Shown: piece after piece, positions 1 to 64,000 of the stretch
How the letters are laid out: each line of letters begins with the position of its first letter
How positions within the stretch are numbered: position 1 is the stretch's first letter
Source of the DNA: Dissulfurirhabdus thermomarina
Lineage (GTDB): Bacteria > Desulfobacterota > Dissulfuribacteria > Dissulfuribacterales > Dissulfurirhabdaceae
Direction of reading: 5' to 3'
Length of the DNA stretch: 64,000 nt
NCBI RefSeq assembly: GCF_012979235.1
Contig: NZ_JAATWC010000004.1
Coordinates: 169,243-233,242 of the forward strand
Notes under the pieces: model-generated
Told to the model about the DNA's origin: nothing
What the model saw: the letters and a program-made list of their open reading frames with translations, nothing else
The model's database searches: none
Program-made: the position numbers and the translations under genes

Positions 1-1122
1 GCCCGCCAGAACGGGGCCGTCTACGGCGAGGGGGTCCTGGAGATCCTCCAGGACGGCTTCGGCTTTCTCCGCTCCCCCGACTACAACTACCTCCCCGGGC
101 CCGACGACATCTACGTGAGCCCGTCCCAGGTCCGCCGCTTCAACCTGCGGACCGGCGACACCGTCTCCGGGGAGATCCGGCCCCCCAAGGAAGGCGAGCG
201 CTACTTCGCCCTCCTCAAGGTCCACTCCATCAACTTCGAACCGCCCAGCGCGGCCTTCGACAAGATCCTCTTCGACAACCTCACCCCGCTCTATCCCAAC
301 GAGGCCTTCAAGCTCGAGACCGACCCGGACAACTACTCGGGCCGGATCATGGACCTGCTCACCCCCATCGGCAAGGGCCAGCGCGGGCTCATCGTGGCGC
401 CCCCCCGGACGGGGAAGACCATGATGCTGCAGAGCATCGCCAACAGCATCGCCCGCAACCACCCGGAGGTGGTCCTCATCGTGCTCCTCATCGACGAGCG
501 CCCCGAGGAAGTCACCGACATGCAGCGCTCGGTGAAGGCCGAGGTCGTCAGCTCCACCTTCGACGAGCCTCCCCAGCGCCACGTCCAGGTGAGCGAGATG
601 GTCATCGAGAAGGCCAAGCGCCTCGTGGAGCACAAGCGCGACGTGGTGATCCTCCTCGACAGCATCACCCGCCTGGCCCGGGCCTACAACACCGTGGTGC
701 CCCCCAGCGGGAAGATCCTCTCCGGCGGCGTGGATTCCAACGCCCTCCAGCGCCCCAAGCGGTTCTTCGGCGCGGCCCGTAACATCGAGGAGGGGGGCAG
801 CCTCACCATCATCGCCACGGCCCTGGTGGACACCGGCAGCCGCATGGACGAGGTGATCTTCGAGGAGTTCAAGGGGACGGGCAACATGGAGATCTGCCTG
901 GACCGGAAGCTGGTGGACAAGCGGATCTTCCCCGCCATCGACATCAACCGCTCCGGCACCCGGAAGGAAGACCTGCTCTTGCCGCCCGACGTCCTCGCCC
1001 GGGTCTGGATCCTTCGCAAGCTCCTCTCCCCGCTCAACCCGGTGGATTCCATGGAGTTCCTCCTGGACAAGATGGAAGCCACGGAGAACAACGCCGAGTT
1101 CCTGGCCTCCATGAACCGGTAG
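1..1122 (+). CDS. rho: Transcription termination factor Rho (5' end outside window)
   Basis: Rho is the hexameric RNA-dependent ATPase that translocates on nascent RNA and releases RNA polymerase. The frame is open from base 1, so the start codon lies upstream; 373 residues of a protein usually near 415 are visible. The visible part opens in the cold-shock-like RNA-binding domain (GEGVLEIL, then DGFGFLRS and DDIYVSPSQ). The P-loop [14 protein letters not shown] follows, where many Rho proteins read PPKAGKT. Further core motifs are [24 protein letters not shown] and the R-loop region [10 protein letters not shown]. rpmE follows about 100 bases downstream, a common arrangement. The GTG at 115 would cut the RNA-binding domain and is not the real start. 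Confidence 0.97.
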
Positions 1123-1221
1123 GCCGAGCGGGCGTGTCCGCTATTGACGCCGGCGCGCCGAAGTGATTTCTTGTCTCCGCACCCGGCGCATCCTTGCGAC
1201 GCCACCAGGAGAGCACGACAA

Positions 1222-1434
1222 ATGAAAAAGGACATCCATCCCCCCTATCACACCGCCAAGGTCCGCTGCGCCTGCGGCAACGAGTTCGAGGTGGGCTCCA
1301 CCCTCGAGGAGATCCGGGTAGAGATCTGCTCCAACTGCCACCCCTTCTTCACCGGCAAGCAGAAGCTCGTGGACACCGCCGGCCGGGTCGAGAAGTTCCG
1401 CAAGAAGTACGGGCTCGACAAGAAGGACGCCTGA
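1222..1434 (+). CDS. rpmE: Large ribosomal subunit protein bL31
   Basis: This 70-residue protein of the 50S subunit begins [10 protein letters not shown] and carries the L31 core [13 protein letters not shown]. Cysteines 16, 18, 37 and 40 form the zinc-binding C+ type, so this is the zinc-dependent paralogue. The start was chosen at ATG 1222, which follows an AGGAGAG-like ribosome binding site at about 1208; in-frame codons further upstream would add residues foreign to the family. It sits between rho and prfA, a conserved translation-related neighbourhood. Confidence 0.96.
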
Positions 1435-1550
1435 GAACGGCGGCGCCGGAACGGAGCGGCGGCGCTTCCCCCGGCGCCCGGCGCCCCGCCGGGCGGGCAT
1501 GACCCGCGGGGGCCGATGTCCCCTTCCCCCGCTCCGCCGGCCCGACCCCC

Positions 1551-2618
1551 ATGCACGACAAGCTCGAGGAACTGGAACGCAGATACGAGGCCCTCGAGGC
1601 CCGGATGGGCGACCCGGAGGTCTTGAAGGACCCCGCCGCCTACCGCCGCGTGGCCAAGGAACACGCGGATCTCCGGGAGGTGGTGGAGCAATACCGGATC
1701 CTCAAGGATATCGACCGCCAGGCCGAAGAAAACCGCTCCCTCCTCCACGACCCCGACCCCGAGATCCGGGACCTGGCCCGCGCCGAGCTCGACGACCTGG
1801 AACGCCGGCGGCAGGAGACGGAGGATCGCCTCAGGGTCCTCCTCCTCCCCAAGGACCCCAACGACGAGAAGAACATCCTGCTCGAGATCCGGGCGGGCAC
1901 CGGTGGTGACGAGGCGGCCCTCTTCGCCGCCGATCTCTTCCGCATGTACAGCCGCTACGCCGAGCGCCGGGGCTGGAAGGTGGAGGTCCTGAGCTCCCAC
2001 CCCACGGACATCGGGGGCTTCAAGGAGATCGTGGCCCTGGTGAGCGGCGACCGGGTCTACAGCCGCCTCAAGTACGAGAGCGGCACCCACCGGGTCCAGC
2101 GGGTCCCGGAGACCGAGGCCCAGGGGCGCATCCACACCTCCGCGGTCACCGTGGCGGTGCTCCCCGAGGCCGACGAGGTGGACGCCGAGATCGACCCCGC
2201 CGACCTCCGGATCGACGTCTACCGCGCCTCCGGCGCCGGCGGCCAGCACGTGAACAAGACCGAGTCGGCGGTCCGGATCACCCACCTCCCCACCGGCCTG
2301 GTGGTCCAGTGCCAGGACGAGCGCTCCCAGCACAAGAACCGGGCCAAGGCCATGAAGGTCCTCTCCGCCCGGCTCCTGGACCTCAAGCGCGCCCAGCAGG
2401 AGGCGGAGCTCTCCGAGGAACGGCGCAGCCTCGTGGGGACGGGCGACCGGAGCGGCCGCATCCGCACCTACAACTTCCCCCAGGGCCGGGTCACCGACCA
2501 CCGCATCGGGCTCACCCTCTACCGCCTGGAGGCCGTCCTCCAGGGCGACCTCGACGAGCTCATCGAGGCCCTCGGCACCCACGACCGCGCCCAGGCCCTC
2601 GCCGCCGCCGGGGCATGA
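1551..2618 (+). CDS. prfA: Peptide chain release factor 1 (RF1)
   Basis: RF1 recognises UAA and UAG stop codons and triggers peptidyl-tRNA hydrolysis. The 355 residues match the usual length. The GGQ catalytic motif is at residues 230-232 ([10 protein letters not shown]). The decoding tripeptide is P-E-T at 186-188 within [14 protein letters not shown], the PxT form typical of RF1 rather than the SPF of RF2. No programmed frameshift is visible, also consistent with RF1. The stop codon overlaps the prmC start as ATGA, so RF1 and the enzyme that methylates its GGQ glutamine are translationally coupled. Confidence 0.98.
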
Positions 2619-3478
2619 CCACGGTCGGGGAGGCCCTCCGCACGGCGGCCGGGCGCCTCGCGGCGGCCGGCATCGAATCCCCCCGCCTCGAGGCGGAATT
2701 CCTGCTCGCCGCCGTCCTGGGCGAAGACGACCGCTTCCGCCTCCACGCCCGGCCGGAACGGCCCCTTTCTCCGGGCCAGTCGGCCTGCCTCGACGCCTGG
2801 GTGGCCCGCCGGGCCGCCCGGGAACCCCTGGCCTACATCCTCGGCCGCTGGGAATTCTGGTCGCGGGCCTTCGAGGTCACCCCGGCGACCCTGATCCCCC
2901 GCCCCGAGACCGAGCGCCTGGTGGAGGCGGCCCTCGCCCTCCGGGACAGGGGGGGATGGACCGCCCCCCGGGTCCTGGACCTCGGAACGGGCAGCGGCGT
3001 CATCGCCGTGACCCTGGCCGCGGAGTGGCCGGACGCCCGGGTGGTGGCCGTGGACGCGAGCCCGGAGGCCCTGGCGGTGGCCCGGAGAAACGCCCTGGCC
3101 CACGGCGTGGCCGGCCGGGTCCGGCTGGTCTGCTCGGACTGGGGTTCGGCCCTGGCGCCACGGGGGTGGGCCTTCGACCTCGTGGCCGCCAATCCCCCGT
3201 ACGTGGCCGCCGGCGACATGGCCTGGCTCCCCCCGGAGGTCCGGGACCACGAACCCCGCCGGGCCCTCCACGGAGGGCCCGACGGCCTGGACGCCGTCCG
3301 GCGCATCCTGGCCGAAGCCCGCCGCCTGCTCCGGCCCGGGGGGCGCCTCCTGTGCGAGATCGGCTGGGACCAGGCGCCGGCGGCCGCCGGCCTGGCCCGG
3401 CGCCAAGGGTTGGACCGGGTGCGGGTGCACCGGGACCTGGCCGGGCGCGACCGGGTGCTGGCCGCCCGCCGGCCCTGA
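2615..3478 (+). CDS. prmC: Release factor glutamine N5-methyltransferase
   Basis: PrmC methylates the glutamine of the GGQ motif of release factors using S-adenosylmethionine. The 287 residues have an N-terminal helical domain, a family signature around residues 94-101 (LIPRPETE), the SAM-binding loop DLGTGSG at 122-128 and the catalytic NPPY at 193-196. The ATG overlaps the prfA stop by four bases, which fixes the start. The gene ends only nine bases from the convergent end of the flavoprotein gene, so the two transcription units share almost no intergenic space. Confidence 0.97.
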
Positions 3479-3487
3479 ACCCGGAGC

Positions 3488-4954
3488 CTACATCTCCGGC
3501 GGCCCGCAGGCCCGTCCCTTCAGGCCGAAGAAGAACCGGAGCCCCTTTCGCACCTTCCCCGAGAAGATCTTCGAGGCGAGAACGTCCCCGGCCACCCGCT
3601 TGTTGATCTCGGCCAGCGTGGGATAGGGATGCACGGCGGCGGCCAGGGTGGCCAGCTTCACCTTTCCGTTGAAGAAGGCCGCCCATTCCCCGAGGAGGTC
3701 GCCGGCCCGGGGACCGAGGATCTGGAGCCCGATGGGCCGCTCCTTCTCGTCGAGGAGGAGCTTGATCCGTCCGTGCCGGCAGCCCTCCGCCAGGCTGCGG
3801 TCGTTGGCCTCGAAGTCCTCGCTCCACACGGAGTAGCGGATGCCGGCGGCCTGGGCCCGCTTCTCGTTGAGCCCGATGCTGGCCAGCTCCGGGTCGGTGT
3901 AGGTGCACCAGGGCATGTAGGTGTAATCCACCTTTCGGGGGAGGCGGAAGACGGCGTTGCTCACCACGATGCCGCCCTCGTAGCCGGCGGCGTGGGTGAA
4001 CTGGTAGCCGCCGATGCAGTCGCCGGCGGCGAAGATGTGGGGGCGGGTGGTCCGGAGGCGCGGATCCACGTGGATACCCTTGGGACCGTAGCGGACGCCG
4101 GCGGCCTCGAGGTCGAGTCCCTCCACGTTGGGCCGCCGCCCGAGGGCCACCAGCACCGCGTCGGCGGCGAGCACCCGGGGGCCTTCCCCGTCGCCCGCGC
4201 GGACCACCACCTCCCGCCGGCCGCCGGCCTCGCGCACGGCCTCGACCTTGGCCCCGAGGAGGAAGCGCACCCCCTCGGCCGCCAATATCTCCCGGACCAT
4301 GCCCGCGAGATCCGGGTCCTCCTTGCTGAGGATCTCGCCGCTTCGCTGGACCACGGTGACCCGGGTCCCGAGGCGCTGGAAGGCCTGGGCCATCTCCACG
4401 GCGATGGGGCCGCCGCCGAGGATCACCATGGCGCCAGGCAGCTCCGGGAGGTCGAAGAGCTCTCGGTTCGTGAGGTACGGGGTCCGGTCGAGGCCGGGGA
4501 CGGGAGGTACCGCGGCCGAGGAACCCGTGGCCACCACCCAGCGGGCGGCGGTGTGCACCCGGCCGCCCACCTCCACGGCGTGGTCGTCCCGGAAACGGGG
4601 CGCGCCGAAGACCACCCGCACCCCGAGCCCGCAGAACCGCTCCACGGAGTCGTGGCGCTGGATGGCACCGATCACAGAGCGGATCCGCTCCGCCACCCGC
4701 CGGAAATCCACCGGGGACGACGCCACGGGGGGCAGCCCGAACTCCGCCGCCCGGCCCATGAGGTGCCGCACCTTGGCGGTGTGGATGAGGGTCTTGCTGG
4801 GGACGCAGCCGTAGTGGAGGCAGTCGCCGCCGAGGGCCGGCGCCTTCTCCACGAGGAGCGTCCGGGCCCCGAGCCGGGCGGCCCCGGCGGCCACGGTGAG
4901 CCCGGCGGCCCCGCCCCCGATGACACCGATGTCGAAGTCGAACCTGGTGGCCAT
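3488..4954 (-). CDS. Flavin-dependent pyridine nucleotide-disulfide oxidoreductase, MerA/dihydrolipoamide dehydrogenase-like
   Basis: The 488 residues form a class I flavoprotein disulfide reductase. The FAD-binding GxGxxG is at GVIGGGAAGLT near residue 10. The redox-active pair is C45 and C50 in GGDCLHYGCVPSK. An NAD(P)H-binding motif reads ILGGGPIAVEMAQ, the second FAD contact is FAAGDCIGG, and the C-terminal active-site His-Glu region is HPYPTLAE. There is no N-terminal heavy-metal domain as in many MerA proteins and no lipoyl domain, so the substrate is open. It starts at ATG 4954 behind AGGAGGT. The VTT-domain gene lies 31 bases upstream on the same strand. This pair recurs in bacteria and suggests a membrane-linked redox function that I cannot define. 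Confidence 0.9.
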   Translation of the reverse strand: MATRFDFDIGVIGGGAAGLTVAAGAARLGARTLLVEKAPALGGDCLHYGCVPSKTLIHTAKVRHLMGRAAEFGLPPVASSPVDFRRVAERIRSVIGAIQRHDSVERFCGLGVRVVFGAPRFRDDHAVEVGGRVHTAARWVVATGSSAAVPPVPGLDRTPYLTNRELFDLPELPGAMVILGGGPIAVEMAQAFQRLGTRVTVVQRSGEILSKEDPDLAGMVREILAAEGVRFLLGAKVEAVREAGGRREVVVRAGDGEGPRVLAADAVLVALGRRPNVEGLDLEAAGVRYGPKGIHVDPRLRTTRPHIFAAGDCIGGYQFTHAAGYEGGIVVSNAVFRLPRKVDYTYMPWCTYTDPELASIGLNEKRAQAAGIRYSVWSEDFEANDRSLAEGCRHGRIKLLLDEKERPIGLQILGPRAGDLLGEWAAFFNGKVKLATLAAAVHPYPTLAEINKRVAGDVLASKIFSGKVRKGLRFFFGLKGRACGPPEM

Positions 4955-4985
4955 GTGCGCACCTCCTTTCCCGCCCCGCGCCCCC

Positions 4986-5681
4986 TTAGCCGCCGCGCCG
5001 GGCCCGCCAGAAGGCCACCGCCCTCCGGGAGAGCAGCGGCAGGAGCCCCAAAAGGGCGAAGGACGCCAGGAGCCCCGGTGAGAGGATCCCGGCGGGGGAA
5101 TCGATCCGGGCCAGTTCCCGCCCGGCGTTCACGTAGACGATGGTGGCGGGGAGCATGCCCACCTGCGAGACCCAGTAGTACGTCCAGACGGGCATCCGCG
5201 TCAGCCCCATCACCAGGTTGATCACGAAGAAGGGAAAGACCGGGACGAGGCGGAGGGTGAAGAGGTAGAAGGCCCCCTCGCGCTCGATGCCCTCGTTCAC
5301 GGCGCGGAGCCGGTCTCCGTAGCGCTCCTGGACCCACTCCCCCAGGAGGAACCGGCTGGCCAGAAAGGCGAGGGTCGCCCCGATACTGCTCGCGAAGGAG
5401 ACGATCACCGTCCCGACCGCCAGCCCGAAAACGGCCCCGCCCGCCAGGGTCATGACCGCGGCGCCGGGCAGGGAGAGGGCGGTGACCAGGACGTAGGTAA
5501 GGGCGTAGCCCCCGGCCACCAGGAGGGGGTGGGCCCGGCGGAGGGCGACCAGGCCGCCGTGGGCGGCCTTGAGGGCTTCCAGGGTGAGGTACCGGTGGAG
5601 GTCCAGGAGCCAGGCCGCCGCGATAAGCGCCGCGACCGCCGCGGCCACGATGACCCGCGCGGCCGTCCTCCGTGCCGCCAT
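4986..5681 (-). CDS. VTT-domain (TVP38/TMEM64, DedA-related) membrane protein
   Basis: This 231-residue integral membrane protein has about five hydrophobic segments, starting with VIVAAAVAALIAAAWLLDL near the N-terminus. The central block fits the SNARE-associated/VTT domain: GYALTYVLVTALSLPGAAVMTLAGGAVFG, followed by SSIGATLAFLASRF and RLVPVFPFFVINLVMGLT. Family members are proposed lipid scramblases or carriers. It is the first gene of a likely two-gene minus-strand unit with the flavin oxidoreductase. The substrate is unknown. Confidence 0.88.
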   Translation of the reverse strand: MAARRTAARVIVAAAVAALIAAAWLLDLHRYLTLEALKAAHGGLVALRRAHPLLVAGGYALTYVLVTALSLPGAAVMTLAGGAVFGLAVGTVIVSFASSIGATLAFLASRFLLGEWVQERYGDRLRAVNEGIEREGAFYLFTLRLVPVFPFFVINLVMGLTRMPVWTYYWVSQVGMLPATIVYVNAGRELARIDSPAGILSPGLLASFALLGLLPLLSRRAVAFWRARRGG

Positions 5682-5720
5682 GCCGCCCCCTTCCCGGCCG
5701 CGGCGCCCGCCGCCGCGCGG

Positions 5721-7444
<1,724 letters not shown>

Positions 7445-7585
7445 AAGGATGCCGTCTTCGGCGGCCCCGGTCAAGGGCGGGGGAAAGGCCGCCGGCCACC
7501 CGCCCCGGGAACCGGGCTCATGGCATCGCCCCGGCCGTCCGAAAAAAAGAAATGGGGGTGGCCCCGCCGCCCGCCAGGAACCGCC
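7445..7585. other. Leader region before the NtrC-type regulator
   Basis: This stretch separates the repeat from the regulator gene. It is GC-rich apart from a GAAAAAAAGAAATGG tract near 7541. I see no convincing promoter, operator or small gene; the regulator promoter may lie here or inside the repeat. Confidence 0.4.
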
Positions 7586-8923
7586 ATGCCGCCCAAGATC
7601 CTCATCGTCGAAGACAACCGGAAGCTGGCCGCGCTCTTCGCCGAGGCCCTCGCCGGCCGGTTCGAGACCGAGGTGGCCGGGACCCTCCGGGAGGGGGCCC
7701 GCCGCCTGGACCGGTGTGACGCCCTGCTCCTCGACCTCCAACTCCCGGACGGCGACGGCCTCTCCCTCATCCCCGAGGCGCGCCGGCGCCGCCCGGGGCT
7801 TCCCATCATCGTGGCCACGGCCTACGGGACGGTCCAGAAGGCGGTGGAGGCCTTGCGCCTCGGGGCCCAGGACTTCCTCGAAAAACCCGTGGACCTCACC
7901 GCCCTGGCCCGCCGCTTCGCCGACGCCCTCGCCCCGGGGCCCGGCGGCATCGTGGCCGAGTCGCCCGCCATGCGCCGCGCGATGGAGCTTGCCGGGCGCG
8001 TCGCCGGCACCGCCTTCCCGGTGCTCATCCTCGGGGAGACGGGGACGGGGAAGGAGGTGATCGCCCGCCACATCCACACCCGGAGCGGGCGGGCGCCGCT
8101 CGTCACCCTGAACTGCGCAAGCCTCCCCTCGGAGCTGGCCGAGTCGCTCCTCTTCGGCCACGTCCGCGGGGCCTTCACCGGGGCCGTGGAGGCCAAGGAG
8201 GGGCTCGTCGCGGCCGCCCGGGGCGGCACCCTCTTCCTGGACGAGATCGGGGACCTGCCCCTCCCGCTCCAGCCCAAGCTCCTCCGCTTCCTGGACGAGG
8301 GCACCTTCCTCCCCCTGGGGAGCACCGAGGCCCGCACCTCGGACGCCCGCGTCATCGCCGCCACCAACAAGGATCTCCGGCGCGAGGCCGCAGAGGGCCG
8401 CTTCCGGGAAGACCTCCTCTTCCGGCTCATGGCCTTCCCCCTGGAGCTCGAGCCCTTGAGGCGCCGCCCCGAGGACATCCTGCCCCTGGCCCGCCACCGC
8501 CTCGCCCATCTCCGCCAGAGCCTCGGCACCCCCGTGGAGCTGGCGGACGAGGCCGCGGACCTCCTCCGGACCTACACCTACCCGGGAAACGTCCGGGAGC
8601 TCTTCAACCTGCTGGACCGCGCCGCCCTCCTCTCCGGCGGCCGGATCCAGGCCGACGACCTCCTCCCCCTCATGGAGGCCCCGCCCGCCGCCCCGCCGGA
8701 GGCGGGGGAGGGGCTCCGGGCGGCGGGAGAGGCGGAGCGGGAACGACGGGAACGGGAGCTCATCCTCGAGGCCCTCCGGGCCTCGGGCGGCAACAAGGCC
8801 GCGGCGGCCCGGGCCCTCAAGGTGAGCTACAAGACGCTCCTCAACAAGATGAAGCGGCTCGGCCTCTCGGAGGCGCCCCCCGCCGGGACGGGCCCGAGGC
8901 GCACGACGGCGACCGATGGGTAG
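7586..8923 (+). CDS. NtrC-family sigma-54-dependent response regulator, probably PilR-like
   Basis: This 445-residue protein has three domains. The receiver domain (1-118) has phosphoacceptor D50 in LLLDLQLPD, acidic residues in VEDN, and K100. The AAA+ domain has Walker A GETGTGKE at 150-157, the sigma-54 contact loop GAFTGA at 195-200 and Walker B GTLFLDE at 214-220. The C-terminal Fis-type helix-turn-helix reads NKAAAARALKVSYKTLLNKM. The start is ATG 7586 after CAGGA. No histidine kinase is adjacent. The next genes are minor pilins with a sigma-54 promoter, and pilA further on has another. From this context I infer a PilR-like activator of the pilus genes; the target is not proven. Confidence 0.9.
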   Translation: MPPKILIVEDNRKLAALFAEALAGRFETEVAGTLREGARRLDRCDALLLDLQLPDGDGLSLIPEARRRRPGLPIIVATAYGTVQKAVEALRLGAQDFLEKPVDLTALARRFADALAPGPGGIVAESPAMRRAMELAGRVAGTAFPVLILGETGTGKEVIARHIHTRSGRAPLVTLNCASLPSELAESLLFGHVRGAFTGAVEAKEGLVAAARGGTLFLDEIGDLPLPLQPKLLRFLDEGTFLPLGSTEARTSDARVIAATNKDLRREAAEGRFREDLLFRLMAFPLELEPLRRRPEDILPLARHRLAHLRQSLGTPVELADEAADLLRTYTYPGNVRELFNLLDRAALLSGGRIQADDLLPLMEAPPAAPPEAGEGLRAAGEAERERRERELILEALRASGGNKAAAARALKVSYKTLLNKMKRLGLSEAPPAGTGPRRTTATDG

Positions 8924-8937
8924 GCGCCTCCCCAGAA

Positions 8938-8957
8938 GTGGGTAAGACCTTACCCAC
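8938..8957. promoter_or_regulatory. Inverted repeat, candidate upstream activating site
   Basis: GTGGGTAAGACCTTACCCAC has two perfect 9-bp arms around a 2-bp centre. It lies just after the regulator stop codon and about 64 bp before the -24 element of the next promoter, a usual position for an NtrC-type enhancer. No T-run follows, which argues against an intrinsic terminator. Confidence 0.6.
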
Positions 8958-9020
8958 CCGGCCCGCCCCCTCGGCATGGGATTCCCCACGGCACGGGGCC
9001 GTTCCGGGCTCGAGGTATAC

Positions 9021-9036
9021 TGGCATGAAAATGGCA
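9021..9036 (+). promoter_or_regulatory. Sigma-54 (-24/-12) promoter of the minor pilin operon
   Basis: TGGCATGAAAATGGCA keeps the invariant GG-N10-GC spacing and matches about 14 of 16 positions of the TGGCACRNNNNTTGCW consensus. The transcript would start near 9047, just ahead of the first minor pilin start codon at 9091. Confidence 0.8.
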
Positions 9037-9090
9037 TTTCCAGTAGACGGCCGGCCGGCCGCGGACGGGCCGGGCCGAGACGGAGAACCC

Positions 9091-9564
9091 ATGAGACACC
9101 GCACCTGCAGACACCACGGAGCGGGCCCCCACCGGGCCGAGGGCTTCACCCTGGTGGAAGTGTTGATGGTCTGTGCCGTCATCGCCATCATGGCGGGCAT
9201 GGCGGCCCTGTACCTCAACTCCGAGGGCCTGCGCCTCCGGAAGGCCGCCTTCAACCTCCGGGCCGACGTCGTCCGGGCCAAGTCCGAGGCGGTGAAGCGC
9301 AACCGGCGCATCGAGATCCGCTTCGGCGCCGGCAACTACACGGTGGAACTCGCCTCCAACGGCACCGATCTCTGGGTCACGCCGTTTCCGCCGGAGCGGA
9401 TGACCGCCACCGCGGGGTACCCCGGCACGCCGCCCACGCTGAGCATCTCCCCGCGGGGGACCACCACCAGCGGCAACGTCACCCTGCAAAACGGCACCAC
9501 CCGGTTCATCCTCCGCACCAACAACGCCGGCAAGGTCTGGCTGGTGGGACCGGAGAAGACATGA
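9091..9564 (+). CDS. Type IV pilus minor pilin, FimT/GspH-like
   Basis: This 157-residue prepilin has a class III signal: a basic leader of about 15 residues, then G-F cleavage and Glu at +5 (EGFTLVEVLMVCAVIAIMAGM). The following helix and beta-rich domain fit the GspH/FimT family (AAFNLRADVVRAKSEAVKRNRRIEIRF). The start at ATG 9091 follows GGAGAACCC and lies downstream of the predicted sigma-54 transcription start, which rules out the longer in-frame starts. It is the first gene of a coupled operon of minor pilins and probably takes part in initiating pilus assembly. Confidence 0.88.
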   Translation: MRHRTCRHHGAGPHRAEGFTLVEVLMVCAVIAIMAGMAALYLNSEGLRLRKAAFNLRADVVRAKSEAVKRNRRIEIRFGAGNYTVELASNGTDLWVTPFPPERMTATAGYPGTPPTLSISPRGTTTSGNVTLQNGTTRFILRTNNAGKVWLVGPEKT

Positions 9565-10502
9565 TGAACGCCCGCGCACGACACCTCTCCATGCTCGCCC
9601 CCCGGGGTTTCACCCTGGTGGAGATGATGGTCACTCTGGTCCTGCTCTCCCTGGTGGTGGCCACCATCTACGCCTCCTTCGGCAGCCAGCTCAAGAACGA
9701 GTCCCGCGAGGAGCAGGTGGCCGACATGCAGATGAACGCCCGGGCGGCCATGGACCGCCTGGCCTGGATCTTCCGCCACGCGGGCTTCGGATGCCGGGAG
9801 TCCTTCAAGACCTACAACGCCACCCTCACCGACGACAACGGGACCAGCTTCTCCCGGGTCTTCACCATCGTGGACCGCACCCCGGACACCGCCGCCAACT
9901 CCTCCGACGAGGTGACGGTGGTCCTCGGCTTCAAGAAGGTGGGGGAGGTGGACGGGCTCCACGAAAACACCAAGACCATCAAGCTGAAGAACGTCGGCAC
10001 CCCCACCATCACCACCGCGGCCATGAAGGACTTCAAGAGCTACCTCGCCTTCCATCCCTACCCGGACAACGCCTTCTTCCGGGTGACCGGGATCTCCGCC
10101 CCGAGCTACACCCTGGACAAGACCGTGGACACCCTCCTCGACGAAACGGACGTCTACATGGTGGCGCCGATCCGGATCCACGTGGACGCAAACCGCACGC
10201 TCCTCCTCGAGAACTACGCCTACACCACCGCGTCCGACTGGGAGGTGGCCGACGGCATCGAGAAGCTCCAGTTCCAGTACACCACCGACGACAACGGCAC
10301 CACCTGGTCCGACGATCCCGCCGACCCGGGGGCCATCAAGGCGGTCCGGGTCTGGCTGCTCGCCCGGGCCGAGCACCCCGACCGGAACTACACCAACACC
10401 AAGACCTACACCATGGCCGGGGTCACCTTCGGTCCCTACAACGACGGCTACCACCGGCTGCTCATGACCACCACCGTGTGGCTGCGGAACATGAACGAGT
10501 GA
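9561..10502 (+). CDS. Type IV pilus minor pilin, PilW-like
   Basis: This 313-residue prepilin has the cleavage site PRGFTLVEMMVTLVLLSLVVATIY and a large C-terminal domain. The segment MNARAAMDRLAWIFRHAGFG is characteristic of the PilW family. The ATG overlaps the upstream stop (ATGATGA), so translation is coupled. PilW works with the other minor pilins and PilY1 at the pilus tip or in priming assembly. The C-terminal domain is rich in Thr, Asn and Asp (TTDDNGTTWSDDPADPG), as is common for secreted beta-domains. Confidence 0.87.
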   Translation: MMNARARHLSMLAPRGFTLVEMMVTLVLLSLVVATIYASFGSQLKNESREEQVADMQMNARAAMDRLAWIFRHAGFGCRESFKTYNATLTDDNGTSFSRVFTIVDRTPDTAANSSDEVTVVLGFKKVGEVDGLHENTKTIKLKNVGTPTITTAAMKDFKSYLAFHPYPDNAFFRVTGISAPSYTLDKTVDTLLDETDVYMVAPIRIHVDANRTLLLENYAYTTASDWEVADGIEKLQFQYTTDDNGTTWSDDPADPGAIKAVRVWLLARAEHPDRNYTNTKTYTMAGVTFGPYNDGYHRLLMTTTVWLRNMNE

Positions 10503-10512
10503 GGCCCCGCCG

Positions 10513-10968
10513 ATGACGCAGAGAAGAGACGCGCGCACGATTCCCGGGCATCCCGCCGGACGGCCCCCGACCGACGAGGCGGGCTTCACCCTCATCGAGA
10601 CCATCATCGCCATCCTGATCCTGACCGTCGGGATCCTCGGCTGGATGGCCTTCCAGGGGAGCACCATCCGGCAGCGGACCTTCAGCCGGGAGCTCACCCG
10701 CGGCCTCCAGGTGGCCCAGGGCCGGCTGGACGAGCGGGCCGCGGTGGTCTCGGGGTGGGACACCTCGAAGATCGGCTCGGCGGCTTGCAACGGCACCGCC
10801 ACCGACACCGTGGGCGCCGCCGCCTACAGCACCCGCTGGACCAGCGACGGCGACACGCCCATGGGGGCGGCGAAGACCTTCTGGAAGGTCCAGGTGGAGA
10901 CCACCTGGCGCGACGCGGCCGGGCTCACCCACCGGGTCACCCTGGACCGGCTGGTGGAAGGAAAATGA
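10513..10968 (+). CDS. Type IV pilus minor pilin, PilV-like
   Basis: This 151-residue prepilin has an unusually long 24-residue leader before the cleavage site (EAGFTLIETIIAILILTVGILGWMAFQ). The first part of the helix, with the conserved Gly in LTVGILG, fits the PilV family. The gene is ten bases after the PilW-like gene, and its stop overlaps the start of the PilX-like gene. It is assigned to the minor pilin priming complex by family and position. Confidence 0.85.
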   Translation: MTQRRDARTIPGHPAGRPPTDEAGFTLIETIIAILILTVGILGWMAFQGSTIRQRTFSRELTRGLQVAQGRLDERAAVVSGWDTSKIGSAACNGTATDTVGAAAYSTRWTSDGDTPMGAAKTFWKVQVETTWRDAAGLTHRVTLDRLVEGK

Positions 10969-11567
10969 CCATGACCGACGAACGGCCTCTCCGCGAAGAC
11001 GCGCGCCCCGGTGAATCGGGCATCGCCCTGGTCATCAGCCTGGTGGTGCTGGCCGCCCTCATGGTGGTGGCCATCGGGCTGAGCCAGATGGTCTCCATCG
11101 ACATCGGGATCTCCGGCAACATCTACCAGTACGCCCAGGCCCTCAACCGCGCGGAGAGCGGGCTCGGCATGGCCGAGGAGGGGGTCGCCTACTCCATCGA
11201 CAACATGGGGGCCGAGGGTGACGGCAACGGCACCGTCACGGTGCCCATGACCCTGGGCGGCACCGCCTACACCCTGGGCATGAAGGTGGTCCCGGGGACC
11301 TCGCTCTACGGTGACGGCGGAAACGTCACCATCTCCTCCGCCGACGGCTCCGCCCGGGCCGTGGTGGACTTTCTCAACGTGGACTGGGCCCAGGGGGCCT
11401 CCATCCAGATGGCCGCGGGCTACGAGGGCGTGGGGAAAAGCGCCGCGGCCGGCGGGGCCAACCGCTGGTACGCCATCGAGAGCACCGGGGTGAACGCCCG
11501 GGGAAGCGGCGGCCGCGCCGTGGTGGAGGAGGTCTACCGCTACGTGCTCGGAAGCGGCGGCTTCTAG
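10965..11567 (+). CDS. Type IV pilus assembly protein, PilX-like
   Basis: This 200-residue protein has the PilX N-terminal pattern ESGIALVISLVVLAALMVVAIGLSQ. Its hydrophobic segment is preceded by a short acidic and basic leader and lacks the usual GF cleavage pair, reading SGIALV instead, as is typical of PilX. The ATG at 10965 overlaps the PilV-like stop. A second ATG at 10971 is also possible. The C-terminal part is Gly-rich. It precedes pilY1, the same order as in many pilVWXY operons. Confidence 0.82.
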   Translation: MTMTDERPLREDARPGESGIALVISLVVLAALMVVAIGLSQMVSIDIGISGNIYQYAQALNRAESGLGMAEEGVAYSIDNMGAEGDGNGTVTVPMTLGGTAYTLGMKVVPGTSLYGDGGNVTISSADGSARAVVDFLNVDWAQGASIQMAAGYEGVGKSAAAGGANRWYAIESTGVNARGSGGRAVVEEVYRYVLGSGGF

Positions 11568-11666
11568 CGGACCCGGCGGCGGAGGGCGCAAGCGGCGCCC
11601 GTGCCGGAAACGCGACGACATGACCAAATCGACCACCCGAACCGCAGTCTCAAGGGGGGACACACC

Positions 11667-14600
11667 ATGAAGGGCCTCATCCGACACATCCTCGCCACCA
11701 CGCTCGCGCTGCTCGCGGCGGCTGTTCTTCCCGGCGCCGCCGCCCTCGCCGGCGACACCTGCGCCGACAACACCGCCATACCGCCCTTCCTCTCCGGCGG
11801 CGTGCCGCCGAACCTCCTCCTGGTGATCGACAACTCCGCCAGCATGTACGACCTCGCCTACGTGGACGAGGCCGACCCCGGCGCCTGCTACGACGGTATC
11901 GACCTCGCCACCGGGCAGGAAAGCTACAACGCCACCCGGAGCTACGCCGGCTACTTCGACCGGGTGGACGACGCCGGCAACACCCAGTGGTACGCCTACA
12001 ACGCCACGTCCCAGCAGTTCGAGCGAAAGACCGCCGCCGAGGCGGACGCCCTCTGCACCACCGCCGTGGGCACCCGCTACGACAAGGCGGGCACCCTCTG
12101 CCTCAAGATCAACGAGACGCTCACACCCCACAAGATGACCGCCTTCGCCGCCACCGGGAACTTCCTCAACTGGGCGGCGGCCTCGAAACTCGACGTGGAA
12201 AAGCGGATCCTGACGGGCGGAAAATACGACGCCGCCAACCACCAGCTGGTCATGGAATCCCGCGGGTGCCTCGAGCGGCGCATGATCAAGCAGGTGGCGG
12301 TCACCCAGGGGGTCACCACCTATTACCTCGCCCTGGGCGTCCGGCCGCCGAGGGAGCCCTATCCCCTCTGGAAGGCCGGGACCGCCTACACCGCCGGCGA
12401 CATCGTGAAAAGCGTCGGCTCGCTCTACAAGGCGACGACCAGCGGGACATCCGCCTCCAACGCCACGAGCGCCCTGGACGACACCGGCGTCACCTGGACC
12501 GAGTACACCCTGGGCCGCTGGGCCGATAACGTCGCCTACCCGGCCGGCACCCTGGTGAGCGACATCGGCTCCTCCGGCACCTACGACCTCTACCACATGT
12601 ACTACACCCCCACCGGGGGCACCTCCCACGGCACCAACCCGGAGGACGACACCGGGGTCGACTGGATCCTCTACACCGAGACCCAGATCGAGGTCTTCCA
12701 GCCCAAGACCAACGGCTTCGACACCTCGGCCTGCGACGAGGCCATCGACCTCCTCGAGGCGGGCGGCAGCCAGGGCCAGATCAAGAGCGACATCGACGCC
12801 TGCATGGCCTACGACAACGCCACCAGCACCTACGCCACCCTGAGCGGCTACATGAACGCCCCCTTCAACCACTCGGTGCAAAACTGCTGGTACCTGGCGA
12901 AGCACGGCGTCTGGCCGCCGGGGGCGGGCTCGGTGACCGCCGCCCAGAACGACTGCGAGAAACTCTACGCCCTCATCGACCCCTGGGACATCACCCCGGA
13001 CTACCCGGGCTACGTCTGCTTCGGCATCTACCAGGACGTCAACGGCACCGTCACCCAGTACGGCTACGTGGGCCGGTGTTGGAACGCCGTCTCCTCCAAC
13101 GCCACCCTGACCTGCACCAAGTACCACCCCAAGCACCCCGGCGACCCGGCCTACTGCCAAAAGTGGGAGGTCACGGGCTCCACGTCGAGCGGGACGTGGA
13201 TCCCCGACTCGGACAACTGCGTGGACCAGGCCCTCCGTGACTTCTGCGGGGCCATGGAGATCCCCGACGTGGTGGATCCCACGGACCAGGCCGGTTCCAC
13301 GGGCGAGTTCTGGAACCTCCCCGCCATGCTCACCGACTACGGCGTAACCGCCCAGCTGAGTTCGCCCATCGCCGTGATGCGGGGCCGGATCGCCCAGCCC
13401 TCGCCGCCCACCACCGGGGTGATCCGCGAGTTCTCCCGGGCCATCCGGATCGGCGTCATGGCCTTCAACGACGAGGGCTCGGACACCGAGTGCAACGCCT
13501 CCGACCCCTACATCCTCTACGACTGCACCAACCCCAAGAACCAGGACGGCGCCGAGGTGCTGGCCTACATCGACATGGACACCGGCAACGCCACCACCCA
13601 CACCGCCGCCCTGGTCCAGGCCATCAACGACATCAAGGCCACCACGTGGACACCCTTGGCCGAGGCCCTCTACAACGCCCTGGGCTACTACGGCCAGAAC
13701 GCCACGCGGCGCCTGAACTCCGGCTTCGGGGTGGAGGACTTCCTGGTGGACGCGAGCCACCCGGACCCGGTGCTGGCCTACTGCCAGAGCAACAACATCC
13801 TCCTCATCACCGACGGGGCCTCCACCGCCGACCAGGCGGCGGCGATGCGGGCCTTCGCGGCGCTGGCCGGGCACAACGACGGCGACGCCGACCCGGCCGC
13901 GTGCGGGAGCCTCGACGGGAGCTCCCTCCTCGACGACCTCGCCTGGTTCGGGAAACACGGCGACCCCCTGGACCTCTACGCCAACCCCTGGTACACGGAT
14001 GAGAGCGGCAACCCGGTGACCAAGAAGAACATCTCCACCTACATCGTGGTGGCCGGCTCGCAGCGGAGCGACAACAGCACCGGCGAGTGCAACCCCCTGG
14101 TCCAGCTCACCGCCGCCGCCGCCAACGGCGGGACGACCCTCTACCAGGCCACCGACGTCTCGGCCCTGGAGACCCAGCTCCGGAACGTCTTCACCGACAT
14201 CGCCGCCCGGGCCGCCTCGGGTACCGCGGCGTCGGTGATCTCGGCCTCGCGCGGCGGCGAGGGCGCCGTCTTCCAGGCCATGTTCTGGACCCGGAAGCTC
14301 GACAACCAGTCGCCCCGGAACGAGGTCCGGTGGGTGGGCGACGTCCACTCCCTCTTCCTGGGCGCCACCGGCGGGATCTTCGAGGACACCAACGGCGACG
14401 ACGCCCTCGACCCCGCCGCCGACCGGCAGGTCACCCTCTACTTCGACTCCGCCCTCCAGCGGGCCCGGGCCTGCTACGGCGGGCTGAACGCCACCGCCGG
14501 CACCTGCACCAACGCCACCGAGATCGAGAACGTCCACTTCCTGTGGTCCGCGGCCGACTGGCTGGCCGGCATCTCCGACGCGGACATCACCGCGAACCGG

Positions 14601-16781
14601 GCGACCTACCTCTCCGGGACGCCCAAGCGCTACATCTTCACCTGGGAGGACCTCAACGCCGACGGCGTGGTGGACTCCGGAGAGGTGCTCCCCTTCGACC
14701 AGAATCTCCCCGCGGCCTTCGGCGTGAGCGCGAGCCGCGGTCCCATCTCCCAGGACTTCGGCGTCAAGACCAACGCCGAGGCCATCGACATCATCAACTG
14801 GATCCGGGGAGCCAACGTAACGGGCTTCCGCAACCGGACCCTGGTGGAGGGCGGTGCTCCCAAGGTGTACCGGCTGGGCGACGTGGTCCACTCCACGCCC
14901 ATGGTGGTGGCCGCCCCCGCCGAGAGCTACGCCCTCCTCTACGACGACCTCTCCTACGCCCGGTTCTACCGGCACTACAAGAACCGGCGGCAGATGGTCT
15001 ACTTCGGCGCCAACGACGGGATGCTCCACGCCGTCAACGGCGGCTTCTTCGACCCGACGACTCGGAAGTTCTGCCGCGACGCCAACTGCAGCGGCGCCGC
15101 CGGAGCCCCGGAGCTCGGCCAGGAGATGTGGGCCTACGTCCCCTACAACCTCCTGCCCTACCTGAAGTGCCTCACCGACCCGGACTACCAGCACCGGTAC
15201 TTCGTGGATCTGCGCCCGCGGATCTTCGACGCCAAGATCTTCCCCGACGACGCCGACCACCCCGGCGGCTGGGGCACCCTCCTGGTGGGCGGGATGCGCC
15301 TCGGGGGCGGCACACTGAAGGCCGCCGACCTGGACCTCGCCGTGGACGGCTCCCTGGACTACGCGAGCGACGACCGGACCTTCGTCTCGGCCTACTTCAT
15401 CCTCGACATCACCAACCCGGAGAAGCCCCCGACGCTGCTGGCCGAGATGACAGACACCACCACGGGGAGCGAAGCCCCCATGGGCTTCACCACGGCCATC
15501 CCCACCGTGGTGCCCATGCGCCAGGACACCAACACCACGGAGTGGACCCTCGTCCTCGGAAGCGGCCCCACCAACATGTACGGCGAGAGCACCCAGAAGG
15601 GCCGGGTCTGCACCTTCCCGCTGAACGGCCTGGCGGGCACGCCGCGCGCCTTCCGGCTGCCCGCGGCCCCGCCCTCCTTCGCCAACGAGGCCGGCTGCTT
15701 CGAGCTGGACGACAAGAGCTTCGTCTCGGACCTCATCACCGTGGACTTCGACCTCCGCCACGACCCGCTCTACAAGGCCGACGCGGTCTACTTCGGCACG
15801 GTGATCGGCGACTCGGCCCCGGGCCAGGGCGGAAAGCTCTACCGGCTCATCACCCGGCGGCTCGCCGCCGACGGGACCCAGGAACTCACGCACCCCCACG
15901 AGTGGGCCGGGCTCCGCAGCCCGAACCCGGCGGTCCTGATCGACGCCGGCCGGCCCATCACCGCTGCCCCGGCGGTGGGGACCGACGGCCAGAACTACTG
16001 GATCTACGTGGGAACGGGGCGCTACTTCGACGCCCTGGTGGACAAGAACGACAACACCACCCAGTACGAGTTCGGGATCATGGAGCCGACGAACGCCACC
16101 ACCGGGCGCCTCACCTGGGAGCAGGTGGAATTCGGCCCGGCCGGTTTCCTCCCGCAGCCCAGGGGCAGCCGCGGCCTCCAGCGGGTGGACCAGATCCAGG
16201 TGGCGCTGGCCACCTCGCCGGCGCTGGCGAGCCTCTGCTGCAGCGCCTCGGAGAACTTCCTGGACGCGGCCAACGCCAGCATCTGCTCGGCCAACGACAC
16301 GAGCTGCCTCCCCGACCGGGTCGCACCGCTGGCAGGAAAGGTGAACAACTTCGGCGAGCTCAAGGACTACATCCTGAGCTACCGGGACGGCTGGTACCGG
16401 GAGATGACCATCCCCCGCGAGCGCAACCTCGGCCAGGCGGCGCTCCTCGGCGGGCTGCTGCTCTACACCACCTACCAGCCCATCGACAACGTCTGCCTCC
16501 CCGAGGGCTACAGCTACCTCTACGCCCTCTACTACCAGACGGGGACGGCCTGGTTCAAGAACATCTTCGCGGACCTGCAGGGCGCGACCCACGGCGCCTC
16601 GAGCCGCAACCTCGGCCGGGGCATGGCCCTCACCCCGAGCCTCCACACCGGGAAATCCGAGGGCTCGAAGGCCTTCGTCCAGACCAGTACCGGCGCCATC
16701 CTCGAGATCGAGACCCCCGAACTGCCGCTCAAGAACGTCCACAGCGGCCGGGTGAACTGGCGCGAGATGACGGACGAGTAA
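11667..16781 (+). CDS. pilY1: PilY1-like pilus tip adhesin/assembly protein with vWA domain
   Basis: At 1704 residues this is much longer than well-studied PilY1 proteins (about 1160). ATG 11667 follows AGGGGGG and starts a Sec signal peptide (MKGLIRHILATTLALLAAAV...). A von Willebrand A domain follows with MIDAS residues DNSAS at 55-59 and later LLITDGAST. Between these lie two tandem modules starting at W235 and W285, each of form W..G..Y..G..V and ending DDTGVxWxxYT. Acidic EF-hand-like loops occur near residues 907 (DTNGDDALDP) and 996 (DLNADGVVDSGE). The C-terminal half is the PilY1 beta-propeller (MVYFGANDGMLHAVNGG). PilY1 promotes pilus extension and adhesion. It is last in the minor pilin operon. 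Confidence 0.93.
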   Translation: MKGLIRHILATTLALLAAAVLPGAAALAGDTCADNTAIPPFLSGGVPPNLLLVIDNSASMYDLAYVDEADPGACYDGIDLATGQESYNATRSYAGYFDRVDDAGNTQWYAYNATSQQFERKTAAEADALCTTAVGTRYDKAGTLCLKINETLTPHKMTAFAATGNFLNWAAASKLDVEKRILTGGKYDAANHQLVMESRGCLERRMIKQVAVTQGVTTYYLALGVRPPREPYPLWKAGTAYTAGDIVKSVGSLYKATTSGTSASNATSALDDTGVTWTEYTLGRWADNVAYPAGTLVSDIGSSGTYDLYHMYYTPTGGTSHGTNPEDDTGVDWILYTETQIEVFQPKTNGFDTSACDEAIDLLEAGGSQGQIKSDIDACMAYDNATSTYATLSGYMNAPFNHSVQNCWYLAKHGVWPPGAGSVTAAQNDCEKLYALIDPWDITPDYPGYVCFGIYQDVNGTVTQYGYVGRCWNAVSSNATLTCTKYHPKHPGDPAYCQKWEVTGSTSSGTWIPDSDNCVDQALRDFCGAMEIPDVVDPTDQAGSTGEFWNLPAMLTDYGVTAQLSSPIAVMRGRIAQPSPPTTGVIREFSRAIRIGVMAFNDEGSDTECNASDPYILYDCTNPKNQDGAEVLAYIDMDTGNATTHTAALVQAINDIKATTWTPLAEALYNALGYYGQNATRRLNSGFGVEDFLVDASHPDPVLAYCQSNNILLITDGASTADQAAAMRAFAALAGHNDGDADPAACGSLDGSSLLDDLAWFGKHGDPLDLYANPWYTDESGNPVTKKNISTYIVVAGSQRSDNSTGECNPLVQLTAAAANGGTTLYQATDVSALETQLRNVFTDIAARAASGTAASVISASRGGEGAVFQAMFWTRKLDNQSPRNEVRWVGDVHSLFLGATGGIFEDTNGDDALDPAADRQVTLYFDSALQRARACYGGLNATAGTCTNATEIENVHFLWSAADWLAGISDADITANRATYLSGTPKRYIFTWEDLNADGVVDSGEVLPFDQNLPAAFGVSASRGPISQDFGVKTNAEAIDIINWIRGANVTGFRNRTLVEGGAPKVYRLGDVVHSTPMVVAAPAESYALLYDDLSYARFYRHYKNRRQMVYFGANDGMLHAVNGGFFDPTTRKFCRDANCSGAAGAPELGQEMWAYVPYNLLPYLKCLTDPDYQHRYFVDLRPRIFDAKIFPDDADHPGGWGTLLVGGMRLGGGTLKAADLDLAVDGSLDYASDDRTFVSAYFILDITNPEKPPTLLAEMTDTTTGSEAPMGFTTAIPTVVPMRQDTNTTEWTLVLGSGPTNMYGESTQKGRVCTFPLNGLAGTPRAFRLPAAPPSFANEAGCFELDDKSFVSDLITVDFDLRHDPLYKADAVYFGTVIGDSAPGQGGKLYRLITRRLAADGTQELTHPHEWAGLRSPNPAVLIDAGRPITAAPAVGTDGQNYWIYVGTGRYFDALVDKNDNTTQYEFGIMEPTNATTGRLTWEQVEFGPAGFLPQPRGSRGLQRVDQIQVALATSPALASLCCSASENFLDAANASICSANDTSCLPDRVAPLAGKVNNFGELKDYILSYRDGWYREMTIPRERNLGQAALLGGLLLYTTYQPIDNVCLPEGYSYLYALYYQTGTAWFKNIFADLQGATHGASSRNLGRGMALTPSLHTGKSEGSKAFVQTSTGAILEIETPELPLKNVHSGRVNWREMTDE

Positions 16782-16811
16782 GCAGGCGGCGCGCGCCACG
16801 CGCCGATCCCC

Positions 16812-16848
16812 GCGCCCCCGCCCCCGGCGACCCCGGCGGTGGGGGCGC
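16812..16848 (+). terminator. GC-rich hairpin after pilY1, possible terminator
   Basis: GCGCCCCC (16812-16819) pairs with GGGGGCGC (16841-16848), with further GCC/GGC pairing inside the loop. It lies 30 bases after the pilY1 stop. Only a weak pyrimidine run (CTCCCTTTCC) follows, so termination efficiency is uncertain. The rest of 16782-16942 holds nothing else I can support. Confidence 0.4.
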
Positions 16849-16942
16849 TCCCTTTCCGCACCGCGCCGGATTCAAGCCCTTGACCTCCGCCGCCGATCAG
16901 TCCACAACAGGAAGGGAGATGGCCCGTTCGTGCATGACCATT

Positions 16943-16964
16943 TTTGGGCACCATGGTGACAAAA
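16943..16964. promoter_or_regulatory. Imperfect dyad, candidate activator site upstream of pilA
   Basis: TTTGGGCACC and GGTGACAAA-type arms surround the centre CACCATGGTG, with 9 of 11 base pairs matched. The centre lies about 134 bp before the pilA -24 element, within normal reach of a sigma-54 enhancer-binding protein. This AT-containing island stands out in a GC-rich spacer. Confidence 0.45.
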
Positions 16965-17086
16965 TTCGACACCCCGCTCTCTCCCGGCGCTCCCATCCCG
17001 GAGCGGGCGGGAGGGGCCATGCCGGCATCCCCGCCGCCGGCGGCCGCCTGCCGGGCCCCCCGGCGCCCGGGAGGCCTCCAGCATCT

Positions 17087-17102
17087 TGGCACACTTTTCG
17101 CA
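17087..17102 (+). promoter_or_regulatory. Sigma-54 (-24/-12) promoter of pilA
   Basis: TGGCACACTTTTCGCA matches about 15 of 16 positions of the sigma-54 consensus, with exact GG-N10-GC spacing. The expected transcript start is near 17113, giving a leader of about 130 bases before pilA. Confidence 0.85.
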
Positions 17103-17244
17103 GACCTATGGGGCCGAAGCCACTCGGAGAGCACAACCCGGCCCAGGGGAGGTGAGACGCAGACACGGCGGCCGGTCGAGAGTTTCGGTTCCATGGGAAC
17201 CCATCGGATACCAACCCAAATCCTCAACGCAAGGAGGGACCAAC

Positions 17245-17472
17245 ATGTTTGAATTCTTCCACAAGGCCAGAAAGGCAGGGCAGAAGGGCTTCACCCTGGT
17301 GGAGCTCATGATCGTCGTGGCCATCATCGGCATCCTGGCGGCCATCGCCATCCCGCAGTTCGCCAAGTACCGGGCGAGGGCGCAGAACACCAGCGCGCTC
17401 TCCGATCTGCGGAACCTTCGGACCGACCTCGAGGGCTTCTACGCGGAATGGATGGAATACCCGGTGCCGTGA
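17245..17472 (+). CDS. pilA: Short type IVa major pilin, Geobacter e-pilin type
   Basis: The 75-residue prepilin has a 15-residue leader ending KG, then [20 protein letters not shown], giving a mature protein of only 60 residues. ATG 17245 follows AAGGAGG at 7-base spacing. The mature chain is essentially the N-terminal helix with no globular domain. Aromatic residues are F1, F24, Y27, F50, Y51, W54 and Y57; F1, F24, Y27 and Y57 coincide with those in the Geobacter sulfurreducens PilA, and SDLRNLRT resembles its SDLRNLKT. Glu5 and Pro22 are present. The sigma-54 promoter and the NtrC-type regulator nearby suggest regulated expression. Conductivity is inference. Confidence 0.92.
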
Positions 17473-17546
17473 TCCATGGCTTGATACCATCGGTTTACTC
17501 ATCGTTTACTCGTAGATTTCGCCACTTATGCTCAAGGAGGCATGAC

Positions 17547-17951
17547 ATGCGGACCAGACTCATTCGCTGCTTGCAGATTTCCATGGCACTCCTCTTCCTG
17601 GTTGCCTTGGGATATCAAGGCCCTGCCATTGCCGCATCGGGTACGGTCACATCGGGCTTGTTCAACGTGACAGATGCTACATGTGGTGGCCAGCTTTCTT
17701 TTGAACTCTCCCCGAACGTCCAGCTTGGCTACAATATCTTAGACGACAGCTTCGCCATCAACTCCTTCAACGACAAGACCGACACAACCAACGGGATGGA
17801 ATACGGTATCGGATCCGACAAGCCCGGATATTATCAGCGGCAAAAGACCGTGGATGCTGGCACGGCCATCACTGCGCCGACTGGGAGCAACTCCTCTGCC
17901 TTCAGCACAAACGGAACTAATGCCTGGACCTACCAGGGCAGCACCAAGTAA
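17547..17951 (+). CDS. Sec-exported small protein, candidate separate pilin globular domain (PilA-C/Spc-like)
   Basis: The 134 residues begin MRTRLIRCLQ and continue with a hydrophobic stretch ending GPAIAAS, a typical Sec signal peptide. The mature part is about 104 residues. It has no class III pilin signal. Its pattern, YGIGSD followed by YYQRQ and AGTAITAPTGSNSSAF, resembles C-terminal globular regions of long pilins from related bacteria. The start follows AAGGAGG by six bases, 74 bases after pilA. The gene is visibly less GC-rich than its neighbours. In Geobacter a separate protein encoded after the short pilA pairs with it; I infer the same here by position and pattern, not by proven homology. 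Confidence 0.6.
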   Translation: MRTRLIRCLQISMALLFLVALGYQGPAIAASGTVTSGLFNVTDATCGGQLSFELSPNVQLGYNILDDSFAINSFNDKTDTTNGMEYGIGSDKPGYYQRQKTVDAGTAITAPTGSNSSAFSTNGTNAWTYQGSTK

Positions 17952-17953
17952 CA

Positions 17954-18742
17954 TTGGCTGAAGCCTTCGCCGCCGGGTTCAGCCGGGTCCGAAAGGGATA
18001 CCGGCTGAACCCGTTCCGGCGTGACAAAAGACCCGCCGTCCAAGACCTCTCTCTCCGGCTCGCGGAGGGGGAGGTCTTCGGCATCGTGGGGCCCAACGGC
18101 GCCGGGAAGAGCACCACCATCAAGATCCTCATGGGGTTCATCCGCCCGGACGCGGGCGAGGTGGAGATCCTCGGCCGGGCGCCCTCCGACCCCGAGGTCC
18201 ACGCCGAGGTGGGCTACCTCCCGGAAAACCCCTGCCTCTACGAGCACCTGACCGCCCGGGAGCACCTCCGCTTCGCCGCCCGCATCACCGGGATGCGGCC
18301 GCGGGAGGCCAGGGCGCGCATCGACGAGATCCTGGAGCGGGTGGACCTCCTCCACGCCGCGGACAAGCCCGTCCGGAGCTACTCCAAGGGGATGACCCAA
18401 CGCGCGGCCCTGGCCTACGCCCTGGTCCACGATCCCCGGCTCCTCGTCCTGGACGAGCCCATGTCGGGCCTCGACCCCCTGGGCCGGCACCTGGTGGTGG
18501 AGATCCTCCAGGAGGCCTCCGCCCGGGGAAAGACCATCCTCTTCTGCTCCCACATCCTCACCGACGTGGAACGCTTCTGCACCCGGATCGGCATCATGAA
18601 CCGGGGGCGGCTCGTCGCCGAGGTGACCCCGGGCGAACTCAAGCACCGCGGCGCCGGGGTAGGTGCGGAAACCGCCGCACCGGGAGCGGCCTCCCCCCTG
18701 GAGGCCTTCTTCCTCGAGGTCATCCGGGGAAACCGGCCATGA
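17954..18742 (+). CDS. ABC transporter ATP-binding protein of the pilus locus (PilH-like)
   Basis: This 262-residue ATPase has Walker A GPNGAGKST (46-54), a variant signature YSKGMTQR (143-150) in place of LSGGQ, Walker B LLVLDEP (163-169) and the switch histidine in FCSHIL. The likely start is TTG 17954, two bases after the previous stop, with no clear ribosome binding site, so coupling is probable. It belongs to the ABC-2 exporter type. The permease gene overlaps by four bases. In Myxococcus xanthus an ABC ATPase and permease (PilH, PilI) follow pilA and are needed for pilus assembly. The placement suggests the same role. Confidence 0.85.
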   Translation: MAEAFAAGFSRVRKGYRLNPFRRDKRPAVQDLSLRLAEGEVFGIVGPNGAGKSTTIKILMGFIRPDAGEVEILGRAPSDPEVHAEVGYLPENPCLYEHLTAREHLRFAARITGMRPREARARIDEILERVDLLHAADKPVRSYSKGMTQRAALAYALVHDPRLLVLDEPMSGLDPLGRHLVVEILQEASARGKTILFCSHILTDVERFCTRIGIMNRGRLVAEVTPGELKHRGAGVGAETAAPGAASPLEAFFLEVIRGNRP

Positions 18743-19560
18743 AGCGGCTGAACCGCGTCTGGGCCGTCTCGTGGCTCACCTTCCGGGAAGGGCTCCGCCA
18801 CCGGGTGCTCATCGGGGTGGGGATCGCGGCGGCCGGGTTTCTCGCCGTCTCCGTCCCGGTGAGCGGCTTCTTCCTCCGCGAGATCGGGAAGGTCCAGGCC
18901 GACTGGTGTCTCTCCGTGGTCACCGCCGGCGGGCTGCTCGTTCCGTTCTTCCTCGGGATCCAGCTCCTGGCCCGGGACTTCGAGCGGCGGACCGCCTTCG
19001 CCCTGCTGTCGCGGGCCGTCTCCCGGACGGACTTCATCCTGGGAAAGTTCGGCGGCCTGGTCCTCCTCGCCGCCGCCGTCATGTCACTCCTGGCGGCGGC
19101 CGCGGCGGGCGCCCTCCTCGGCGGACGCGCGATCTACGGAAGACTCTACTACCAGAGCCTCTCCTGGGCGGCCTTCTTCCAGGCGACGGGCGCCGCCTTC
19201 CTCGAGGTGGTCCTCCTCGACGCCATGGTGGTCTTCTGGTCCACGGTGAGCACCAGCTCCTTCGTGGCCCTCCTCTTCTCCCTCTCCACCTACGTGGTGG
19301 GGCAGACGGTGGAGGACGTCCTCCGGTTCATCGCCGCCAAGGTGCCGGGGGTGGAGATCTCGCCGGTGGTGGAGGTCACGGTCCGGGTGGTGAAGTACCT
19401 CGTCCCGGACCTCGCCGCCTTCGACCTCAAGCTCCAGGCGAGCCACGGCATGGTGACCCCGGCCGCCGACCTCCTGCTCCTCGTGCTGAACGCCCTCTGC
19501 TACGGCACCGTCTTCCTGTGCGGGGCGATCCTGGTCTTCCGGAGGAAGGACCTCGCATGA
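18739..19560 (+). CDS. ABC-2 type permease of the pilus locus (PilI-like)
   Basis: The 273-residue membrane protein has about six hydrophobic segments: VLIGVGIAAAGFLAVSVPV, LSVVTAGGLLVPFFLGIQLL, LVLLAAAVMSLLAAAAAGALL, a segment around FLEVVLLDAMVVFW, SFVALLFSLSTYVVG and LLLLVLNALCYGTVFLCGAIL. LARDFERRTAFALLSRAVSRTDFILGKF is the typical ABC-2 permease cytoplasmic motif. Its ATG overlaps the ATPase stop, and its stop overlaps the next gene, so all three are one translational unit. The substrate is unknown. Confidence 0.85.
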   Translation: MKRLNRVWAVSWLTFREGLRHRVLIGVGIAAAGFLAVSVPVSGFFLREIGKVQADWCLSVVTAGGLLVPFFLGIQLLARDFERRTAFALLSRAVSRTDFILGKFGGLVLLAAAVMSLLAAAAAGALLGGRAIYGRLYYQSLSWAAFFQATGAAFLEVVLLDAMVVFWSTVSTSSFVALLFSLSTYVVGQTVEDVLRFIAAKVPGVEISPVVEVTVRVVKYLVPDLAAFDLKLQASHGMVTPAADLLLLVLNALCYGTVFLCGAILVFRRKDLA

Positions 19561-20411
19561 AGGGCACCCGCGGCACGATCCTGGTCCTCGCCCTGGCCCT
19601 CTTCGCCGTGCCCTGGTGCACCGACCGCCTCTACGAGGCCCGGGGCCGTTTCCACGCCGCCACCGCGGGTCTCTTCCCCCCGCCCACCACCGGCGTCCTC
19701 CGGGCCTCCACCCTGGAGTTCACGGGGGCCGCCAGCGACTGGTTCTTCCTCCGGGTCATGACCGTGGTGGGACAAGCCCTCATCGAGGCCCGGGAACCCT
19801 CCCGCGCGGAGTGGCAGTGGGTCTACGAGTGGCTGGACCGCGTGACCGACCTCGACCCCCGGTTCTGGGACCCCTACGTCTTCGCCGAGGCCGTGCTGAC
19901 CTGGAAAAACGACATGCTGCCCCAGGCGGACCGGCTCCTCCTCAAGGCCGCCGAGGCCCGGCCCGACCTCTACCGCCCCTATTTCTACCTGGGGTTCAAC
20001 CACTTCTACTTCCAGCGGGACTATGCCACGGCCGCGGGCTACCTCCGGAAGGCGGCGAAACGCCCCGGCGCCCCGGGATGGATCATGAAACTGGCCGCCC
20101 GCATGAGCCTCTACGGGGGCCAGACGATGGCGGGCATCGTGCTGCTCGACGACCTCATCCGCACCACGCGCGACCCGCGCACCCGGGCCTCCCTGCTCCG
20201 GCGGCGCCAGGCCCTCGAGGCCGTGGCGGTCATCGAGAAGGCAGTGGCGGCCTTCCGGCGCGAAAAGGGCCGTTTCCCGAAGGACATCGAGGAGCTGGTC
20301 CGCTCGGGCCTCCTCGCCTCGATCCCGGCCGATCCCTACGGGGGGCGGTTCTACCTGGACCGGGAGGGACGCGTCGACACCACCAGCCGCTTCCTGCCGA
20401 AACGCCGCTAG
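19557..20411 (+). CDS. TPR-like protein with pseudopilin-like tail, third member of the pilus ABC unit
   Basis: The 284 residues begin with an uncleaved or cleaved membrane segment (GTILVLALALFAVPW). Helical repeats resembling TPRs follow (RFWDPYVFAEAVLTWKNDM, RPYFYLGFNHFYFQRDYATAAGYLRKAAK). The C-terminus (AFRREKGRFPKDIEELVRSG...IPADPYGGRFYLD) resembles the Pro-Tyr-Gly region of GspG-type pseudopilins. The start overlaps the permease stop (ATGA). By position it parallels PilG, the third component of the M. xanthus ABC module, but no sequence relationship is claimed. It probably faces the periplasm. Confidence 0.7.
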   Translation: MKGTRGTILVLALALFAVPWCTDRLYEARGRFHAATAGLFPPPTTGVLRASTLEFTGAASDWFFLRVMTVVGQALIEAREPSRAEWQWVYEWLDRVTDLDPRFWDPYVFAEAVLTWKNDMLPQADRLLLKAAEARPDLYRPYFYLGFNHFYFQRDYATAAGYLRKAAKRPGAPGWIMKLAARMSLYGGQTMAGIVLLDDLIRTTRDPRTRASLLRRRQALEAVAVIEKAVAAFRREKGRFPKDIEELVRSGLLASIPADPYGGRFYLDREGRVDTTSRFLPKRR

Positions 20412-20524
20412 CCGCCGCCCCCCCGAGCCCCTTTCCCCCGCCGCCGCCCCGGGATAAACTGTCGGCGTCGCCATCCACACCCGTGCCCCCGAGCGAGGCT
20501 GAAACCAGGCCGACCGGTCGACCC

Positions 20525-21820
20525 ATGCCCGCAGACCCCACCCTCGCCGCCGCCGCCGCGGCGGCCGCGCTCGCCCTGGCCGCCCTGGCCGCGGGGATCG
20601 TCTCGCATCTGCGCCGCCGGGAGGAGGCGGTCCGCGCCGAGGCCCGCCTCGAGGAGATCGCCCGACAGGTCCAGGCCCTGGGGACCGACCTCCGCGGGGC
20701 CCAGGCCCAGGCCCGAGAGGAACAGGCCCGGCACGCGGCGGGCCTTGAACAGGCGGTCTCGGCCCAGCTCCGCCAGGGGGCCGAGAACCTCGCCCGGATC
20801 CACGAGGGGCTCCTGAAGGGCATGGGGGAGGTCCACCGCCAGGTGACAACGGCCCTCTCCGCCTCCACGGAGCAGCTCGAAAGGCGTTTCGAGCAGCTCA
20901 CCCGGGCCACCGACACCCGGCTCCGGGAGATCGGCGGCCAGGTGGAGGGCCGCCTGCAGGAGGGCTTCAAGGAGACCACCGCCACCTTCGCCGACGTCCA
21001 GAAACGGCTCGCCCTCATCGACCAGGCCCAGCGCCACATCCAGGAGCTGTCCCACAACGTGGTCTCGCTCCAGGAGGTGCTGGCCGACAAGCGCTCGCGC
21101 GGTGCCTTCGGCGAGGTGCAGCTGGCCGCCCTGGTCCGGAACGTCCTCCCGGAAGGCGCCTTCGCCCTCCAGCGGGAGCTCTCCAACGGCACCCGGGTGG
21201 ACTGCCTCCTCTACCTCCCGGAACCCACGGGCACCGTGGCCGTGGACGCCAAGTTCCCCCTGGAGAACTTCCACCGGATGTGCGACCCCGACGCCCCGGC
21301 GGCGGAACGCGCCCGGGCCGCCCGGCTCTTCAAGGCCGACGTGAAACGCCACATCCAGGACGTGGCGGACAAGTACGTCATCCCCGGCGAGACCGCCGAC
21401 GGCGCCGTCCTGTTCCTCCCGGCCGAGGCGGTCTTCGCCGAGATCCACGCCCACCACCCGGACCTCGTGGAGCTGGCCTGGCGGCGCCGGGTCTGGCTCA
21501 CTTCCCCCACCACCCTCATGGCGATCCTCACCACGGCCCGGGCGGTGCTGAAGGACGCGGCCACGCGCCGCCAGCTCCACGTGATCCAGGACCACCTCGT
21601 CCGGCTGGCGGAGGACTTCGACCGGTTCCAGAAGCGGATGGACAACCTCGCCCGCCACATCCGGCAGGCCGGGAAGGACGTGGAGGAGGTCCATACCTCG
21701 GCCCGGAAGATCACCCGCCGGTTCGAGAAGATCGAGAAGGTGGAACTCGCCCCCGCCGCCCCGGCGCCGGAACTCGGCGAGGGGCCCCAAAGCGGCGAGG
21801 ACGACGAAGACGAGCCATGA
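20525..21820 (+). CDS. rmuC: RmuC-family DNA recombination protein
   Basis: The 431-residue protein has an N-terminal membrane anchor (AAAAAAAALALAALAAGIVS). A long coiled coil covers roughly residues 40-190, and the RmuC nuclease-like domain occupies about 195-390 (RGAFGEVQLAALV, VDCLLYLP, VAVDAKFPLENF, GAVLFLPAEAVFAEIH). RmuC limits inversion and recombination at short repeats in E. coli. The C-terminal tail is acidic. The start ATG 20525 has no strong ribosome binding site. It follows the pilus module by about 110 bases and is probably a separate unit. Confidence 0.92.
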   Translation: MPADPTLAAAAAAAALALAALAAGIVSHLRRREEAVRAEARLEEIARQVQALGTDLRGAQAQAREEQARHAAGLEQAVSAQLRQGAENLARIHEGLLKGMGEVHRQVTTALSASTEQLERRFEQLTRATDTRLREIGGQVEGRLQEGFKETTATFADVQKRLALIDQAQRHIQELSHNVVSLQEVLADKRSRGAFGEVQLAALVRNVLPEGAFALQRELSNGTRVDCLLYLPEPTGTVAVDAKFPLENFHRMCDPDAPAAERARAARLFKADVKRHIQDVADKYVIPGETADGAVLFLPAEAVFAEIHAHHPDLVELAWRRRVWLTSPTTLMAILTTARAVLKDAATRRQLHVIQDHLVRLAEDFDRFQKRMDNLARHIRQAGKDVEEVHTSARKITRRFEKIEKVELAPAAPAPELGEGPQSGEDDEDEP

Positions 21821-21829
21821 AGCCGCCCC

Positions 21830-21852
21830 GCCCGGGGGACTTGCCCCCGGGC
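21830..21852 (+). terminator. Strong hairpin after rmuC
   Basis: GCCCGGGGG and CCCCCGGGC form a 9-bp stem with loop ACTTG ten bases after the rmuC stop. No T-run follows, so it may act as a transcript 3' end stabiliser or a weak terminator. Confidence 0.35.
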
Positions 21853-21969
21853 CCGGGTTCCGTTAGTAAGAGGCTGGCGGGACGCTCCGGGCGCCCCGCC
21901 GCCCCGCCCCGCCACCGGGGCCGACCACCGGGCGCCCCGGGCGCCCTGCACGACGAGGTGAACCGATCC

Positions 21970-22311
21970 ATGGCCTTCGACACCACATCCGCCGGGAAAC
22001 CGGAACCGCCGTCATCACCGGCGCGGCCCACCCTCCGCCGCCTGGTCCTGGACGTCCTGAAGCCCCACGAGCCCAACATCCTCGCCATCGCCAAGGCCCT
22101 GGCCGTGCTGCCCGGCGTGGACGGCGTGGACATCACGGTCTACGAGATCGACGCCAAGGTGGAGAACGTGAAGATCACCCTCGAGGGCACCGACCTCGAG
22201 TTCGCCCGGATCCGGAACGTGATCCACGACATGGGCGGCGCCATCCACTCCATCGACAAGGTCTCGACAGGCCGGGTCATCGTGGAGGAGGCCCCCACCC
22301 CGCAGGACTGA
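21970..22311 (+). CDS. DUF211 family protein
   Basis: This 113-residue protein has the DUF211 pattern: RRLVLDVLKPHEPNILAIAKALAVLPGVDGVDITVYEIDAKVENVKITLEG, then FARIRNVIHDMGGAIHSIDKV. Known members (archaeal MTH889 type) are small ferredoxin-fold oligomers of unknown function. The ATG at 21970 follows GAGGTG; a GTG at 21958 is an alternative start. The stop is seven bases before the VIT-like membrane gene, so the two form an operon. Family membership is well supported and function is not. Confidence 0.82.
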   Translation: MAFDTTSAGKPEPPSSPARPTLRRLVLDVLKPHEPNILAIAKALAVLPGVDGVDITVYEIDAKVENVKITLEGTDLEFARIRNVIHDMGGAIHSIDKVSTGRVIVEEAPTPQD

Positions 22312-22318
22312 GCCCGGG

Positions 22319-22912
22319 ATGGCACCCCTCGCCCTGCGCCGGGCCGTCGAGGAGCTCCGGCGCTACGACAAGATGGTGGGTATCTGGAAGATCGCCCGCC
22401 GCTACTTCGTCAACAACGCCTTCGACGGCCTCCTCACCGCCACGGGCCTGGTGCTCGGCAGCTGGCTGGCCCAGGTCCACGACCCGGCGGTCATCCTCCG
22501 GACGGGCTTTTCCACCGCCCTTGCCATCGGGGTCTCCGGCTTCTGGGGCGCCTACATGACCGAGGCGGCGGAGCGCCGCGACGACCTCGCCCGGCTCGGA
22601 CGCCAAACGCTCACCGACCTCACCGACAGCCGCCTCGGCCGGGCCGTGGCGGTGGCCAGCCGGATCATCGCCGTGGTGGACGGTCTCTCCCCCTTCCTTG
22701 CGGCCGCCCTGGTGCTGGTGCCCTTCTTCTTCACCCCGTGGGCCCCGAGCATCCACTGGATCTACGGGATCTCGCTGGCCACGGCCTTCACCGCCCTCTT
22801 CGTGCTCGGGGTCTTCCTGGGGTGCATCTCCGGCCGCGGCCGGATCCGCTCCGGGCTCCTCATGCTGGTGGCGGGCCTGCTCTCGGCCGCCCTGAGCTAC
22901 CTGATCAGCTGA
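22319..22912 (+). CDS. VIT1/CCC1-like membrane transporter (TIGR00267-type)
   Basis: The 197-residue membrane protein has an amphipathic N-terminus and the motif YFVNNAFDGLLTATGLVLGSW, which resembles the first helix of vacuolar iron transporter family proteins. Further helices are TGFSTALAIGVSGFWGAYMTEAAERR, IIAVVDGLSPFLAAALVLVPFF, IYGISLATAFTALFVLGVFLGCIS and LLMLVAGLLSAALSYLIS. The acidic TEAAERRDDL after the second helix parallels the metal-binding region of the family. Iron or manganese transport is an inference from family. It is paired with the DUF211 gene. Confidence 0.75.
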   Translation: MAPLALRRAVEELRRYDKMVGIWKIARRYFVNNAFDGLLTATGLVLGSWLAQVHDPAVILRTGFSTALAIGVSGFWGAYMTEAAERRDDLARLGRQTLTDLTDSRLGRAVAVASRIIAVVDGLSPFLAAALVLVPFFFTPWAPSIHWIYGISLATAFTALFVLGVFLGCISGRGRIRSGLLMLVAGLLSAALSYLIS

Positions 22913-22973
22913 GCCCGCTCCCTTCCCGGGCCGGCCCATCCGATCCAAGGCCTTCCTGCGAGGCCTTCATCCC

Positions 22974-23002
22974 TTGCCCATCCCTCCGCCCTCGTTTATT
23001 TT
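22974..23002 (+). promoter_or_regulatory. Weak candidate sigma-70 promoter before the ATC-start gene
   Basis: TTGCCC (22974-22979) and TATTTT (22997-23002) are separated by 17 bases in an AT-rich island (TTTATTTTTTTTGG) that is rare in this genome. Confidence 0.3.
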
Positions 23003-23044
23003 TTTTGGTGAAAAGACTCCGATCCCCATCAAGGAGGTCCGCCC

Positions 23045-23467
23045 ATCAAGCGCACCGTCTCCACCCCGGAAAACCCCGCGGCCGTCCTCGACGAGGCCTT
23101 CGTCGCCTCGCTCTTCCCGCCCGGCCGCGACGACGCCTTCTTCGAGGCCCTCTACGGGGGCGCCGAGGAGGGGGCCTTCGACATCTCCCTCGGCCTCTCC
23201 CACTTCGACGAGGCCACGGGGACCCTGCACCTCGAGTTCCGGCTCACCGAGCGGCCGGGGAAGTGCCTGGCGTGCAACCTCACCTACGGCCTCCCGGAGG
23301 TCTTCCAGCGCCACCCGGTGATCGGGCTCCCGGACATCGTGCAAGCGGTGGAGGCGGCCCTGGCGCCCCACTGGCGCGTGGCGTCCTGGGAACTCGGGCG
23401 CACGCGGACCGTGAGCCGGAAGATGAACGTCATCCCCTTGTTCCTGCGGCTCGAACCCGCCGCCTGA
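23045..23467 (+). CDS. Conserved-looking hypothetical protein with apparent ATC start
   Basis: This open frame encodes 140 residues with the codon bias of its neighbours (C or G in nearly every third position), but it has no ATG, GTG or TTG near its beginning. A perfect AAGGAGG (23031-23037) is followed after seven bases by ATC AAG CGC, giving (M/I)KRTVSTPENPAAVLDEAFV. The upstream in-frame stop is at 23009. Visible features are a CLAC pair in GKCLACNLTYGLPEVF and an aromatic-rich C-terminus, RKMNVIPLFLRLE. I do not recognise a family. Either an AUC start is used, or the true base is G (ATG) and the difference is a mutation or assembly error. Confidence 0.7.
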   Translation: MKRTVSTPENPAAVLDEAFVASLFPPGRDDAFFEALYGGAEEGAFDISLGLSHFDEATGTLHLEFRLTERPGKCLACNLTYGLPEVFQRHPVIGLPDIVQAVEAALAPHWRVASWELGRTRTVSRKMNVIPLFLRLEPAA

Positions 23468-23493
23468 GGCCCCCGGCCTCCCAGGAGGAGTCC

Positions 23494-24147
23494 ATGCGCG
23501 TCATCGCCTTCGGAGACATCCACATGGAGTACGGGGAGCTCGCCCGGATCCCCGGTCTCGCCGAGGCCGACCTCGTCATCGTGACCGGCGACTTCACCAA
23601 CTTCGGCGGCGAGAAGGAGGCCGAAAAGGTCCTCGGGGCCATCCGCCGCTACAACGGGAAGATCCTCGCCGTCCCCGGCAACCTCGACCAGCCGGAGGTG
23701 GCGGGCATGCTCCACGCCCGGGGGATCAACCTCCACGCCGACGGCGTCATGCTCGGCGAGACCGGCATCGTGGGGGTGGGCGGCTCCAACCCCACGCCCT
23801 TCAACACCCCCACCGAGTTCCCGGAGGAACGGCTCGCGGCCCTCATGGAAAAGGGCCTCGAGAAGGTCCGGGAGGCGAAGCGGTTGATCCTCGTCAGCCA
23901 CGCGCCTCCCGTGGACACCGCGACCGACCGCATCCCAAGCGGGGCCCACGTGGGCAGCCGCGCCGTGCGCGACTTCATCGAGCGCCACCGCCCCCTCTTC
24001 TGCCTCACGGGCCACATCCACGAGGCCCGCGGCACCGACCGCATCGGGGAGACCCTGGTCCTGAACCCGGGGATGCTCTCCCACCCGGGGTGGATCGAGC
24101 TGGAGGAGACCGACGGCGGGGAGTGGACGGCCGTGATCCGGCCGTGA
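23494..24147 (+). CDS. Calcineurin-like metallophosphoesterase, YfcE/MJ0936-like
   Basis: This 217-residue enzyme has the dinuclear metal motifs in order: FGDIHMEYG, VTGDFTNFGG, PGNLD, SHAPP and GHIHEARG. The C-terminal strand (VLNPGMLSHPGWIELE) is typical of the small phosphodiesterase class. ATG 23494 follows AGGAGGAG at good spacing. It lies 26 bases after the ATC-start gene and is probably co-transcribed with it. The substrate is not deducible. It ends convergently with rmlD, about 110 bases apart, with only GC-rich sequence between. Confidence 0.9.
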   Translation: MRVIAFGDIHMEYGELARIPGLAEADLVIVTGDFTNFGGEKEAEKVLGAIRRYNGKILAVPGNLDQPEVAGMLHARGINLHADGVMLGETGIVGVGGSNPTPFNTPTEFPEERLAALMEKGLEKVREAKRLILVSHAPPVDTATDRIPSGAHVGSRAVRDFIERHRPLFCLTGHIHEARGTDRIGETLVLNPGMLSHPGWIELEETDGGEWTAVIRP

Positions 24148-24256
24148 CGGCGCCGCACCGGCCATCGCCCACCGGGACGCCTCCAGCGCCGCACCCCGGC
24201 GGCGCCTCACCGCCGCCGGGCCGCCCGGCCCGCCCCTCCCGGATCCCCGGCCGCGT

Positions 24257-25159
24257 TCACCCGGCTGCGAGGGGATCCGCCGCCCCTTCCCCTTCCCCGT
24301 CCGAGGCCGGGAGTCCCTCGGCCTCGAGGTAGTCCACCAGGGCCTCGTTCCACCGCCGGAGCCGCCCGCCGGTGAGCGCCGCGAAGAAGCTGGTGTCCAG
24401 GACGGAATAGGCGGGACGCCGGGCCGGCCGGGGATAGTCGCGGGTGGCCACCGGCCGGACACGGTCCGGGTCGCGGCCGGTGAGGCGGAAGATCTCCCGG
24501 GCGAACTCGTACCAGGTACACGTCCCCTCGTTGGTCACGTGCACGATCCCGCGCGCCCCCTGGGCCACCAGCCACCAGAGCCCCAGGGCGAGGTCCGGCG
24601 TGTAGGTGGGGGAGCCGCGCTGGTCGCTCACCACGTGGAGGATCTCCTTCTCCTCGGCCAGCCGCAGGATGGTACGGACGAAGTTCGGCCCGTGGCGGCC
24701 GTAGAGCCACGCGGTCCGGACGATGAGGTAGTCGCCCCCCATGGACTGGATGGCCTGCTCCCCGGCCAGCTTCGAGGCGCCGTAGACGTTCACGGGCCGC
24801 GTGGCGTCGGTCTCCCTGTAGGGCTGGCGCCCCTGCCCGTCGAAGACGTAGTCGGTGCTCATGTGGACGAGGCGGGTGCCGCACTCCCGGCAGGCCCAGG
24901 CCAGGTGCCCCGGACCCTTGGCATTGACGAGGTAGGCGGCGCCGCGCTCCGTCTCGCAGTCGTCCACCCGGGTGAAGGCCGCGCAGTTGACCACCACGTC
25001 GGGCCGGACGTCCTTCAGGCCCCGGATGCAGGCCTGGGGGCTCGAGACGTCGAGCTCGGAGCGGAGCCGGGGCACCACGTCGGCATGGCGCCGGAACCGC
25101 TCCACCACGTCACGGCCCAGCATCCCGCCCGCCCCCGTGACCAGCACCCGGAGGCTCAC
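24257..25159 (-). CDS. rmlD: dTDP-4-dehydrorhamnose reductase
   Basis: RmlD reduces dTDP-4-dehydro-L-rhamnose to dTDP-L-rhamnose in O-antigen or glycan precursor synthesis. The 300 residues show the Rossmann motif VTGAGGMLG, NCAAFTRVDDCE, the catalytic S/T-Y-K set in STDYVFDGQ and VYGASKLAGEQA, and RTAWLYG. The start is GTG 25159, overlapping the rmlB stop (GTGA). rmlA and rmlC are not in the window. The C-terminus (AEGLPASDGEGEGAADPLAAG) is a low-complexity tail. Confidence 0.93.
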   Translation of the reverse strand: MSLRVLVTGAGGMLGRDVVERFRRHADVVPRLRSELDVSSPQACIRGLKDVRPDVVVNCAAFTRVDDCETERGAAYLVNAKGPGHLAWACRECGTRLVHMSTDYVFDGQGRQPYRETDATRPVNVYGASKLAGEQAIQSMGGDYLIVRTAWLYGRHGPNFVRTILRLAEEKEILHVVSDQRGSPTYTPDLALGLWWLVAQGARGIVHVTNEGTCTWYEFAREIFRLTGRDPDRVRPVATRDYPRPARRPAYSVLDTSFFAALTGGRLRRWNEALVDYLEAEGLPASDGEGEGAADPLAAG

Positions 25160-26190
25160 GTCCGCCCTCCCAGCCGGTCGCCGTACATCCGGCGGTAGTA
25201 GTCCCGGTAGGACCCGTCGGTGATGGCCCGGACCCAGTCACGGTGGGCCTCGTACCAGGCGACGGTCTCGGCGAGGCCCCGGTCGAAGGGGATCTCGGGC
25301 CGCCAGCCGAGCTCCGCCTCGGCCTTGGCGGTGGCCATGGCGTAGCGCCGGTCGTGCCCGGGCCGGTCGGCCACGTGGGTGATGAGGGACTCCGGCCGCC
25401 CCACGGCGGCGAGCACCCGGCGGACCACCTCGAGGTTGGTGAGCTCGCACCGCCCGCCCAGGTTGTAGACCTCGCCGTCGCGCCCGCGCTCGAGGGCCGC
25501 GAGCACCCCCCGGCAGTGATCCGAGACGTGGATCCAGTCGCGGACGTTCAGGCCGTCACCGTAGACCGGGAGCGGCCGTCCCGCCCAGGCGTTGGCGATC
25601 ATGAGGGGGATGAGCTTCTCTGGAAACTGGTAGGGCCCGTAGTTGTTGGAACACCGCGTCACCACCACCGGGAGGCCGTGGGTCTTGAAGGCCGCCCGGG
25701 CCAGGAGATCCGAGGCGGCCTTGGAGGCCGCGTAGGGGCTGTTCGGGGCCAGCGGCGTCTCTTCCGTGAAGGGCGGATCCTCAGGCCCGAGGCTGCCGTA
25801 GACCTCGTCGGTGGAGACGTGGACGAAGCGGCGAAGGCGCGGGGACCGGCGGGCGGCGTCGAGCAGCACCTGGGTCCCCAAGACGTTGGTGACCACGAAG
25901 GGCTGGGCGTCCAGGATGGACCGGTCCACATGGCTCTCGGCGGCGAAGTGGACCACGGCGTCCACCCCGGCCACGAGCTCGGCCACGAGCCCCGCGTCCT
26001 CGATGCGGCCGTGGACGAAACGGTAGCGGGGGTCCCCCTCGAGATCGGCCAGGTTGGCGGGGTTTCCGGCATAGGTGAGGGCGTCGAGGTTGACGACCTC
26101 CCAGTCGCGCCCTTCCATGACCAGCCGGACGAAGTTGGTGCCGATGAAGCCGCACCCGCCCGTCACCAGGATTCGATTCGTGCCGCCCAC
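25156..26190 (-). CDS. rmlB: dTDP-glucose 4,6-dehydratase
   Basis: RmlB converts dTDP-glucose to dTDP-4-dehydro-6-deoxyglucose. The 344 residues carry the NAD motif VTGGCGFIGTNFV, HFAAESHVDRSI, the catalytic triad region STDEVYGSL and YAASKAASD, and CSNNYGPYQFPEKLIPL. This is the extended SDR dehydratase signature. ATG 26190 follows AAGGAGGTG. rmlD is coupled downstream. Both lie downstream of the dnaK terminator and form their own unit. Confidence 0.95.
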   Translation of the reverse strand: MGGTNRILVTGGCGFIGTNFVRLVMEGRDWEVVNLDALTYAGNPANLADLEGDPRYRFVHGRIEDAGLVAELVAGVDAVVHFAAESHVDRSILDAQPFVVTNVLGTQVLLDAARRSPRLRRFVHVSTDEVYGSLGPEDPPFTEETPLAPNSPYAASKAASDLLARAAFKTHGLPVVVTRCSNNYGPYQFPEKLIPLMIANAWAGRPLPVYGDGLNVRDWIHVSDHCRGVLAALERGRDGEVYNLGGRCELTNLEVVRRVLAAVGRPESLITHVADRPGHDRRYAMATAKAEAELGWRPEIPFDRGLAETVAWYEAHRDWVRAITDGSYRDYYRRMYGDRLGGRT

Positions 26191-26261
26191 GGCACCTCCT
26201 TGCCCGGCCCCGGCGGAGGGGGAAACGCCGCCGTCCCCGGAACCGCTTGCACGACGCCATC

Positions 26262-26304
26262 AAAAATAAACGGGACGGGGGTCGCCTGGCAACCACCCGT
26301 CCCG
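26262..26304 (-). terminator. Intrinsic terminator of the hrcA-grpE-dnaK unit
   Basis: Read on the minus strand, CGGGACGGG and CCCGTCCCG form a 9-bp stem followed directly by TTTATTTTT. It begins about 30 bases after the dnaK stop. The T-run runs straight into GATGGCGTCG (26252-26261), a solo copy of the terminal motif of the dispersed repeats. Confidence 0.85.
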
Positions 26305-26332
26305 GTTCGATGCCGGCCGGCGCAACGTACCG

Positions 26333-28252
<1,920 letters not shown>

Positions 28253-28321
28253 GATAGGATTCCTCCTTCGGTCGATGACAAGCTGTCGCGCCGCCCGTCG
28301 TCCGGGGACGCCGAATCCAAG

Positions 28322-28918
28322 TTAAGCACTCGGCTCCCCTTGTCCACTCCCCTCGGGCGGTTTCTTGGAGACCACCACCAGGGCGGGCCGGATGACCCGC
28401 TCGTGGAGGCTGTAGCCCTTGAGGAGCTCCTGGACCACGGTATTCTCCTCCACGTCGTGGCATTCCTGGACGCTCAGGGCCTCGTGGAAGTTGGGATCGA
28501 AGCGCTGGCCCATGCAGCTGTAGGCCTTGAGCCCGAAGCGCTCCAGGGTCTTGAGGTACCCGGAGAGGGCGAGTTCCAGGCCCTCCACGAGCTTCTCGTC
28601 CGTCTCGCCGGAGTCCTTGGCAGCGGCGACGGCGCGCTCGAGGTTGTCGAGGAAGGGCAAGAGCTCCTTGGCAAAGGCCTCGAGGGCATAGCGCATGTGC
28701 TCGGCCTTCTCCCGCTCGACCCGCTTCTTGAAGTTGTCGAGCTCGGCCGCCAAGCGCAGGACCCGCTCCTCGCAGGCCCGGAGCTGTTCCCGGAGGGCCT
28801 CGGCCTCGCCCGGCCCCTCTTCTCCGGCATCGGCCGCGGAGACCGCGGTCTCCGCCTCACCGGCGGGGGCCTCCCGGCGCTCTTCCATCATATCCCTGTC
28901 CTTGTCGCCTTCTTGCAT
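28322..28918 (-). CDS. grpE: Nucleotide exchange factor GrpE
   Basis: GrpE releases ADP from DnaK. The 198 residues have a long acidic, coiled-coil N-terminus (LREQLRACEERVLRLAAELDNFKKRVEREKAEHMRYALE) and a C-terminal beta-domain (MGQRFDPNFHEALSVQE, VVQELLKGYSLHERVIRPALVVVSK). The start at 28918 may alternatively be one of the ATGs nine codons later (MMEERR). It lies nine bases after the hrcA stop and about 70 bases before dnaK. Confidence 0.95.
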   Translation of the reverse strand: MQEGDKDRDMMEERREAPAGEAETAVSAADAGEEGPGEAEALREQLRACEERVLRLAAELDNFKKRVEREKAEHMRYALEAFAKELLPFLDNLERAVAAAKDSGETDEKLVEGLELALSGYLKTLERFGLKAYSCMGQRFDPNFHEALSVQECHDVEENTVVQELLKGYSLHERVIRPALVVVSKKPPEGSGQGEPSA

Positions 28919-28927
28919 GGCTGTCTC

Positions 28928-29962
28928 TCAGGTCTCCATGGCGACGTGACTCAGCACGGCCGCCGTGTATTCCACGAGGGCCTTCATCCGGGCGTAGTTC
29001 ATGCGCACCGGCCCCACCACGCCGAGGCTCCCAGCCGTCCGGTGCCCGACGGCGTAGGGCGTCATGACCACGGCGCAGCCGGGCAGCCCGGCGGCGGGCC
29101 CCGCCCCGATGAGCACCTGGACCCCCTTGGCCTCGAGGCACCCGTCCAGGATGGCCAGCAGCGATTCCTTGTCCTCGAAGGCCCGCAGCAGACGCCGGAT
29201 CCGGTCCACGGTGGAAAACTCCGGGGCGTCCAGGAGGTTGAGCTTCCCGCCCACGAGGACGTCGCCGCCGGCGGCGGCCTGGAGCGGCGCCGCCACCAGC
29301 TCGTCCAGGAGGGCGTCCAGCTCGCGGCGCTCGTCCTCCATCTCCTGCCGGACCCGCCGGCGGATCTCCTCCAGGCTCAGCTCGCCGAGCCGGGCGTTGA
29401 TGGAATCGGCCAGGCCCCGGAGCCGCTCCTCGGGCAGGTCGTGGTCGAGCCGGACGAGCCGGTTCCGGACCACACCGCTGGCGGAGACGATCACCACCAT
29501 GGCGAGCCCCGGCCGGACCCGGAAGATCTCCACGTGCCGCACCCCCTCGCCGGTGACCCGGGGGACGCTCACCAGGGCCGCCTGCCCGGAGACGTCGGCC
29601 AGGACCCGGGCGGCCCGCTTGAGGACGGGCACCAGGCCCTCGCCCACGGCGAGGAGTTCCTTCTCGATGGCCACCTGGTCGCCCCAGGACAGATCCTCGG
29701 GCTCCAGGAGGAACTCGACGTAATAGCGGAACCCGGCCTCGGTGGGCAGCCGCCCGGCGGAGGCGTGGGGCTGGAAGAGACAACCGAGGTCCTCGAGGTC
29801 GGCCATGACGTTGCGGATGGTGGCCGGGCTGAGGCCCAGGCCCGACCGGCGGGCCACGGTCCGGGACCCGACGGGTTCCGCCGTCTCGATGTAGCCCTGG
29901 ACCACGGCCCGGAGGATCCTGGCCTGCCGTTCCGTCAGCGCCTGTCCGTCTCCTGCCGTCAT
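28928..29962 (-). CDS. hrcA: Heat-inducible transcription repressor HrcA
   Basis: HrcA normally binds CIRCE operators to repress hrcA-grpE-dnaK and groESL. From ATG 29962 there are 344 residues. The winged helix domain is TERQARILRAVVQGYIETAEPVGSRTVARRSGLGLSPATIRNVMADLEDLG, followed by LPTEAGFRYYV and the dimerisation region. A longer open frame reaches 30214 but runs over the promoter. No canonical CIRCE (TTAGCACTC-N9-GAGTGCTAA) is visible upstream; a shorter palindrome, TGGAATTCCA, lies in the leader instead. Confidence 0.96.
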   Translation of the reverse strand: MTAGDGQALTERQARILRAVVQGYIETAEPVGSRTVARRSGLGLSPATIRNVMADLEDLGCLFQPHASAGRLPTEAGFRYYVEFLLEPEDLSWGDQVAIEKELLAVGEGLVPVLKRAARVLADVSGQAALVSVPRVTGEGVRHVEIFRVRPGLAMVVIVSASGVVRNRLVRLDHDLPEERLRGLADSINARLGELSLEEIRRRVRQEMEDERRELDALLDELVAAPLQAAAGGDVLVGGKLNLLDAPEFSTVDRIRRLLRAFEDKESLLAILDGCLEAKGVQVLIGAGPAAGLPGCAVVMTPYAVGHRTAGSLGVVGPVRMNYARMKALVEYTAAVLSHVAMET

Positions 29963-30013
29963 GGACGCCGGCCTTCCCGCCGCCCCCGGAGGCGGGGCGG
30001 CCACATATCTGTT

Positions 30014-30023
30014 TGGAATTCCA
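30014..30023. promoter_or_regulatory. Palindrome in the hrcA leader, possible operator
   Basis: TGGAATTCCA is a perfect 10-bp palindrome placed roughly at +14 to +23 of the predicted hrcA transcript, inside an AT-rich island flanked by CTG/CAG. It is the only dyad near the promoter and could serve in place of CIRCE. Confidence 0.35.
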
Positions 30024-30043
30024 GTATATTGAAACCAGTGAGG

Positions 30044-30072
30044 ACGATAATTCCCCCCCAGACCCCTGTCAA
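30044..30072 (-). promoter_or_regulatory. Sigma-70 promoter of hrcA-grpE-dnaK
   Basis: On the minus strand a perfect -35 TTGACA (30072-30067) is followed after 17 bases by TATCGT (30049-30044). Confidence 0.65.
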
Positions 30073-30128
30073 CCCGGCCCCTCCCCGGGGTCCGGGCGGG
30101 GATGTCCTTTCCCGCGACGGCGCCCGCG

Positions 30129-30157
30129 TTGACAGCCAGCGGGGGGGCCGGTAAAGT
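30129..30157 (+). promoter_or_regulatory. Sigma-70 promoter of tatA
   Basis: A perfect TTGACA (30129-30134), a 17-base spacer and TAAAGT (30152-30157) face away from the hrcA promoter about 60 bases to the left. Transcription should start near 30164, immediately before the leader hairpin. Confidence 0.65.
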
Positions 30158-30169
30158 TCGGCCTATCCG

Positions 30170-30195
30170 GGAAAGGTGAGCCTCCTCACCTTTCC
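30170..30195 (+). promoter_or_regulatory. Perfect hairpin in the tatA leader
   Basis: GGAAAGGTGA and TCACCTTTCC form a 10-bp stem with loop GCCTCC near the expected 5' end of the transcript, 21 bases before the tatA start. No T-run follows, so a 5' stabiliser or protein-binding site is more likely than a terminator. Confidence 0.5.
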
Positions 30196-30216
30196 GCCTT
30201 CGAGAGGAACACACGC

Positions 30217-30414
30217 ATGTTTGGGTTGGGAATGCCGGAGCTGATCGTCATCTTCCTCATCGTCCTCGTGGTCTTCGGGGCGGGGAAACTCCCCCAGATC
30301 GGCGAGGGCCTCGGGAAGGGCATCAAGAACTTCAAGAAATCCATCAAGGAGGAAGAAGCGGCGGACAAACCCGAGGACCGAGGCGAACTGGAAGACCGGA
30401 AGTCGTCCGACTGA
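30217..30414 (+). CDS. tatA: Sec-independent translocase protein TatA/E
   Basis: TatA forms the pore-like component of twin-arginine export of folded proteins. The 65 residues have one N-terminal membrane helix ([21 protein letters not shown]), the FGxxKLP hinge, an amphipathic helix ([17 protein letters not shown]) and a charged tail. ATG 30217 follows GAGAGGAA. A second TatA-like gene lies 2.3 kb downstream, after resB and ccsA. tatB/tatC are not in this window. Confidence 0.93.
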
Positions 30415-30475
30415 CCCCGGGGCGCCTCCGCCCCCCCTTCCTCCCGCCGCCGGCCATGGGCCCGCCGCGCCCGCT

Positions 30476-31840
30476 ATGGAATCCCCGACCCAGCCCCCCC
30501 CCGAACCGGCCAAATCCCTCTTCGACCGCATCTACGACCTCTTTTCTTCCCTCCGCCTGGCCATCTTTCTCCTCATCGCCCTGGCCGTGGCCTCCATCAT
30601 CGGCACCCTGCTGCCCCAGGGAAAGGACCTGGCCTTCTACGGGGAGCACTTTCCCCGGCTCTTGTCGCTGATCCGGGTCCTGGACCTGGGCGACATGTAC
30701 CACTCCTGGTGGTTCCTCGCCCTCATGGGCCTCTTCGCCCTGAACCTGGTCACCTGCACCATCCGGCGCCTGCCCGTCACCCTCCGGCTCTACCGGCGTG
30801 ACAGCCTCGCCCTCGACCCGGACCGCCTGGCCCGGATGTCGCTCCGCCACAGCTGGGTCCTCCACGGAAACCCCGGCGGAGAAAGGGCCGCCGCGTGCTT
30901 CCGTGAGCGGGCCGGCCGGACCCGCACGGCGGAGATCGGCGGGGGGACCCTCCACCTGGTGGAGCACGGACGCTGGACCTACTGGGCCCTCTACGGGCTC
31001 CACGCCAGCATCCTCGTCATCTTCCTCGGCGCCCTCGTCGGCTGGATATGGGGCTTCCACGGCGACCTCCTCCTCATGGAGGGCGACACCGCCGACTCCA
31101 TCACGAACCGCCGCGGCGGGGCCCCCATCCCGCTCGGCTTCCAGGTGCGGTGCGACGACTTCGACGTCTCCTTCTACGAGACCGGCGCCCCCAAGGAATA
31201 CCGGTCCGACCTCACGGTGATCGACGGCGGCCGGGAGGTCCTCCACCGATCCGTCGTGGTCAACAGGCCCCTCACCTACAAGGGCATCACCTTCTACCAG
31301 GCCAACTACCAGGCGGCCCCCGAGGCGGCCGTCCGGATCGAGGCCGCCGACGGCGCGACCAAGACCCTGGTCGTGCCCGCCTACCAGACCGTCACCTGGC
31401 CGGAGAAGGGGATCTCGCTCCGGCTCATCCAGTACATGCCCAACGTCCACGGCGGCGCCGCCGTCCGGCTCCTGTGGGCCGACCGGGACGGGCCGCTCCA
31501 GGGGCCCTGGCTCATCAAGGGGCGGCCGACCCCCCTCACCAGCGGTGACAAGGAATTCAGCCTGTCCCTGATCGATCTCCGCCAGCGGTTCATGACAGGC
31601 CTCTCGGTCAAGAAGGACCCGGGGGTCTGGATCGTCTGGCTCGGGTGCACGGGCCTCATCCTCGGCTTCGTGGTGGTCTTCTGGGTGGGCCACCGGCGCC
31701 TGTGGCTGTGGGTGGGGCCGAGGGACGGAAAGACCGTGGCCGTCCTGGCCGGGCAGACCAACAAGAACAAGACGGCCTTCGAAGACGACTTCCACCGGAT
31801 CGTCAAGGCCATGGACCGCTGCCTGGAGGCTACCCCATGA
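30476..31840 (+). CDS. resB: Cytochrome c biogenesis protein ResB
   Basis: ResB (Ccs1) with CcsA forms the system II haem delivery and attachment complex for c-type cytochromes. The 454 residues begin with a short cytoplasmic part, then SLRLAIFLLIALAVASIIGTLLPQG, the family signature. Membrane segments follow at WWFLALMGLFALNLVTCTIRRLP and YGLHASILVIFLGALVGWIWGF, then a large periplasmic domain (VVNRPLTYKGITFYQANYQ) and a last helix at WIVWLGCTGLILGFVVVFWV. The stop overlaps the ccsA start. No strong ribosome binding site is seen at ATG 30476. Confidence 0.93.
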   Translation: MESPTQPPPEPAKSLFDRIYDLFSSLRLAIFLLIALAVASIIGTLLPQGKDLAFYGEHFPRLLSLIRVLDLGDMYHSWWFLALMGLFALNLVTCTIRRLPVTLRLYRRDSLALDPDRLARMSLRHSWVLHGNPGGERAAACFRERAGRTRTAEIGGGTLHLVEHGRWTYWALYGLHASILVIFLGALVGWIWGFHGDLLLMEGDTADSITNRRGGAPIPLGFQVRCDDFDVSFYETGAPKEYRSDLTVIDGGREVLHRSVVVNRPLTYKGITFYQANYQAAPEAAVRIEAADGATKTLVVPAYQTVTWPEKGISLRLIQYMPNVHGGAAVRLLWADRDGPLQGPWLIKGRPTPLTSGDKEFSLSLIDLRQRFMTGLSVKKDPGVWIVWLGCTGLILGFVVVFWVGHRRLWLWVGPRDGKTVAVLAGQTNKNKTAFEDDFHRIVKAMDRCLEATP

Positions 31841-32685
31841 ACCTCGACAGTTCCTTCTTCCTGAGTCTCACCACCTTCGTCTACCTCGGGGCGGCGGTGA
31901 TCTATCTCTTCCACTGGATCTTCCGGGTCCGGCAGGTGGGGGTCGTCGCCTCCCTGGCGGCCCTGGGCGGGCTCCTCCTCCAGACGGCGGGCATCGGCCT
32001 CCGGTGGGTGGAGTCGTACCAGCGGGGCTACGGGCACGCCCCCCTCTCGAACCTCTACGAGTCGCTGGTCTTCTTCGCCTGGGTGGTGATACTCGTCTAC
32101 CTCGTGGTGGAGCGGCGGACGAAGAACCGGGTGATCGGCGCCTTCGCCACCCCCTTCGCCGCCCTCGCCATGGCCTACGCCTCCTTCAGCCCCCAGGTGG
32201 AGGACGCCATCCAGCCCCTGGTGCCGGCCCTGAAGAGCAACTGGCTCATCGCCCACGTCGTGACCTGCTTCCTCGGCTATGCCGCCTTCGCCGTGGCCTG
32301 CGGCCTGGGCATCATGTACCTCATCCGGTACTTCTCGGACGAGAACCCCGCCGGGCTCGTGGGCACCCTCCCGCCGCTCCGGACCCTCGACGCCCTCATG
32401 TACCAGACCCTCACCTTCGGTTTCGTGTGGCTCAGCCTCGGCATCATCACCGGCGCGGTCTGGGCCAACGAGGCCTGGGGCAGCTACTGGACCTGGGACC
32501 CGAAGGAGACCTGGTCCCTCATCACCTGGTTCGTCTACGCCGTGGCGCTCCACGCCCGGTTCGTCCGGGGGTGGACGGGCCCGCGCATCGCGGTGCTCGC
32601 CATCGTGGGCTTCGCCGCGGTCATCTTCACCTACTTCGGCGTGAACTTCCTGCTCTCCGGCCTCCACAGCTACGGGGCGCAGTAG
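31837..32685 (+). CDS. ccsA: Cytochrome c biogenesis protein CcsA/CcsB (ResC)
   Basis: This 282-residue integral membrane protein of system II has about eight helices. The haem-binding tryptophan-rich WWD motif is WGSYWTWDPKETWSLITWFVYA, and conserved histidines appear in SNWLIAHVVTCFLGY and ALHARF. ATG 31837 overlaps the resB stop (ATGA). Together the pair would attach haem to exported apocytochromes, which fits a respiratory organism rich in c-type cytochromes. Confidence 0.94.
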   Translation: MNLDSSFFLSLTTFVYLGAAVIYLFHWIFRVRQVGVVASLAALGGLLLQTAGIGLRWVESYQRGYGHAPLSNLYESLVFFAWVVILVYLVVERRTKNRVIGAFATPFAALAMAYASFSPQVEDAIQPLVPALKSNWLIAHVVTCFLGYAAFAVACGLGIMYLIRYFSDENPAGLVGTLPPLRTLDALMYQTLTFGFVWLSLGIITGAVWANEAWGSYWTWDPKETWSLITWFVYAVALHARFVRGWTGPRIAVLAIVGFAAVIFTYFGVNFLLSGLHSYGAQ

Positions 32686-32727
32686 GTACGCCGCACCCGG
32701 CGGCCCGAGCCGCCGAAGGACACGCCC

Positions 32728-32949
32728 ATGTTCGGACTCGGCACGCAGGAACTCCTGGTCATCCTCGTCATCGCCCTCTTCCTCTTCGGCGGGAAGAAGC
32801 TCCCCGAGATCGGCGCGGGGCTCGGCCGCGGCCTCCGTTCCTTCAAGAAGGGGCTCCAGGAGATCGACGAGGTGGACCCCCGGAAAGACCTCGGGGAGGT
32901 CCCGGGGGTCTCCGAGCTGAAGGACCTCCAGAAGATCGTCCGAAAGTAG
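32728..32949 (+). CDS. Second TatA/E-family protein
   Basis: The 73 residues open almost like the first TatA ([43 protein letters not shown]), then carry an acidic tail with [13 protein letters not shown]. It is slightly longer than the first copy, with a different tail, so the two are not a recent duplication. Either could act in the TatB position, as in minimal Tat systems. It follows ccsA by 42 bases. Confidence 0.92.
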
Positions 32950-32977
32950 CCCGGCGCGGGGGTGCGGCGGGGCCGCC

Positions 32978-33937
32978 ATGCAGGCCATGATCCTTGCCGC
33001 CGGCCTCGGCACGCGGCTCCGCCCCCTGACCCTCCACACCCCGAAGCCCCTCTTCCCGGTCCTCGGCAAACCGCTCCTCCTCCGGCTCCTGGAGACCCTC
33101 GAGGCGGCGGGCGCCGAGATCGTCGCGGTGAACGCCCACCACCTGGCCCACCGAATCGAGGCGGCCCTGGCGGCGTGGCGCCCGCGGTTCCGGGCCCGCG
33201 TGGAGCTCCTCGTGGAGCGGGAGATCCTCGGCACCGGCGGCGGGGTGGGAAACGCCCTCTCCCGGCTCGACCCGGGCCGCCCCCTCCTCCTGGTCAACGG
33301 CGACGTGGTGACCAACCTCGACTTCCGCCGCCTCTGGGACCGGTTCGCCGCGGACCGCGCCCACGCCGTCCTGGTGGTGCACCGGCGGCCGCCCTTCGAC
33401 AAGCTGGCCGTCCGGGACGGCCGGGTCCTGGGGTTCGACGCCCCCGGGCCCGGGGCCCTGGCCTTCACCGGGATCTCGATCCTCTTCCCGCCGCTGCTCC
33501 GGCGCCTCCGGGGCGGGCCGGGTTCCCTGATCGCGGCCTTCGAGGCCGCCCTCCGGGAGACACCCGGTGCGATCCGGGCCGCCCGGGCCGACCTCCCCGG
33601 CCCGGGCCTCCATCCGCCCGGGGGCCTCGTCTGGGAAGACATCGGCACCCCGGCGGGGTATCTCGCCGCCCACGGCCGGCTCCTCGAGGCGGACGAGACG
33701 CGCCTCTTCCTGCCCGCGGGCGAGCCGCCACCGCCGGCGGACACCCGGGTGGAGGACTGGGCCTGCCTGGGCCGGGGCGTACGGATCGGCCGGGGGGTCA
33801 CCCTGCGCCGCACCGTGGTCTGGAACTATGCAACCGTGCCCGAGGGGAGTACCCTTGACCAGTGCATCGTGACCCCCCGCCAGACGCTGTGCCTCACCCA
33901 TGCGGATGACGACCCCGACCGCCAGCCCCGCCCATGA
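32978..33937 (+). CDS. Sugar-1-phosphate nucleotidyltransferase, MurU-like
   Basis: This 319-residue protein has the pyrophosphorylase signature MILAAGLGTRLRPLT with K at TPKPLFPVLGKPLL, the substrate strand LLLVNGDVVTNLDF and the C-terminal VWEDIGTPAGYLAAH. The distal part has one or two hexapeptide-like turns (LGRGVRIGRGVTLRRTVVWN). It overlaps the next gene, a small-molecule kinase, by 38 bases. That pair matches the MurU/AmgK arrangement of peptidoglycan sugar recycling, though mannose-1-phosphate guanylyltransferase activity is also possible. Confidence 0.85.
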   Translation: MQAMILAAGLGTRLRPLTLHTPKPLFPVLGKPLLLRLLETLEAAGAEIVAVNAHHLAHRIEAALAAWRPRFRARVELLVEREILGTGGGVGNALSRLDPGRPLLLVNGDVVTNLDFRRLWDRFAADRAHAVLVVHRRPPFDKLAVRDGRVLGFDAPGPGALAFTGISILFPPLLRRLRGGPGSLIAAFEAALRETPGAIRAARADLPGPGLHPPGGLVWEDIGTPAGYLAAHGRLLEADETRLFLPAGEPPPPADTRVEDWACLGRGVRIGRGVTLRRTVVWNYATVPEGSTLDQCIVTPRQTLCLTHADDDPDRQPRP

Positions 33938-34913
33938 CGAACCGCGCCGCGCCCCGGCACCCGACGGGTCGGACCGGCGTTTTGCGCGGTGCGACTGGCA
34001 CGGGCGGCGGGCGGTGGTGGTGGACCCGGCCCCCGGGCCGGCGGGCCGAGCCGAGGCGGAAAGCGCCTTCCGGATCGGCCGCCACCTCGCCGCGCGCGGG
34101 GTCCCGGTGCCGGAGATCCTCGCCTTCGATCCCGCCACCGGGCGGCTGGTGATGGAAGACCTCGGCGACGCCCGCCTCCAGGACGCGGCCCTCGCCCGCC
34201 TCGGGGCCGGCGACCTGGACGGCCTCCGGGCCCTCTACCGGCGGGCCCTCGAGGTGCTCGCCCACCAGCAAGTGGCGGGCGGGCGCGGCTTCGACCCGGC
34301 CTGGTGCCACGACACCCCGGCCTACGACGCCCGGCTCGCCCGGGAACGGGAGGCCGGCTACTTCCTGGAGGCCTTCGTGCGCGGAAGATGCGGCCTCGAT
34401 CCCGGCCCCGGGCTGCTGGCGGAACTCGACGCCCTCGCCGAGGGCGTCCGGCGCCACGAGACCACCGCCTACTTCCTCCACCGCGACTTCCAGTCCCGGA
34501 ACCTCATGGTGCAGGGAGACCGGCTCCGGGTCCTCGACTTCCAGGGCGGCCGCCTCGGCCCCCTCGCCTACGACGCCGCCGCCCTCCTGCTGGACCCCTA
34601 CGTGGAGCCGCCCCAGGACCTCTGGGAGCCCCTGCTCGGCGACTACCTCGAGGCCCTGTCCGCCCTCGGCGTCCGGGTGGCCGAGGCCGACTTCCGCCGG
34701 GAGTTCGCCCGGCTCGCGCTCCTCCGCAACCTCCAGGTCCTCGGGGCCTTCGCCTTCCTCTCCGGCGTCAAGGGCCGGCCCTCCTTCGCCCGGCACATCC
34801 CGGCGGCCCTTCGCCGGCTCATCCGGCTCATGGAGGCGTACCCGCCGGATCCACCCTGCCCGGCGCTGGCCGACCTCGCCCGCCGGATCATGGAACGGGA
34901 GGCCGCCCGATGA
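33900..34913 (+). CDS. Aminoglycoside phosphotransferase-fold sugar kinase, AmgK-like
   Basis: The 337-residue protein has a protein-kinase-like fold with catalytic loop YFLHRDFQSRNLMV and metal-binding VLDFQGGRLGPLAYDAAALL. A phosphate-loop-like strand occurs near ILAFDPATGRLVMEDLGDARL. AmgK phosphorylates the anomeric carbon of N-acetylmuramate. The overlap with a nucleotidyltransferase supports a salvage route that makes UDP-sugars, but the substrate is inferred. Its stop overlaps the AsmA-like gene start (ATGA). Confidence 0.83.
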   Translation: MRMTTPTASPAHDEPRRAPAPDGSDRRFARCDWHGRRAVVVDPAPGPAGRAEAESAFRIGRHLAARGVPVPEILAFDPATGRLVMEDLGDARLQDAALARLGAGDLDGLRALYRRALEVLAHQQVAGGRGFDPAWCHDTPAYDARLAREREAGYFLEAFVRGRCGLDPGPGLLAELDALAEGVRRHETTAYFLHRDFQSRNLMVQGDRLRVLDFQGGRLGPLAYDAAALLLDPYVEPPQDLWEPLLGDYLEALSALGVRVAEADFRREFARLALLRNLQVLGAFAFLSGVKGRPSFARHIPAALRRLIRLMEAYPPDPPCPALADLARRIMEREAAR

Positions 34914-37900
34914 GACCGCGGCGGCTGCGGCGCCTCCTCCCCGCCCTCGTGCTCCCCCTGGCCCTCGTGGTCTGGCTGGGTCCCTACCTCGTGGGCCTCG
35001 AGGCCGTCCGGGCCCGCGTCCTCCAGGCGGCCCGGGCCCGCCTCGGGCCCGCCACCCGCCTGGCGGCCATCCGGTGGTCCTGGCTCCCGCGCCCGGCGGT
35101 CACCCTCTCGGGGGTGCACATCGAGCTACCCGGCCTGGTGCTGGACGCCCCGGCCGTGGAACTGGTCCCGGACCCCATCGGGCTCGCCCACGGCCGGCCG
35201 GCCCTCTGGGAGGTCCGGCTCGCCTCCCCGTCGGCGCGGATAGAACCGGCCGCGTGGCACCGGCCGGGGAGCCCGGCACACGCCGAGCCGGCCGGGGCGC
35301 GGTTCGTCCCGCCGCCGATCCGCCGGGTCCGGGTGACGGAGGGGCGGATCGTCCTCCGCGACGGCCCGCGCCGGATCGACCTCACCGGGGTCGAGGCGCG
35401 GATCGGGCTCTCGGAGCGGCCCCTCACCCTGGAGGTCACGTGCACCCCCGGCCTTGCCGACCGACTCGAGGTGCACGGCACCCTCGAACCCGGGACACTC
35501 CGCTACCGGCTCCGCGTCGCGCTCAAGGGTCTCCGGCCGGCGTCCGCCGTGGGGGCCTGGGGCCTCCGGCACCCGCTGGCGCCCCGGGACCTCGTCCTCA
35601 ACCTGCAGGGCGACGTCAGCGGGGACGGCACCGGCGCCTTCGAGGGCCGGTTCACCGGCGACATCCCCTGCCTGGTCCTCCGCCCCGGCGAGGAGGACAT
35701 CTCCTTCGCCTGCGGCGCCCTGGCCTTCCAGGTGGTCCGGGACGGTGACGCGTGGACCGTGGGCCTCGACCGCCTGGACCTCTCGGATCCCCGCCTGCGG
35801 ATCTCGGGCCGGATCCGCTACCTGGCCGAAACCGGAGGGGCCCGCCGTTCCCGCCTCGCCCTCGATCTCCGGGCCGCCGACGTGGACCTCGGCGGCGTCC
35901 GGCGCAAGGTGCTCGCCCTCTGGGGCGGGCATCCCGTGGCCCGAAAGGTCTGCGACATCGTCCGGGGAGGCACCGCCACCGCCGCCGGTTTCTCCTTCGA
36001 GGGGCCGCCCTCCTGGCTGAACCGGCTGGACAAGATGCGGATCACCGCCACGGTCCGGGGCACGGAGGTCCATGTCCCAGGTCTCTCGCTCACGGACACG
36101 GCCGGCGAGGTACGGATCGTGGACGGCCTCTTGGTGGGCGAAAACCTCTCCACCCGCCTGGACCACACCTTCGGCCATGACGGCACCCTGCGGCTCGGCC
36201 TCCACGGCGCGGACCCGGCCTTCCACCTGGACATCGCCGTGGACGTGGACATGGCGGACCTGGTCCCGGTGCTCAGGGGGATCGTCCACGGCGATGCGCT
36301 CCGGTCGGAGCTCGACCGATTCCGTGACCTGTCCGGCCGGGCCGAGGGGCGGCTTCGGATCGGGGAGCGACTCCATGCCCCCAAGGTCCGCGTCGACGTC
36401 TCGGCCATGGACTTCTCCGGCCGCTACGCCCGCCTCCCCTGGCCATTCACCGTCCGCCGCGGCCGCCTCGCCCTGCGCCCCGAGAAGGTGACCTGGACCG
36501 GGATCGAGGCCGAGGTGGGCCCCCACCGGCTGCGGGAGGTGGCCGGGAGCATCACCCTCGGGCGCCGCCAGGATCTCCGCATGGAGGGCGCCGGCGAGAT
36601 CTCGGCCGGTCCCCTGCTGGCGGGGCTGTCGGCCGTCCCCGCGGCCGCCCGGGCGCTGTCGCCTTTCCTCGCCCATGCCCGGGGCCGGATCACCGTTTCC
36701 CGGTTCACCCTCGCCGGCCCGTGGTCCCGCCCGGCGGCCTGGCGGTACGAGGCCGAGGCCACCGCCCTCGACCTCCGCCTGGACGGTCCCGCACTGCCCG
36801 CCGGCCTGCGCCTCCGCCGGGTGGACCTCCTGGTGAACCAGGAGCGGGTCACCCTCCGCCGGGCGGAGGCCGACGTGAAGGGCCTCCCCCTCAGCGCCGC
36901 CGGCTCGGTGCGCTTCGGCGGGCCGAAGGCGGCGCGCGGCGGCTGGCTGGACGTGGAGGGCGCCATGGGCCGCACCCTGGCGATGTGGCTCGAAGGACGT
37001 GGCTGGCTCCCCGCCGCCTACCGGCCCCGCCTCCCGTGCCGGATCGAGAACGCCCACCTGGCCTGGGACGCGGCCGGGGCCCGCTTCAGCGGCGACCTCT
37101 TTCCCGGCCGCCGCGGCGGCGCGGCGACGGACCGGGTGGCCGTCCGCCTCTCGGTGACACCCGGCCACCTCCGGATCGAGCGCCTCTCCCTGGAAAGCCG
37201 CGGGGAGAAGGGGGAACTCTCCCTGGATCTCGACCGGCGGCGGGGGGGGCTTCGCCTGGCATGGGCCGGGGCCATCCGGAAGACATCCCTGGACCGGCTC
37301 CTTTCCCGGAACCGCCTGCTCTCCGGCGAGATGGACGGGAACTTCACCCTGGCCTTCGATCCCGACCGGCCCGGGCGGACCCGCGTCACCGGCCGGGCCC
37401 GGGTCCGCCACCTCCGCTGGCCCTGGGGGCTCCGCCGCCCCGTGGACGTGGAACAGCTCAAGGTCTCGGGTCACGGCGGCTCGGCGCGGCTGGACGTCCT
37501 GATCCTCGGGATCGGGCCGGAACGGGTCCATCTCAAGGGAGACATCCGGGCCACGCGGGCGGCCCTGGTGCTGGACCTCGAGGCCGCCTCCCCCCGCCTG
37601 ACCTGGGAGAACCTGGCCTCCTTCCTCCCCGCCGCCGGGGAAAAGAAAGGCGGGACCCCGCCGTCGGGACGCCGGCGCTGGCCCGTGGACCTCGAGCTCC
37701 GTTTCCGGGTGAAGGCCTTCCGCGTGGCCGAGAAGACGCTGGAACGGGCCTCGACCTCGGGCCACGTCTTCACGGTACGCCGGGCCGTAGGCAAGATCGG
37801 GCTCACCCCGGCCGGCGACCTCCATCTCCGGGTGACCCGGGCGGAGCTCTGCGGCCTCGGGCTGGGACTCCGGTGGGACACCCACGGCGCCGAGACCCGG

Positions 37901-38590
37901 ATGGATCTCAACGCCACCGCCGCCGCCCTCCCCTTCGAGACGGCACTCCCCTGCCTCGGCCGGCCCCAGCGGCTCATCTCCGGCCGGGCCGACCTCGCCC
38001 TGGAGCTGTCGGGACGCCCGGGGACCTGGACCGGCGGGCGGCTGGTGCTCCGCTCCGACGGCGGCCGCATCCACAAGTTCACCCTGATCTCCAAGCTCTT
38101 TTCCCTGCTCAACGTCATCGAGCTCTTCAAGGGCCACCTCCCGGACCTCACCACGGAGGGGTTCGGCTACAGCCGGATGGACATCCAGGGCACCGTGGCG
38201 GACAACCGGCTCACCCTCACCCGGGCCGCGGTCAAGGGAGAAGGGATGGACCTCTTCGCCACGGGCGACATCCGCCTGGACGGTCCCACCCTGGACCTCA
38301 TGCTGCTCGTGGCGCCGCTCAAGAGCGTGGACGCCGTTGTGAAGAAGGTCCCGCTCCTGGGCTACGTGCTGGCCGGGGAACGGGGGACACTGGTCACCAT
38401 CGCCTTCCGGGTCAGGGGGCCCGCCGGCGACCCGAAGATCTCGCCGCTGCCCGCCGAGGCCCTCGGAAAGGGTGTCCTGGGCATCCTGGGCCGGGCCGTG
38501 GGGCTGCCCCTCCACATCCTGAAACCCGTCCTGGGCGGCGGGGAAGACGACCGGCCCGCCCCGGTTGATGCCCCCCGAAAAGGCCGGTAG
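34910..38590 (+). CDS. Very large AsmA-like (YhdP/TamB class) envelope protein
   Basis: This 1226-residue protein has an N-terminal membrane anchor (LLPALVLPLALVVWLGPYLVGL) and a long beta-rich periplasmic region of AsmA type (RAAIRWSWLPRPAVTLSGVHIELPGL near the start). The C-terminal AsmA-like block is IHKFTLISKLFSLLNVIELFKGHLPDL, then DIQGTVADNRLTLTRAAVKGEGMDLFATGDI and LDLMLLVAPLKSVDAVVKKVPLLGYVL. Proteins of this class form grooved bridges that move phospholipids to the outer membrane. It is coupled to the kinase gene upstream. Confidence 0.85.
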   Translation: MRPRRLRRLLPALVLPLALVVWLGPYLVGLEAVRARVLQAARARLGPATRLAAIRWSWLPRPAVTLSGVHIELPGLVLDAPAVELVPDPIGLAHGRPALWEVRLASPSARIEPAAWHRPGSPAHAEPAGARFVPPPIRRVRVTEGRIVLRDGPRRIDLTGVEARIGLSERPLTLEVTCTPGLADRLEVHGTLEPGTLRYRLRVALKGLRPASAVGAWGLRHPLAPRDLVLNLQGDVSGDGTGAFEGRFTGDIPCLVLRPGEEDISFACGALAFQVVRDGDAWTVGLDRLDLSDPRLRISGRIRYLAETGGARRSRLALDLRAADVDLGGVRRKVLALWGGHPVARKVCDIVRGGTATAAGFSFEGPPSWLNRLDKMRITATVRGTEVHVPGLSLTDTAGEVRIVDGLLVGENLSTRLDHTFGHDGTLRLGLHGADPAFHLDIAVDVDMADLVPVLRGIVHGDALRSELDRFRDLSGRAEGRLRIGERLHAPKVRVDVSAMDFSGRYARLPWPFTVRRGRLALRPEKVTWTGIEAEVGPHRLREVAGSITLGRRQDLRMEGAGEISAGPLLAGLSAVPAAARALSPFLAHARGRITVSRFTLAGPWSRPAAWRYEAEATALDLRLDGPALPAGLRLRRVDLLVNQERVTLRRAEADVKGLPLSAAGSVRFGGPKAARGGWLDVEGAMGRTLAMWLEGRGWLPAAYRPRLPCRIENAHLAWDAAGARFSGDLFPGRRGGAATDRVAVRLSVTPGHLRIERLSLESRGEKGELSLDLDRRRGGLRLAWAGAIRKTSLDRLLSRNRLLSGEMDGNFTLAFDPDRPGRTRVTGRARVRHLRWPWGLRRPVDVEQLKVSGHGGSARLDVLILGIGPERVHLKGDIRATRAALVLDLEAASPRLTWENLASFLPAAGEKKGGTPPSGRRRWPVDLELRFRVKAFRVAEKTLERASTSGHVFTVRRAVGKIGLTPAGDLHLRVTRAELCGLGLGLRWDTHGAETRMDLNATAAALPFETALPCLGRPQRLISGRADLALELSGRPGTWTGGRLVLRSDGGRIHKFTLISKLFSLLNVIELFKGHLPDLTTEGFGYSRMDIQGTVADNRLTLTRAAVKGEGMDLFATGDIRLDGPTLDLMLLVAPLKSVDAVVKKVPLLGYVLAGERGTLVTIAFRVRGPAGDPKISPLPAEALGKGVLGILGRAVGLPLHILKPVLGGGEDDRPAPVDAPRKGR

Positions 38591-38635
38591 GATGACAGGG
38601 ATACGCCGGGCGGCAAGGCCCACGGAGACACCCGA

Positions 38636-39184
38636 ATGAGCGGCACCGCATCGAAGCCAGAGCCCCCGCCGGATCGCCGCTTCGTCCAGGTCTACACCGG
38701 CGACGGCAAGGGAAAGACCACCGCCGCCCTGGGCCTGGTGCTCCGGGCGGCGGGCGCCGGGTGGCGGGTCCTGGTGCTCCAGTTCCTCAAGCGGGGGGAC
38801 TTCAGCGAGATCAAGGCGCTCCGGCGGCTGCCCGGCGTGGAGGTCCGGCAGTTCGGGACGGGACGCTTCGTGAGGGGACGCCCCTCGGAGGCGGACCTGC
38901 GGGCGGCCCGGGACGGGCTCCGGCTGGCGGAATCCGCCCTGGCCTCGGGGGCGTACGACCTCGTCGTCCTCGACGAGGCCAACGTGGCCGCCCACTTCGG
39001 CATGCTGGAGGCGGCCGACCTGGCGGCGCTCCTGGACCGGAGGCCCCCCGGCGTGGAGGTGGTGCTCACCGGGCGGTGGGCCCCGCCGGAGGTCCTCGAG
39101 CGGGCGGACCTCGTCACCGAGATGCGATCCGTCCGCCACTACTACGACCGGGGCATCCCGGCGCGGGAAGGAATCGAGCGATGA
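38636..39184 (+). CDS. cobO: Cob(I)alamin/corrinoid adenosyltransferase
   Basis: CobO adenosylates corrinoids with ATP. The 182 residues show the P-loop YTGDGKGKTTAALG near residues 20-33, LVLQFLKRG, DLVVLDEANVA and EVVLTGRWAPPEVLERADLVTEM, all typical of the CobO/BtuR family. ATG 38636 is 45 bases after the AsmA-like gene. Its stop overlaps cbiC, so the two cobalamin genes are coupled. No cobalamin riboswitch fits in the short space upstream. Confidence 0.95.
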   Translation: MSGTASKPEPPPDRRFVQVYTGDGKGKTTAALGLVLRAAGAGWRVLVLQFLKRGDFSEIKALRRLPGVEVRQFGTGRFVRGRPSEADLRAARDGLRLAESALASGAYDLVVLDEANVAAHFGMLEAADLAALLDRRPPGVEVVLTGRWAPPEVLERADLVTEMRSVRHYYDRGIPAREGIER

Positions 39185-39831
39185 CGGCGAGCAGCGGACC
39201 GGCCGCCCGGGCGGCCGTCACCCCGGGGGGGGAGATCGAGGCCCGAAGCCTCGAGATCCTCGCCCGCGAGCTCGGCCCCGTGGACCTCCCCCCGGGCGAG
39301 CTCGCCGTGGTGCACCGGGTCATCCATGCCACCGCCGACTTCGACTTCGCCCGCACCCTCCGTTTCCATCCCCGGGCCGTGGCGGCCGGGGTCGCGGCCA
39401 TCCGGTCCGGGAAGTCCATCCTCGCCGACGTCGGGATGGTGGCCGCCGGCATCGACAAGATCCGGCTCGGCCGCTTCGGCGGCAGTGTCGAGGTCCCCAT
39501 CCACGACCCGGCCTGCGCCGAGCGGGCCGCCGCCCGGGGGATCACCCGGGCGGCGGCGGCCATGGAGCTGGGAGCCGCCCCCCACGTGGGCATCGTGGCG
39601 GTGGGCAACGCCCCGACGGCCCTCCTCCGGGTCCTGGACATGGTGGCGGCGGGGGCCTTCCGCCCCGACCTGGTGGTGGGCGTGCCCGTGGGATTCGTCA
39701 GCGCGGCCGAGTCCAAGGACCGCCTGGCCGGGGCCGACGTACCCTTCATCACCGCCCTGGGGCGGAAGGGGGGCAGCTCCGTGGCCGCGGCGGCGGTCAA
39801 CGCCCTCCTGCGCCTGGCCGAGGCGGCATGA
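39181..39831 (+). CDS. cbiC: Precorrin-8X/cobalt-precorrin-8 methylmutase
   Basis: CbiC/CobH moves a methyl group from C-11 to C-12 to form cobyrinate or hydrogenobyrinate. The 216 residues contain the catalytic histidine H49 in RVIHATADFDF, then DVGMVAAGI, GNAPTALLRVLDM and VGVPVGFVSAAESKDRL, which cover the family core. ATG overlaps the cobO stop. The remaining cobalamin genes are outside the window. The 192 bases between this gene and pyrG contain only a short, proline-rich open frame that I do not accept as a gene. Confidence 0.95.
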   Translation: MTASSGPAARAAVTPGGEIEARSLEILARELGPVDLPPGELAVVHRVIHATADFDFARTLRFHPRAVAAGVAAIRSGKSILADVGMVAAGIDKIRLGRFGGSVEVPIHDPACAERAAARGITRAAAAMELGAAPHVGIVAVGNAPTALLRVLDMVAAGAFRPDLVVGVPVGFVSAAESKDRLAGADVPFITALGRKGGSSVAAAAVNALLRLAEAA

Positions 39832-40023
39832 TGCAGACGCCCCCGGCCCCGGACCGGCTCCGTCACCCCCCTTCCCTCCGCGCGACACCCGGCCGCCCGC
39901 CTCCCGGCCGCCGCGCCGAGCCGTTCGTCCCCCCGGCCCCGGAAACGGCCGCCGCCGCTTCCGGCCGCCCCCGGCAGACCCGGGCGCCCGCCGCCCCCAG
40001 CGCATCCAGGACGTGAAGCGACC

Positions 40024-41688
40024 ATGAGAACCAAGTTCATCTTCATCACCGGCGGGGTGCTCTCCTCCCTCGGCAAGGGCCTGGCCGCCGCCGCCATCGG
40101 CGCCCTCCTCGAAAGCCGCGGTCTCAGAATCACCCTCCAGAAACTCGACCCCTACATCAACGTCGACCCCGGCACCATGAACCCCTTCCAGCACGGAGAG
40201 GTCTTCGTGACCGACGACGGCGCCGAGACCGACCTGGACCTCGGCCACTACGAGCGCTACACCAACGCCCACCTCGGCCAGCGCCACAACTACACCTCGG
40301 GCCGGATCTACCACAGCGTGATCACCAAGGAGCGGCGCGGCGACTACCTGGGCGGCACCGTCCAGGTCATCCCCCACGTGACCGACGAGATCAAGGAGGC
40401 GGTCCTCCAGTTGGAGGGCGAGGCCGACATCGCCCTCATCGAGATCGGGGGCACGGTGGGCGACATCGAGGGGCTCCCCTTCCTGGAGGCCATCCGCCAG
40501 CTCCGCGGCGACCTCGGCAAGGAGCACACCCTCTTCGTCCACGTCACCTACGTCCCCTTCATCCGCGCCGCCGGCGAGGTCAAGACCAAGCCGACCCAGC
40601 ACAGCGTGAAGGAGCTCCGCTCCATCGGCATCCAGCCCGACATCCTCCTCTGCCGGACGGAAAAGGACCTCTCCCCGGACATCAAGGCCAAGATCGCCCT
40701 CTTCTGCGACGTCCCGGAGGACTGCGTCATCACCGCCAAGGACGTGGACTGCATCTACGAGGTGCCGCTCCTCTTCCACCGGGAGGGGCTCGACGAGCGG
40801 ATCATGACCGCCCTCAAGATGTGGACCCGGGCCCCGGTCCTCACCCCGTGGGAGGACTTCATGGCCAAGGTCCGCCAGCCCCAGCACAAGGTCCGGATCG
40901 CCATGGTGGGGAAATACGTGAACCTCCGGGAGTCTTACAAGAGCCTGAACGAGGCCCTCTTCCACGGGGGGGTGGCCAACAGCACCACCGTGGAGATCGA
41001 CTTCGTCAACTCGGAGGACGTCACCGGGGCGGCGCTAGCCCGGCGCCTGGCCCGCGCCGACGGCGTCCTGGTGCCGGGCGGGTTCGGCTCCCGGGGCATC
41101 CCCGGCAAGATCGAGGCCATCCGGCACGCCCGCGAAAACGGCGTCCCCTTCCTCGGCATCTGCCTCGGGATGCAGCTGGCGGTCATCGAGTTCGCCCGGA
41201 ACGTGGCGGGGCTGCCCATGGCCGACAGCACGGAGTTCGCCCCCAACACCCCCGACCCGGTGATCTACCTCATGAAGGAGTGGTACGACTACCGCACCGA
41301 CCAGGTCCAGCGCCGGGACGAGACCACCGAACTCGGCGGCACCATGCGGCTCGGTGCCTATCCCTGCCGCCTGGCCGACCCGGAGAGCAAGGCCTTCATG
41401 GCCTACGGCCGCGAGGAGATCTCCGAACGCCACCGCCACCGCTACGAGTTCAACAACGCCTACCGCGAGACCCTGGAGGCCCACGGCCTCCGGTTCACGG
41501 GGCTGAGCCCCAACGGCGAGCTGGTGGAGATCGTGGAGATCCCGGACCACCCCTGGTTCCTCGCCTGCCAGTTCCACCCGGAGTTCAAGTCGCGGCCCCT
41601 GGAGCCCCATCCCCTGTTCACGAGCTTCATCCAGGCCGCCCTGGCCCGCAGGCTCGCCGCCGAGGCGGGCGGAGGAGACGCCAAGTGA
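40024..41688 (+). CDS. pyrG: CTP synthase
   Basis: PyrG aminates UTP to CTP with glutamine. The 554 residues begin with the synthetase domain ([62 protein letters not shown]). They end with a class I glutaminase domain with the nucleophile cysteine in [21 protein letters not shown] and the His-Glu pair in [10 protein letters not shown]. It heads a run with kdsA, kdsC and the lpt genes; CTP is also needed for CMP-Kdo. Confidence 0.98.
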
Positions 41689-42515
41689 CCCGGCGCACCG
41701 AGACCGTGGCCATCGGGAACGAACGGGTGGGTGGCGGCACGGCCCCGCTCCTCATCGGCGGCCCCTGCGTGCTCGAGGACGTCGACACCGCCCTGGAGGT
41801 GGGCCGGCGCCTCGGGGCGGCCGCCCGGGCCGCCGGCTTCGGCTACGTCTTCAAGGCCTCCTTCGACAAGGCCAACCGGACCTCCATCCGCTCCTACCGG
41901 GGGCCCGGCCTCGAGGCGGGGCTCCGGATGCTCGGGGAGATCCGGGAGCGGCTGGGCGTCCCGGTCCTCTCCGACATCCACACCCCGGATCAGGCCGCGC
42001 CCGCCGCCGAGGTCCTCGACTGCCTCCAGATCCCGGCCTTCCTGTGCCGGCAGACCGATCTCCTCGTGGCCGCCGCCCGCACCGGCCGCCCGGTGAACAT
42101 CAAGAAGGCCCAGTTCATGGCCCCCTGGGACATGGCCCACGCCGTGGCGAAGGTCCGGGAGGCGGGCGGCCGGGGCGTGCTCCTCACGGAGCGCGGGACG
42201 GTCTTCGGCTACAACAACCTCGTGGTGGACATGCGGAGCCTGCCCCTCCTGGCGGAGATCGGCCCCCCGGTGATCTTCGACGCCACCCACAGCGTGCAGC
42301 TTCCGGGCGGCGGCGAGGGCTGCTCCGCCGGCCAGCGGCAGTTCGTGGCACCGCTGGCCCGGGCCGCCGTGGCCGCCGGGGTGGACGGCGTCTTCATGGA
42401 GGTGCACCCGGACCCGGACCGCGCCCGCTGCGACGGGCCCAACAGCCTCACCCCCGACCAGGCCGAGGCCCTCCTCCGGGAGCTGGCCGCCATCCACCGG
42501 GCCCTCACCCCCTGA
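41685..42515 (+). CDS. kdsA: 3-deoxy-8-phosphooctulonate synthase
   Basis: KdsA condenses PEP with arabinose-5-phosphate to make Kdo-8-phosphate for lipopolysaccharide. The 276 residues contain [60 protein letters not shown] and [15 protein letters not shown]. The start is GTG 41685, overlapping the pyrG stop (GTGA). The cysteine in GGPC could point to the metal-dependent class, but this is not certain. Confidence 0.96.
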
Positions 42516-42533
42516 AAGCGCCCCCCATCAGCC

Positions 42534-43085
42534 ATGCCCCACACCGATCCCGACATCCTCCTCGAAAAGGCCCGGCGGATCCGGCTCCTGGTCCTCGACG
42601 TCGACGGCGTCCTGACGGACGGGCGGATCACCTACACGGCGGAGGGCGTCCAGGTCCAGAGCTTCCACGTTCGGGACGGGTTCGGCATCAAGCGGCTCCA
42701 GGAGGCCGGGGTGGCGGTGGCCATCCTGAGCGCCCGGAGGTCGGAGGCCCTGGCGCGGCGGGCCGCGGAACTCGGGATCGACCGGGTGATCCAGGGAAAG
42801 GAGTCCAAGACCGCGGCCTTCGACGGGCTCCTCGCCGAGACCGGCCTGACCGACGACGAGGTGGCCTACGTGGGCGACGACTGGGTGGATCTGCCCATCC
42901 TGCGCCGCGTGGGACTCGCCGTGGCCGTGGCCGACGCGGCGCCGCCGCTGGCCGACTACGCCCACTTCGTCACGGCCCGGCCCGGGGGCCGGGGGGCGGT
43001 CCGGGAGGTCTGCGACCTGATCCTCCGCGCCCAAAACCGCTGGGCCGACTGCCTCAACCGCTACCTCAACCCCGGCGTGCCTTGA
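42534..43085 (+). CDS. kdsC: 3-deoxy-D-manno-octulosonate 8-phosphate phosphatase
   Basis: This 183-residue HAD-family phosphatase has motif I VLDVDGVLTDG, motif II ILSAR, the K of IQGKESK and motif IV VAYVGDDWVDLPIL. It lacks a cap domain, as in KdsC tetramers. It follows kdsA by 18 bases and completes the Kdo branch. The TGA overlaps the TTG start of lptC. Confidence 0.96.
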   Translation: MPHTDPDILLEKARRIRLLVLDVDGVLTDGRITYTAEGVQVQSFHVRDGFGIKRLQEAGVAVAILSARRSEALARRAAELGIDRVIQGKESKTAAFDGLLAETGLTDDEVAYVGDDWVDLPILRRVGLAVAVADAAPPLADYAHFVTARPGGRGAVREVCDLILRAQNRWADCLNRYLNPGVP

Positions 43086-43651
43086 AGGTCCCCCCCCGCC
43101 TCCGCACACTCCTGGCGGTGCTCTTCGTGGCCGCGGCCCTGGCCGTACTGGCCCTCCCGGGAACCTTCCTCGACCGGGGCCAGGAATGGATGCCCGGCCT
43201 GCCCGCCATGAAGGCGGACATGACCCTCGAGGGCATCCGCTACCGCCGGGACGAGGACGGCCGCCTCCGGGTCCGCGTCCTCGCCGAATCGGGCGCCCGC
43301 TTCCGGGCGGCCCGCCTCCTCCGGCTCGAGGCGGTGAAGGCCGACTTCTTCCCCGACGCGGGCGGCCGGGTCCACCTGCGCGCCCGGGAGGGGGAGTTCC
43401 AGGAGGCCGAGGGGCTCCTCACCCTCCAGGGCGACGTGGTGCTCCGCACCGCCGACGGCAAGGTGCTGGAGACGGAGCGCCTCTTCCTCGACCAGAAGGC
43501 GCGCCGCATCTGGAGCACCGAACCCGTCCGGATGGCGGGGGCCGGCATCGAGATCCGGGGCGAGGGCTTCGAGTTCCTCCCGGACGAGGGAAGGCTCCGG
43601 GTCTTTCACCAGACCACCCTCCTCCGGCCGGGGGCGGCCCCGGCCCCCTGA
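43082..43651 (+). CDS. lptC: Lipopolysaccharide transport protein LptC
   Basis: LptC is the bitopic inner membrane protein that passes LPS from LptB2FG to LptA. The 189 residues have an N-terminal helix (TLLAVLFVAAALAVLALPG) and an LptC beta-jellyroll domain (MTLEGIRYRRDEDGRLRVRVLAESG, LLTLQGDVVLRTADGKVLETERLFLDQKA, GIEIRGEGFEFLPDEGRL). The likely start is TTG 43082, overlapping the kdsC stop (TTGA). No other start fits between the stop and the helix. Confidence 0.88.
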   Translation: MKVPPRLRTLLAVLFVAAALAVLALPGTFLDRGQEWMPGLPAMKADMTLEGIRYRRDEDGRLRVRVLAESGARFRAARLLRLEAVKADFFPDAGGRVHLRAREGEFQEAEGLLTLQGDVVLRTADGKVLETERLFLDQKARRIWSTEPVRMAGAGIEIRGEGFEFLPDEGRLRVFHQTTLLRPGAAPAP

Positions 43652-43766
43652 CCGCCCGCCGCCGGCCCGCTTCCCTCGCGGGATGAATCCGGTTATAACC
43701 TGGATCCGGGCACCGGGGCCGGGACGGCACCAGCGGCCCCGCCCCCACGCCCCGAGGAGGCTCGGC

Positions 43767-44306
43767 ATGCCCCGAAGACGTCTTCGCAACCGGCCCCGGC
43801 GGATCGCGGCGGCAGTCCCATGGCTCCTCCTGCTGGCCGCCGTCTTCGGCCCGTACCCGGCGGGGGCCGCGGCGCGCCGGGCCGGGTCCGCCCCCCCCAT
43901 CCGCATCCAGAGCGACCGGATGGAGGCCACGGAGGGCGCCGGCCGCGTGCTCTTCACCGGCCACGTGGTGGCCACCCGGGGCGAACTCCGCATCGAGGCC
44001 GACCGGATGGAGGTCTTCTACTCGGCGGACAAATCGGAACCGGGCGCCGGGGGCCGCCGGATCCGGCGGATCCTGGTCACCGGCGGCGTCCGGCTCTTCC
44101 AGGGAGAACGGACCGCCCGGGCCCGGGAGGCGGAGTACCTGGCCGGCGGCGAGGAACGGGTGGTCCTCAGCGGCAATGCCACCGTGACCCAGGGGCAGAA
44201 CCGCATCCGGGGCCAGCGCATCACCGTGTACCTCGACGAGGAGCGGAGCGTGGCCGAGGGCGGCCCAGGCGGCCGGGTGGAGACCCTCGTCTACCCGGAG
44301 GAATGA
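43767..44306 (+). CDS. lptA: Lipopolysaccharide transport periplasmic protein LptA
   Basis: LptA forms the periplasmic bridge for LPS. The start is ATG 43767 behind GAGGAGG, giving 179 residues with a signal peptide (RRIAAAVPWLLLLAAVFGPYPAGAAAR) and the OstA-like jellyroll repeats (IRIQSDRMEATEGAGRVLFTGHVVATRGELRIEADRMEVFY, VTGGVRLFQGERTARAREAEY, VVLSGNATVTQGQNRIRGQRITVYL). An in-frame ATG at 43683 would spoil the signal peptide. It is followed by lptB, as usual. Confidence 0.92.
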   Translation: MPRRRLRNRPRRIAAAVPWLLLLAAVFGPYPAGAAARRAGSAPPIRIQSDRMEATEGAGRVLFTGHVVATRGELRIEADRMEVFYSADKSEPGAGGRRIRRILVTGGVRLFQGERTARAREAEYLAGGEERVVLSGNATVTQGQNRIRGQRITVYLDEERSVAEGGPGGRVETLVYPEE

Positions 44307-44345
44307 CTTCGGGCGGTCGCTGGTATAAAATATGCTAGCAAGCTG

Positions 44346-45068
44346 ATGGCACGACTGGAAGCCAGGGGACTGGTCAAGACATACAAGTCACGGAGGGTGG
44401 TCGACCACGTCGACATCGACGTCGCGGACCACGCCATCGTGGGGTTGCTCGGGCCCAACGGTGCCGGCAAGACCACCTCTTTCTACATGATCGCCGGCCT
44501 CGTCCGGCCGGACGGCGGCCAGGTCCTCCTCGACGGCCAGGACGTGACGGATCTCCCCATGCACCTCCGGGCCCGCCGGGGGATCACCTACCTCCCCCAG
44601 GAGGCCTCGGTCTTCCGGCGGCTCACGGTGGCCGAGAACATCCGCCTCGTCTTCGAATCCCGCGACGTGCCCAGGCGGGAGGCCGAGAACCGGACCCGCG
44701 AGCTCCTCGACGACATGGGCCTCTACCGGCTCGCCGACAACAAGGCCCACTCCCTCTCCGGGGGTGAGCGCCGCCGGGTGGAGGTGCTCCGGGCCCTGGC
44801 CACCGACCCTTCCTTCATCCTTCTCGACGAGCCCTTCGCCGGGGTGGATCCCCTGGCGGTGGCGGACCTCCAGGAGGTCATCCGGGGCCTCAAGGCCCGC
44901 GGCCTCGGGGTGCTCATCTCGGACCACAACGTCCGGGAAACCTTGACGGTGTGTGACCGCGCCTATATCGTGAGCGCCGGTGCCATCATCGAAGAAGGCC
45001 CGCCCGCCCACATCGCGGCCAGCCCGGTCGCCCGCCAGATCTACCTGGGAGAAGACTTCACGCTCTAG
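44346..45068 (+). CDS. lptB: LPS export ABC transporter ATP-binding protein LptB
   Basis: LptB powers LPS extraction from the inner membrane. The 240 residues show Walker A GLLGPNGAGKTTSFYMIAG, Q-loop YLPQEASVFRRLTV, signature LSGGERRRVEV, Walker B FILLDEPFAGVDP and LISDHNVRETL. This is the LptB subgroup pattern. An AT-rich GGTATAAAATATGCTAGC stretch at 44322 could hold a -10 element but no matching -35 is seen. rpoN follows directly, the classical lptB-rpoN order. Confidence 0.97.
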   Translation: MARLEARGLVKTYKSRRVVDHVDIDVADHAIVGLLGPNGAGKTTSFYMIAGLVRPDGGQVLLDGQDVTDLPMHLRARRGITYLPQEASVFRRLTVAENIRLVFESRDVPRREAENRTRELLDDMGLYRLADNKAHSLSGGERRRVEVLRALATDPSFILLDEPFAGVDPLAVADLQEVIRGLKARGLGVLISDHNVRETLTVCDRAYIVSAGAIIEEGPPAHIAASPVARQIYLGEDFTL

Positions 45069-45073
45069 CCGCC

Positions 45074-46540
45074 ATGGCCCTCCAACTCCGCCAACAGCTC
45101 AAGCTCTCCCAACAGCTGGTCATGACCCCCCAGCTGCAGCAGGCCATCAAGCTGCTCCAGCTGTCCCGGGTGGAACTCATCGAGACCATCAACCAGGAAC
45201 TGGCGGCCAACCCCGTCCTGGAAGAAGGGACGGACGAGGAGACGGCCCCCGGGGAGGCCGGAGCCGAGACGCCCACCGACGCCGACGAGGCCCCCATCCC
45301 GGCCCTCTCCTCCACGGAGTCGGAGCAGACCCCCTGGGAAGACAAGGCGCTGCAGGAAGTGGACTGGCGCGAGTACTGGGAAGACGGCCGGTCGGCGCTC
45401 CCGGCCTATTCCTTCGAGGAGAAGGAGGCCCCCAACTACGAGGCCTTCGTGGCCACGTCCCCGGATCTCGCCGACCACCTCCTCTGGCAGCTCCAGATGT
45501 CCAACCTGGACGACCGCCAGCGGCAGATCGCCTGCCACGTCATCGGGAACCTCGACCCCAGCGGCTACCTCAAGGCCACCGTGGAGGAAATCGCCAAGGC
45601 CGCCGGGGCGTCGCCGGAGGAGGTGGAGGCCGTCCTCGCGGTGGTCCAGTCCTTCGATCCGGCGGGCGTGGCGGCACGGGACCTCCGGGAGTGCCTGCTC
45701 CTCCAGATCGAACAACTCGGCATCACGGACCCCCTGGTCCGGGAACTGGTCACGCACCACCTTCATCACATCGAGCGGCACAACTACCAGGCCATGGCCA
45801 AGGCCACCGGCCGCTCCATGGAAGAGATCGCCGCCGCCATCGACGTGATCACCGGCCTCGAACCCCGGCCCGGCCGCCCCTTCTCCGACGAGAACACCCA
45901 CTACATCGTCCCCGACATCTACGTCTACAAGGTGGACGACGACTACGTGGTGGTCCTGAACGACGAGGGGCTGCCGCGGCTCCGGGTCAGCCGCTTCTAC
46001 CGCTCCGCCCTGGCCAGGGGCGAGACCCCGGAACAGGCCAAGGAGTTCATCCAGGGCAAGCTCAAGTCGGCCCTCTGGCTCATCCGGAGCATCCACCAGC
46101 GGCAGAAGACCATCTACAAGGTCACCAAGAGCATCGTCCGCTTCCAGCGGGACTTCCTCGACAAGGGCATCGCCCACCTGAAACCCCTCATCCTCCGGGA
46201 CGTCGCCGAGGACGTCGGGATGCACGAATCCACCATCAGCCGGGTCACCACCAACAAGTACGTCCACACGCCCCAGGGCATCTTCGAGCTCAAGTTCTTC
46301 TTCAGTTCCGGGCTCCGGCGCGGGGACGGCGGCGGCGACGTGGCCACCCAGAGCGTCAAGGACCGGATCCGGCGCCTGGTGCAGTCCGAGGACCCGGCCC
46401 ACCCCTACAGCGACCAGCAGATCGTGGAGATCCTGGCCAAGGACAACATCCGCATTGCCAGGAGGACGGTGGCAAAGTATAGAGACCTTCTCGGGATCCT
46501 TCCGTCCAGCCGGCGGAAACGGCCCTCGCTGAAGCGATGA
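45074..46540 (+). CDS. rpoN: RNA polymerase sigma-54 factor
   Basis: Sigma-54 directs polymerase to -24/-12 promoters and needs an AAA+ activator. The 488 residues have region I (MALQLRQQLKLSQQLVMTPQLQQAIKLLQLSRVELIETINQEL), an acidic region II and the core-binding domain. The helix-turn-helix is EDVGMHESTISRVTTNKY, and the RpoN box near the C-terminus reads ARRTVAKYRDLLGI. Two sigma-54 promoters in the pilus locus of the same window give it likely targets. It lies six bases after lptB. Confidence 0.98.
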   Translation: MALQLRQQLKLSQQLVMTPQLQQAIKLLQLSRVELIETINQELAANPVLEEGTDEETAPGEAGAETPTDADEAPIPALSSTESEQTPWEDKALQEVDWREYWEDGRSALPAYSFEEKEAPNYEAFVATSPDLADHLLWQLQMSNLDDRQRQIACHVIGNLDPSGYLKATVEEIAKAAGASPEEVEAVLAVVQSFDPAGVAARDLRECLLLQIEQLGITDPLVRELVTHHLHHIERHNYQAMAKATGRSMEEIAAAIDVITGLEPRPGRPFSDENTHYIVPDIYVYKVDDDYVVVLNDEGLPRLRVSRFYRSALARGETPEQAKEFIQGKLKSALWLIRSIHQRQKTIYKVTKSIVRFQRDFLDKGIAHLKPLILRDVAEDVGMHESTISRVTTNKYVHTPQGIFELKFFFSSGLRRGDGGGDVATQSVKDRIRRLVQSEDPAHPYSDQQIVEILAKDNIRIARRTVAKYRDLLGILPSSRRKRPSLKR

Positions 46541-46575
46541 AGAAACGGCCGGCGACCTTTTGTCGATGCATCTTT

Positions 46576-46749
46576 GATGGCCTCGTAACAAGCCCTCTGA
46601 GTGGATGGCCAAGCGAAAACCGCCAAATGCCGGGCGCGAGGATATCGAGGAATGAAGCGTACCTGGGTACGCCGCAATGACGAGAGCATCCGAAGAGCGC
46701 CGCAGCCCGCGACTCTTGGCGACGCCGTCATCTTTTGGGCGACGCCATC
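46576..46749 (-). repeat. Dispersed repeat, copy 2 (minus orientation)
   Basis: Begins GATGGCCTCG and ends in two close copies of the end motif, CGACGCCGTC (46720-46729) and CGACGCCATC (46740-46749). Read on the minus strand it aligns with the copy at 62335 (AGTCGCGGGCTGC, TCGTCATTGCGGCGTACCCAGGTACGC, CCACTCAGAGGGCTTGTTACGAGGCC). The central stem GCGTACC-TG-GGTACGC (46657-46672) is perfect. It fills nearly the whole space between rpoN and hpf. Confidence 0.85.
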
Positions 46750-46782
46750 ATCTCAACCCCACATGACGACCGGAGGTCCTGC

Positions 46783-47310
46783 ATGCGCATCAACGTGACA
46801 TTCCGCCACATGGAACCGTCGGAGAACCTGCGCCAGTACTGCGAACAGCGTTTCAAGAAGCTCAAGAAGTACGCCGACGGGCCGATGGACGTGAATATCG
46901 TGCTCTCCGTGGAGAAGTTCCGCCAGATCGCCGAGGTCCAGGTCTCGGGCGACGGCATCCGGGCCAACGCCGCCGAGGAGCAGGAGGACATGCGCGCCGC
47001 CATCGACCTGGTCTCGGACAAGATCGACAAGCAGCTCCGCCGCGCCCGGGAGCGGCTCCGCGAGAAGAAGGGCGGCGGCCTGAAGGGCGGCCTGGAAGCG
47101 GAAGCCCCCGCCGCGCCCGGCGAGGCCGGGGAGGCCATCCGCATCGAGCCCATCCCGGCCAAACCCATGTCCGTGGACGAGGCCCTGGCCCAGTTCCCCT
47201 TGCAGGACGAGCCCTTCCTGGTCTTCACCAACGCCGAGACAGAGACCGTGAACGTCCTCTACCGGCGCAAGGACGACACCCTGGGCCTCCTGGTCCCCCA
47301 CCGGCCGTGA
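46783..47310 (+). CDS. hpf: Ribosome hibernation-promoting factor, long form
   Basis: Long HPF dimerises 70S ribosomes into inactive 100S particles. The start is ATG 46783 after CGGAGG, giving 175 residues. The N-terminal S30AE domain reads MRINVTFRHMEPSENLRQYCEQRFKKLKKYADGPMDVNIVLSVEKF. The C-terminal dimerisation domain is KPMSVDEALAQFPLQDEPFLVFTNAETETVNVLYRRKDDTLGLLVP. An Ala/Gly linker joins them. It lies between rpoN and ptsN, a widespread order. Confidence 0.96.
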   Translation: MRINVTFRHMEPSENLRQYCEQRFKKLKKYADGPMDVNIVLSVEKFRQIAEVQVSGDGIRANAAEEQEDMRAAIDLVSDKIDKQLRRARERLREKKGGGLKGGLEAEAPAAPGEAGEAIRIEPIPAKPMSVDEALAQFPLQDEPFLVFTNAETETVNVLYRRKDDTLGLLVPHRP

Positions 47311-47768
47311 GGATCCTCGATTACCTGCGCCCGGAACACGTGCTTCCGGAACTGGCCGCCGGGTCGAAGCCCGAGGTCCTGCGCGCCATGGCGGCCCACG
47401 TGGCCGCGGCGGAACCCGGGCTCGACCCGGAGCGGGTCTACACGGTGCTCATGGAACGCGAGGCCCTCGGCAGCACCGGGATCGGCGAGGGCGTGGCCAT
47501 CCCCCACGGAAAGATCGCGGGGCTCGACCGGCTGGTGATCTCCGTGGCGCGGAGCCCCCGGGGGGTGGAATTCGACGCCGTGGACCGCCAGCCCGTCCGG
47601 CTCCTCTTCCTGCTGCTCGCACCCGAGGCGGCGGCCACGGCCTACCTCCGGCTCCTGGCCCGTGTCTCCCGCCTCATGAAGTCTCGGGAGGTCCGCCAGG
47701 CCCTCCTCGGGGCCGGGGACGTCCATGCGATTCTGGCGACCATTCGGGAAGCGGACGTCGGCCCCTGA
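47307..47768 (+). CDS. ptsN: PTS Ntr-type EIIA component
   Basis: PtsN is the phosphoacceptor of the nitrogen-related phosphotransferase chain and acts by protein contacts rather than sugar uptake. The 153 residues carry the active-site histidine H67 in GSTGIGEGVAIPHGKIAG and the usual VISVARSPRGVEFDAVDRQPVRLLFLLLAP. The GTG start overlaps the hpf stop (GTGA). rapZ begins inside its 3' end. Confidence 0.94.
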   Translation: MRILDYLRPEHVLPELAAGSKPEVLRAMAAHVAAAEPGLDPERVYTVLMEREALGSTGIGEGVAIPHGKIAGLDRLVISVARSPRGVEFDAVDRQPVRLLFLLLAPEAAATAYLRLLARVSRLMKSREVRQALLGAGDVHAILATIREADVGP

Positions 47769-48720
47769 GCCCGCCGTCAGGCCTGTCCCCGGCCCCCCAG
47801 GGGCCGCCGGCCAGTCCGCCGGGCGGCGCATCCAGGTACTGGTCATCACCGGGATGTCCGGCTCCGGGAAGAGCACGGCCCTCAAGGCCTTCGAGGACAT
47901 GGGCTACGGCTGCGTGGACAACCTGCCCGTCACGCTCCTGCCGGCATTCCTCGAGGTCAAGGAGGCCGGGGCCGCCGGGCCCACCCGGGTGGCCCTGGTC
48001 ATGGACATCCGGGAGGAGACCTTTCTCCACCGGCACCGGGAGGTCTTCGACCAAGTCCGCGCGGCCGGCTTCCACCTGGAGGTCCTGTTCCTCGATGCCA
48101 AGGACGAGGTCCTGATCCGGCGCTTCAGCCAGACCCGGCGCACCCACCCCCTCTCCCCCCAGGGGAGCCTCACCGAGGGCATCCGGGCCGAGCGGGGGCA
48201 GCTCGCGGCGCTGCGGGAGTGCGCCGACCGGATCCTCGACACGTCGAACTTCAACATCCACCAGCTGCGCCAGACGCTGCGGACCCTCTACTCCCCGCGG
48301 ACCCGCCTCGACCGGCTCATCCTCCACCTCGTCTCCTTCGGATTCAAGTACGGCGTCCCCGCGGAGGCCAACCTCGTCCTGGACGTCCGCTTCCTGGCCA
48401 ACCCCTACTTCGATCCCGCCCTCCAGCCCAGGGACGGCAGGGACCCCGCCGTCCAGGACTACGTCCTCCGTGACGAGAAGACCGGTGAATTCCTGCTCCG
48501 TGCCGAGGCCCTCCTGCGCTTCCTCGTCCCCCTCTACCGGGACGAGGGGAAGTCCTATCTCGTCATCGCCATCGGCTGCACCGGGGGCCGCCACCGGAGT
48601 GTGGCCCTGGTGGAACATTTCCGCCGGATGTTTACAGCCTCGAGGGAGGAGGTTATCGTCACCCATCGGGACATCGAGAAGGAACACCCGGAGACCGGAA
48701 AGGGAGCCCAGGGATGGTAG
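47725..48720 (+). CDS. rapZ: RNase adapter protein RapZ (YvcJ family)
   Basis: RapZ binds nucleotides and, in enterobacteria, guides RNase E to the small RNA controlling amino sugar synthesis. The 331 residues have Walker A ITGMSGSGKSTA (41-52), DNLP, FLDAKDEVLIRRFSQTRRTHPL and the C-terminal LVIAIGCTGGRHRSVALVEHF. It carries about 35 extra N-terminal residues overlapping ptsN by 44 bases; a shorter form starting nearer the P-loop cannot be excluded, but no start codon fits. The stop overlaps the next PTS gene. Confidence 0.94.
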   Translation: MRFWRPFGKRTSAPEPAVRPVPGPPGAAGQSAGRRIQVLVITGMSGSGKSTALKAFEDMGYGCVDNLPVTLLPAFLEVKEAGAAGPTRVALVMDIREETFLHRHREVFDQVRAAGFHLEVLFLDAKDEVLIRRFSQTRRTHPLSPQGSLTEGIRAERGQLAALRECADRILDTSNFNIHQLRQTLRTLYSPRTRLDRLILHLVSFGFKYGVPAEANLVLDVRFLANPYFDPALQPRDGRDPAVQDYVLRDEKTGEFLLRAEALLRFLVPLYRDEGKSYLVIAIGCTGGRHRSVALVEHFRRMFTASREEVIVTHRDIEKEHPETGKGAQGW

Positions 48721-49112
48721 GCGTCGTCATCGCCGCGCACGGAAGGCTGGCCGAGGAACTGCTCCAGACCACCCGCTTCATCGTGGGCGAGACCCCGCAG
48801 ATGACCGCCCTCTCCGTGGATCCCTCGCGGCCGGTCAAGGAACTCCAGTCCGAGATCCGAAAGGCCATCCGATCCGTGGACGACGGGGACGGCGTGCTCG
48901 TCCTCACCGACATGTTCGGCGGCACCCCCGCCAACATGACCCTGGCCTTCCTGGAAGAGGGAAAGGTGGAGGTCATCACGGGGACGAACCTCCCCATGCT
49001 CATCCGGATCTGCCAGGCCCGAGAGGGGAGGCCCCTGGCGGAGGTGGCCGAGACCGTGGTGGAATACGGCCGCAAGAGCATCAACCAGGCATCCGCCATC
49101 CTGAAGCGCTGA
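48714..49112 (+). CDS. PTS mannose-family EIIA domain protein
   Basis: This 132-residue single-domain protein has the active-site histidine H9 in VVIAAHGRLAEELL, DDGDGVLVLTDMFGGTPANMTL and VITGTNLPMLIR, which define the EIIA-Man fold. No EIIB, EIIC or EIID partner is present here. With ptsN and rapZ it likely belongs to a regulatory phosphorelay rather than a sugar transporter. It overlaps rapZ by seven bases. Confidence 0.92.
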   Translation: MVGVVIAAHGRLAEELLQTTRFIVGETPQMTALSVDPSRPVKELQSEIRKAIRSVDDGDGVLVLTDMFGGTPANMTLAFLEEGKVEVITGTNLPMLIRICQAREGRPLAEVAETVVEYGRKSINQASAILKR

Positions 49113-49122
49113 CCCGCCGGCC

Positions 49123-49623
49123 GTGCCTGCCGCCCGAGGCGCCGCGCCCGGATCCAGGAGGCCGGCCTTCCGGATCCGGCCGGCGCGCCCCGCCGACCTG
49201 GATCACCTCCTCCGCATCGAGCGACGCTGCCACCCGGCTCCGTGGAGTGCGGCGGCCCTGGCCGCCGAACTCGGGGCGCCCCGCGGCCGCCTCTGGATGG
49301 CCGAGACCCTCCGCGGCCGCGCCGCCGGCTTCGTCGCCTTCCACTGGACCGGCGACGTCGTCTACGTCGCCGACCTGGCCGTGGACCCCGCGTTCCGCCG
49401 CCGGGGGATCGGGGCCGCCCTGCTCGGGCTGGTCCTCCGGTGGGCCCGACGGCGAGGCGCCGTGGAGGCCGTCCTGGAGGTCCGGGAGGCGGCCCCGGAG
49501 GCCAGGGCCTTCTACGATGCCCAGGGATTCACGGCGGCCGGCCGGCGCCCCGACCTCTACGGCCGGGGACACCACGGCCTCACCCTGGTGCGGCGGCTCC
49601 GGGGCGGCCCCGGAACGCGTTGA
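49123..49623 (+). CDS. GNAT acetyltransferase, RimI-like
   Basis: This 166-residue N-acetyltransferase has the acetyl-CoA binding segment VADLAVDPAFRRRGIGAALLGLVLRWARRRGA and the C-terminal EVREAAPEARAFYDAQGFTAAGRRPDLY, typical of ribosomal-protein alanine acetyltransferase RimI. The PW motif RCHPAPWSAAALAAEL is also present. GTG 49123 is ten bases after the PTS gene. The ribosomal target is inferred from similarity only. Confidence 0.85.
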   Translation: MPAARGAAPGSRRPAFRIRPARPADLDHLLRIERRCHPAPWSAAALAAELGAPRGRLWMAETLRGRAAGFVAFHWTGDVVYVADLAVDPAFRRRGIGAALLGLVLRWARRRGAVEAVLEVREAAPEARAFYDAQGFTAAGRRPDLYGRGHHGLTLVRRLRGGPGTR

Positions 49624-49648
49624 CTTCCCCGGCGCCGGTGCCTACTAT
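49620..49648 (+). promoter_or_regulatory. Sigma-70 promoter of the gap operon
   Basis: TTGACT (49620-49625) and TACTAT (49643-49648) are separated by 17 bases. The -35 overlaps the rimI-like stop codon. The leader to gap is about 215 bases, with no gene seen in it. Confidence 0.6.
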
Positions 49649-49796
49649 TCGAAGAGGCGCGGCGCAGGGTGGACGCGCCGGAGGTCGGTACGGGGTCGTC
49701 GCACCGGCAAACGGCCCGGGGATGCACACCGAGATGTCGCCCCCCTCGTGTCGCCGCCCGCGCCGCCGGTCGTGCCGCACCCCCACAAGCAGATGA

Positions 49797-50876
<1,080 letters not shown>

Positions 50877-50910
50877 GCGCCCCGCCGCCGGCGCCCCCTG
50901 CCACAGCCCC

Positions 50911-53900
50911 ATGGTCTTCGACTCAAAGGCGCTCCGGGTCAACCTCGAGGAAACCGCCGTCCGGGACCTCCACATCGACCCGCGCTACGAGGTCCTTCGC
51001 GAGGCGGTGGCCGACTACCGGGGCATTCTCAACACCCTCGACCACCTCCTCTTCGAGCTGCACCACCCCTTCCGGAACTGGAACGTCCTCCTGGACGAGT
51101 TCCGGAGCTTCGCCCTCAAGCACTTCGCCGCCTACGCCCGAACGCCGAGGGGGCCGGAGGCACTGGCCACCCTGCTCGGGATCTTCCTCGACGCCGTGGA
51201 GACCGCCCCGAAGGCGGAACACCAGGCCCTGGCCGCCCAAAACCTCCTGGCACTCGTCGAAAAGGCCGCCCAGGCCCTCGAACCCGGGGAGATCGGACCC
51301 TTCCTCCCCGTGATCCGGGACGGCATCCACCGGCTGGCCGAGGCGCCCGAGCCGGTGCTCCTGGCCTGCGCCCGGAGCCACTACCCCTTTCCCCGGACGG
51401 CCCGGACCCTGGTGGAAAAGGTCCGGGAGGCGGCCCCCGACCCCGGCGAGGCCCGACAACTCTGGCAGGCCTGCGGGGCCCTGCTGCTCGAACTCCGGAG
51501 GGTCAACTGGCAGGGCTGGCTGGCGGAGGACGATCCCGTCGCCTGGCTCCGGGAGACCGCCGCCCGCCAGCGTCCGCCCCTCGACCCGGCCTTCACGGAC
51601 CGCCTGGTGGAGCGGTTTCGCCCCGTCTCCCACGAGCGGCTCCGCGCCCTGCTCCGGGAGCTGGCAGACTTCGACGGACGCCCCCTGGACGAGGCGGAGA
51701 TCCTGGCCCTGGCGGCCTTTCCGGGCCACAGGGACATCGTGGAGGCCTACCGCGACATCGCCCGAGACCTTACCGGGTCCGCCTGCTCCCTGGTGGGCCC
51801 GTCGGGGGAGGGGGGCATCTGCCTCCTCATGCTCTTCCACATGGCCGAGACGGAGGGCCTGGCCAACATCCGCGAGGAGATCCTCCGGGAGATCAACCGG
51901 AGCCTCATCTGCATGGTGCGCACCGCCGACCCCGGGGAGATCGAGGGCATCCTCAAGAAGAGCTTCGCCCTCCTGCGCCACCAGGAGGGCCGGTACCTTC
52001 GCACCTCCCTCCAGTGCATCGAGGCCCTGGGGATCGAGGTCCTCAAGCGCCGGGACCCCCGCCTCACGGAGGTCTTCCTGGACGAGACCATCCGGTTCGG
52101 GTTCACGCCGCCGGGGATCGAGGGGGTGGACCGGGAGTGGCACGTGCTGTCGAACCCCGCGCACCTGCAAAACATCCGCGTCTGGCTCTCCCTCGTCGAG
52201 GCCGATCCCGCCGAGTGCAGCCGGCTGCTCTCCGCCCTCCTCATCAACCTCCGCCTCGCGGGGACCTGCATCAAGGACACGGACCTCTTCCAGCGCGACG
52301 TCAGCCGCCTCCTGAACAGCCCCATCGCCCCGGTCTACAACCTGGTGAAGCAGGTGGCCCGCACCTTCCCGGTCTACTTCAACGAGATCGGCGCCGAGGG
52401 CTTGCTCCGGGACGTCTCCACCGAGGTGGACGAACTGGCGGGGCGCCGCGACCCCCTGGTCCACTTCCTCCGGAAACAAAGCCACGTGGAGAGCAACAAC
52501 CTCATCGTGGCCTTCATCGAGGCCATCCTCTGTTTCTGGTACGGCCGCGAGAAGAAGTGGCTGGCACCCTTCGTGCCCCCGGAGGTCCTGGAGGAGATCC
52601 GGCCCTACGGCCCCCACACCGATCACGCCCACCGCCTGGTGCGGCACCTGGCCGAGGAACTCGGCCTCGAGCCCTTCGCCGCGCACCTCGACCAGCTCCT
52701 GGACGTGCCGGAAGACCGGCTGGAGGCCCTCCTGGCCGAGGTCCCGGACGTCCCCCCCGGCGAACGCCGCCGGGTGGCCCTCCTCGTCCGGATGTACCGG
52801 CTGGAGACCCTGAAGTACAAGCTCGGGGTCCAGGAGATCCGCCACCACCTAGAGCAGGCCAAGCTCCTGGGCTTCGAGGGACTCGACGAGGTCCTGGAGG
52901 TCCTGGATGCGGACGACCCGGCCGAGGTCCTGGAGGTCATCCTCTCACGGCTGGAAGAACTCAAGGCGGTCATCCTGAGCCCGGAGCGGTTCGAGGCCCG
53001 GGAGGACATCTACCACAAGCGGCACATCGCCGCCGACATCCCCTCCATGTACGGGCGCTACCACGAGCGGAAGTTCGACGCCCTGAGCCTCAGCCTGCGG
53101 CTCGAGAACCTCGCCAACCTCTACTTCGAGCGGCTCATCTCCGAGTCGGGCCTGCCCTACGTCTCCCGGGCGCACCTGCCGCGGACCCTCCAGTGCCTGC
53201 GCCTCTTCCGGCGGGCCCTCAAGGTGGACGGCCTGAAGAGCCGCAAGTTCGACGCGCACCTGAACCTCCTGGAACGGTCCCTCGAGGTGGAGAACTTCAC
53301 CTACGCCCAGTACCTCGACGTGGTCCGGGGCCTTGTGGACGGCGTCAAGTCCCTGATCCACGCCTCCTACATCCGCCCCCACCGGGAGAACCTGGCCCTC
53401 TCCATCCGCCTCCTCGGCCCGGAAAACCTTCTGCCGAAGTTCCGCGGCCCGGAACCGGGGGTCTCCGAGGCGGAATGGATCCAGCAGACCTCGGAACGCT
53501 TCCTCCGGGAGCTCATCGCCGGGACCTTCGGCCTCCAGCACCTGGACAACTTCGTCACCCGGCTCCACCACTCCCTCTCCGAGCAGGGGCAGGCCCTGGA
53601 GGCGGGGCACCGGGATCTCCTCCTGCGCTACGACCCCGACCGGCTCCTCTCCCCCATCCACCGCCCGGCGAGGAAGACCCACAACGTCATCCACCTCGGC
53701 AACAAGGGCTACAACCTCACGCTGCTGGCCGGGTTCGGCCTCCCGGTGCCGCCGGGCATCATCGTGACCACGGACCTCTACCGGTACCATTCCCTCATCG
53801 AGGGGATGCCCGAGCTGGCGAGGGAGTTCAGCGCGCGGCTCCGCCAGGCGGTGGCGGACATCGAGGACGAGACGGGCCGCCGCTTCGGCGACCCCTCGAA

Positions 53901-55239
53901 CCCGCTCCTCGTCTCGGTCCGGAGCGGCGCCGCCATCTCCATGCCCGGGATGATGACCACGGTGCTCAACGTGGGCAGCACCCTGGAGACCATCCGGGGC
54001 CTCGAACGCCGCACGGGGAAGACCTGGTTCGCCTGGGACAACTACCGCCGTTTCCTCCAGTCGTGGGGAATGTCCTTCGGCCTCGAGCGCGACATCTTCA
54101 CCCACCTCATGAAGACCCACAAGGAGCGGCACGGGGTGGCGCAGAAGCGGGAGTTCACCGGCGCGCAGATGAAGGAGCTGGCCCTGGCCTACCGCCAGGC
54201 CCTCCTCGACCACGGCATCGACCTCGTGGAGGATCCCCACCGGCAGCTCCTCACCGCCGTCCGGCTCGTCCTCGACTCGTGGACGTCCCGGAAGGCCAAG
54301 GCCTACCGGGAGATCATGGGGATCTCCGACGACTGGGGCACGGCGGTCATCATCCAGGCCATGACCTTCGGGAACCTCTCGGCCCAGTCCGGCACCGGCG
54401 TGGTCTTCACCACCGACCCGCACAACAAGGGCCACCGCCTCCGGCTCTGGGGCGACTACACGCCCGGCAACCAGGGGGAAGACATCGTCAGCGGCCTCGT
54501 GAGCACCTTCCCCATCTCGCGGGGGCAGCGGGAGGCGCTGGGCTTCGAGGAGCCCAACAGCCTCGAGGAGGCCTTCCCCGAGATCTACGGGGCCCTCCTC
54601 ACCCACGTCCGGGCCCTGGTGGAAGGGCGCAAGTGGGCCCACCAGGAGATCGAGTTCACCTTCGAAGGGCCGCGGGCCGGCGACCTCTACATCCTCCAGA
54701 CCCGGGACATGATCGCCAAGAAGGAGACCCCGCCCCGGGTCTTCAAGAAGACCCGCGCCCTGGCCGGCGGCTTCCTGGCCCGCGGCATCGGGGCCAGCGG
54801 CGGGGCGCTGGCCGGCCGGGCCGTCTTCTCCCTGGAGGAGATCCAGGCCTACCGGGCCCGCCACCCCCGCACGCCCCTCATCCTCATCCGGTCCGACACG
54901 GTCCCGGACGACATCCGGGAGATCTCCCTGGCCGACGGCCTCCTCACCGCCAAGGGCGGCCAGACCTCCCACGCCGCCATCGTAGCCTCGAGCCTCGGAA
55001 AGACCTGTGTCGTGGGCTGCAAGGCGCTCCAGGTCTTCGACGGCCGCGGCTTCGCCCGGATACGCGGCCACGTGATCCGGCCGGGAGACCCCGTCAGCAT
55101 TGACGGTCACAACGGTTCGGTTTACAAGGGCATCCAAAAGACGCAGGCAGGCGGGGCGGCCGCCTTCCAGGACCCTGCCGCCCATGGTAAAGGAACCCCA
55201 ACCCGCCAGAGGAAGGAGACGACGCATGATCAGGATTGA
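50911..55239 (+). CDS. Dikinase-like protein: large unknown N-terminal region, PPDK-type ATP-binding domain and phosphohistidine domain, no PEP barrel
   Basis: This 1442-residue protein has a C-terminal third that is pyruvate phosphate dikinase-like. Its ATP-grasp region runs from about residue 931 (NKGYNLTLLAGFGLPVPPGIIVTT, SVRSGAAISMPGMMTTVLNVG near 1001, SAQSGTGVVFTTDPHNKG, HQEIEFTFEG, LYILQTRDM). A swivelling phosphohistidine domain follows, with H1354 in GGQTSHAAIVASSLGKTCVVG. Only 88 residues remain after H1354, so the PEP/pyruvate-binding TIM barrel is absent. Residues 1-920 are helical and unlike anything I recognise. By analogy with glucan water dikinase and rifampin phosphotransferase, the N-terminal region may bind another phosphate acceptor. 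It lies between two GAPDH genes and overlaps the second by 14 bases. Confidence 0.85.
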   Translation: MVFDSKALRVNLEETAVRDLHIDPRYEVLREAVADYRGILNTLDHLLFELHHPFRNWNVLLDEFRSFALKHFAAYARTPRGPEALATLLGIFLDAVETAPKAEHQALAAQNLLALVEKAAQALEPGEIGPFLPVIRDGIHRLAEAPEPVLLACARSHYPFPRTARTLVEKVREAAPDPGEARQLWQACGALLLELRRVNWQGWLAEDDPVAWLRETAARQRPPLDPAFTDRLVERFRPVSHERLRALLRELADFDGRPLDEAEILALAAFPGHRDIVEAYRDIARDLTGSACSLVGPSGEGGICLLMLFHMAETEGLANIREEILREINRSLICMVRTADPGEIEGILKKSFALLRHQEGRYLRTSLQCIEALGIEVLKRRDPRLTEVFLDETIRFGFTPPGIEGVDREWHVLSNPAHLQNIRVWLSLVEADPAECSRLLSALLINLRLAGTCIKDTDLFQRDVSRLLNSPIAPVYNLVKQVARTFPVYFNEIGAEGLLRDVSTEVDELAGRRDPLVHFLRKQSHVESNNLIVAFIEAILCFWYGREKKWLAPFVPPEVLEEIRPYGPHTDHAHRLVRHLAEELGLEPFAAHLDQLLDVPEDRLEALLAEVPDVPPGERRRVALLVRMYRLETLKYKLGVQEIRHHLEQAKLLGFEGLDEVLEVLDADDPAEVLEVILSRLEELKAVILSPERFEAREDIYHKRHIAADIPSMYGRYHERKFDALSLSLRLENLANLYFERLISESGLPYVSRAHLPRTLQCLRLFRRALKVDGLKSRKFDAHLNLLERSLEVENFTYAQYLDVVRGLVDGVKSLIHASYIRPHRENLALSIRLLGPENLLPKFRGPEPGVSEAEWIQQTSERFLRELIAGTFGLQHLDNFVTRLHHSLSEQGQALEAGHRDLLLRYDPDRLLSPIHRPARKTHNVIHLGNKGYNLTLLAGFGLPVPPGIIVTTDLYRYHSLIEGMPELAREFSARLRQAVADIEDETGRRFGDPSNPLLVSVRSGAAISMPGMMTTVLNVGSTLETIRGLERRTGKTWFAWDNYRRFLQSWGMSFGLERDIFTHLMKTHKERHGVAQKREFTGAQMKELALAYRQALLDHGIDLVEDPHRQLLTAVRLVLDSWTSRKAKAYREIMGISDDWGTAVIIQAMTFGNLSAQSGTGVVFTTDPHNKGHRLRLWGDYTPGNQGEDIVSGLVSTFPISRGQREALGFEEPNSLEEAFPEIYGALLTHVRALVEGRKWAHQEIEFTFEGPRAGDLYILQTRDMIAKKETPPRVFKKTRALAGGFLARGIGASGGALAGRAVFSLEEIQAYRARHPRTPLILIRSDTVPDDIREISLADGLLTAKGGQTSHAAIVASSLGKTCVVGCKALQVFDGRGFARIRGHVIRPGDPVSIDGHNGSVYKGIQKTQAGGAAAFQDPAAHGKGTPTRQRKETTHDQD

Positions 55240-56491
55240 GGACCAACCCAGGCCCATCAAGCTCGGCATCAACGGCCTCGGCCGCATCGGCAAGCTCAGC
55301 CTGTGGCACCACGTCGGCCGCCGGTACTTCTCCGAGATCGTGGTGAACCTCGGGCGCCAGGTGGGACAAGGGCTCCACGATATCGCCGCCTGCATCGAGA
55401 AGGACAGCACCTACGGCCACCTCGGGGCCTACCTCCACGGCCACCGGTGCCCCCGGGTCGTCGAGGAACTCGACGAGGCCAAGGGCACCATGAAGGTGGA
55501 CGGCATCCCCGTCACCATCCTCCGCGAGAGCCGGAACCCGGCGGACATCGCATGGAAGGCCCACGGGGTGCGCCTCGTGGTGGACAGCACCGGGGTCTTC
55601 ACCGACCCCACCGCCCCTCCGGACAGCCCCAAGGGGGCGCTCCGCGGCCACCTCGAGGCCGGCGCCGAGAAGGTCATTCTCTCGGCCCCCTTCAAGATCA
55701 AGGACAAGACCGCCCCCATGCCCGAGGACGCCGTCACCACGGTCATGGGCATCAACGGCGACGACTATCGGCCCGACAAGCACCGGCTCATCTCCGCCGC
55801 CTCGTGCACCACCACCTGCCTCGCCCACATGGTCAAGCCCCTCCTCGACCACTTCGGCGTGGACCGGATCCTCTCCGCCTCCATGGTGACCGTCCACGCC
55901 GCCACGGGCAGCCAGCCGGTGCTCGACCGGCTCCCGAAGACCGGGGCCACCGACCTCCGGAAGAACCGGAGCATCCTGAACAACATCGTCCTCACCACCA
56001 CGGGGGCGGCCCGGGCCCTGGCCCTGGTGCTCCCCGAGATGAAGAAGATCGGCTTCATCGCCGAGTCGGTCCGCATCCCCACCTCCACGGGCTCGCTCAT
56101 CGTCCTGGTGCTCACCATCCAGGACCAGAGCGTGGAGGCCCCCATCAACCGCGACCTCGTCAACGGCCTCTACCGGAAGGCCGCCGAGGGCTACGCCCGG
56201 GACTACCTGGTCTACACCGAGGAGCAGAACGTCTCCGCCGACATCGTGGGCGTCCCGGCCGCGGCGGCCGTCATCGAGGCCCGGGAGACCCACACCCGGA
56301 CCGGGATCATCAACGTGGACCCGAAGTCGCTCTGCGCCGGTTCCGCCGAGGCCATCGAGGCCCTGAGCTGCGCCACGCTCCAGGTCCCGGTCACCCAGGT
56401 GGTGGTCTACGGCTGGTACGACAACGAGCTCGGCAGCTACACCAATATGCTGGGCGAGCGGACCGTCACCGTGGCGGACTCCCTCCTCTAG
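55226..56491 (+). CDS. Divergent second glyceraldehyde-3-phosphate dehydrogenase
   Basis: This 421-residue protein is about 85 longer than the first GAPDH. It keeps [18 protein letters not shown], a catalytic cysteine C194 in [12 protein letters not shown] (the canonical motif is [12 protein letters not shown]), a histidine in [11 protein letters not shown] where HAYTNDQ is usual, and [13 protein letters not shown]. The active-site chemistry is retained but substrate and cofactor loops differ. It has an insertion around residues 44-70 ([20 protein letters not shown]). The ATG at 55226 follows GGAAGGAGA. It may serve the gluconeogenic direction or a different aldehyde; this is inference. Confidence 0.9.
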
Positions 56492-56550
56492 GGAAGCGCC
56501 GCCGAACCGGGGCGCCGGCCCGCCGCCGGGCGCCCGAGGAGACCGACGCC

Positions 56551-57747
56551 ATGATCCGCTACATGGACGATATCCAGATGAAGGGACGCCGGGTGTTCAT
56601 CCGGGCCGACTTCAACGTCCCGCTCGACGACTTCGGCAACATCACCGACGACAACCGGATCCGCGCCGTCCTCCCCACCATCAACCACGCCCTGGACGAA
56701 GGGGCGAAGGTGATCCTCTGCTCCCACCTCGGCCGCCCCAAGGGCCAGCGGGTCGAAAAATTCAGCCTGAAACCCGTGGCCCGGCGCCTCTCCCGACTCC
56801 TCCAGAAGGAGGTCGCCCTCGCCCCCGACTGCGTGGGCCCCGAGGTGGAACGGATGGCCGCCGGCCTCGGGGAGGGGGACGTGCTCCTGCTCGAGAACGT
56901 CCGGTTCCACGAGGGCGAGACCCGGAACGACCCGGAATTCGCCGCGCAACTGGCCGCCCTGTGCGAGGTCTTCGTCAACGACGCCTTCGCCGTCTCGCAC
57001 CGGGCCCACGCCTCGGTGGTGGGCATCCCGCCCCTGGTGAAGGACTGCGCGGGCGGCCACCTTCTCCGGGCCGAACTCACCTACTTCCACCGCGCCATGG
57101 AAGACCCGGCCCGGCCGCTGGTCGCCATCGTGGGCGGCGCCAAGGTCTCGAGCAAGCTCGGGGCCCTGGAGAACCTCCTGGCCCGGGTGGACAAGATCGT
57201 CATCGGCGGGGCCATGGCCAACACCTTCCTCATGGCCAGGGGCTACCCCGTGGGACGCTCCCTGGTGGAGCCGGATCTCGTGGAGACCGCCCGGAAGATC
57301 CTCGACCGGGCCCGTTCGAACGGGATCCGGATCTACCTCCCCGTGGACTGCGTGGTGGCCGACCGCATGGAGCCCAACGCCGAGACCAAGATCGTCCCGG
57401 CCAAGGAGGTCCCGGACGGGTGGATGATCCTCGACATCGGCCCCGCCACCGTGGCCCTCTTCCGGGAGGTGCTCCACAACGCCCGAACCATCGTCTGGAA
57501 CGGGCCCATGGGCGCCTTCGAGATGGACGCCTTCAGCCGGGGTACCCTGGCCATGGTCCGGGCGGTGGCCGATTCCTACGCCCTCACCATCATCGGGGGC
57601 GGCGACACCGACGTCGCGGTGCACAAGGCGGGCGAGGTGGACAACATCTCCTACATCTCCACGGGAGGCGGCGCCTTCCTGGCGCTCCTGGAAGGCAAGG
57701 AGCTGCCGGGCATCAAGGCCCTGGAGACCTGCGGGGGAGGAGGCTGA
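56551..57747 (+). CDS. pgk: Phosphoglycerate kinase
   Basis: This 398-residue kinase has [45 protein letters not shown], the GGAKVSSK lysine loop, [11 protein letters not shown] and the nucleotide-binding [12 protein letters not shown] 56551 follows CCGAGGAGACC. It catalyses the reaction after GAPDH and is followed by tpiA two bases downstream. All residues expected for activity are present. Confidence 0.97.
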
Positions 57748-57749
57748 AC

Positions 57750-58514
57750 ATGGCCCGCCGCCCCGTCGTCGCCGCCAACTGGAAGATGCACAAGAGCCTG
57801 GGCGAGACCCGGGATTTCCTCCGGGCCTTCCTGCCCATGGTGGCCGGGGCCCGAGACCGGGAAATCCTGGTGGCGCCCCCCTTCACGGCCCTGGCCCTGG
57901 CCGCCGAGCTGGTCCGCGGGAGCAACGTGGCCATCGCCGCCCAGAACATGCACCCCGAAGAGAAGGGGGCCTTCACCGGCGAGGTCTCGCCGATCATGCT
58001 GTCGGACCTCGGGGTGCGGTGGGTCATCGTCGGTCACTCGGAGCGCCGCCACGTCTTCGGGGAGGGCGACGACTTCGTGGCCGCCAAGGTCCGCTCCGCC
58101 CTCGACCACGGCCTCCGGCCCATCCTCTGCATCGGGGAGACCCTCGAGGAACGGGACGCCGGGGCGACCCTCTCCGTGCTGGAACGCCAGCTCGCCGCGG
58201 CCCTTGCCGGGATCCCCGGGCCGGATCTCGCCGGGCTCGTGGTGGCCTACGAACCGGTCTGGGCCATCGGGACGGGCCGGACCGCCACCACGGCCCAGGT
58301 CCAGGAGGCCCACCGGTCGGTCCGGGAATGGTTCGCGGGGGCCTTCGACTCGAGTATTGCAGGGGAAATCCGGATATTGTATGGTGGCTCCGTCAAACCG
58401 GGGAACGTGGACGCCCTCATGGCCCTCGACGACGTCGACGGGGTCCTGGTGGGCGGGGCGTCCCTCGAGGCGGATTCCTTCAGCCGGATCGTGAACTTCC
58501 GGCCCGCGGGGTGA
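57750..58514 (+). CDS. tpiA: Triosephosphate isomerase
   Basis: This 254-residue TIM barrel contains the catalytic lysine in AANWKMHKS, histidine in IVGHSERRHVFGE and glutamate in VAYEPVWAIGTGRTAT, with the phosphate-binding LYGGSVKPGN. ATG 57750 lies two bases past the pgk stop and follows GGGGGAGGAGG, which overlaps the end of pgk. The operon thus covers three adjacent triose-phosphate steps. Confidence 0.97.
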   Translation: MARRPVVAANWKMHKSLGETRDFLRAFLPMVAGARDREILVAPPFTALALAAELVRGSNVAIAAQNMHPEEKGAFTGEVSPIMLSDLGVRWVIVGHSERRHVFGEGDDFVAAKVRSALDHGLRPILCIGETLEERDAGATLSVLERQLAAALAGIPGPDLAGLVVAYEPVWAIGTGRTATTAQVQEAHRSVREWFAGAFDSSIAGEIRILYGGSVKPGNVDALMALDDVDGVLVGGASLEADSFSRIVNFRPAG

Positions 58515-58518
58515 GCCG

Positions 58519-58833
58519 GTGTACGCCTTCGTCATCACCATCCACGTCGTGACCTGCATCCTCCTGGTCCTCATCGTGCTCCTGCAAAAGGGCAAGGGGG
58601 CCGAGGTGGGGGCGGTCTTCGGCTCCAGCGAGGCCATGTTCGGCAGCGCCGGCCCCGCCTCGTTTCTCCACAAGTTGACTACGGTCCTGGCGGCGGTGTT
58701 CATGGTGACCTCCATCACCCTGACCTATCTCGCGGCCCACAGGGTGGGCGGCTCGGTCATGGAGAAGGTCAAGGCGCCCGCGGCCCCGGCGTCCCCCGTG
58801 GAGCACCCGGCGGCGCCGCCGGCGACCAAGTAG
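58519..58833 (+). CDS. secG: Preprotein translocase subunit SecG
   Basis: The 104-residue SecG has two membrane helices (FVITIHVVTCILLVLIVLLQKGKG and FLHKLTTVLAAVFMVTSITLTYLA) joined by the conserved cytoplasmic loop GAEVGAVFGSSEAMFGSAGPASF. An Ala/Pro-rich tail follows. The GTG start is four bases after tpiA. tpiA-secG-tRNA-Leu is a very common bacterial order. Confidence 0.95.
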   Translation: MYAFVITIHVVTCILLVLIVLLQKGKGAEVGAVFGSSEAMFGSAGPASFLHKLTTVLAAVFMVTSITLTYLAAHRVGGSVMEKVKAPAAPASPVEHPAAPPATK

Positions 58834-58841
58834 CACACACG

Positions 58842-58928
58842 GCCGAAGTGGTGGAATTGGTAGACACGCCATCTTGAGGGGGTGGTGGGCACCCGCCCGT
58901 GGGAGTTCGAATCTCCCCTTCGGCACCA
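58842..58928 (+). tRNA. tRNA-Leu (GAG anticodon)
   Basis: This 87-base class II tRNA has acceptor arms GCCGAAG and CTTCGGC with encoded CCA. The anticodon stem is CCATC/GGTGG with loop TTGAGGG, giving anticodon GAG. The variable arm is long (TGGGCACCCGCCCG region), and the T arm is GGGAG-TTCGAAT-CTCCC. Loop alignment was done by eye. Confidence 0.93.
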
Positions 58929-58937
58929 GATCACGCA

Positions 58938-58969
58938 GGCGGCCTCCCCGGTGGGAGGCCGCCTTTTTT
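58938..58969 (+). terminator. Intrinsic terminator after tRNA-Leu
   Basis: GGCGGCCTCCC and GGGAGGCCGCC form a perfect 11-bp stem with loop CGGT, followed by TTTTTT. The next base begins a dispersed repeat (GATGGCGTCG). It probably ends the gap-to-tRNA transcript. Confidence 0.93.
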
Positions 58970-59170
58970 GATGGCGTCGCGGGAATCGCCAAGCGGAACG
59001 CTTGGCGGCGTTGCTTCCCGCCGCGTCGTCACTGCGGCGGACTTCAAGTATGCCTCGTTCCCCGCGATGGTCGCGCCTTGTCCTTGGCGGTTCCCGCCGA
59101 GCCATCCTCCCGCCTTGCATTTGGCGATCTTTGCCGAGCCTCCGCTCAGAGGACTCTTTACGAGGCCGTC
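58970..59170 (+). repeat. Dispersed ~201 bp repeat, copy 3 (plus orientation)
   Basis: Starts GATGGCGTCG directly after a terminator T-run and ends CTCAGAGGACTCTTTACGAGGCCGTC. It aligns with copy 1 along its whole length and with copies 2 and 4 in the right half. The central hairpin (about 59037-59055) is degenerate here, with one mismatch. Together with 59171-59252 it fills the space before the radical SAM gene; the last 80 bases hold no clear site. Confidence 0.85.
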
Positions 59171-59252
59171 AGCTTCGCGACGCCCCTCATGGTTTCGATC
59201 CTCATTTTTCAGCATTGACTCCCCGCAGGCCTTCTGCCATTGTGCAGTTAGG

Positions 59253-60911
59253 ATGATTCTCGACACCATGCAAGGTTCCGCCCCGGCTGCGCACCCGGCG
59301 GGGGAGTGCGCCTATCCCCTCACGCGCCGGCTCCTGGCCGAGGCCGGAAGAAGCGACATCCCCGCGTCGCCCGAGCTCCCGGAACGCCTCGAGGGCGCCG
59401 CCGTTCCACCCTGGCTGCCGGACCTTGCCCGGGTGGAGCGGGCGGCGGCCGCCGCGGCCCGCGCCCCGCGCCCGGAACGGCCCGGGGCCGGCCCCCCCGT
59501 CGTGAACCCCACCCTGGAGCTGGTGCGGCTGGCCTGGCCCGTCCTCGACGGGCTGGACGGAGAACTCGGCGCCGCTCCCCCGGCCGCCTTCTCCGCGCCG
59601 CCGGCCCCGGCCGACGGTTTCGTCCTCTGCTGGCAGGACACCGCCGGGGTCTCCCACGCGGCCCCCGCCGCTCCCGGTGACCTCCTGGCCCTCAAGGTGG
59701 TGGTGGAGGGGCTGGACCCGGAGGCCGTGGCGTCGGCCCACGGCGTGCCGGTGGGCCGCGTGGACGAGGCCATCCGCGCCGCCGCGGACCGGGAGATCCT
59801 CCTGGCCCCGCCCTCCCGGATCCGGCGCGACCCCGCCGTGTTTCCCATCCCAGAGGGGACCCCGGACCACATGGTGACCGCCGAGACCTTCGCCGTCCAG
59901 TGGCACGTGACCCAGGCCTGCGACCTCCACTGCCGGCACTGCTACGACCGCAGCGACCGGGCCCCCCTCTCCTACGAGCAGGGCGTCCGGGTGCTCGACG
60001 ACCTCCGCCGTTTCTGCCAGGCCAGGAACGTCCGGGGCCACGTGGTCTTCACCGGGGGAAACCCCTTCCTCCACCCGCGTTTCGCCGACCTCTACCGGGC
60101 CGCCGCCGACCGGGGCTTCTCCCTGGCCATCCTCGGGAACCCCGTCCCACGCCGCCGGCTCGAGGAGATCCTGGCGATCCGGGAGCCCACCTTCTACCAG
60201 GTGAGCCTGGAAGGCCTGGAACCCCACAACGACTTCATCCGCGGCCGCGGGCACTTCCGCCGGGCCCTGGCCTTCCTGGACCTCCTCCGGGAACTCGGCG
60301 TGAGCTCCTCGGTGATGCTCACCCTGACGCGGGAAAACCTCCCCCAGGTCCTCCCCCTGGCGGAGATCCTCCGAGGCCGGGCCGACGGCTTCACCTTCAA
60401 CCGCCTCTCCCCCGTGGGCGAGGGGGCCCGTCTCGCCCTCCCCGACCGAGATGCCTTCCTGGCCTTCCTCGAGGCATTCCGGCGTGCCGCCGCCCGGAAC
60501 GAAGTCCTCTACTTCAAGGACAACCTCTTGAACGCCCTGCTCCACCGGGAGGGGCTCCCCCTCTCCGACGGCTGCACCGGCTACGGCTGCGGGGCGGCCT
60601 TCAACTTCATCGCGCTGCTCCCCGACGGCGAGGCCCACGCCTGCCGGAAGTTCCCCTCGCCCATCGGCAACGTCCACGCCGAGGGCCTCGAGGCGGTCTA
60701 CGAATCGGCGGCGGCCCGGCGGTACCGGGCCGGGTGCGAGGGATGCCGCCCCTGCCCCATCCGCCCCTGGTGCGGGGGCTGCCTCGCCGTGGCCCGCGGG
60801 CTCGGCCGCGACATCTTCACCGAACCGGACCCCTTCTGTCCCTTCCTGGGGACGGACGGCATCGACGTATCCTGCACCGCCGGGGTCGTCTCGGCCCCGG
60901 CACAGACCTGA
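59253..60911 (+). CDS. Radical SAM peptide maturase, SbtM-like (thio/selenooxazole type)
   Basis: The 552 residues consist of an N-terminal domain (1-210; PVVNPTLELVRLAWPVLDGLDG) and a radical SAM domain with the 4Fe-4S motif C223-x3-C227-x2-C230 in TQACDLHCRHCYDRSD. A C-terminal SPASM/twitch-like region has many cysteines (DGCTGYGCGAAF, EAHACRKFPSPIGNVH, GCEGCRPCPIRPWCGGC). The layout and the next gene, a Cys-rich SCG-repeat peptide, match the SbtM family described with SbtA precursors in Geobacter-type bacteria. The start at ATG 59253 is uncertain; ATG 59268 is possible and neither has a strong ribosome binding site. Confidence 0.85.
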   Translation: MILDTMQGSAPAAHPAGECAYPLTRRLLAEAGRSDIPASPELPERLEGAAVPPWLPDLARVERAAAAAARAPRPERPGAGPPVVNPTLELVRLAWPVLDGLDGELGAAPPAAFSAPPAPADGFVLCWQDTAGVSHAAPAAPGDLLALKVVVEGLDPEAVASAHGVPVGRVDEAIRAAADREILLAPPSRIRRDPAVFPIPEGTPDHMVTAETFAVQWHVTQACDLHCRHCYDRSDRAPLSYEQGVRVLDDLRRFCQARNVRGHVVFTGGNPFLHPRFADLYRAAADRGFSLAILGNPVPRRRLEEILAIREPTFYQVSLEGLEPHNDFIRGRGHFRRALAFLDLLRELGVSSSVMLTLTRENLPQVLPLAEILRGRADGFTFNRLSPVGEGARLALPDRDAFLAFLEAFRRAAARNEVLYFKDNLLNALLHREGLPLSDGCTGYGCGAAFNFIALLPDGEAHACRKFPSPIGNVHAEGLEAVYESAAARRYRAGCEGCRPCPIRPWCGGCLAVARGLGRDIFTEPDPFCPFLGTDGIDVSCTAGVVSAPAQT

Positions 60912-60947
60912 CCCCCCGGCAAGGGGTGGACAGAGGAGGATGTAGCC

Positions 60948-61265
60948 ATGGACATGGGCACACTCAAGAAGGTCCTCATGGGGATCGGGCTGGCCGGTCT
61001 CTTCGCCTCGGGCGGGGCCGCCCTGGCCAACCCCGGCACCGGGAGCGGCTGCGGCAGCTCCTGCGGCAGCAAGAGCAAGACGGCGAGCCAGCGCACCGGG
61101 TGCGGCGCCTCGTCCTGCGGCGGGGCGAAGGGCGCGACCTCCTGCGGCGGCAACATGACCCACAAGAAGGGCATGACCTCGTGCGGCAACATGACCCACA
61201 AGGGAACGAGCTGCGGCGGCATGAAGAAGCCGGGCACGAGCTGCGGCGGGTCGAGCTGCGGCTAG
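60948..61265 (+). CDS. Cys-rich SCG-repeat secreted precursor peptide (SbtA-like)
   Basis: The 105 residues have a signal peptide (LKKVLMGIGLAGLFASGGAALA) and then a Gly/Ser/Thr-rich chain with nine cysteines. Every cysteine sits in a [GS]CG setting: GCGSSCGS, GCGASSCGG, TSCGG, TSCGN, TSCGG and TSCGGSSCG. The repeats are separated by short Lys/His/Met linkers (NMTHKKGM, NMTHKGT). ATG 60948 follows AGAGGAGGA, 36 bases after the radical SAM gene. I infer it is that enzyme's substrate. No in-frame TGA that would signal selenocysteine is seen. Confidence 0.8.
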   Translation: MDMGTLKKVLMGIGLAGLFASGGAALANPGTGSGCGSSCGSKSKTASQRTGCGASSCGGAKGATSCGGNMTHKKGMTSCGNMTHKGTSCGGMKKPGTSCGGSSCG

Positions 61266-61269
61266 CCCT

Positions 61270-62073
61270 TCAGCGGTGGAGATACCGGGCGAGGTACCGG
61301 CGCTCCTGGGCCGCGCTGATGTAGTCGCGGCGGCGCATGTCCCGGAGGATGCGCCGGTACTTCGCCTGGAACTCGGGCGTCCAGTTCCGGTTCTGCCAGA
61401 GGACGTAGTGGTACTTCCGGGGCGAGGGCAGGAGCAGCGCCAGGAAGGCCCCCTCCGCGGCGTCGATCCGGGAGGGCGGTTTCCCGAAGAGGAGGCGGGC
61501 GGCGGCGTTCACGCCGAAGATGTCCGGCCCGAACTCGGCGATGTTGAGGTAGACCTCGAGGATCTGGTTCTTCGTGAACCGGTCCTCCAGCCGGCGGGCG
61601 AGGACGAACTCTCGGAGCTTCCGGAGCAGCGTCTTGTCCCGGGTGAGGAAGAGGTTCCGGGCCACCTGCTGGGTGATGGTGCTCGCCCCGTAGGCGTAGG
61701 CCCCGGTCTTGAGGTTCCGGGCCAGGGCGTCGATCACGGCGTCGTAGTTGATGCCGTGGTGCTCGAAGAACCGGGCGTCCTCCGCCAGGACCACGGCGTA
61801 GAGGAGGTCCCGGTTGACCCGGCGAAGTGGCACCCATCGGTAGAGGCGCCCCTTGTCCTCGAGCTGCTGGAGGACCCGCTGCCGGCCCAGCCGGCGGATC
61901 TTGCCGAAGTCGCCCGGCACCTCGGGCAGAGTGAGGACGAAGACCGCGGCCGCCAGCGCGAGCAGCAAAAGGCCCGCCCAGAATACGGCCCCCGTCCAGA
62001 GACAGACCCGTTCGAGGGTCCTCCGGGGGTGCAGCAGCAGGTCCAGCAGCGTGGAGCGGCGGTAGGAACGCAT
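61270..62073 (-). CDS. mtgA: Monofunctional biosynthetic peptidoglycan transglycosylase
   Basis: MtgA polymerises lipid II glycan strands. The 267 residues have one membrane helix (LWTGAVFWAGLLLLALAAAVFVLTL) and the GT51 motifs VLAEDARFFEHHGINYDAV (catalytic Glu), GASTITQQVARNLFL, RKLREFVLARRLEDRFTKNQILEVYLN and GPDIFGVNAAARLLFGK. ATG 62073 was chosen; GTG 62097 is an alternative and the long upstream frame runs over a repeat. It ends four bases from the Cys-rich peptide gene on the other strand. The 260 bases upstream (62074-62334) show nothing I can support. Confidence 0.93.
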   Translation of the reverse strand: MRSYRRSTLLDLLLHPRRTLERVCLWTGAVFWAGLLLLALAAAVFVLTLPEVPGDFGKIRRLGRQRVLQQLEDKGRLYRWVPLRRVNRDLLYAVVLAEDARFFEHHGINYDAVIDALARNLKTGAYAYGASTITQQVARNLFLTRDKTLLRKLREFVLARRLEDRFTKNQILEVYLNIAEFGPDIFGVNAAARLLFGKPPSRIDAAEGAFLALLLPSPRKYHYVLWQNRNWTPEFQAKYRRILRDMRRRDYISAAQERRYLARYLHR

Positions 62074-62334
62074 GGCGGTCTCGGAAGCGGACGTCACCTC
62101 CGCCCCCTGGAGGCGTGATCGGCCCGGGAGGCGCCGGGCTTGAAGCCGGCCGCGGGACGCCGCGGCCGGGCCGTGGAACCGGGCCGCGGCGGGCGATGCC
62201 GATCCACCATCGCCGACGGCCGCGGGGTGCTCCGCGCCGGGGCGGCCCGGAGACGCGAGTTGCTCGCTTTTTATGACGGGCGCCCGGCGACCGGCGCTCT
62301 GTGGCATATACCCGGCGTTACGGAGGCCGCAAAT

Positions 62335-62489
62335 GATGGAGTCGCAAAAAGTCGCGGGCTGCTGTGTTGCTTCGGATGTTCTCGTCATTGCGGCGTACCC
62401 AAGTACGCCTCGTTCCTCGACATCCTCGCGCCTTGCATGTGGCGGTTTTTACTTAGCCATCTACTCAGAGGGCTTGTTGGGAGGCCATC
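62335..62489 (+). repeat. Dispersed ~155 bp repeat, copy 4 (plus orientation)
   Basis: Starts GATGGAGTCG and ends CTCAGAGGGCTTGTTGGGAGGCCATC. The central hairpin GGCGTAC-CCAA-GTACGCC (62392-62409) is perfect. It ends four bases before the methyltransferase start, and the GGGAGG in its right end (62479-62484) sits at ribosome-binding distance from that ATG. Confidence 0.85.
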
Positions 62490-62493
62490 ATAA

Positions 62494-63498
62494 ATGACGA
62501 CACCAAAACAGGAACCCACCCCCGGACCCCTCCTGGAACGGTCGGCCGCCTACTGGGAGGCGTGCACCCTGCATGCCGGGGTCCGGCTCGACGTCTTTTC
62601 CGTGATCTCGGGAGGGGCGCTCGCCGCCGACGAGGTGGCCCGCCGCGTGGGCGGCGACGTCCGGGGCGTCACCACCCTGCTCGACGCCCTGGCTGCCATG
62701 GGCCTCCTCGAAAAAGACGGGGACGCCTACCGGAACACCGAGACGGCGGCCCTCTTCCTGGACCGGGCCTCCCCCCGCTACGTCGGCCACATCATCCGCC
62801 ACCACCACTACCTGGTCGAGTCGTGGAGCCGGCTCCCGGAGGCGGTCCTCGGCGGCCGCCCGGTGCGGGACCGCGACCACCGGACCCCGGAGCAGCGGGA
62901 GAGCTTCCTCATGGGGATGTTCAACCTCGCCATGGGCATCGCGCCCCGCCTCTGCCGGGAGATCGACATCGCCGGGCGCCGGAGGCTCCTCGACCTGGGC
63001 GGCGGCCCGGGCACCTATGCCATTCACTTCTGCCTGGCCAACCCGGAGCTGCACGCCGTGGTCTTCGACCTGCCCACCACGGAGCCCTTCGCCCGGCGCA
63101 CCATCGAGCGCTTCGGCGTGGCGGACCGGGTGACCTTCCGGGCCGGCGACTTTCTCCGGGACGACCTCGGCGGCCCCTACGACGTGGCCTGGATCTCGCA
63201 CGTCCTCCACAGCGAGGGCCCCGCCGGCTGCCGCCGCCTCCTCCGGAAGGTGGCCTCGGCCCTGGAGCCGGGGGGCCTCGTCCTGGTGCACGAGTTCATC
63301 CTCGACGACCACCGGGCCGGTCCCCTCTTCCCCGCCCTCTTCTCCTTGAACATGCTGCTCGGGACCCCGGAGGGCCGTTCCTACACCGAGACGGAGTTGG
63401 TGGACATGCTCGCCGAGGCCGGGGCCGCCGACATCCGCCGCCTCCCCTTCGCGGGGCCCAACCAGTCGGGGATCGTGGCCGGGCGGCTGCCGGGCTGA
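62494..63498 (+). CDS. SAM-dependent O-methyltransferase, plant-type/acetylserotonin-like fold
   Basis: The 334 residues have an N-terminal winged-helix dimerisation domain (ADEVARRVGGDVRGVTTLLDALAAMGLLEKDGDAYRNTE). The class I methyltransferase domain has the SAM loop LLDLGGGPGTYAIHF, acidic VVFDLPTTEPFA, GDFLRD and SHVLHSEGPAGCRRLLRKVASALEPGGLVLVHEF. The catalytic-position histidine in SHVLH is present. The substrate is unknown; such enzymes modify small phenolic, polyketide or peptide products. Its start and apparent ribosome binding site abut a dispersed repeat. Confidence 0.88.
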   Translation: MTTPKQEPTPGPLLERSAAYWEACTLHAGVRLDVFSVISGGALAADEVARRVGGDVRGVTTLLDALAAMGLLEKDGDAYRNTETAALFLDRASPRYVGHIIRHHHYLVESWSRLPEAVLGGRPVRDRDHRTPEQRESFLMGMFNLAMGIAPRLCREIDIAGRRRLLDLGGGPGTYAIHFCLANPELHAVVFDLPTTEPFARRTIERFGVADRVTFRAGDFLRDDLGGPYDVAWISHVLHSEGPAGCRRLLRKVASALEPGGLVLVHEFILDDHRAGPLFPALFSLNMLLGTPEGRSYTETELVDMLAEAGAADIRRLPFAGPNQSGIVAGRLPG

Positions 63499-63625
63499 CC
63501 GCGCCGCCGGGCCAGCGGCCGAGGCCCGGCGCGCGGCGCCCCTCCTCGGGGCGGACCCCTTTCAGTCTTCCCGCCCCCTTGCCGATAAGGGCTTGTAACA
63601 TCCCGATCGAGGAAGGAGGTGCGCC

Positions 63626-63946
63626 GTGGCCCTGATATTGACCAATATCGAGACTATCCCGGGAAAGACCGTGGTGGAACACTTCGGCATCGTGCAGGGG
63701 AGCACCGTCCGGGCCAAGCACATCGGCCGGGACATCATGGCCGGGCTCAAGAACCTCGTGGGCGGCGAGCTCAAGGGCTACACCGAGCTCCTCCAGGAGG
63801 CCCGGGAGGAGGCACTCGGCCGGATGGCCGCCCAGGCGGAGAGCCTCGGGGCCAACGCCGTGCTGAACATCCGTTTCGCCACCTCCTCCGTGGCCCAGGG
63901 CGCCGCCGAGCTCTTCGCCTACGGCACCGCCGTCCGCGTGGAGTAG
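63626..63946 (+). CDS. YbjQ family (UPF0145) protein
   Basis: The 106-residue protein has the pattern ILTNIETIPGKTVVEHFGIVQGSTVRAKHIGRDIMAGLKNLVGGELKGYTELLQEAREEALGRMAAQAESLGANAVLNIRFATS, which defines the YbjQ family of pentameric small proteins, sometimes labelled heavy-metal-binding. The GTG start follows GGAAGGAGG. Its cellular role is unknown. It is followed after nine bases by the start of another gene. Confidence 0.93.
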   Translation: MALILTNIETIPGKTVVEHFGIVQGSTVRAKHIGRDIMAGLKNLVGGELKGYTELLQEAREEALGRMAAQAESLGANAVLNIRFATSSVAQGAAELFAYGTAVRVE

Positions 63947-63955
63947 GGGGCGGCC

Positions 63956-64000
63956 ATGGGTGAGTTCGTCCTCCGGAACCTCGACCTCCTCCTCTTCCTC
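63956..64000 (+). CDS. Start of a gene cut by the window end
   Basis: ATG 63956 opens a frame, MGEFVLRNLDLLLFL, that is still open at the last base. The hydrophobic LLLFL suggests a membrane protein. Its position nine bases after the YbjQ gene suggests co-transcription. Only 15 codons are visible, so no function is assigned. Confidence 0.45.
   Translation, partial: MGEFVLRNLDLLLFL

Follow-up and report, generated by a model that had tools for sequence, protein, structure and literature searches.

What do a radical SAM enzyme gene and the small cysteine-rich peptide gene behind it make together in Dissulfurirhabdus thermomarina, and what might their product do once it has left the cytoplasm? 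The two genes lie within a stretch of 64,000 nucleotides (the window; all positions below refer to it), and the original prediction had read them as an SbtM/SbtA system, perhaps a sulfur-only one, with an exported product. We find that they are a genuine all-cysteine SbtM/SbtA pair, of a known family, in which the variant and a link to the PME1 proteins are new.

The sbtM and sbtA genes form a two-gene unit

The predicted SPASM-type radical SAM gene and the peptide gene 36 bases further on were both confirmed as open reading frames of the same strand:

59253..60911, + strand: sbtM, ATG start; radical SAM/SPASM thio(seleno)oxazole maturase of 552 aa, TIGR04082 match
60948..61265, + strand: sbtA, ATG start, TAG stop; precursor of 105 aa with nine Cys and no Sec
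59030-59170, 62386-62490, 7258-7373 and 46575-46643: copies of a dispersed repeat

The sequence GAGGAGG is found upstream of the sbtA ATG. Upstream of the pair lie gapdh, pgk, tpi, secG and tRNA-Leu(GAG), while on its 3' side a monofunctional transglycosylase gene (mtgA) converges with it, 4 bases apart; names of protein-coding neighbours were assigned by reading their translations. No metal-resistance gene adjoins sbtMA. The dispersed repeat, of about 60-140 bp and partly tandem, flanks the sbtMA-mtgA block on both sides, and 43 places across the genome match it with E 1e-3 or better; Rfam gave no match within 57500-62700.

Across 100 SbtM loci, no conserved exporter, protease or metal gene is supported as a neighbour, and the biggest neighbour family is found at 14 of them, scattered over both sides and strands. 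As the leader is a highly conserved signal peptide and no neighbour family is widely kept, the product would be expected to leave the cell by the general Sec route.

The enzyme belongs to the SbtM family

The proposed SbtM identity was borne out by the family model TIGR04082, which matches residues 42-530 at 666.7 bits (cut-off 350) and has no other match above cut-off in a genome-wide search. Other radical SAM family models listed align from about residue 210 and fall under their own cut-offs, with the exception of the general SPASM domain model. SbtM is present in 38 genomes of a phylum sample of 395. Relatives were retrieved from genome contigs with an alignment query, a single-sequence query having found nothing, and the named ones include Desulfobulbaceae, Desulfobacterales, Nitrospirota, Acidobacteria, Schekmanbacteria and Omnitrophota MAGs. 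The window enzyme retains every cysteine that is invariant across 37 homologues, and the same holds for the CxxxCxxC triad and the SPASM cysteines in a set of 49:

59919..59942, + strand: radical SAM CxxxCxxC motif (Cys223, Cys227, Cys230), invariant in 37 and 49 homologues
60573..60839, + strand: SPASM region with eight invariant cysteines (441, 446, 464, 498, 501, 507, 510, 529)

The genome also encodes a second SPASM-type radical SAM enzyme (L002, G000:C6:26997-28016), which scores 109.6 bits to SbtM, below the cut-off.

The precursor is SbtA-type, with a conserved leader

All nine cysteines of the peptide (residues 35, 39, 52, 57, 66, 79, 89, 99 and 104) stand in [GS]CG settings, as had been noticed before, a placement not reproduced once when the mature region was shuffled 20,000 times. 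The gene is single copy in the genome. The peptide scores 14.7 bits against TIGR04081, under the cut-off of 30.5, and we thus call it SbtA-type and not a formal TIGR04081 member.

60948..61028, + strand: SbtA leader, a Sec-type signal peptide, residues 1-27 (MDMGTLKKVLMGIGLAGLFASGGAALA), predicted cleavage before Asn28
61029..61262, + strand: SbtA core, 78 residues, nine [GS]CG sites

We nevertheless regard the peptide as SbtA-type despite its low model score, because its leader is homologous to SbtA leaders and the peptides closest to it are plainly precursors of SbtA type. A leader profile, from which the window sequence and its closest same-order kin were excluded, ranks it first among the 656 ORFs of the window (E 0.0018), and in three same-order genomes the gene order is identical and the precursor collinear with the window peptide. 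The match to SbtA that had been claimed therefore stands on leader and relatives, though not on the family model.

Within the family, 108 SbtA-like peptides were gathered from about 120 loci with TGA read as U, and 95 of them carry the leader pattern (L/I)KKxLxGxxxAxL. One Leu is invariant among these 95 aligned leaders, another is present in 93 and the first Lys in 86, numbers to be read with the aligning pattern itself favouring some positions. Leader conservation goes well beyond the needs of an ordinary signal peptide. At the same time, leaders throughout the family appear to be functional Sec signal peptides: 37 of the 108 have a strict lipobox behind the hydrophobic stretch and most others an AxA site, and in the window a KK n-region, a hydrophobic stretch and an ALA/NP site can be read by eye. 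The export signal claimed earlier can thus be recognised here, but it is common to the whole SbtA family and not special to this locus.

Unlike the usual arrangement, the window precursor lies downstream of sbtM (99 precursors upstream and 9 downstream in the family count). Two SbtA precursors are present at several SbtM loci (L059, L018, L052, L069, L100 and L153), one of the two at L059 being all-Cys and the other Sec. Second SbtA-like leader peptides (MESKQLKKILAGLC...GCGGAAAC...) are encoded upstream of sbtM at L074 and L075; they have a lipobox and almost no Cys/Sec sites, adjoin a normal Sec precursor and are possibly leader-only decoys or partners.

Cysteine stands where relatives have selenocysteine, in a genome that encodes the Sec machinery

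The suggestion of a sulfur-only version holds insofar as sbtA has no in-frame TGA; such a version is, however, not unique, since all-Cys sets account for 11 of the 97 scorable SbtM loci, next to 76 Sec and 10 mixed ones. Sec and Cys sites in the family have a common [GS]-[UC]-[GS] setting. In the three same-order genomes the precursors contain 6-9 Cys together with a single C-terminal TGA, in whose place the window has TGC. A search for SECIS hairpins after this TGA shows, by eye, a suggestive stem with a G/U-rich loop about 24-27 nt downstream, but with fold z-scores of -2.6, -1.0 and +1.1 we claim no SECIS element. On the SbtM tree the window and these relatives form one clade (support 98), the all-Cys state takes at least 4 changes, 2 of them forced by well supported branches, and eight all-Cys loci make a clade of their own, with the window elsewhere among its same-order kin.

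We considered a genome without Sec machinery and rejected this, as SelA, SelB and tRNA-Sec are all encoded. Among the other all-Cys genomes, SelA is present in 2 of 10, compared with 10 of 10 Sec or mixed genomes (Fisher p 0.0007, which overstates the difference because all-Cys genomes are interrelated and several are drafts), and SelB at E 1e-70 in none of the 10. Hence, unlike most all-Cys cases, this one is not to be put down to lost Sec machinery.

The SbtM N-terminus resembles the PME1 partner of MNIO enzymes

Ahead of its radical SAM part, SbtM carries a further module:

59301..59870, + strand: PME1-like module (shortened DUF2063 plus RRE), SbtM residues 17-206, from hhalign, Foldseek and weak Pfam matches

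A Pfam scan of 49 SbtM homologues gave weak matches to NGO1945_C in five members and to DUF2063 in three. These are the two domains of PME1, partner proteins of MNIO enzymes that are described as dedicated to them (PMC12668002). We thus compared the module with nine DUF2063 proteins, MNIO partners, from plasmids; the query that found them was a DUF2063-like consensus, and the proteins carry the Pfam domain independently of it. In five annotated plasmid records the DUF2063 genes adjoin DUF692 (MNIO) and DUF2282 genes. On an Aminobacter plasmid (L171:3197-3953), a GDCCVxC (seleno)protein and a YHS domain (seleno)protein come after MNIO-PME1-DoxX genes.

Aligned by hhalign, SbtM 17-206 and the nine partner proteins scored 63.8 (probability 96) over 148 columns spanning both domains, compared with a mean of 13.4 and a maximum of 23.0 for 200 column shuffles, 13.7 for the reversed profile and 16.7 for the radical SAM part of SbtM. 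The alignment leaves the first part of DUF2063 unaligned, so that the SbtM N-terminus is a shortened PME1, and in the shortest SbtM proteins the RRE part is kept while the DUF2063-like helices are missing. Foldseek, run with an AlphaFold2 prediction for this module (pLDDT 90), gave a single PDB match under 1e-3. It is the Neisseria PME1 protein NGO1945 as solved by crystallography (3dee), aligned over 193 columns with E 6.9e-4, a probability of 1.00 and a TM of about 0.53; the next match stands at E 0.14. A PDB sequence search with the SbtM N-terminal profile found no match, and PF22106 gave none in the genome and the 395 genomes, but this model was also silent in controls. Profile comparison with its controls, together with the predicted fold, indicates that the N-terminal ~190 residues of SbtM are homologous to PME1. 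In the literature, mostly open papers, we did not find DUF2063, radical SAM and SPASM named together; the original 2021 SbtM paper may already mention a recognition domain.

The sbtMA pair resembles known systems. With SbtM/SbtA (TIGR04082/TIGR04081) it has in common the enzyme family, the leader type, the Cys/Sec-Gly/Ser sites and the two-gene unit; it departs from the usual form in precursor position, in its nine Cys and no Sec despite encoded Sec machinery, and in a precursor under the HMM cut-off. With the MNIO-PME1 captophorins/bufferins (fontiphorin, oxazolin, bufferin 1) it would share a 5-thiooxazole made from Cys beside Gly, and it shares repeated CG sites, a Sec signal peptide on the precursor and the PME1-type recognition module. 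The differences are that the oxidase here is a radical SAM/SPASM enzyme and not an MNIO, that PME1 was not found as a separate protein, a shortened homologue being fused to SbtM, and that the pair has no DoxX or DUF2282 partner. The MNIO family PF05114 is absent from the genome and from five relatives, with a positive Caulobacter control, and signal peptides of MNIO precursors do not have the SbtA leader motif.

An exported thiooxazole metallophore is the best reading

The products of these systems had been called uncharacterised, which is out of date. In vitro assays of an SbtM with Cys and with Sec substrates gave a loss of 4 H and, from the Cys one, a thiooxazole by NMR (PMC11002830, a review). 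The mass change expected per modified cysteine is accordingly -4 H and not a loss of water, which had been proposed earlier alongside loss of hydrogen; for the core, this means 7198.00 Da (monoisotopic) unmodified and 7161.72 Da with nine -4H changes. The SbtM product absorbs at about 305 nm and so matches the captophorins (common band 302-305 nm), and 5-thiooxazole is the ring assigned to the copper-binding MNIO products bufferin 1, fontiphorin, oxazolin and gonophorin (PMC12668002). Most MNIO precursors bear Sec signal peptides (PMC12452194).

We propose that in the cytoplasm SbtM would bind the conserved leader of SbtA, with its signal peptide character, through the PME1-like module, and that the radical SAM/SPASM part would oxidise each [GS]CG cysteine by four electrons, as the thiooxazole reported for another SbtM suggests. 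Ring closure would join the preceding carbonyl oxygen to the beta carbon of the cysteine, forming a 5-thiooxazole, and the modified peptide would exit by the general Sec pathway, with signal peptidase I probably cutting after ALA. In the cell envelope, by analogy with MNIO-made bufferins/captophorins, the thiol-bearing rings could hold a soft metal, of which Cu(I) is the likeliest. Because of the MNIO product parallels and the PME1 module in common, our best reading is that the pair makes an exported thiooxazole metallophore and corresponds to the captophorin system, with a radical SAM enzyme as the oxidase. Against it speak the lack of an adjoining metal-resistance gene, the low TIGR04081 score of the precursor and the shortened form of the PME1-like module. 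For SbtM/SbtA identity, thiooxazole chemistry and export by an all-cysteine pair, with the metal step set aside, we would put the probability at about 0.8. Metal binding by the modified SbtA, with Cu(I) the foremost candidate, is the least certain step and has roughly even odds.

The exported peptide may instead serve as a thiol buffer or in redox, sulfur, selenium or arsenic handling, in place of copper binding, which we hold to be rather unlikely. On one hand, such a role would suit the Sec used by most SbtA relatives, and many named hosts belong to Desulfobulbaceae, Desulfobacterales, Nitrospirota and similar lineages, which are largely anaerobic. On the other hand, Cu(I) is bound by the identical ring in MNIO products. 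The bulbicupramide workers were reluctant to assign a copper-protection role even to an MNIO product (PMC12538549).

It is distinctly improbable that SbtM of the window clade makes another cysteine change, such as the thioether crosslinks of sactipeptides and ranthipeptides, on this Ser/Thr/Gly-rich core with many Cys. A model of the whole enzyme (pLDDT 88) finds its best fold matches in CteB and SuiB, with SkfB also among the nearest solved folds, all peptide-modifying SPASM enzymes; yet such matches are expected of any RRE-SPASM enzyme, and CteB and SuiB, which we take to carry RRE domains, share with the window SbtM the overall RRE, radical SAM and SPASM fold while their precursors differ. 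Their chemistry differs as well, being a thioether in one and a Lys-Trp link in the other. Moreover, the window SbtM is far above the SbtM cut-off whereas thioether-enzyme families are far below theirs, and the same sites are held by Cys and Sec in the SbtA family.

That the precursor is a decaying SbtA, no longer used after losing its functional Sec, is very improbable: the Sec codon is indeed gone although the genome has Sec machinery, but the nine sites, leader and enzyme are all intact, GC3 (0.97 in sbtA, 0.92 in sbtM) is close to that of gapdh, and eight other Cys-only SbtA loci make a separate clade.

Implications for the SbtA family

Returning to the exported thiooxazole metallophore, the PME1 module fused to SbtM ties together two thiooxazole chemistries that, in the literature examined, had been linked by product and spectra alone. 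SbtM and MNIO systems might then share one recognition module and one product type, in a single export-coupled metallophore strategy served by two unrelated oxidases, with SbtA peptides, whether Sec or Cys, as the captophorins of anaerobes; we give this broader idea an evenly balanced chance. An all-Cys, nine-site SbtA needs no Sec insertion and is thus a convenient laboratory model, and the PME1 link both suggests a role for SbtA peptides and makes that role directly testable.
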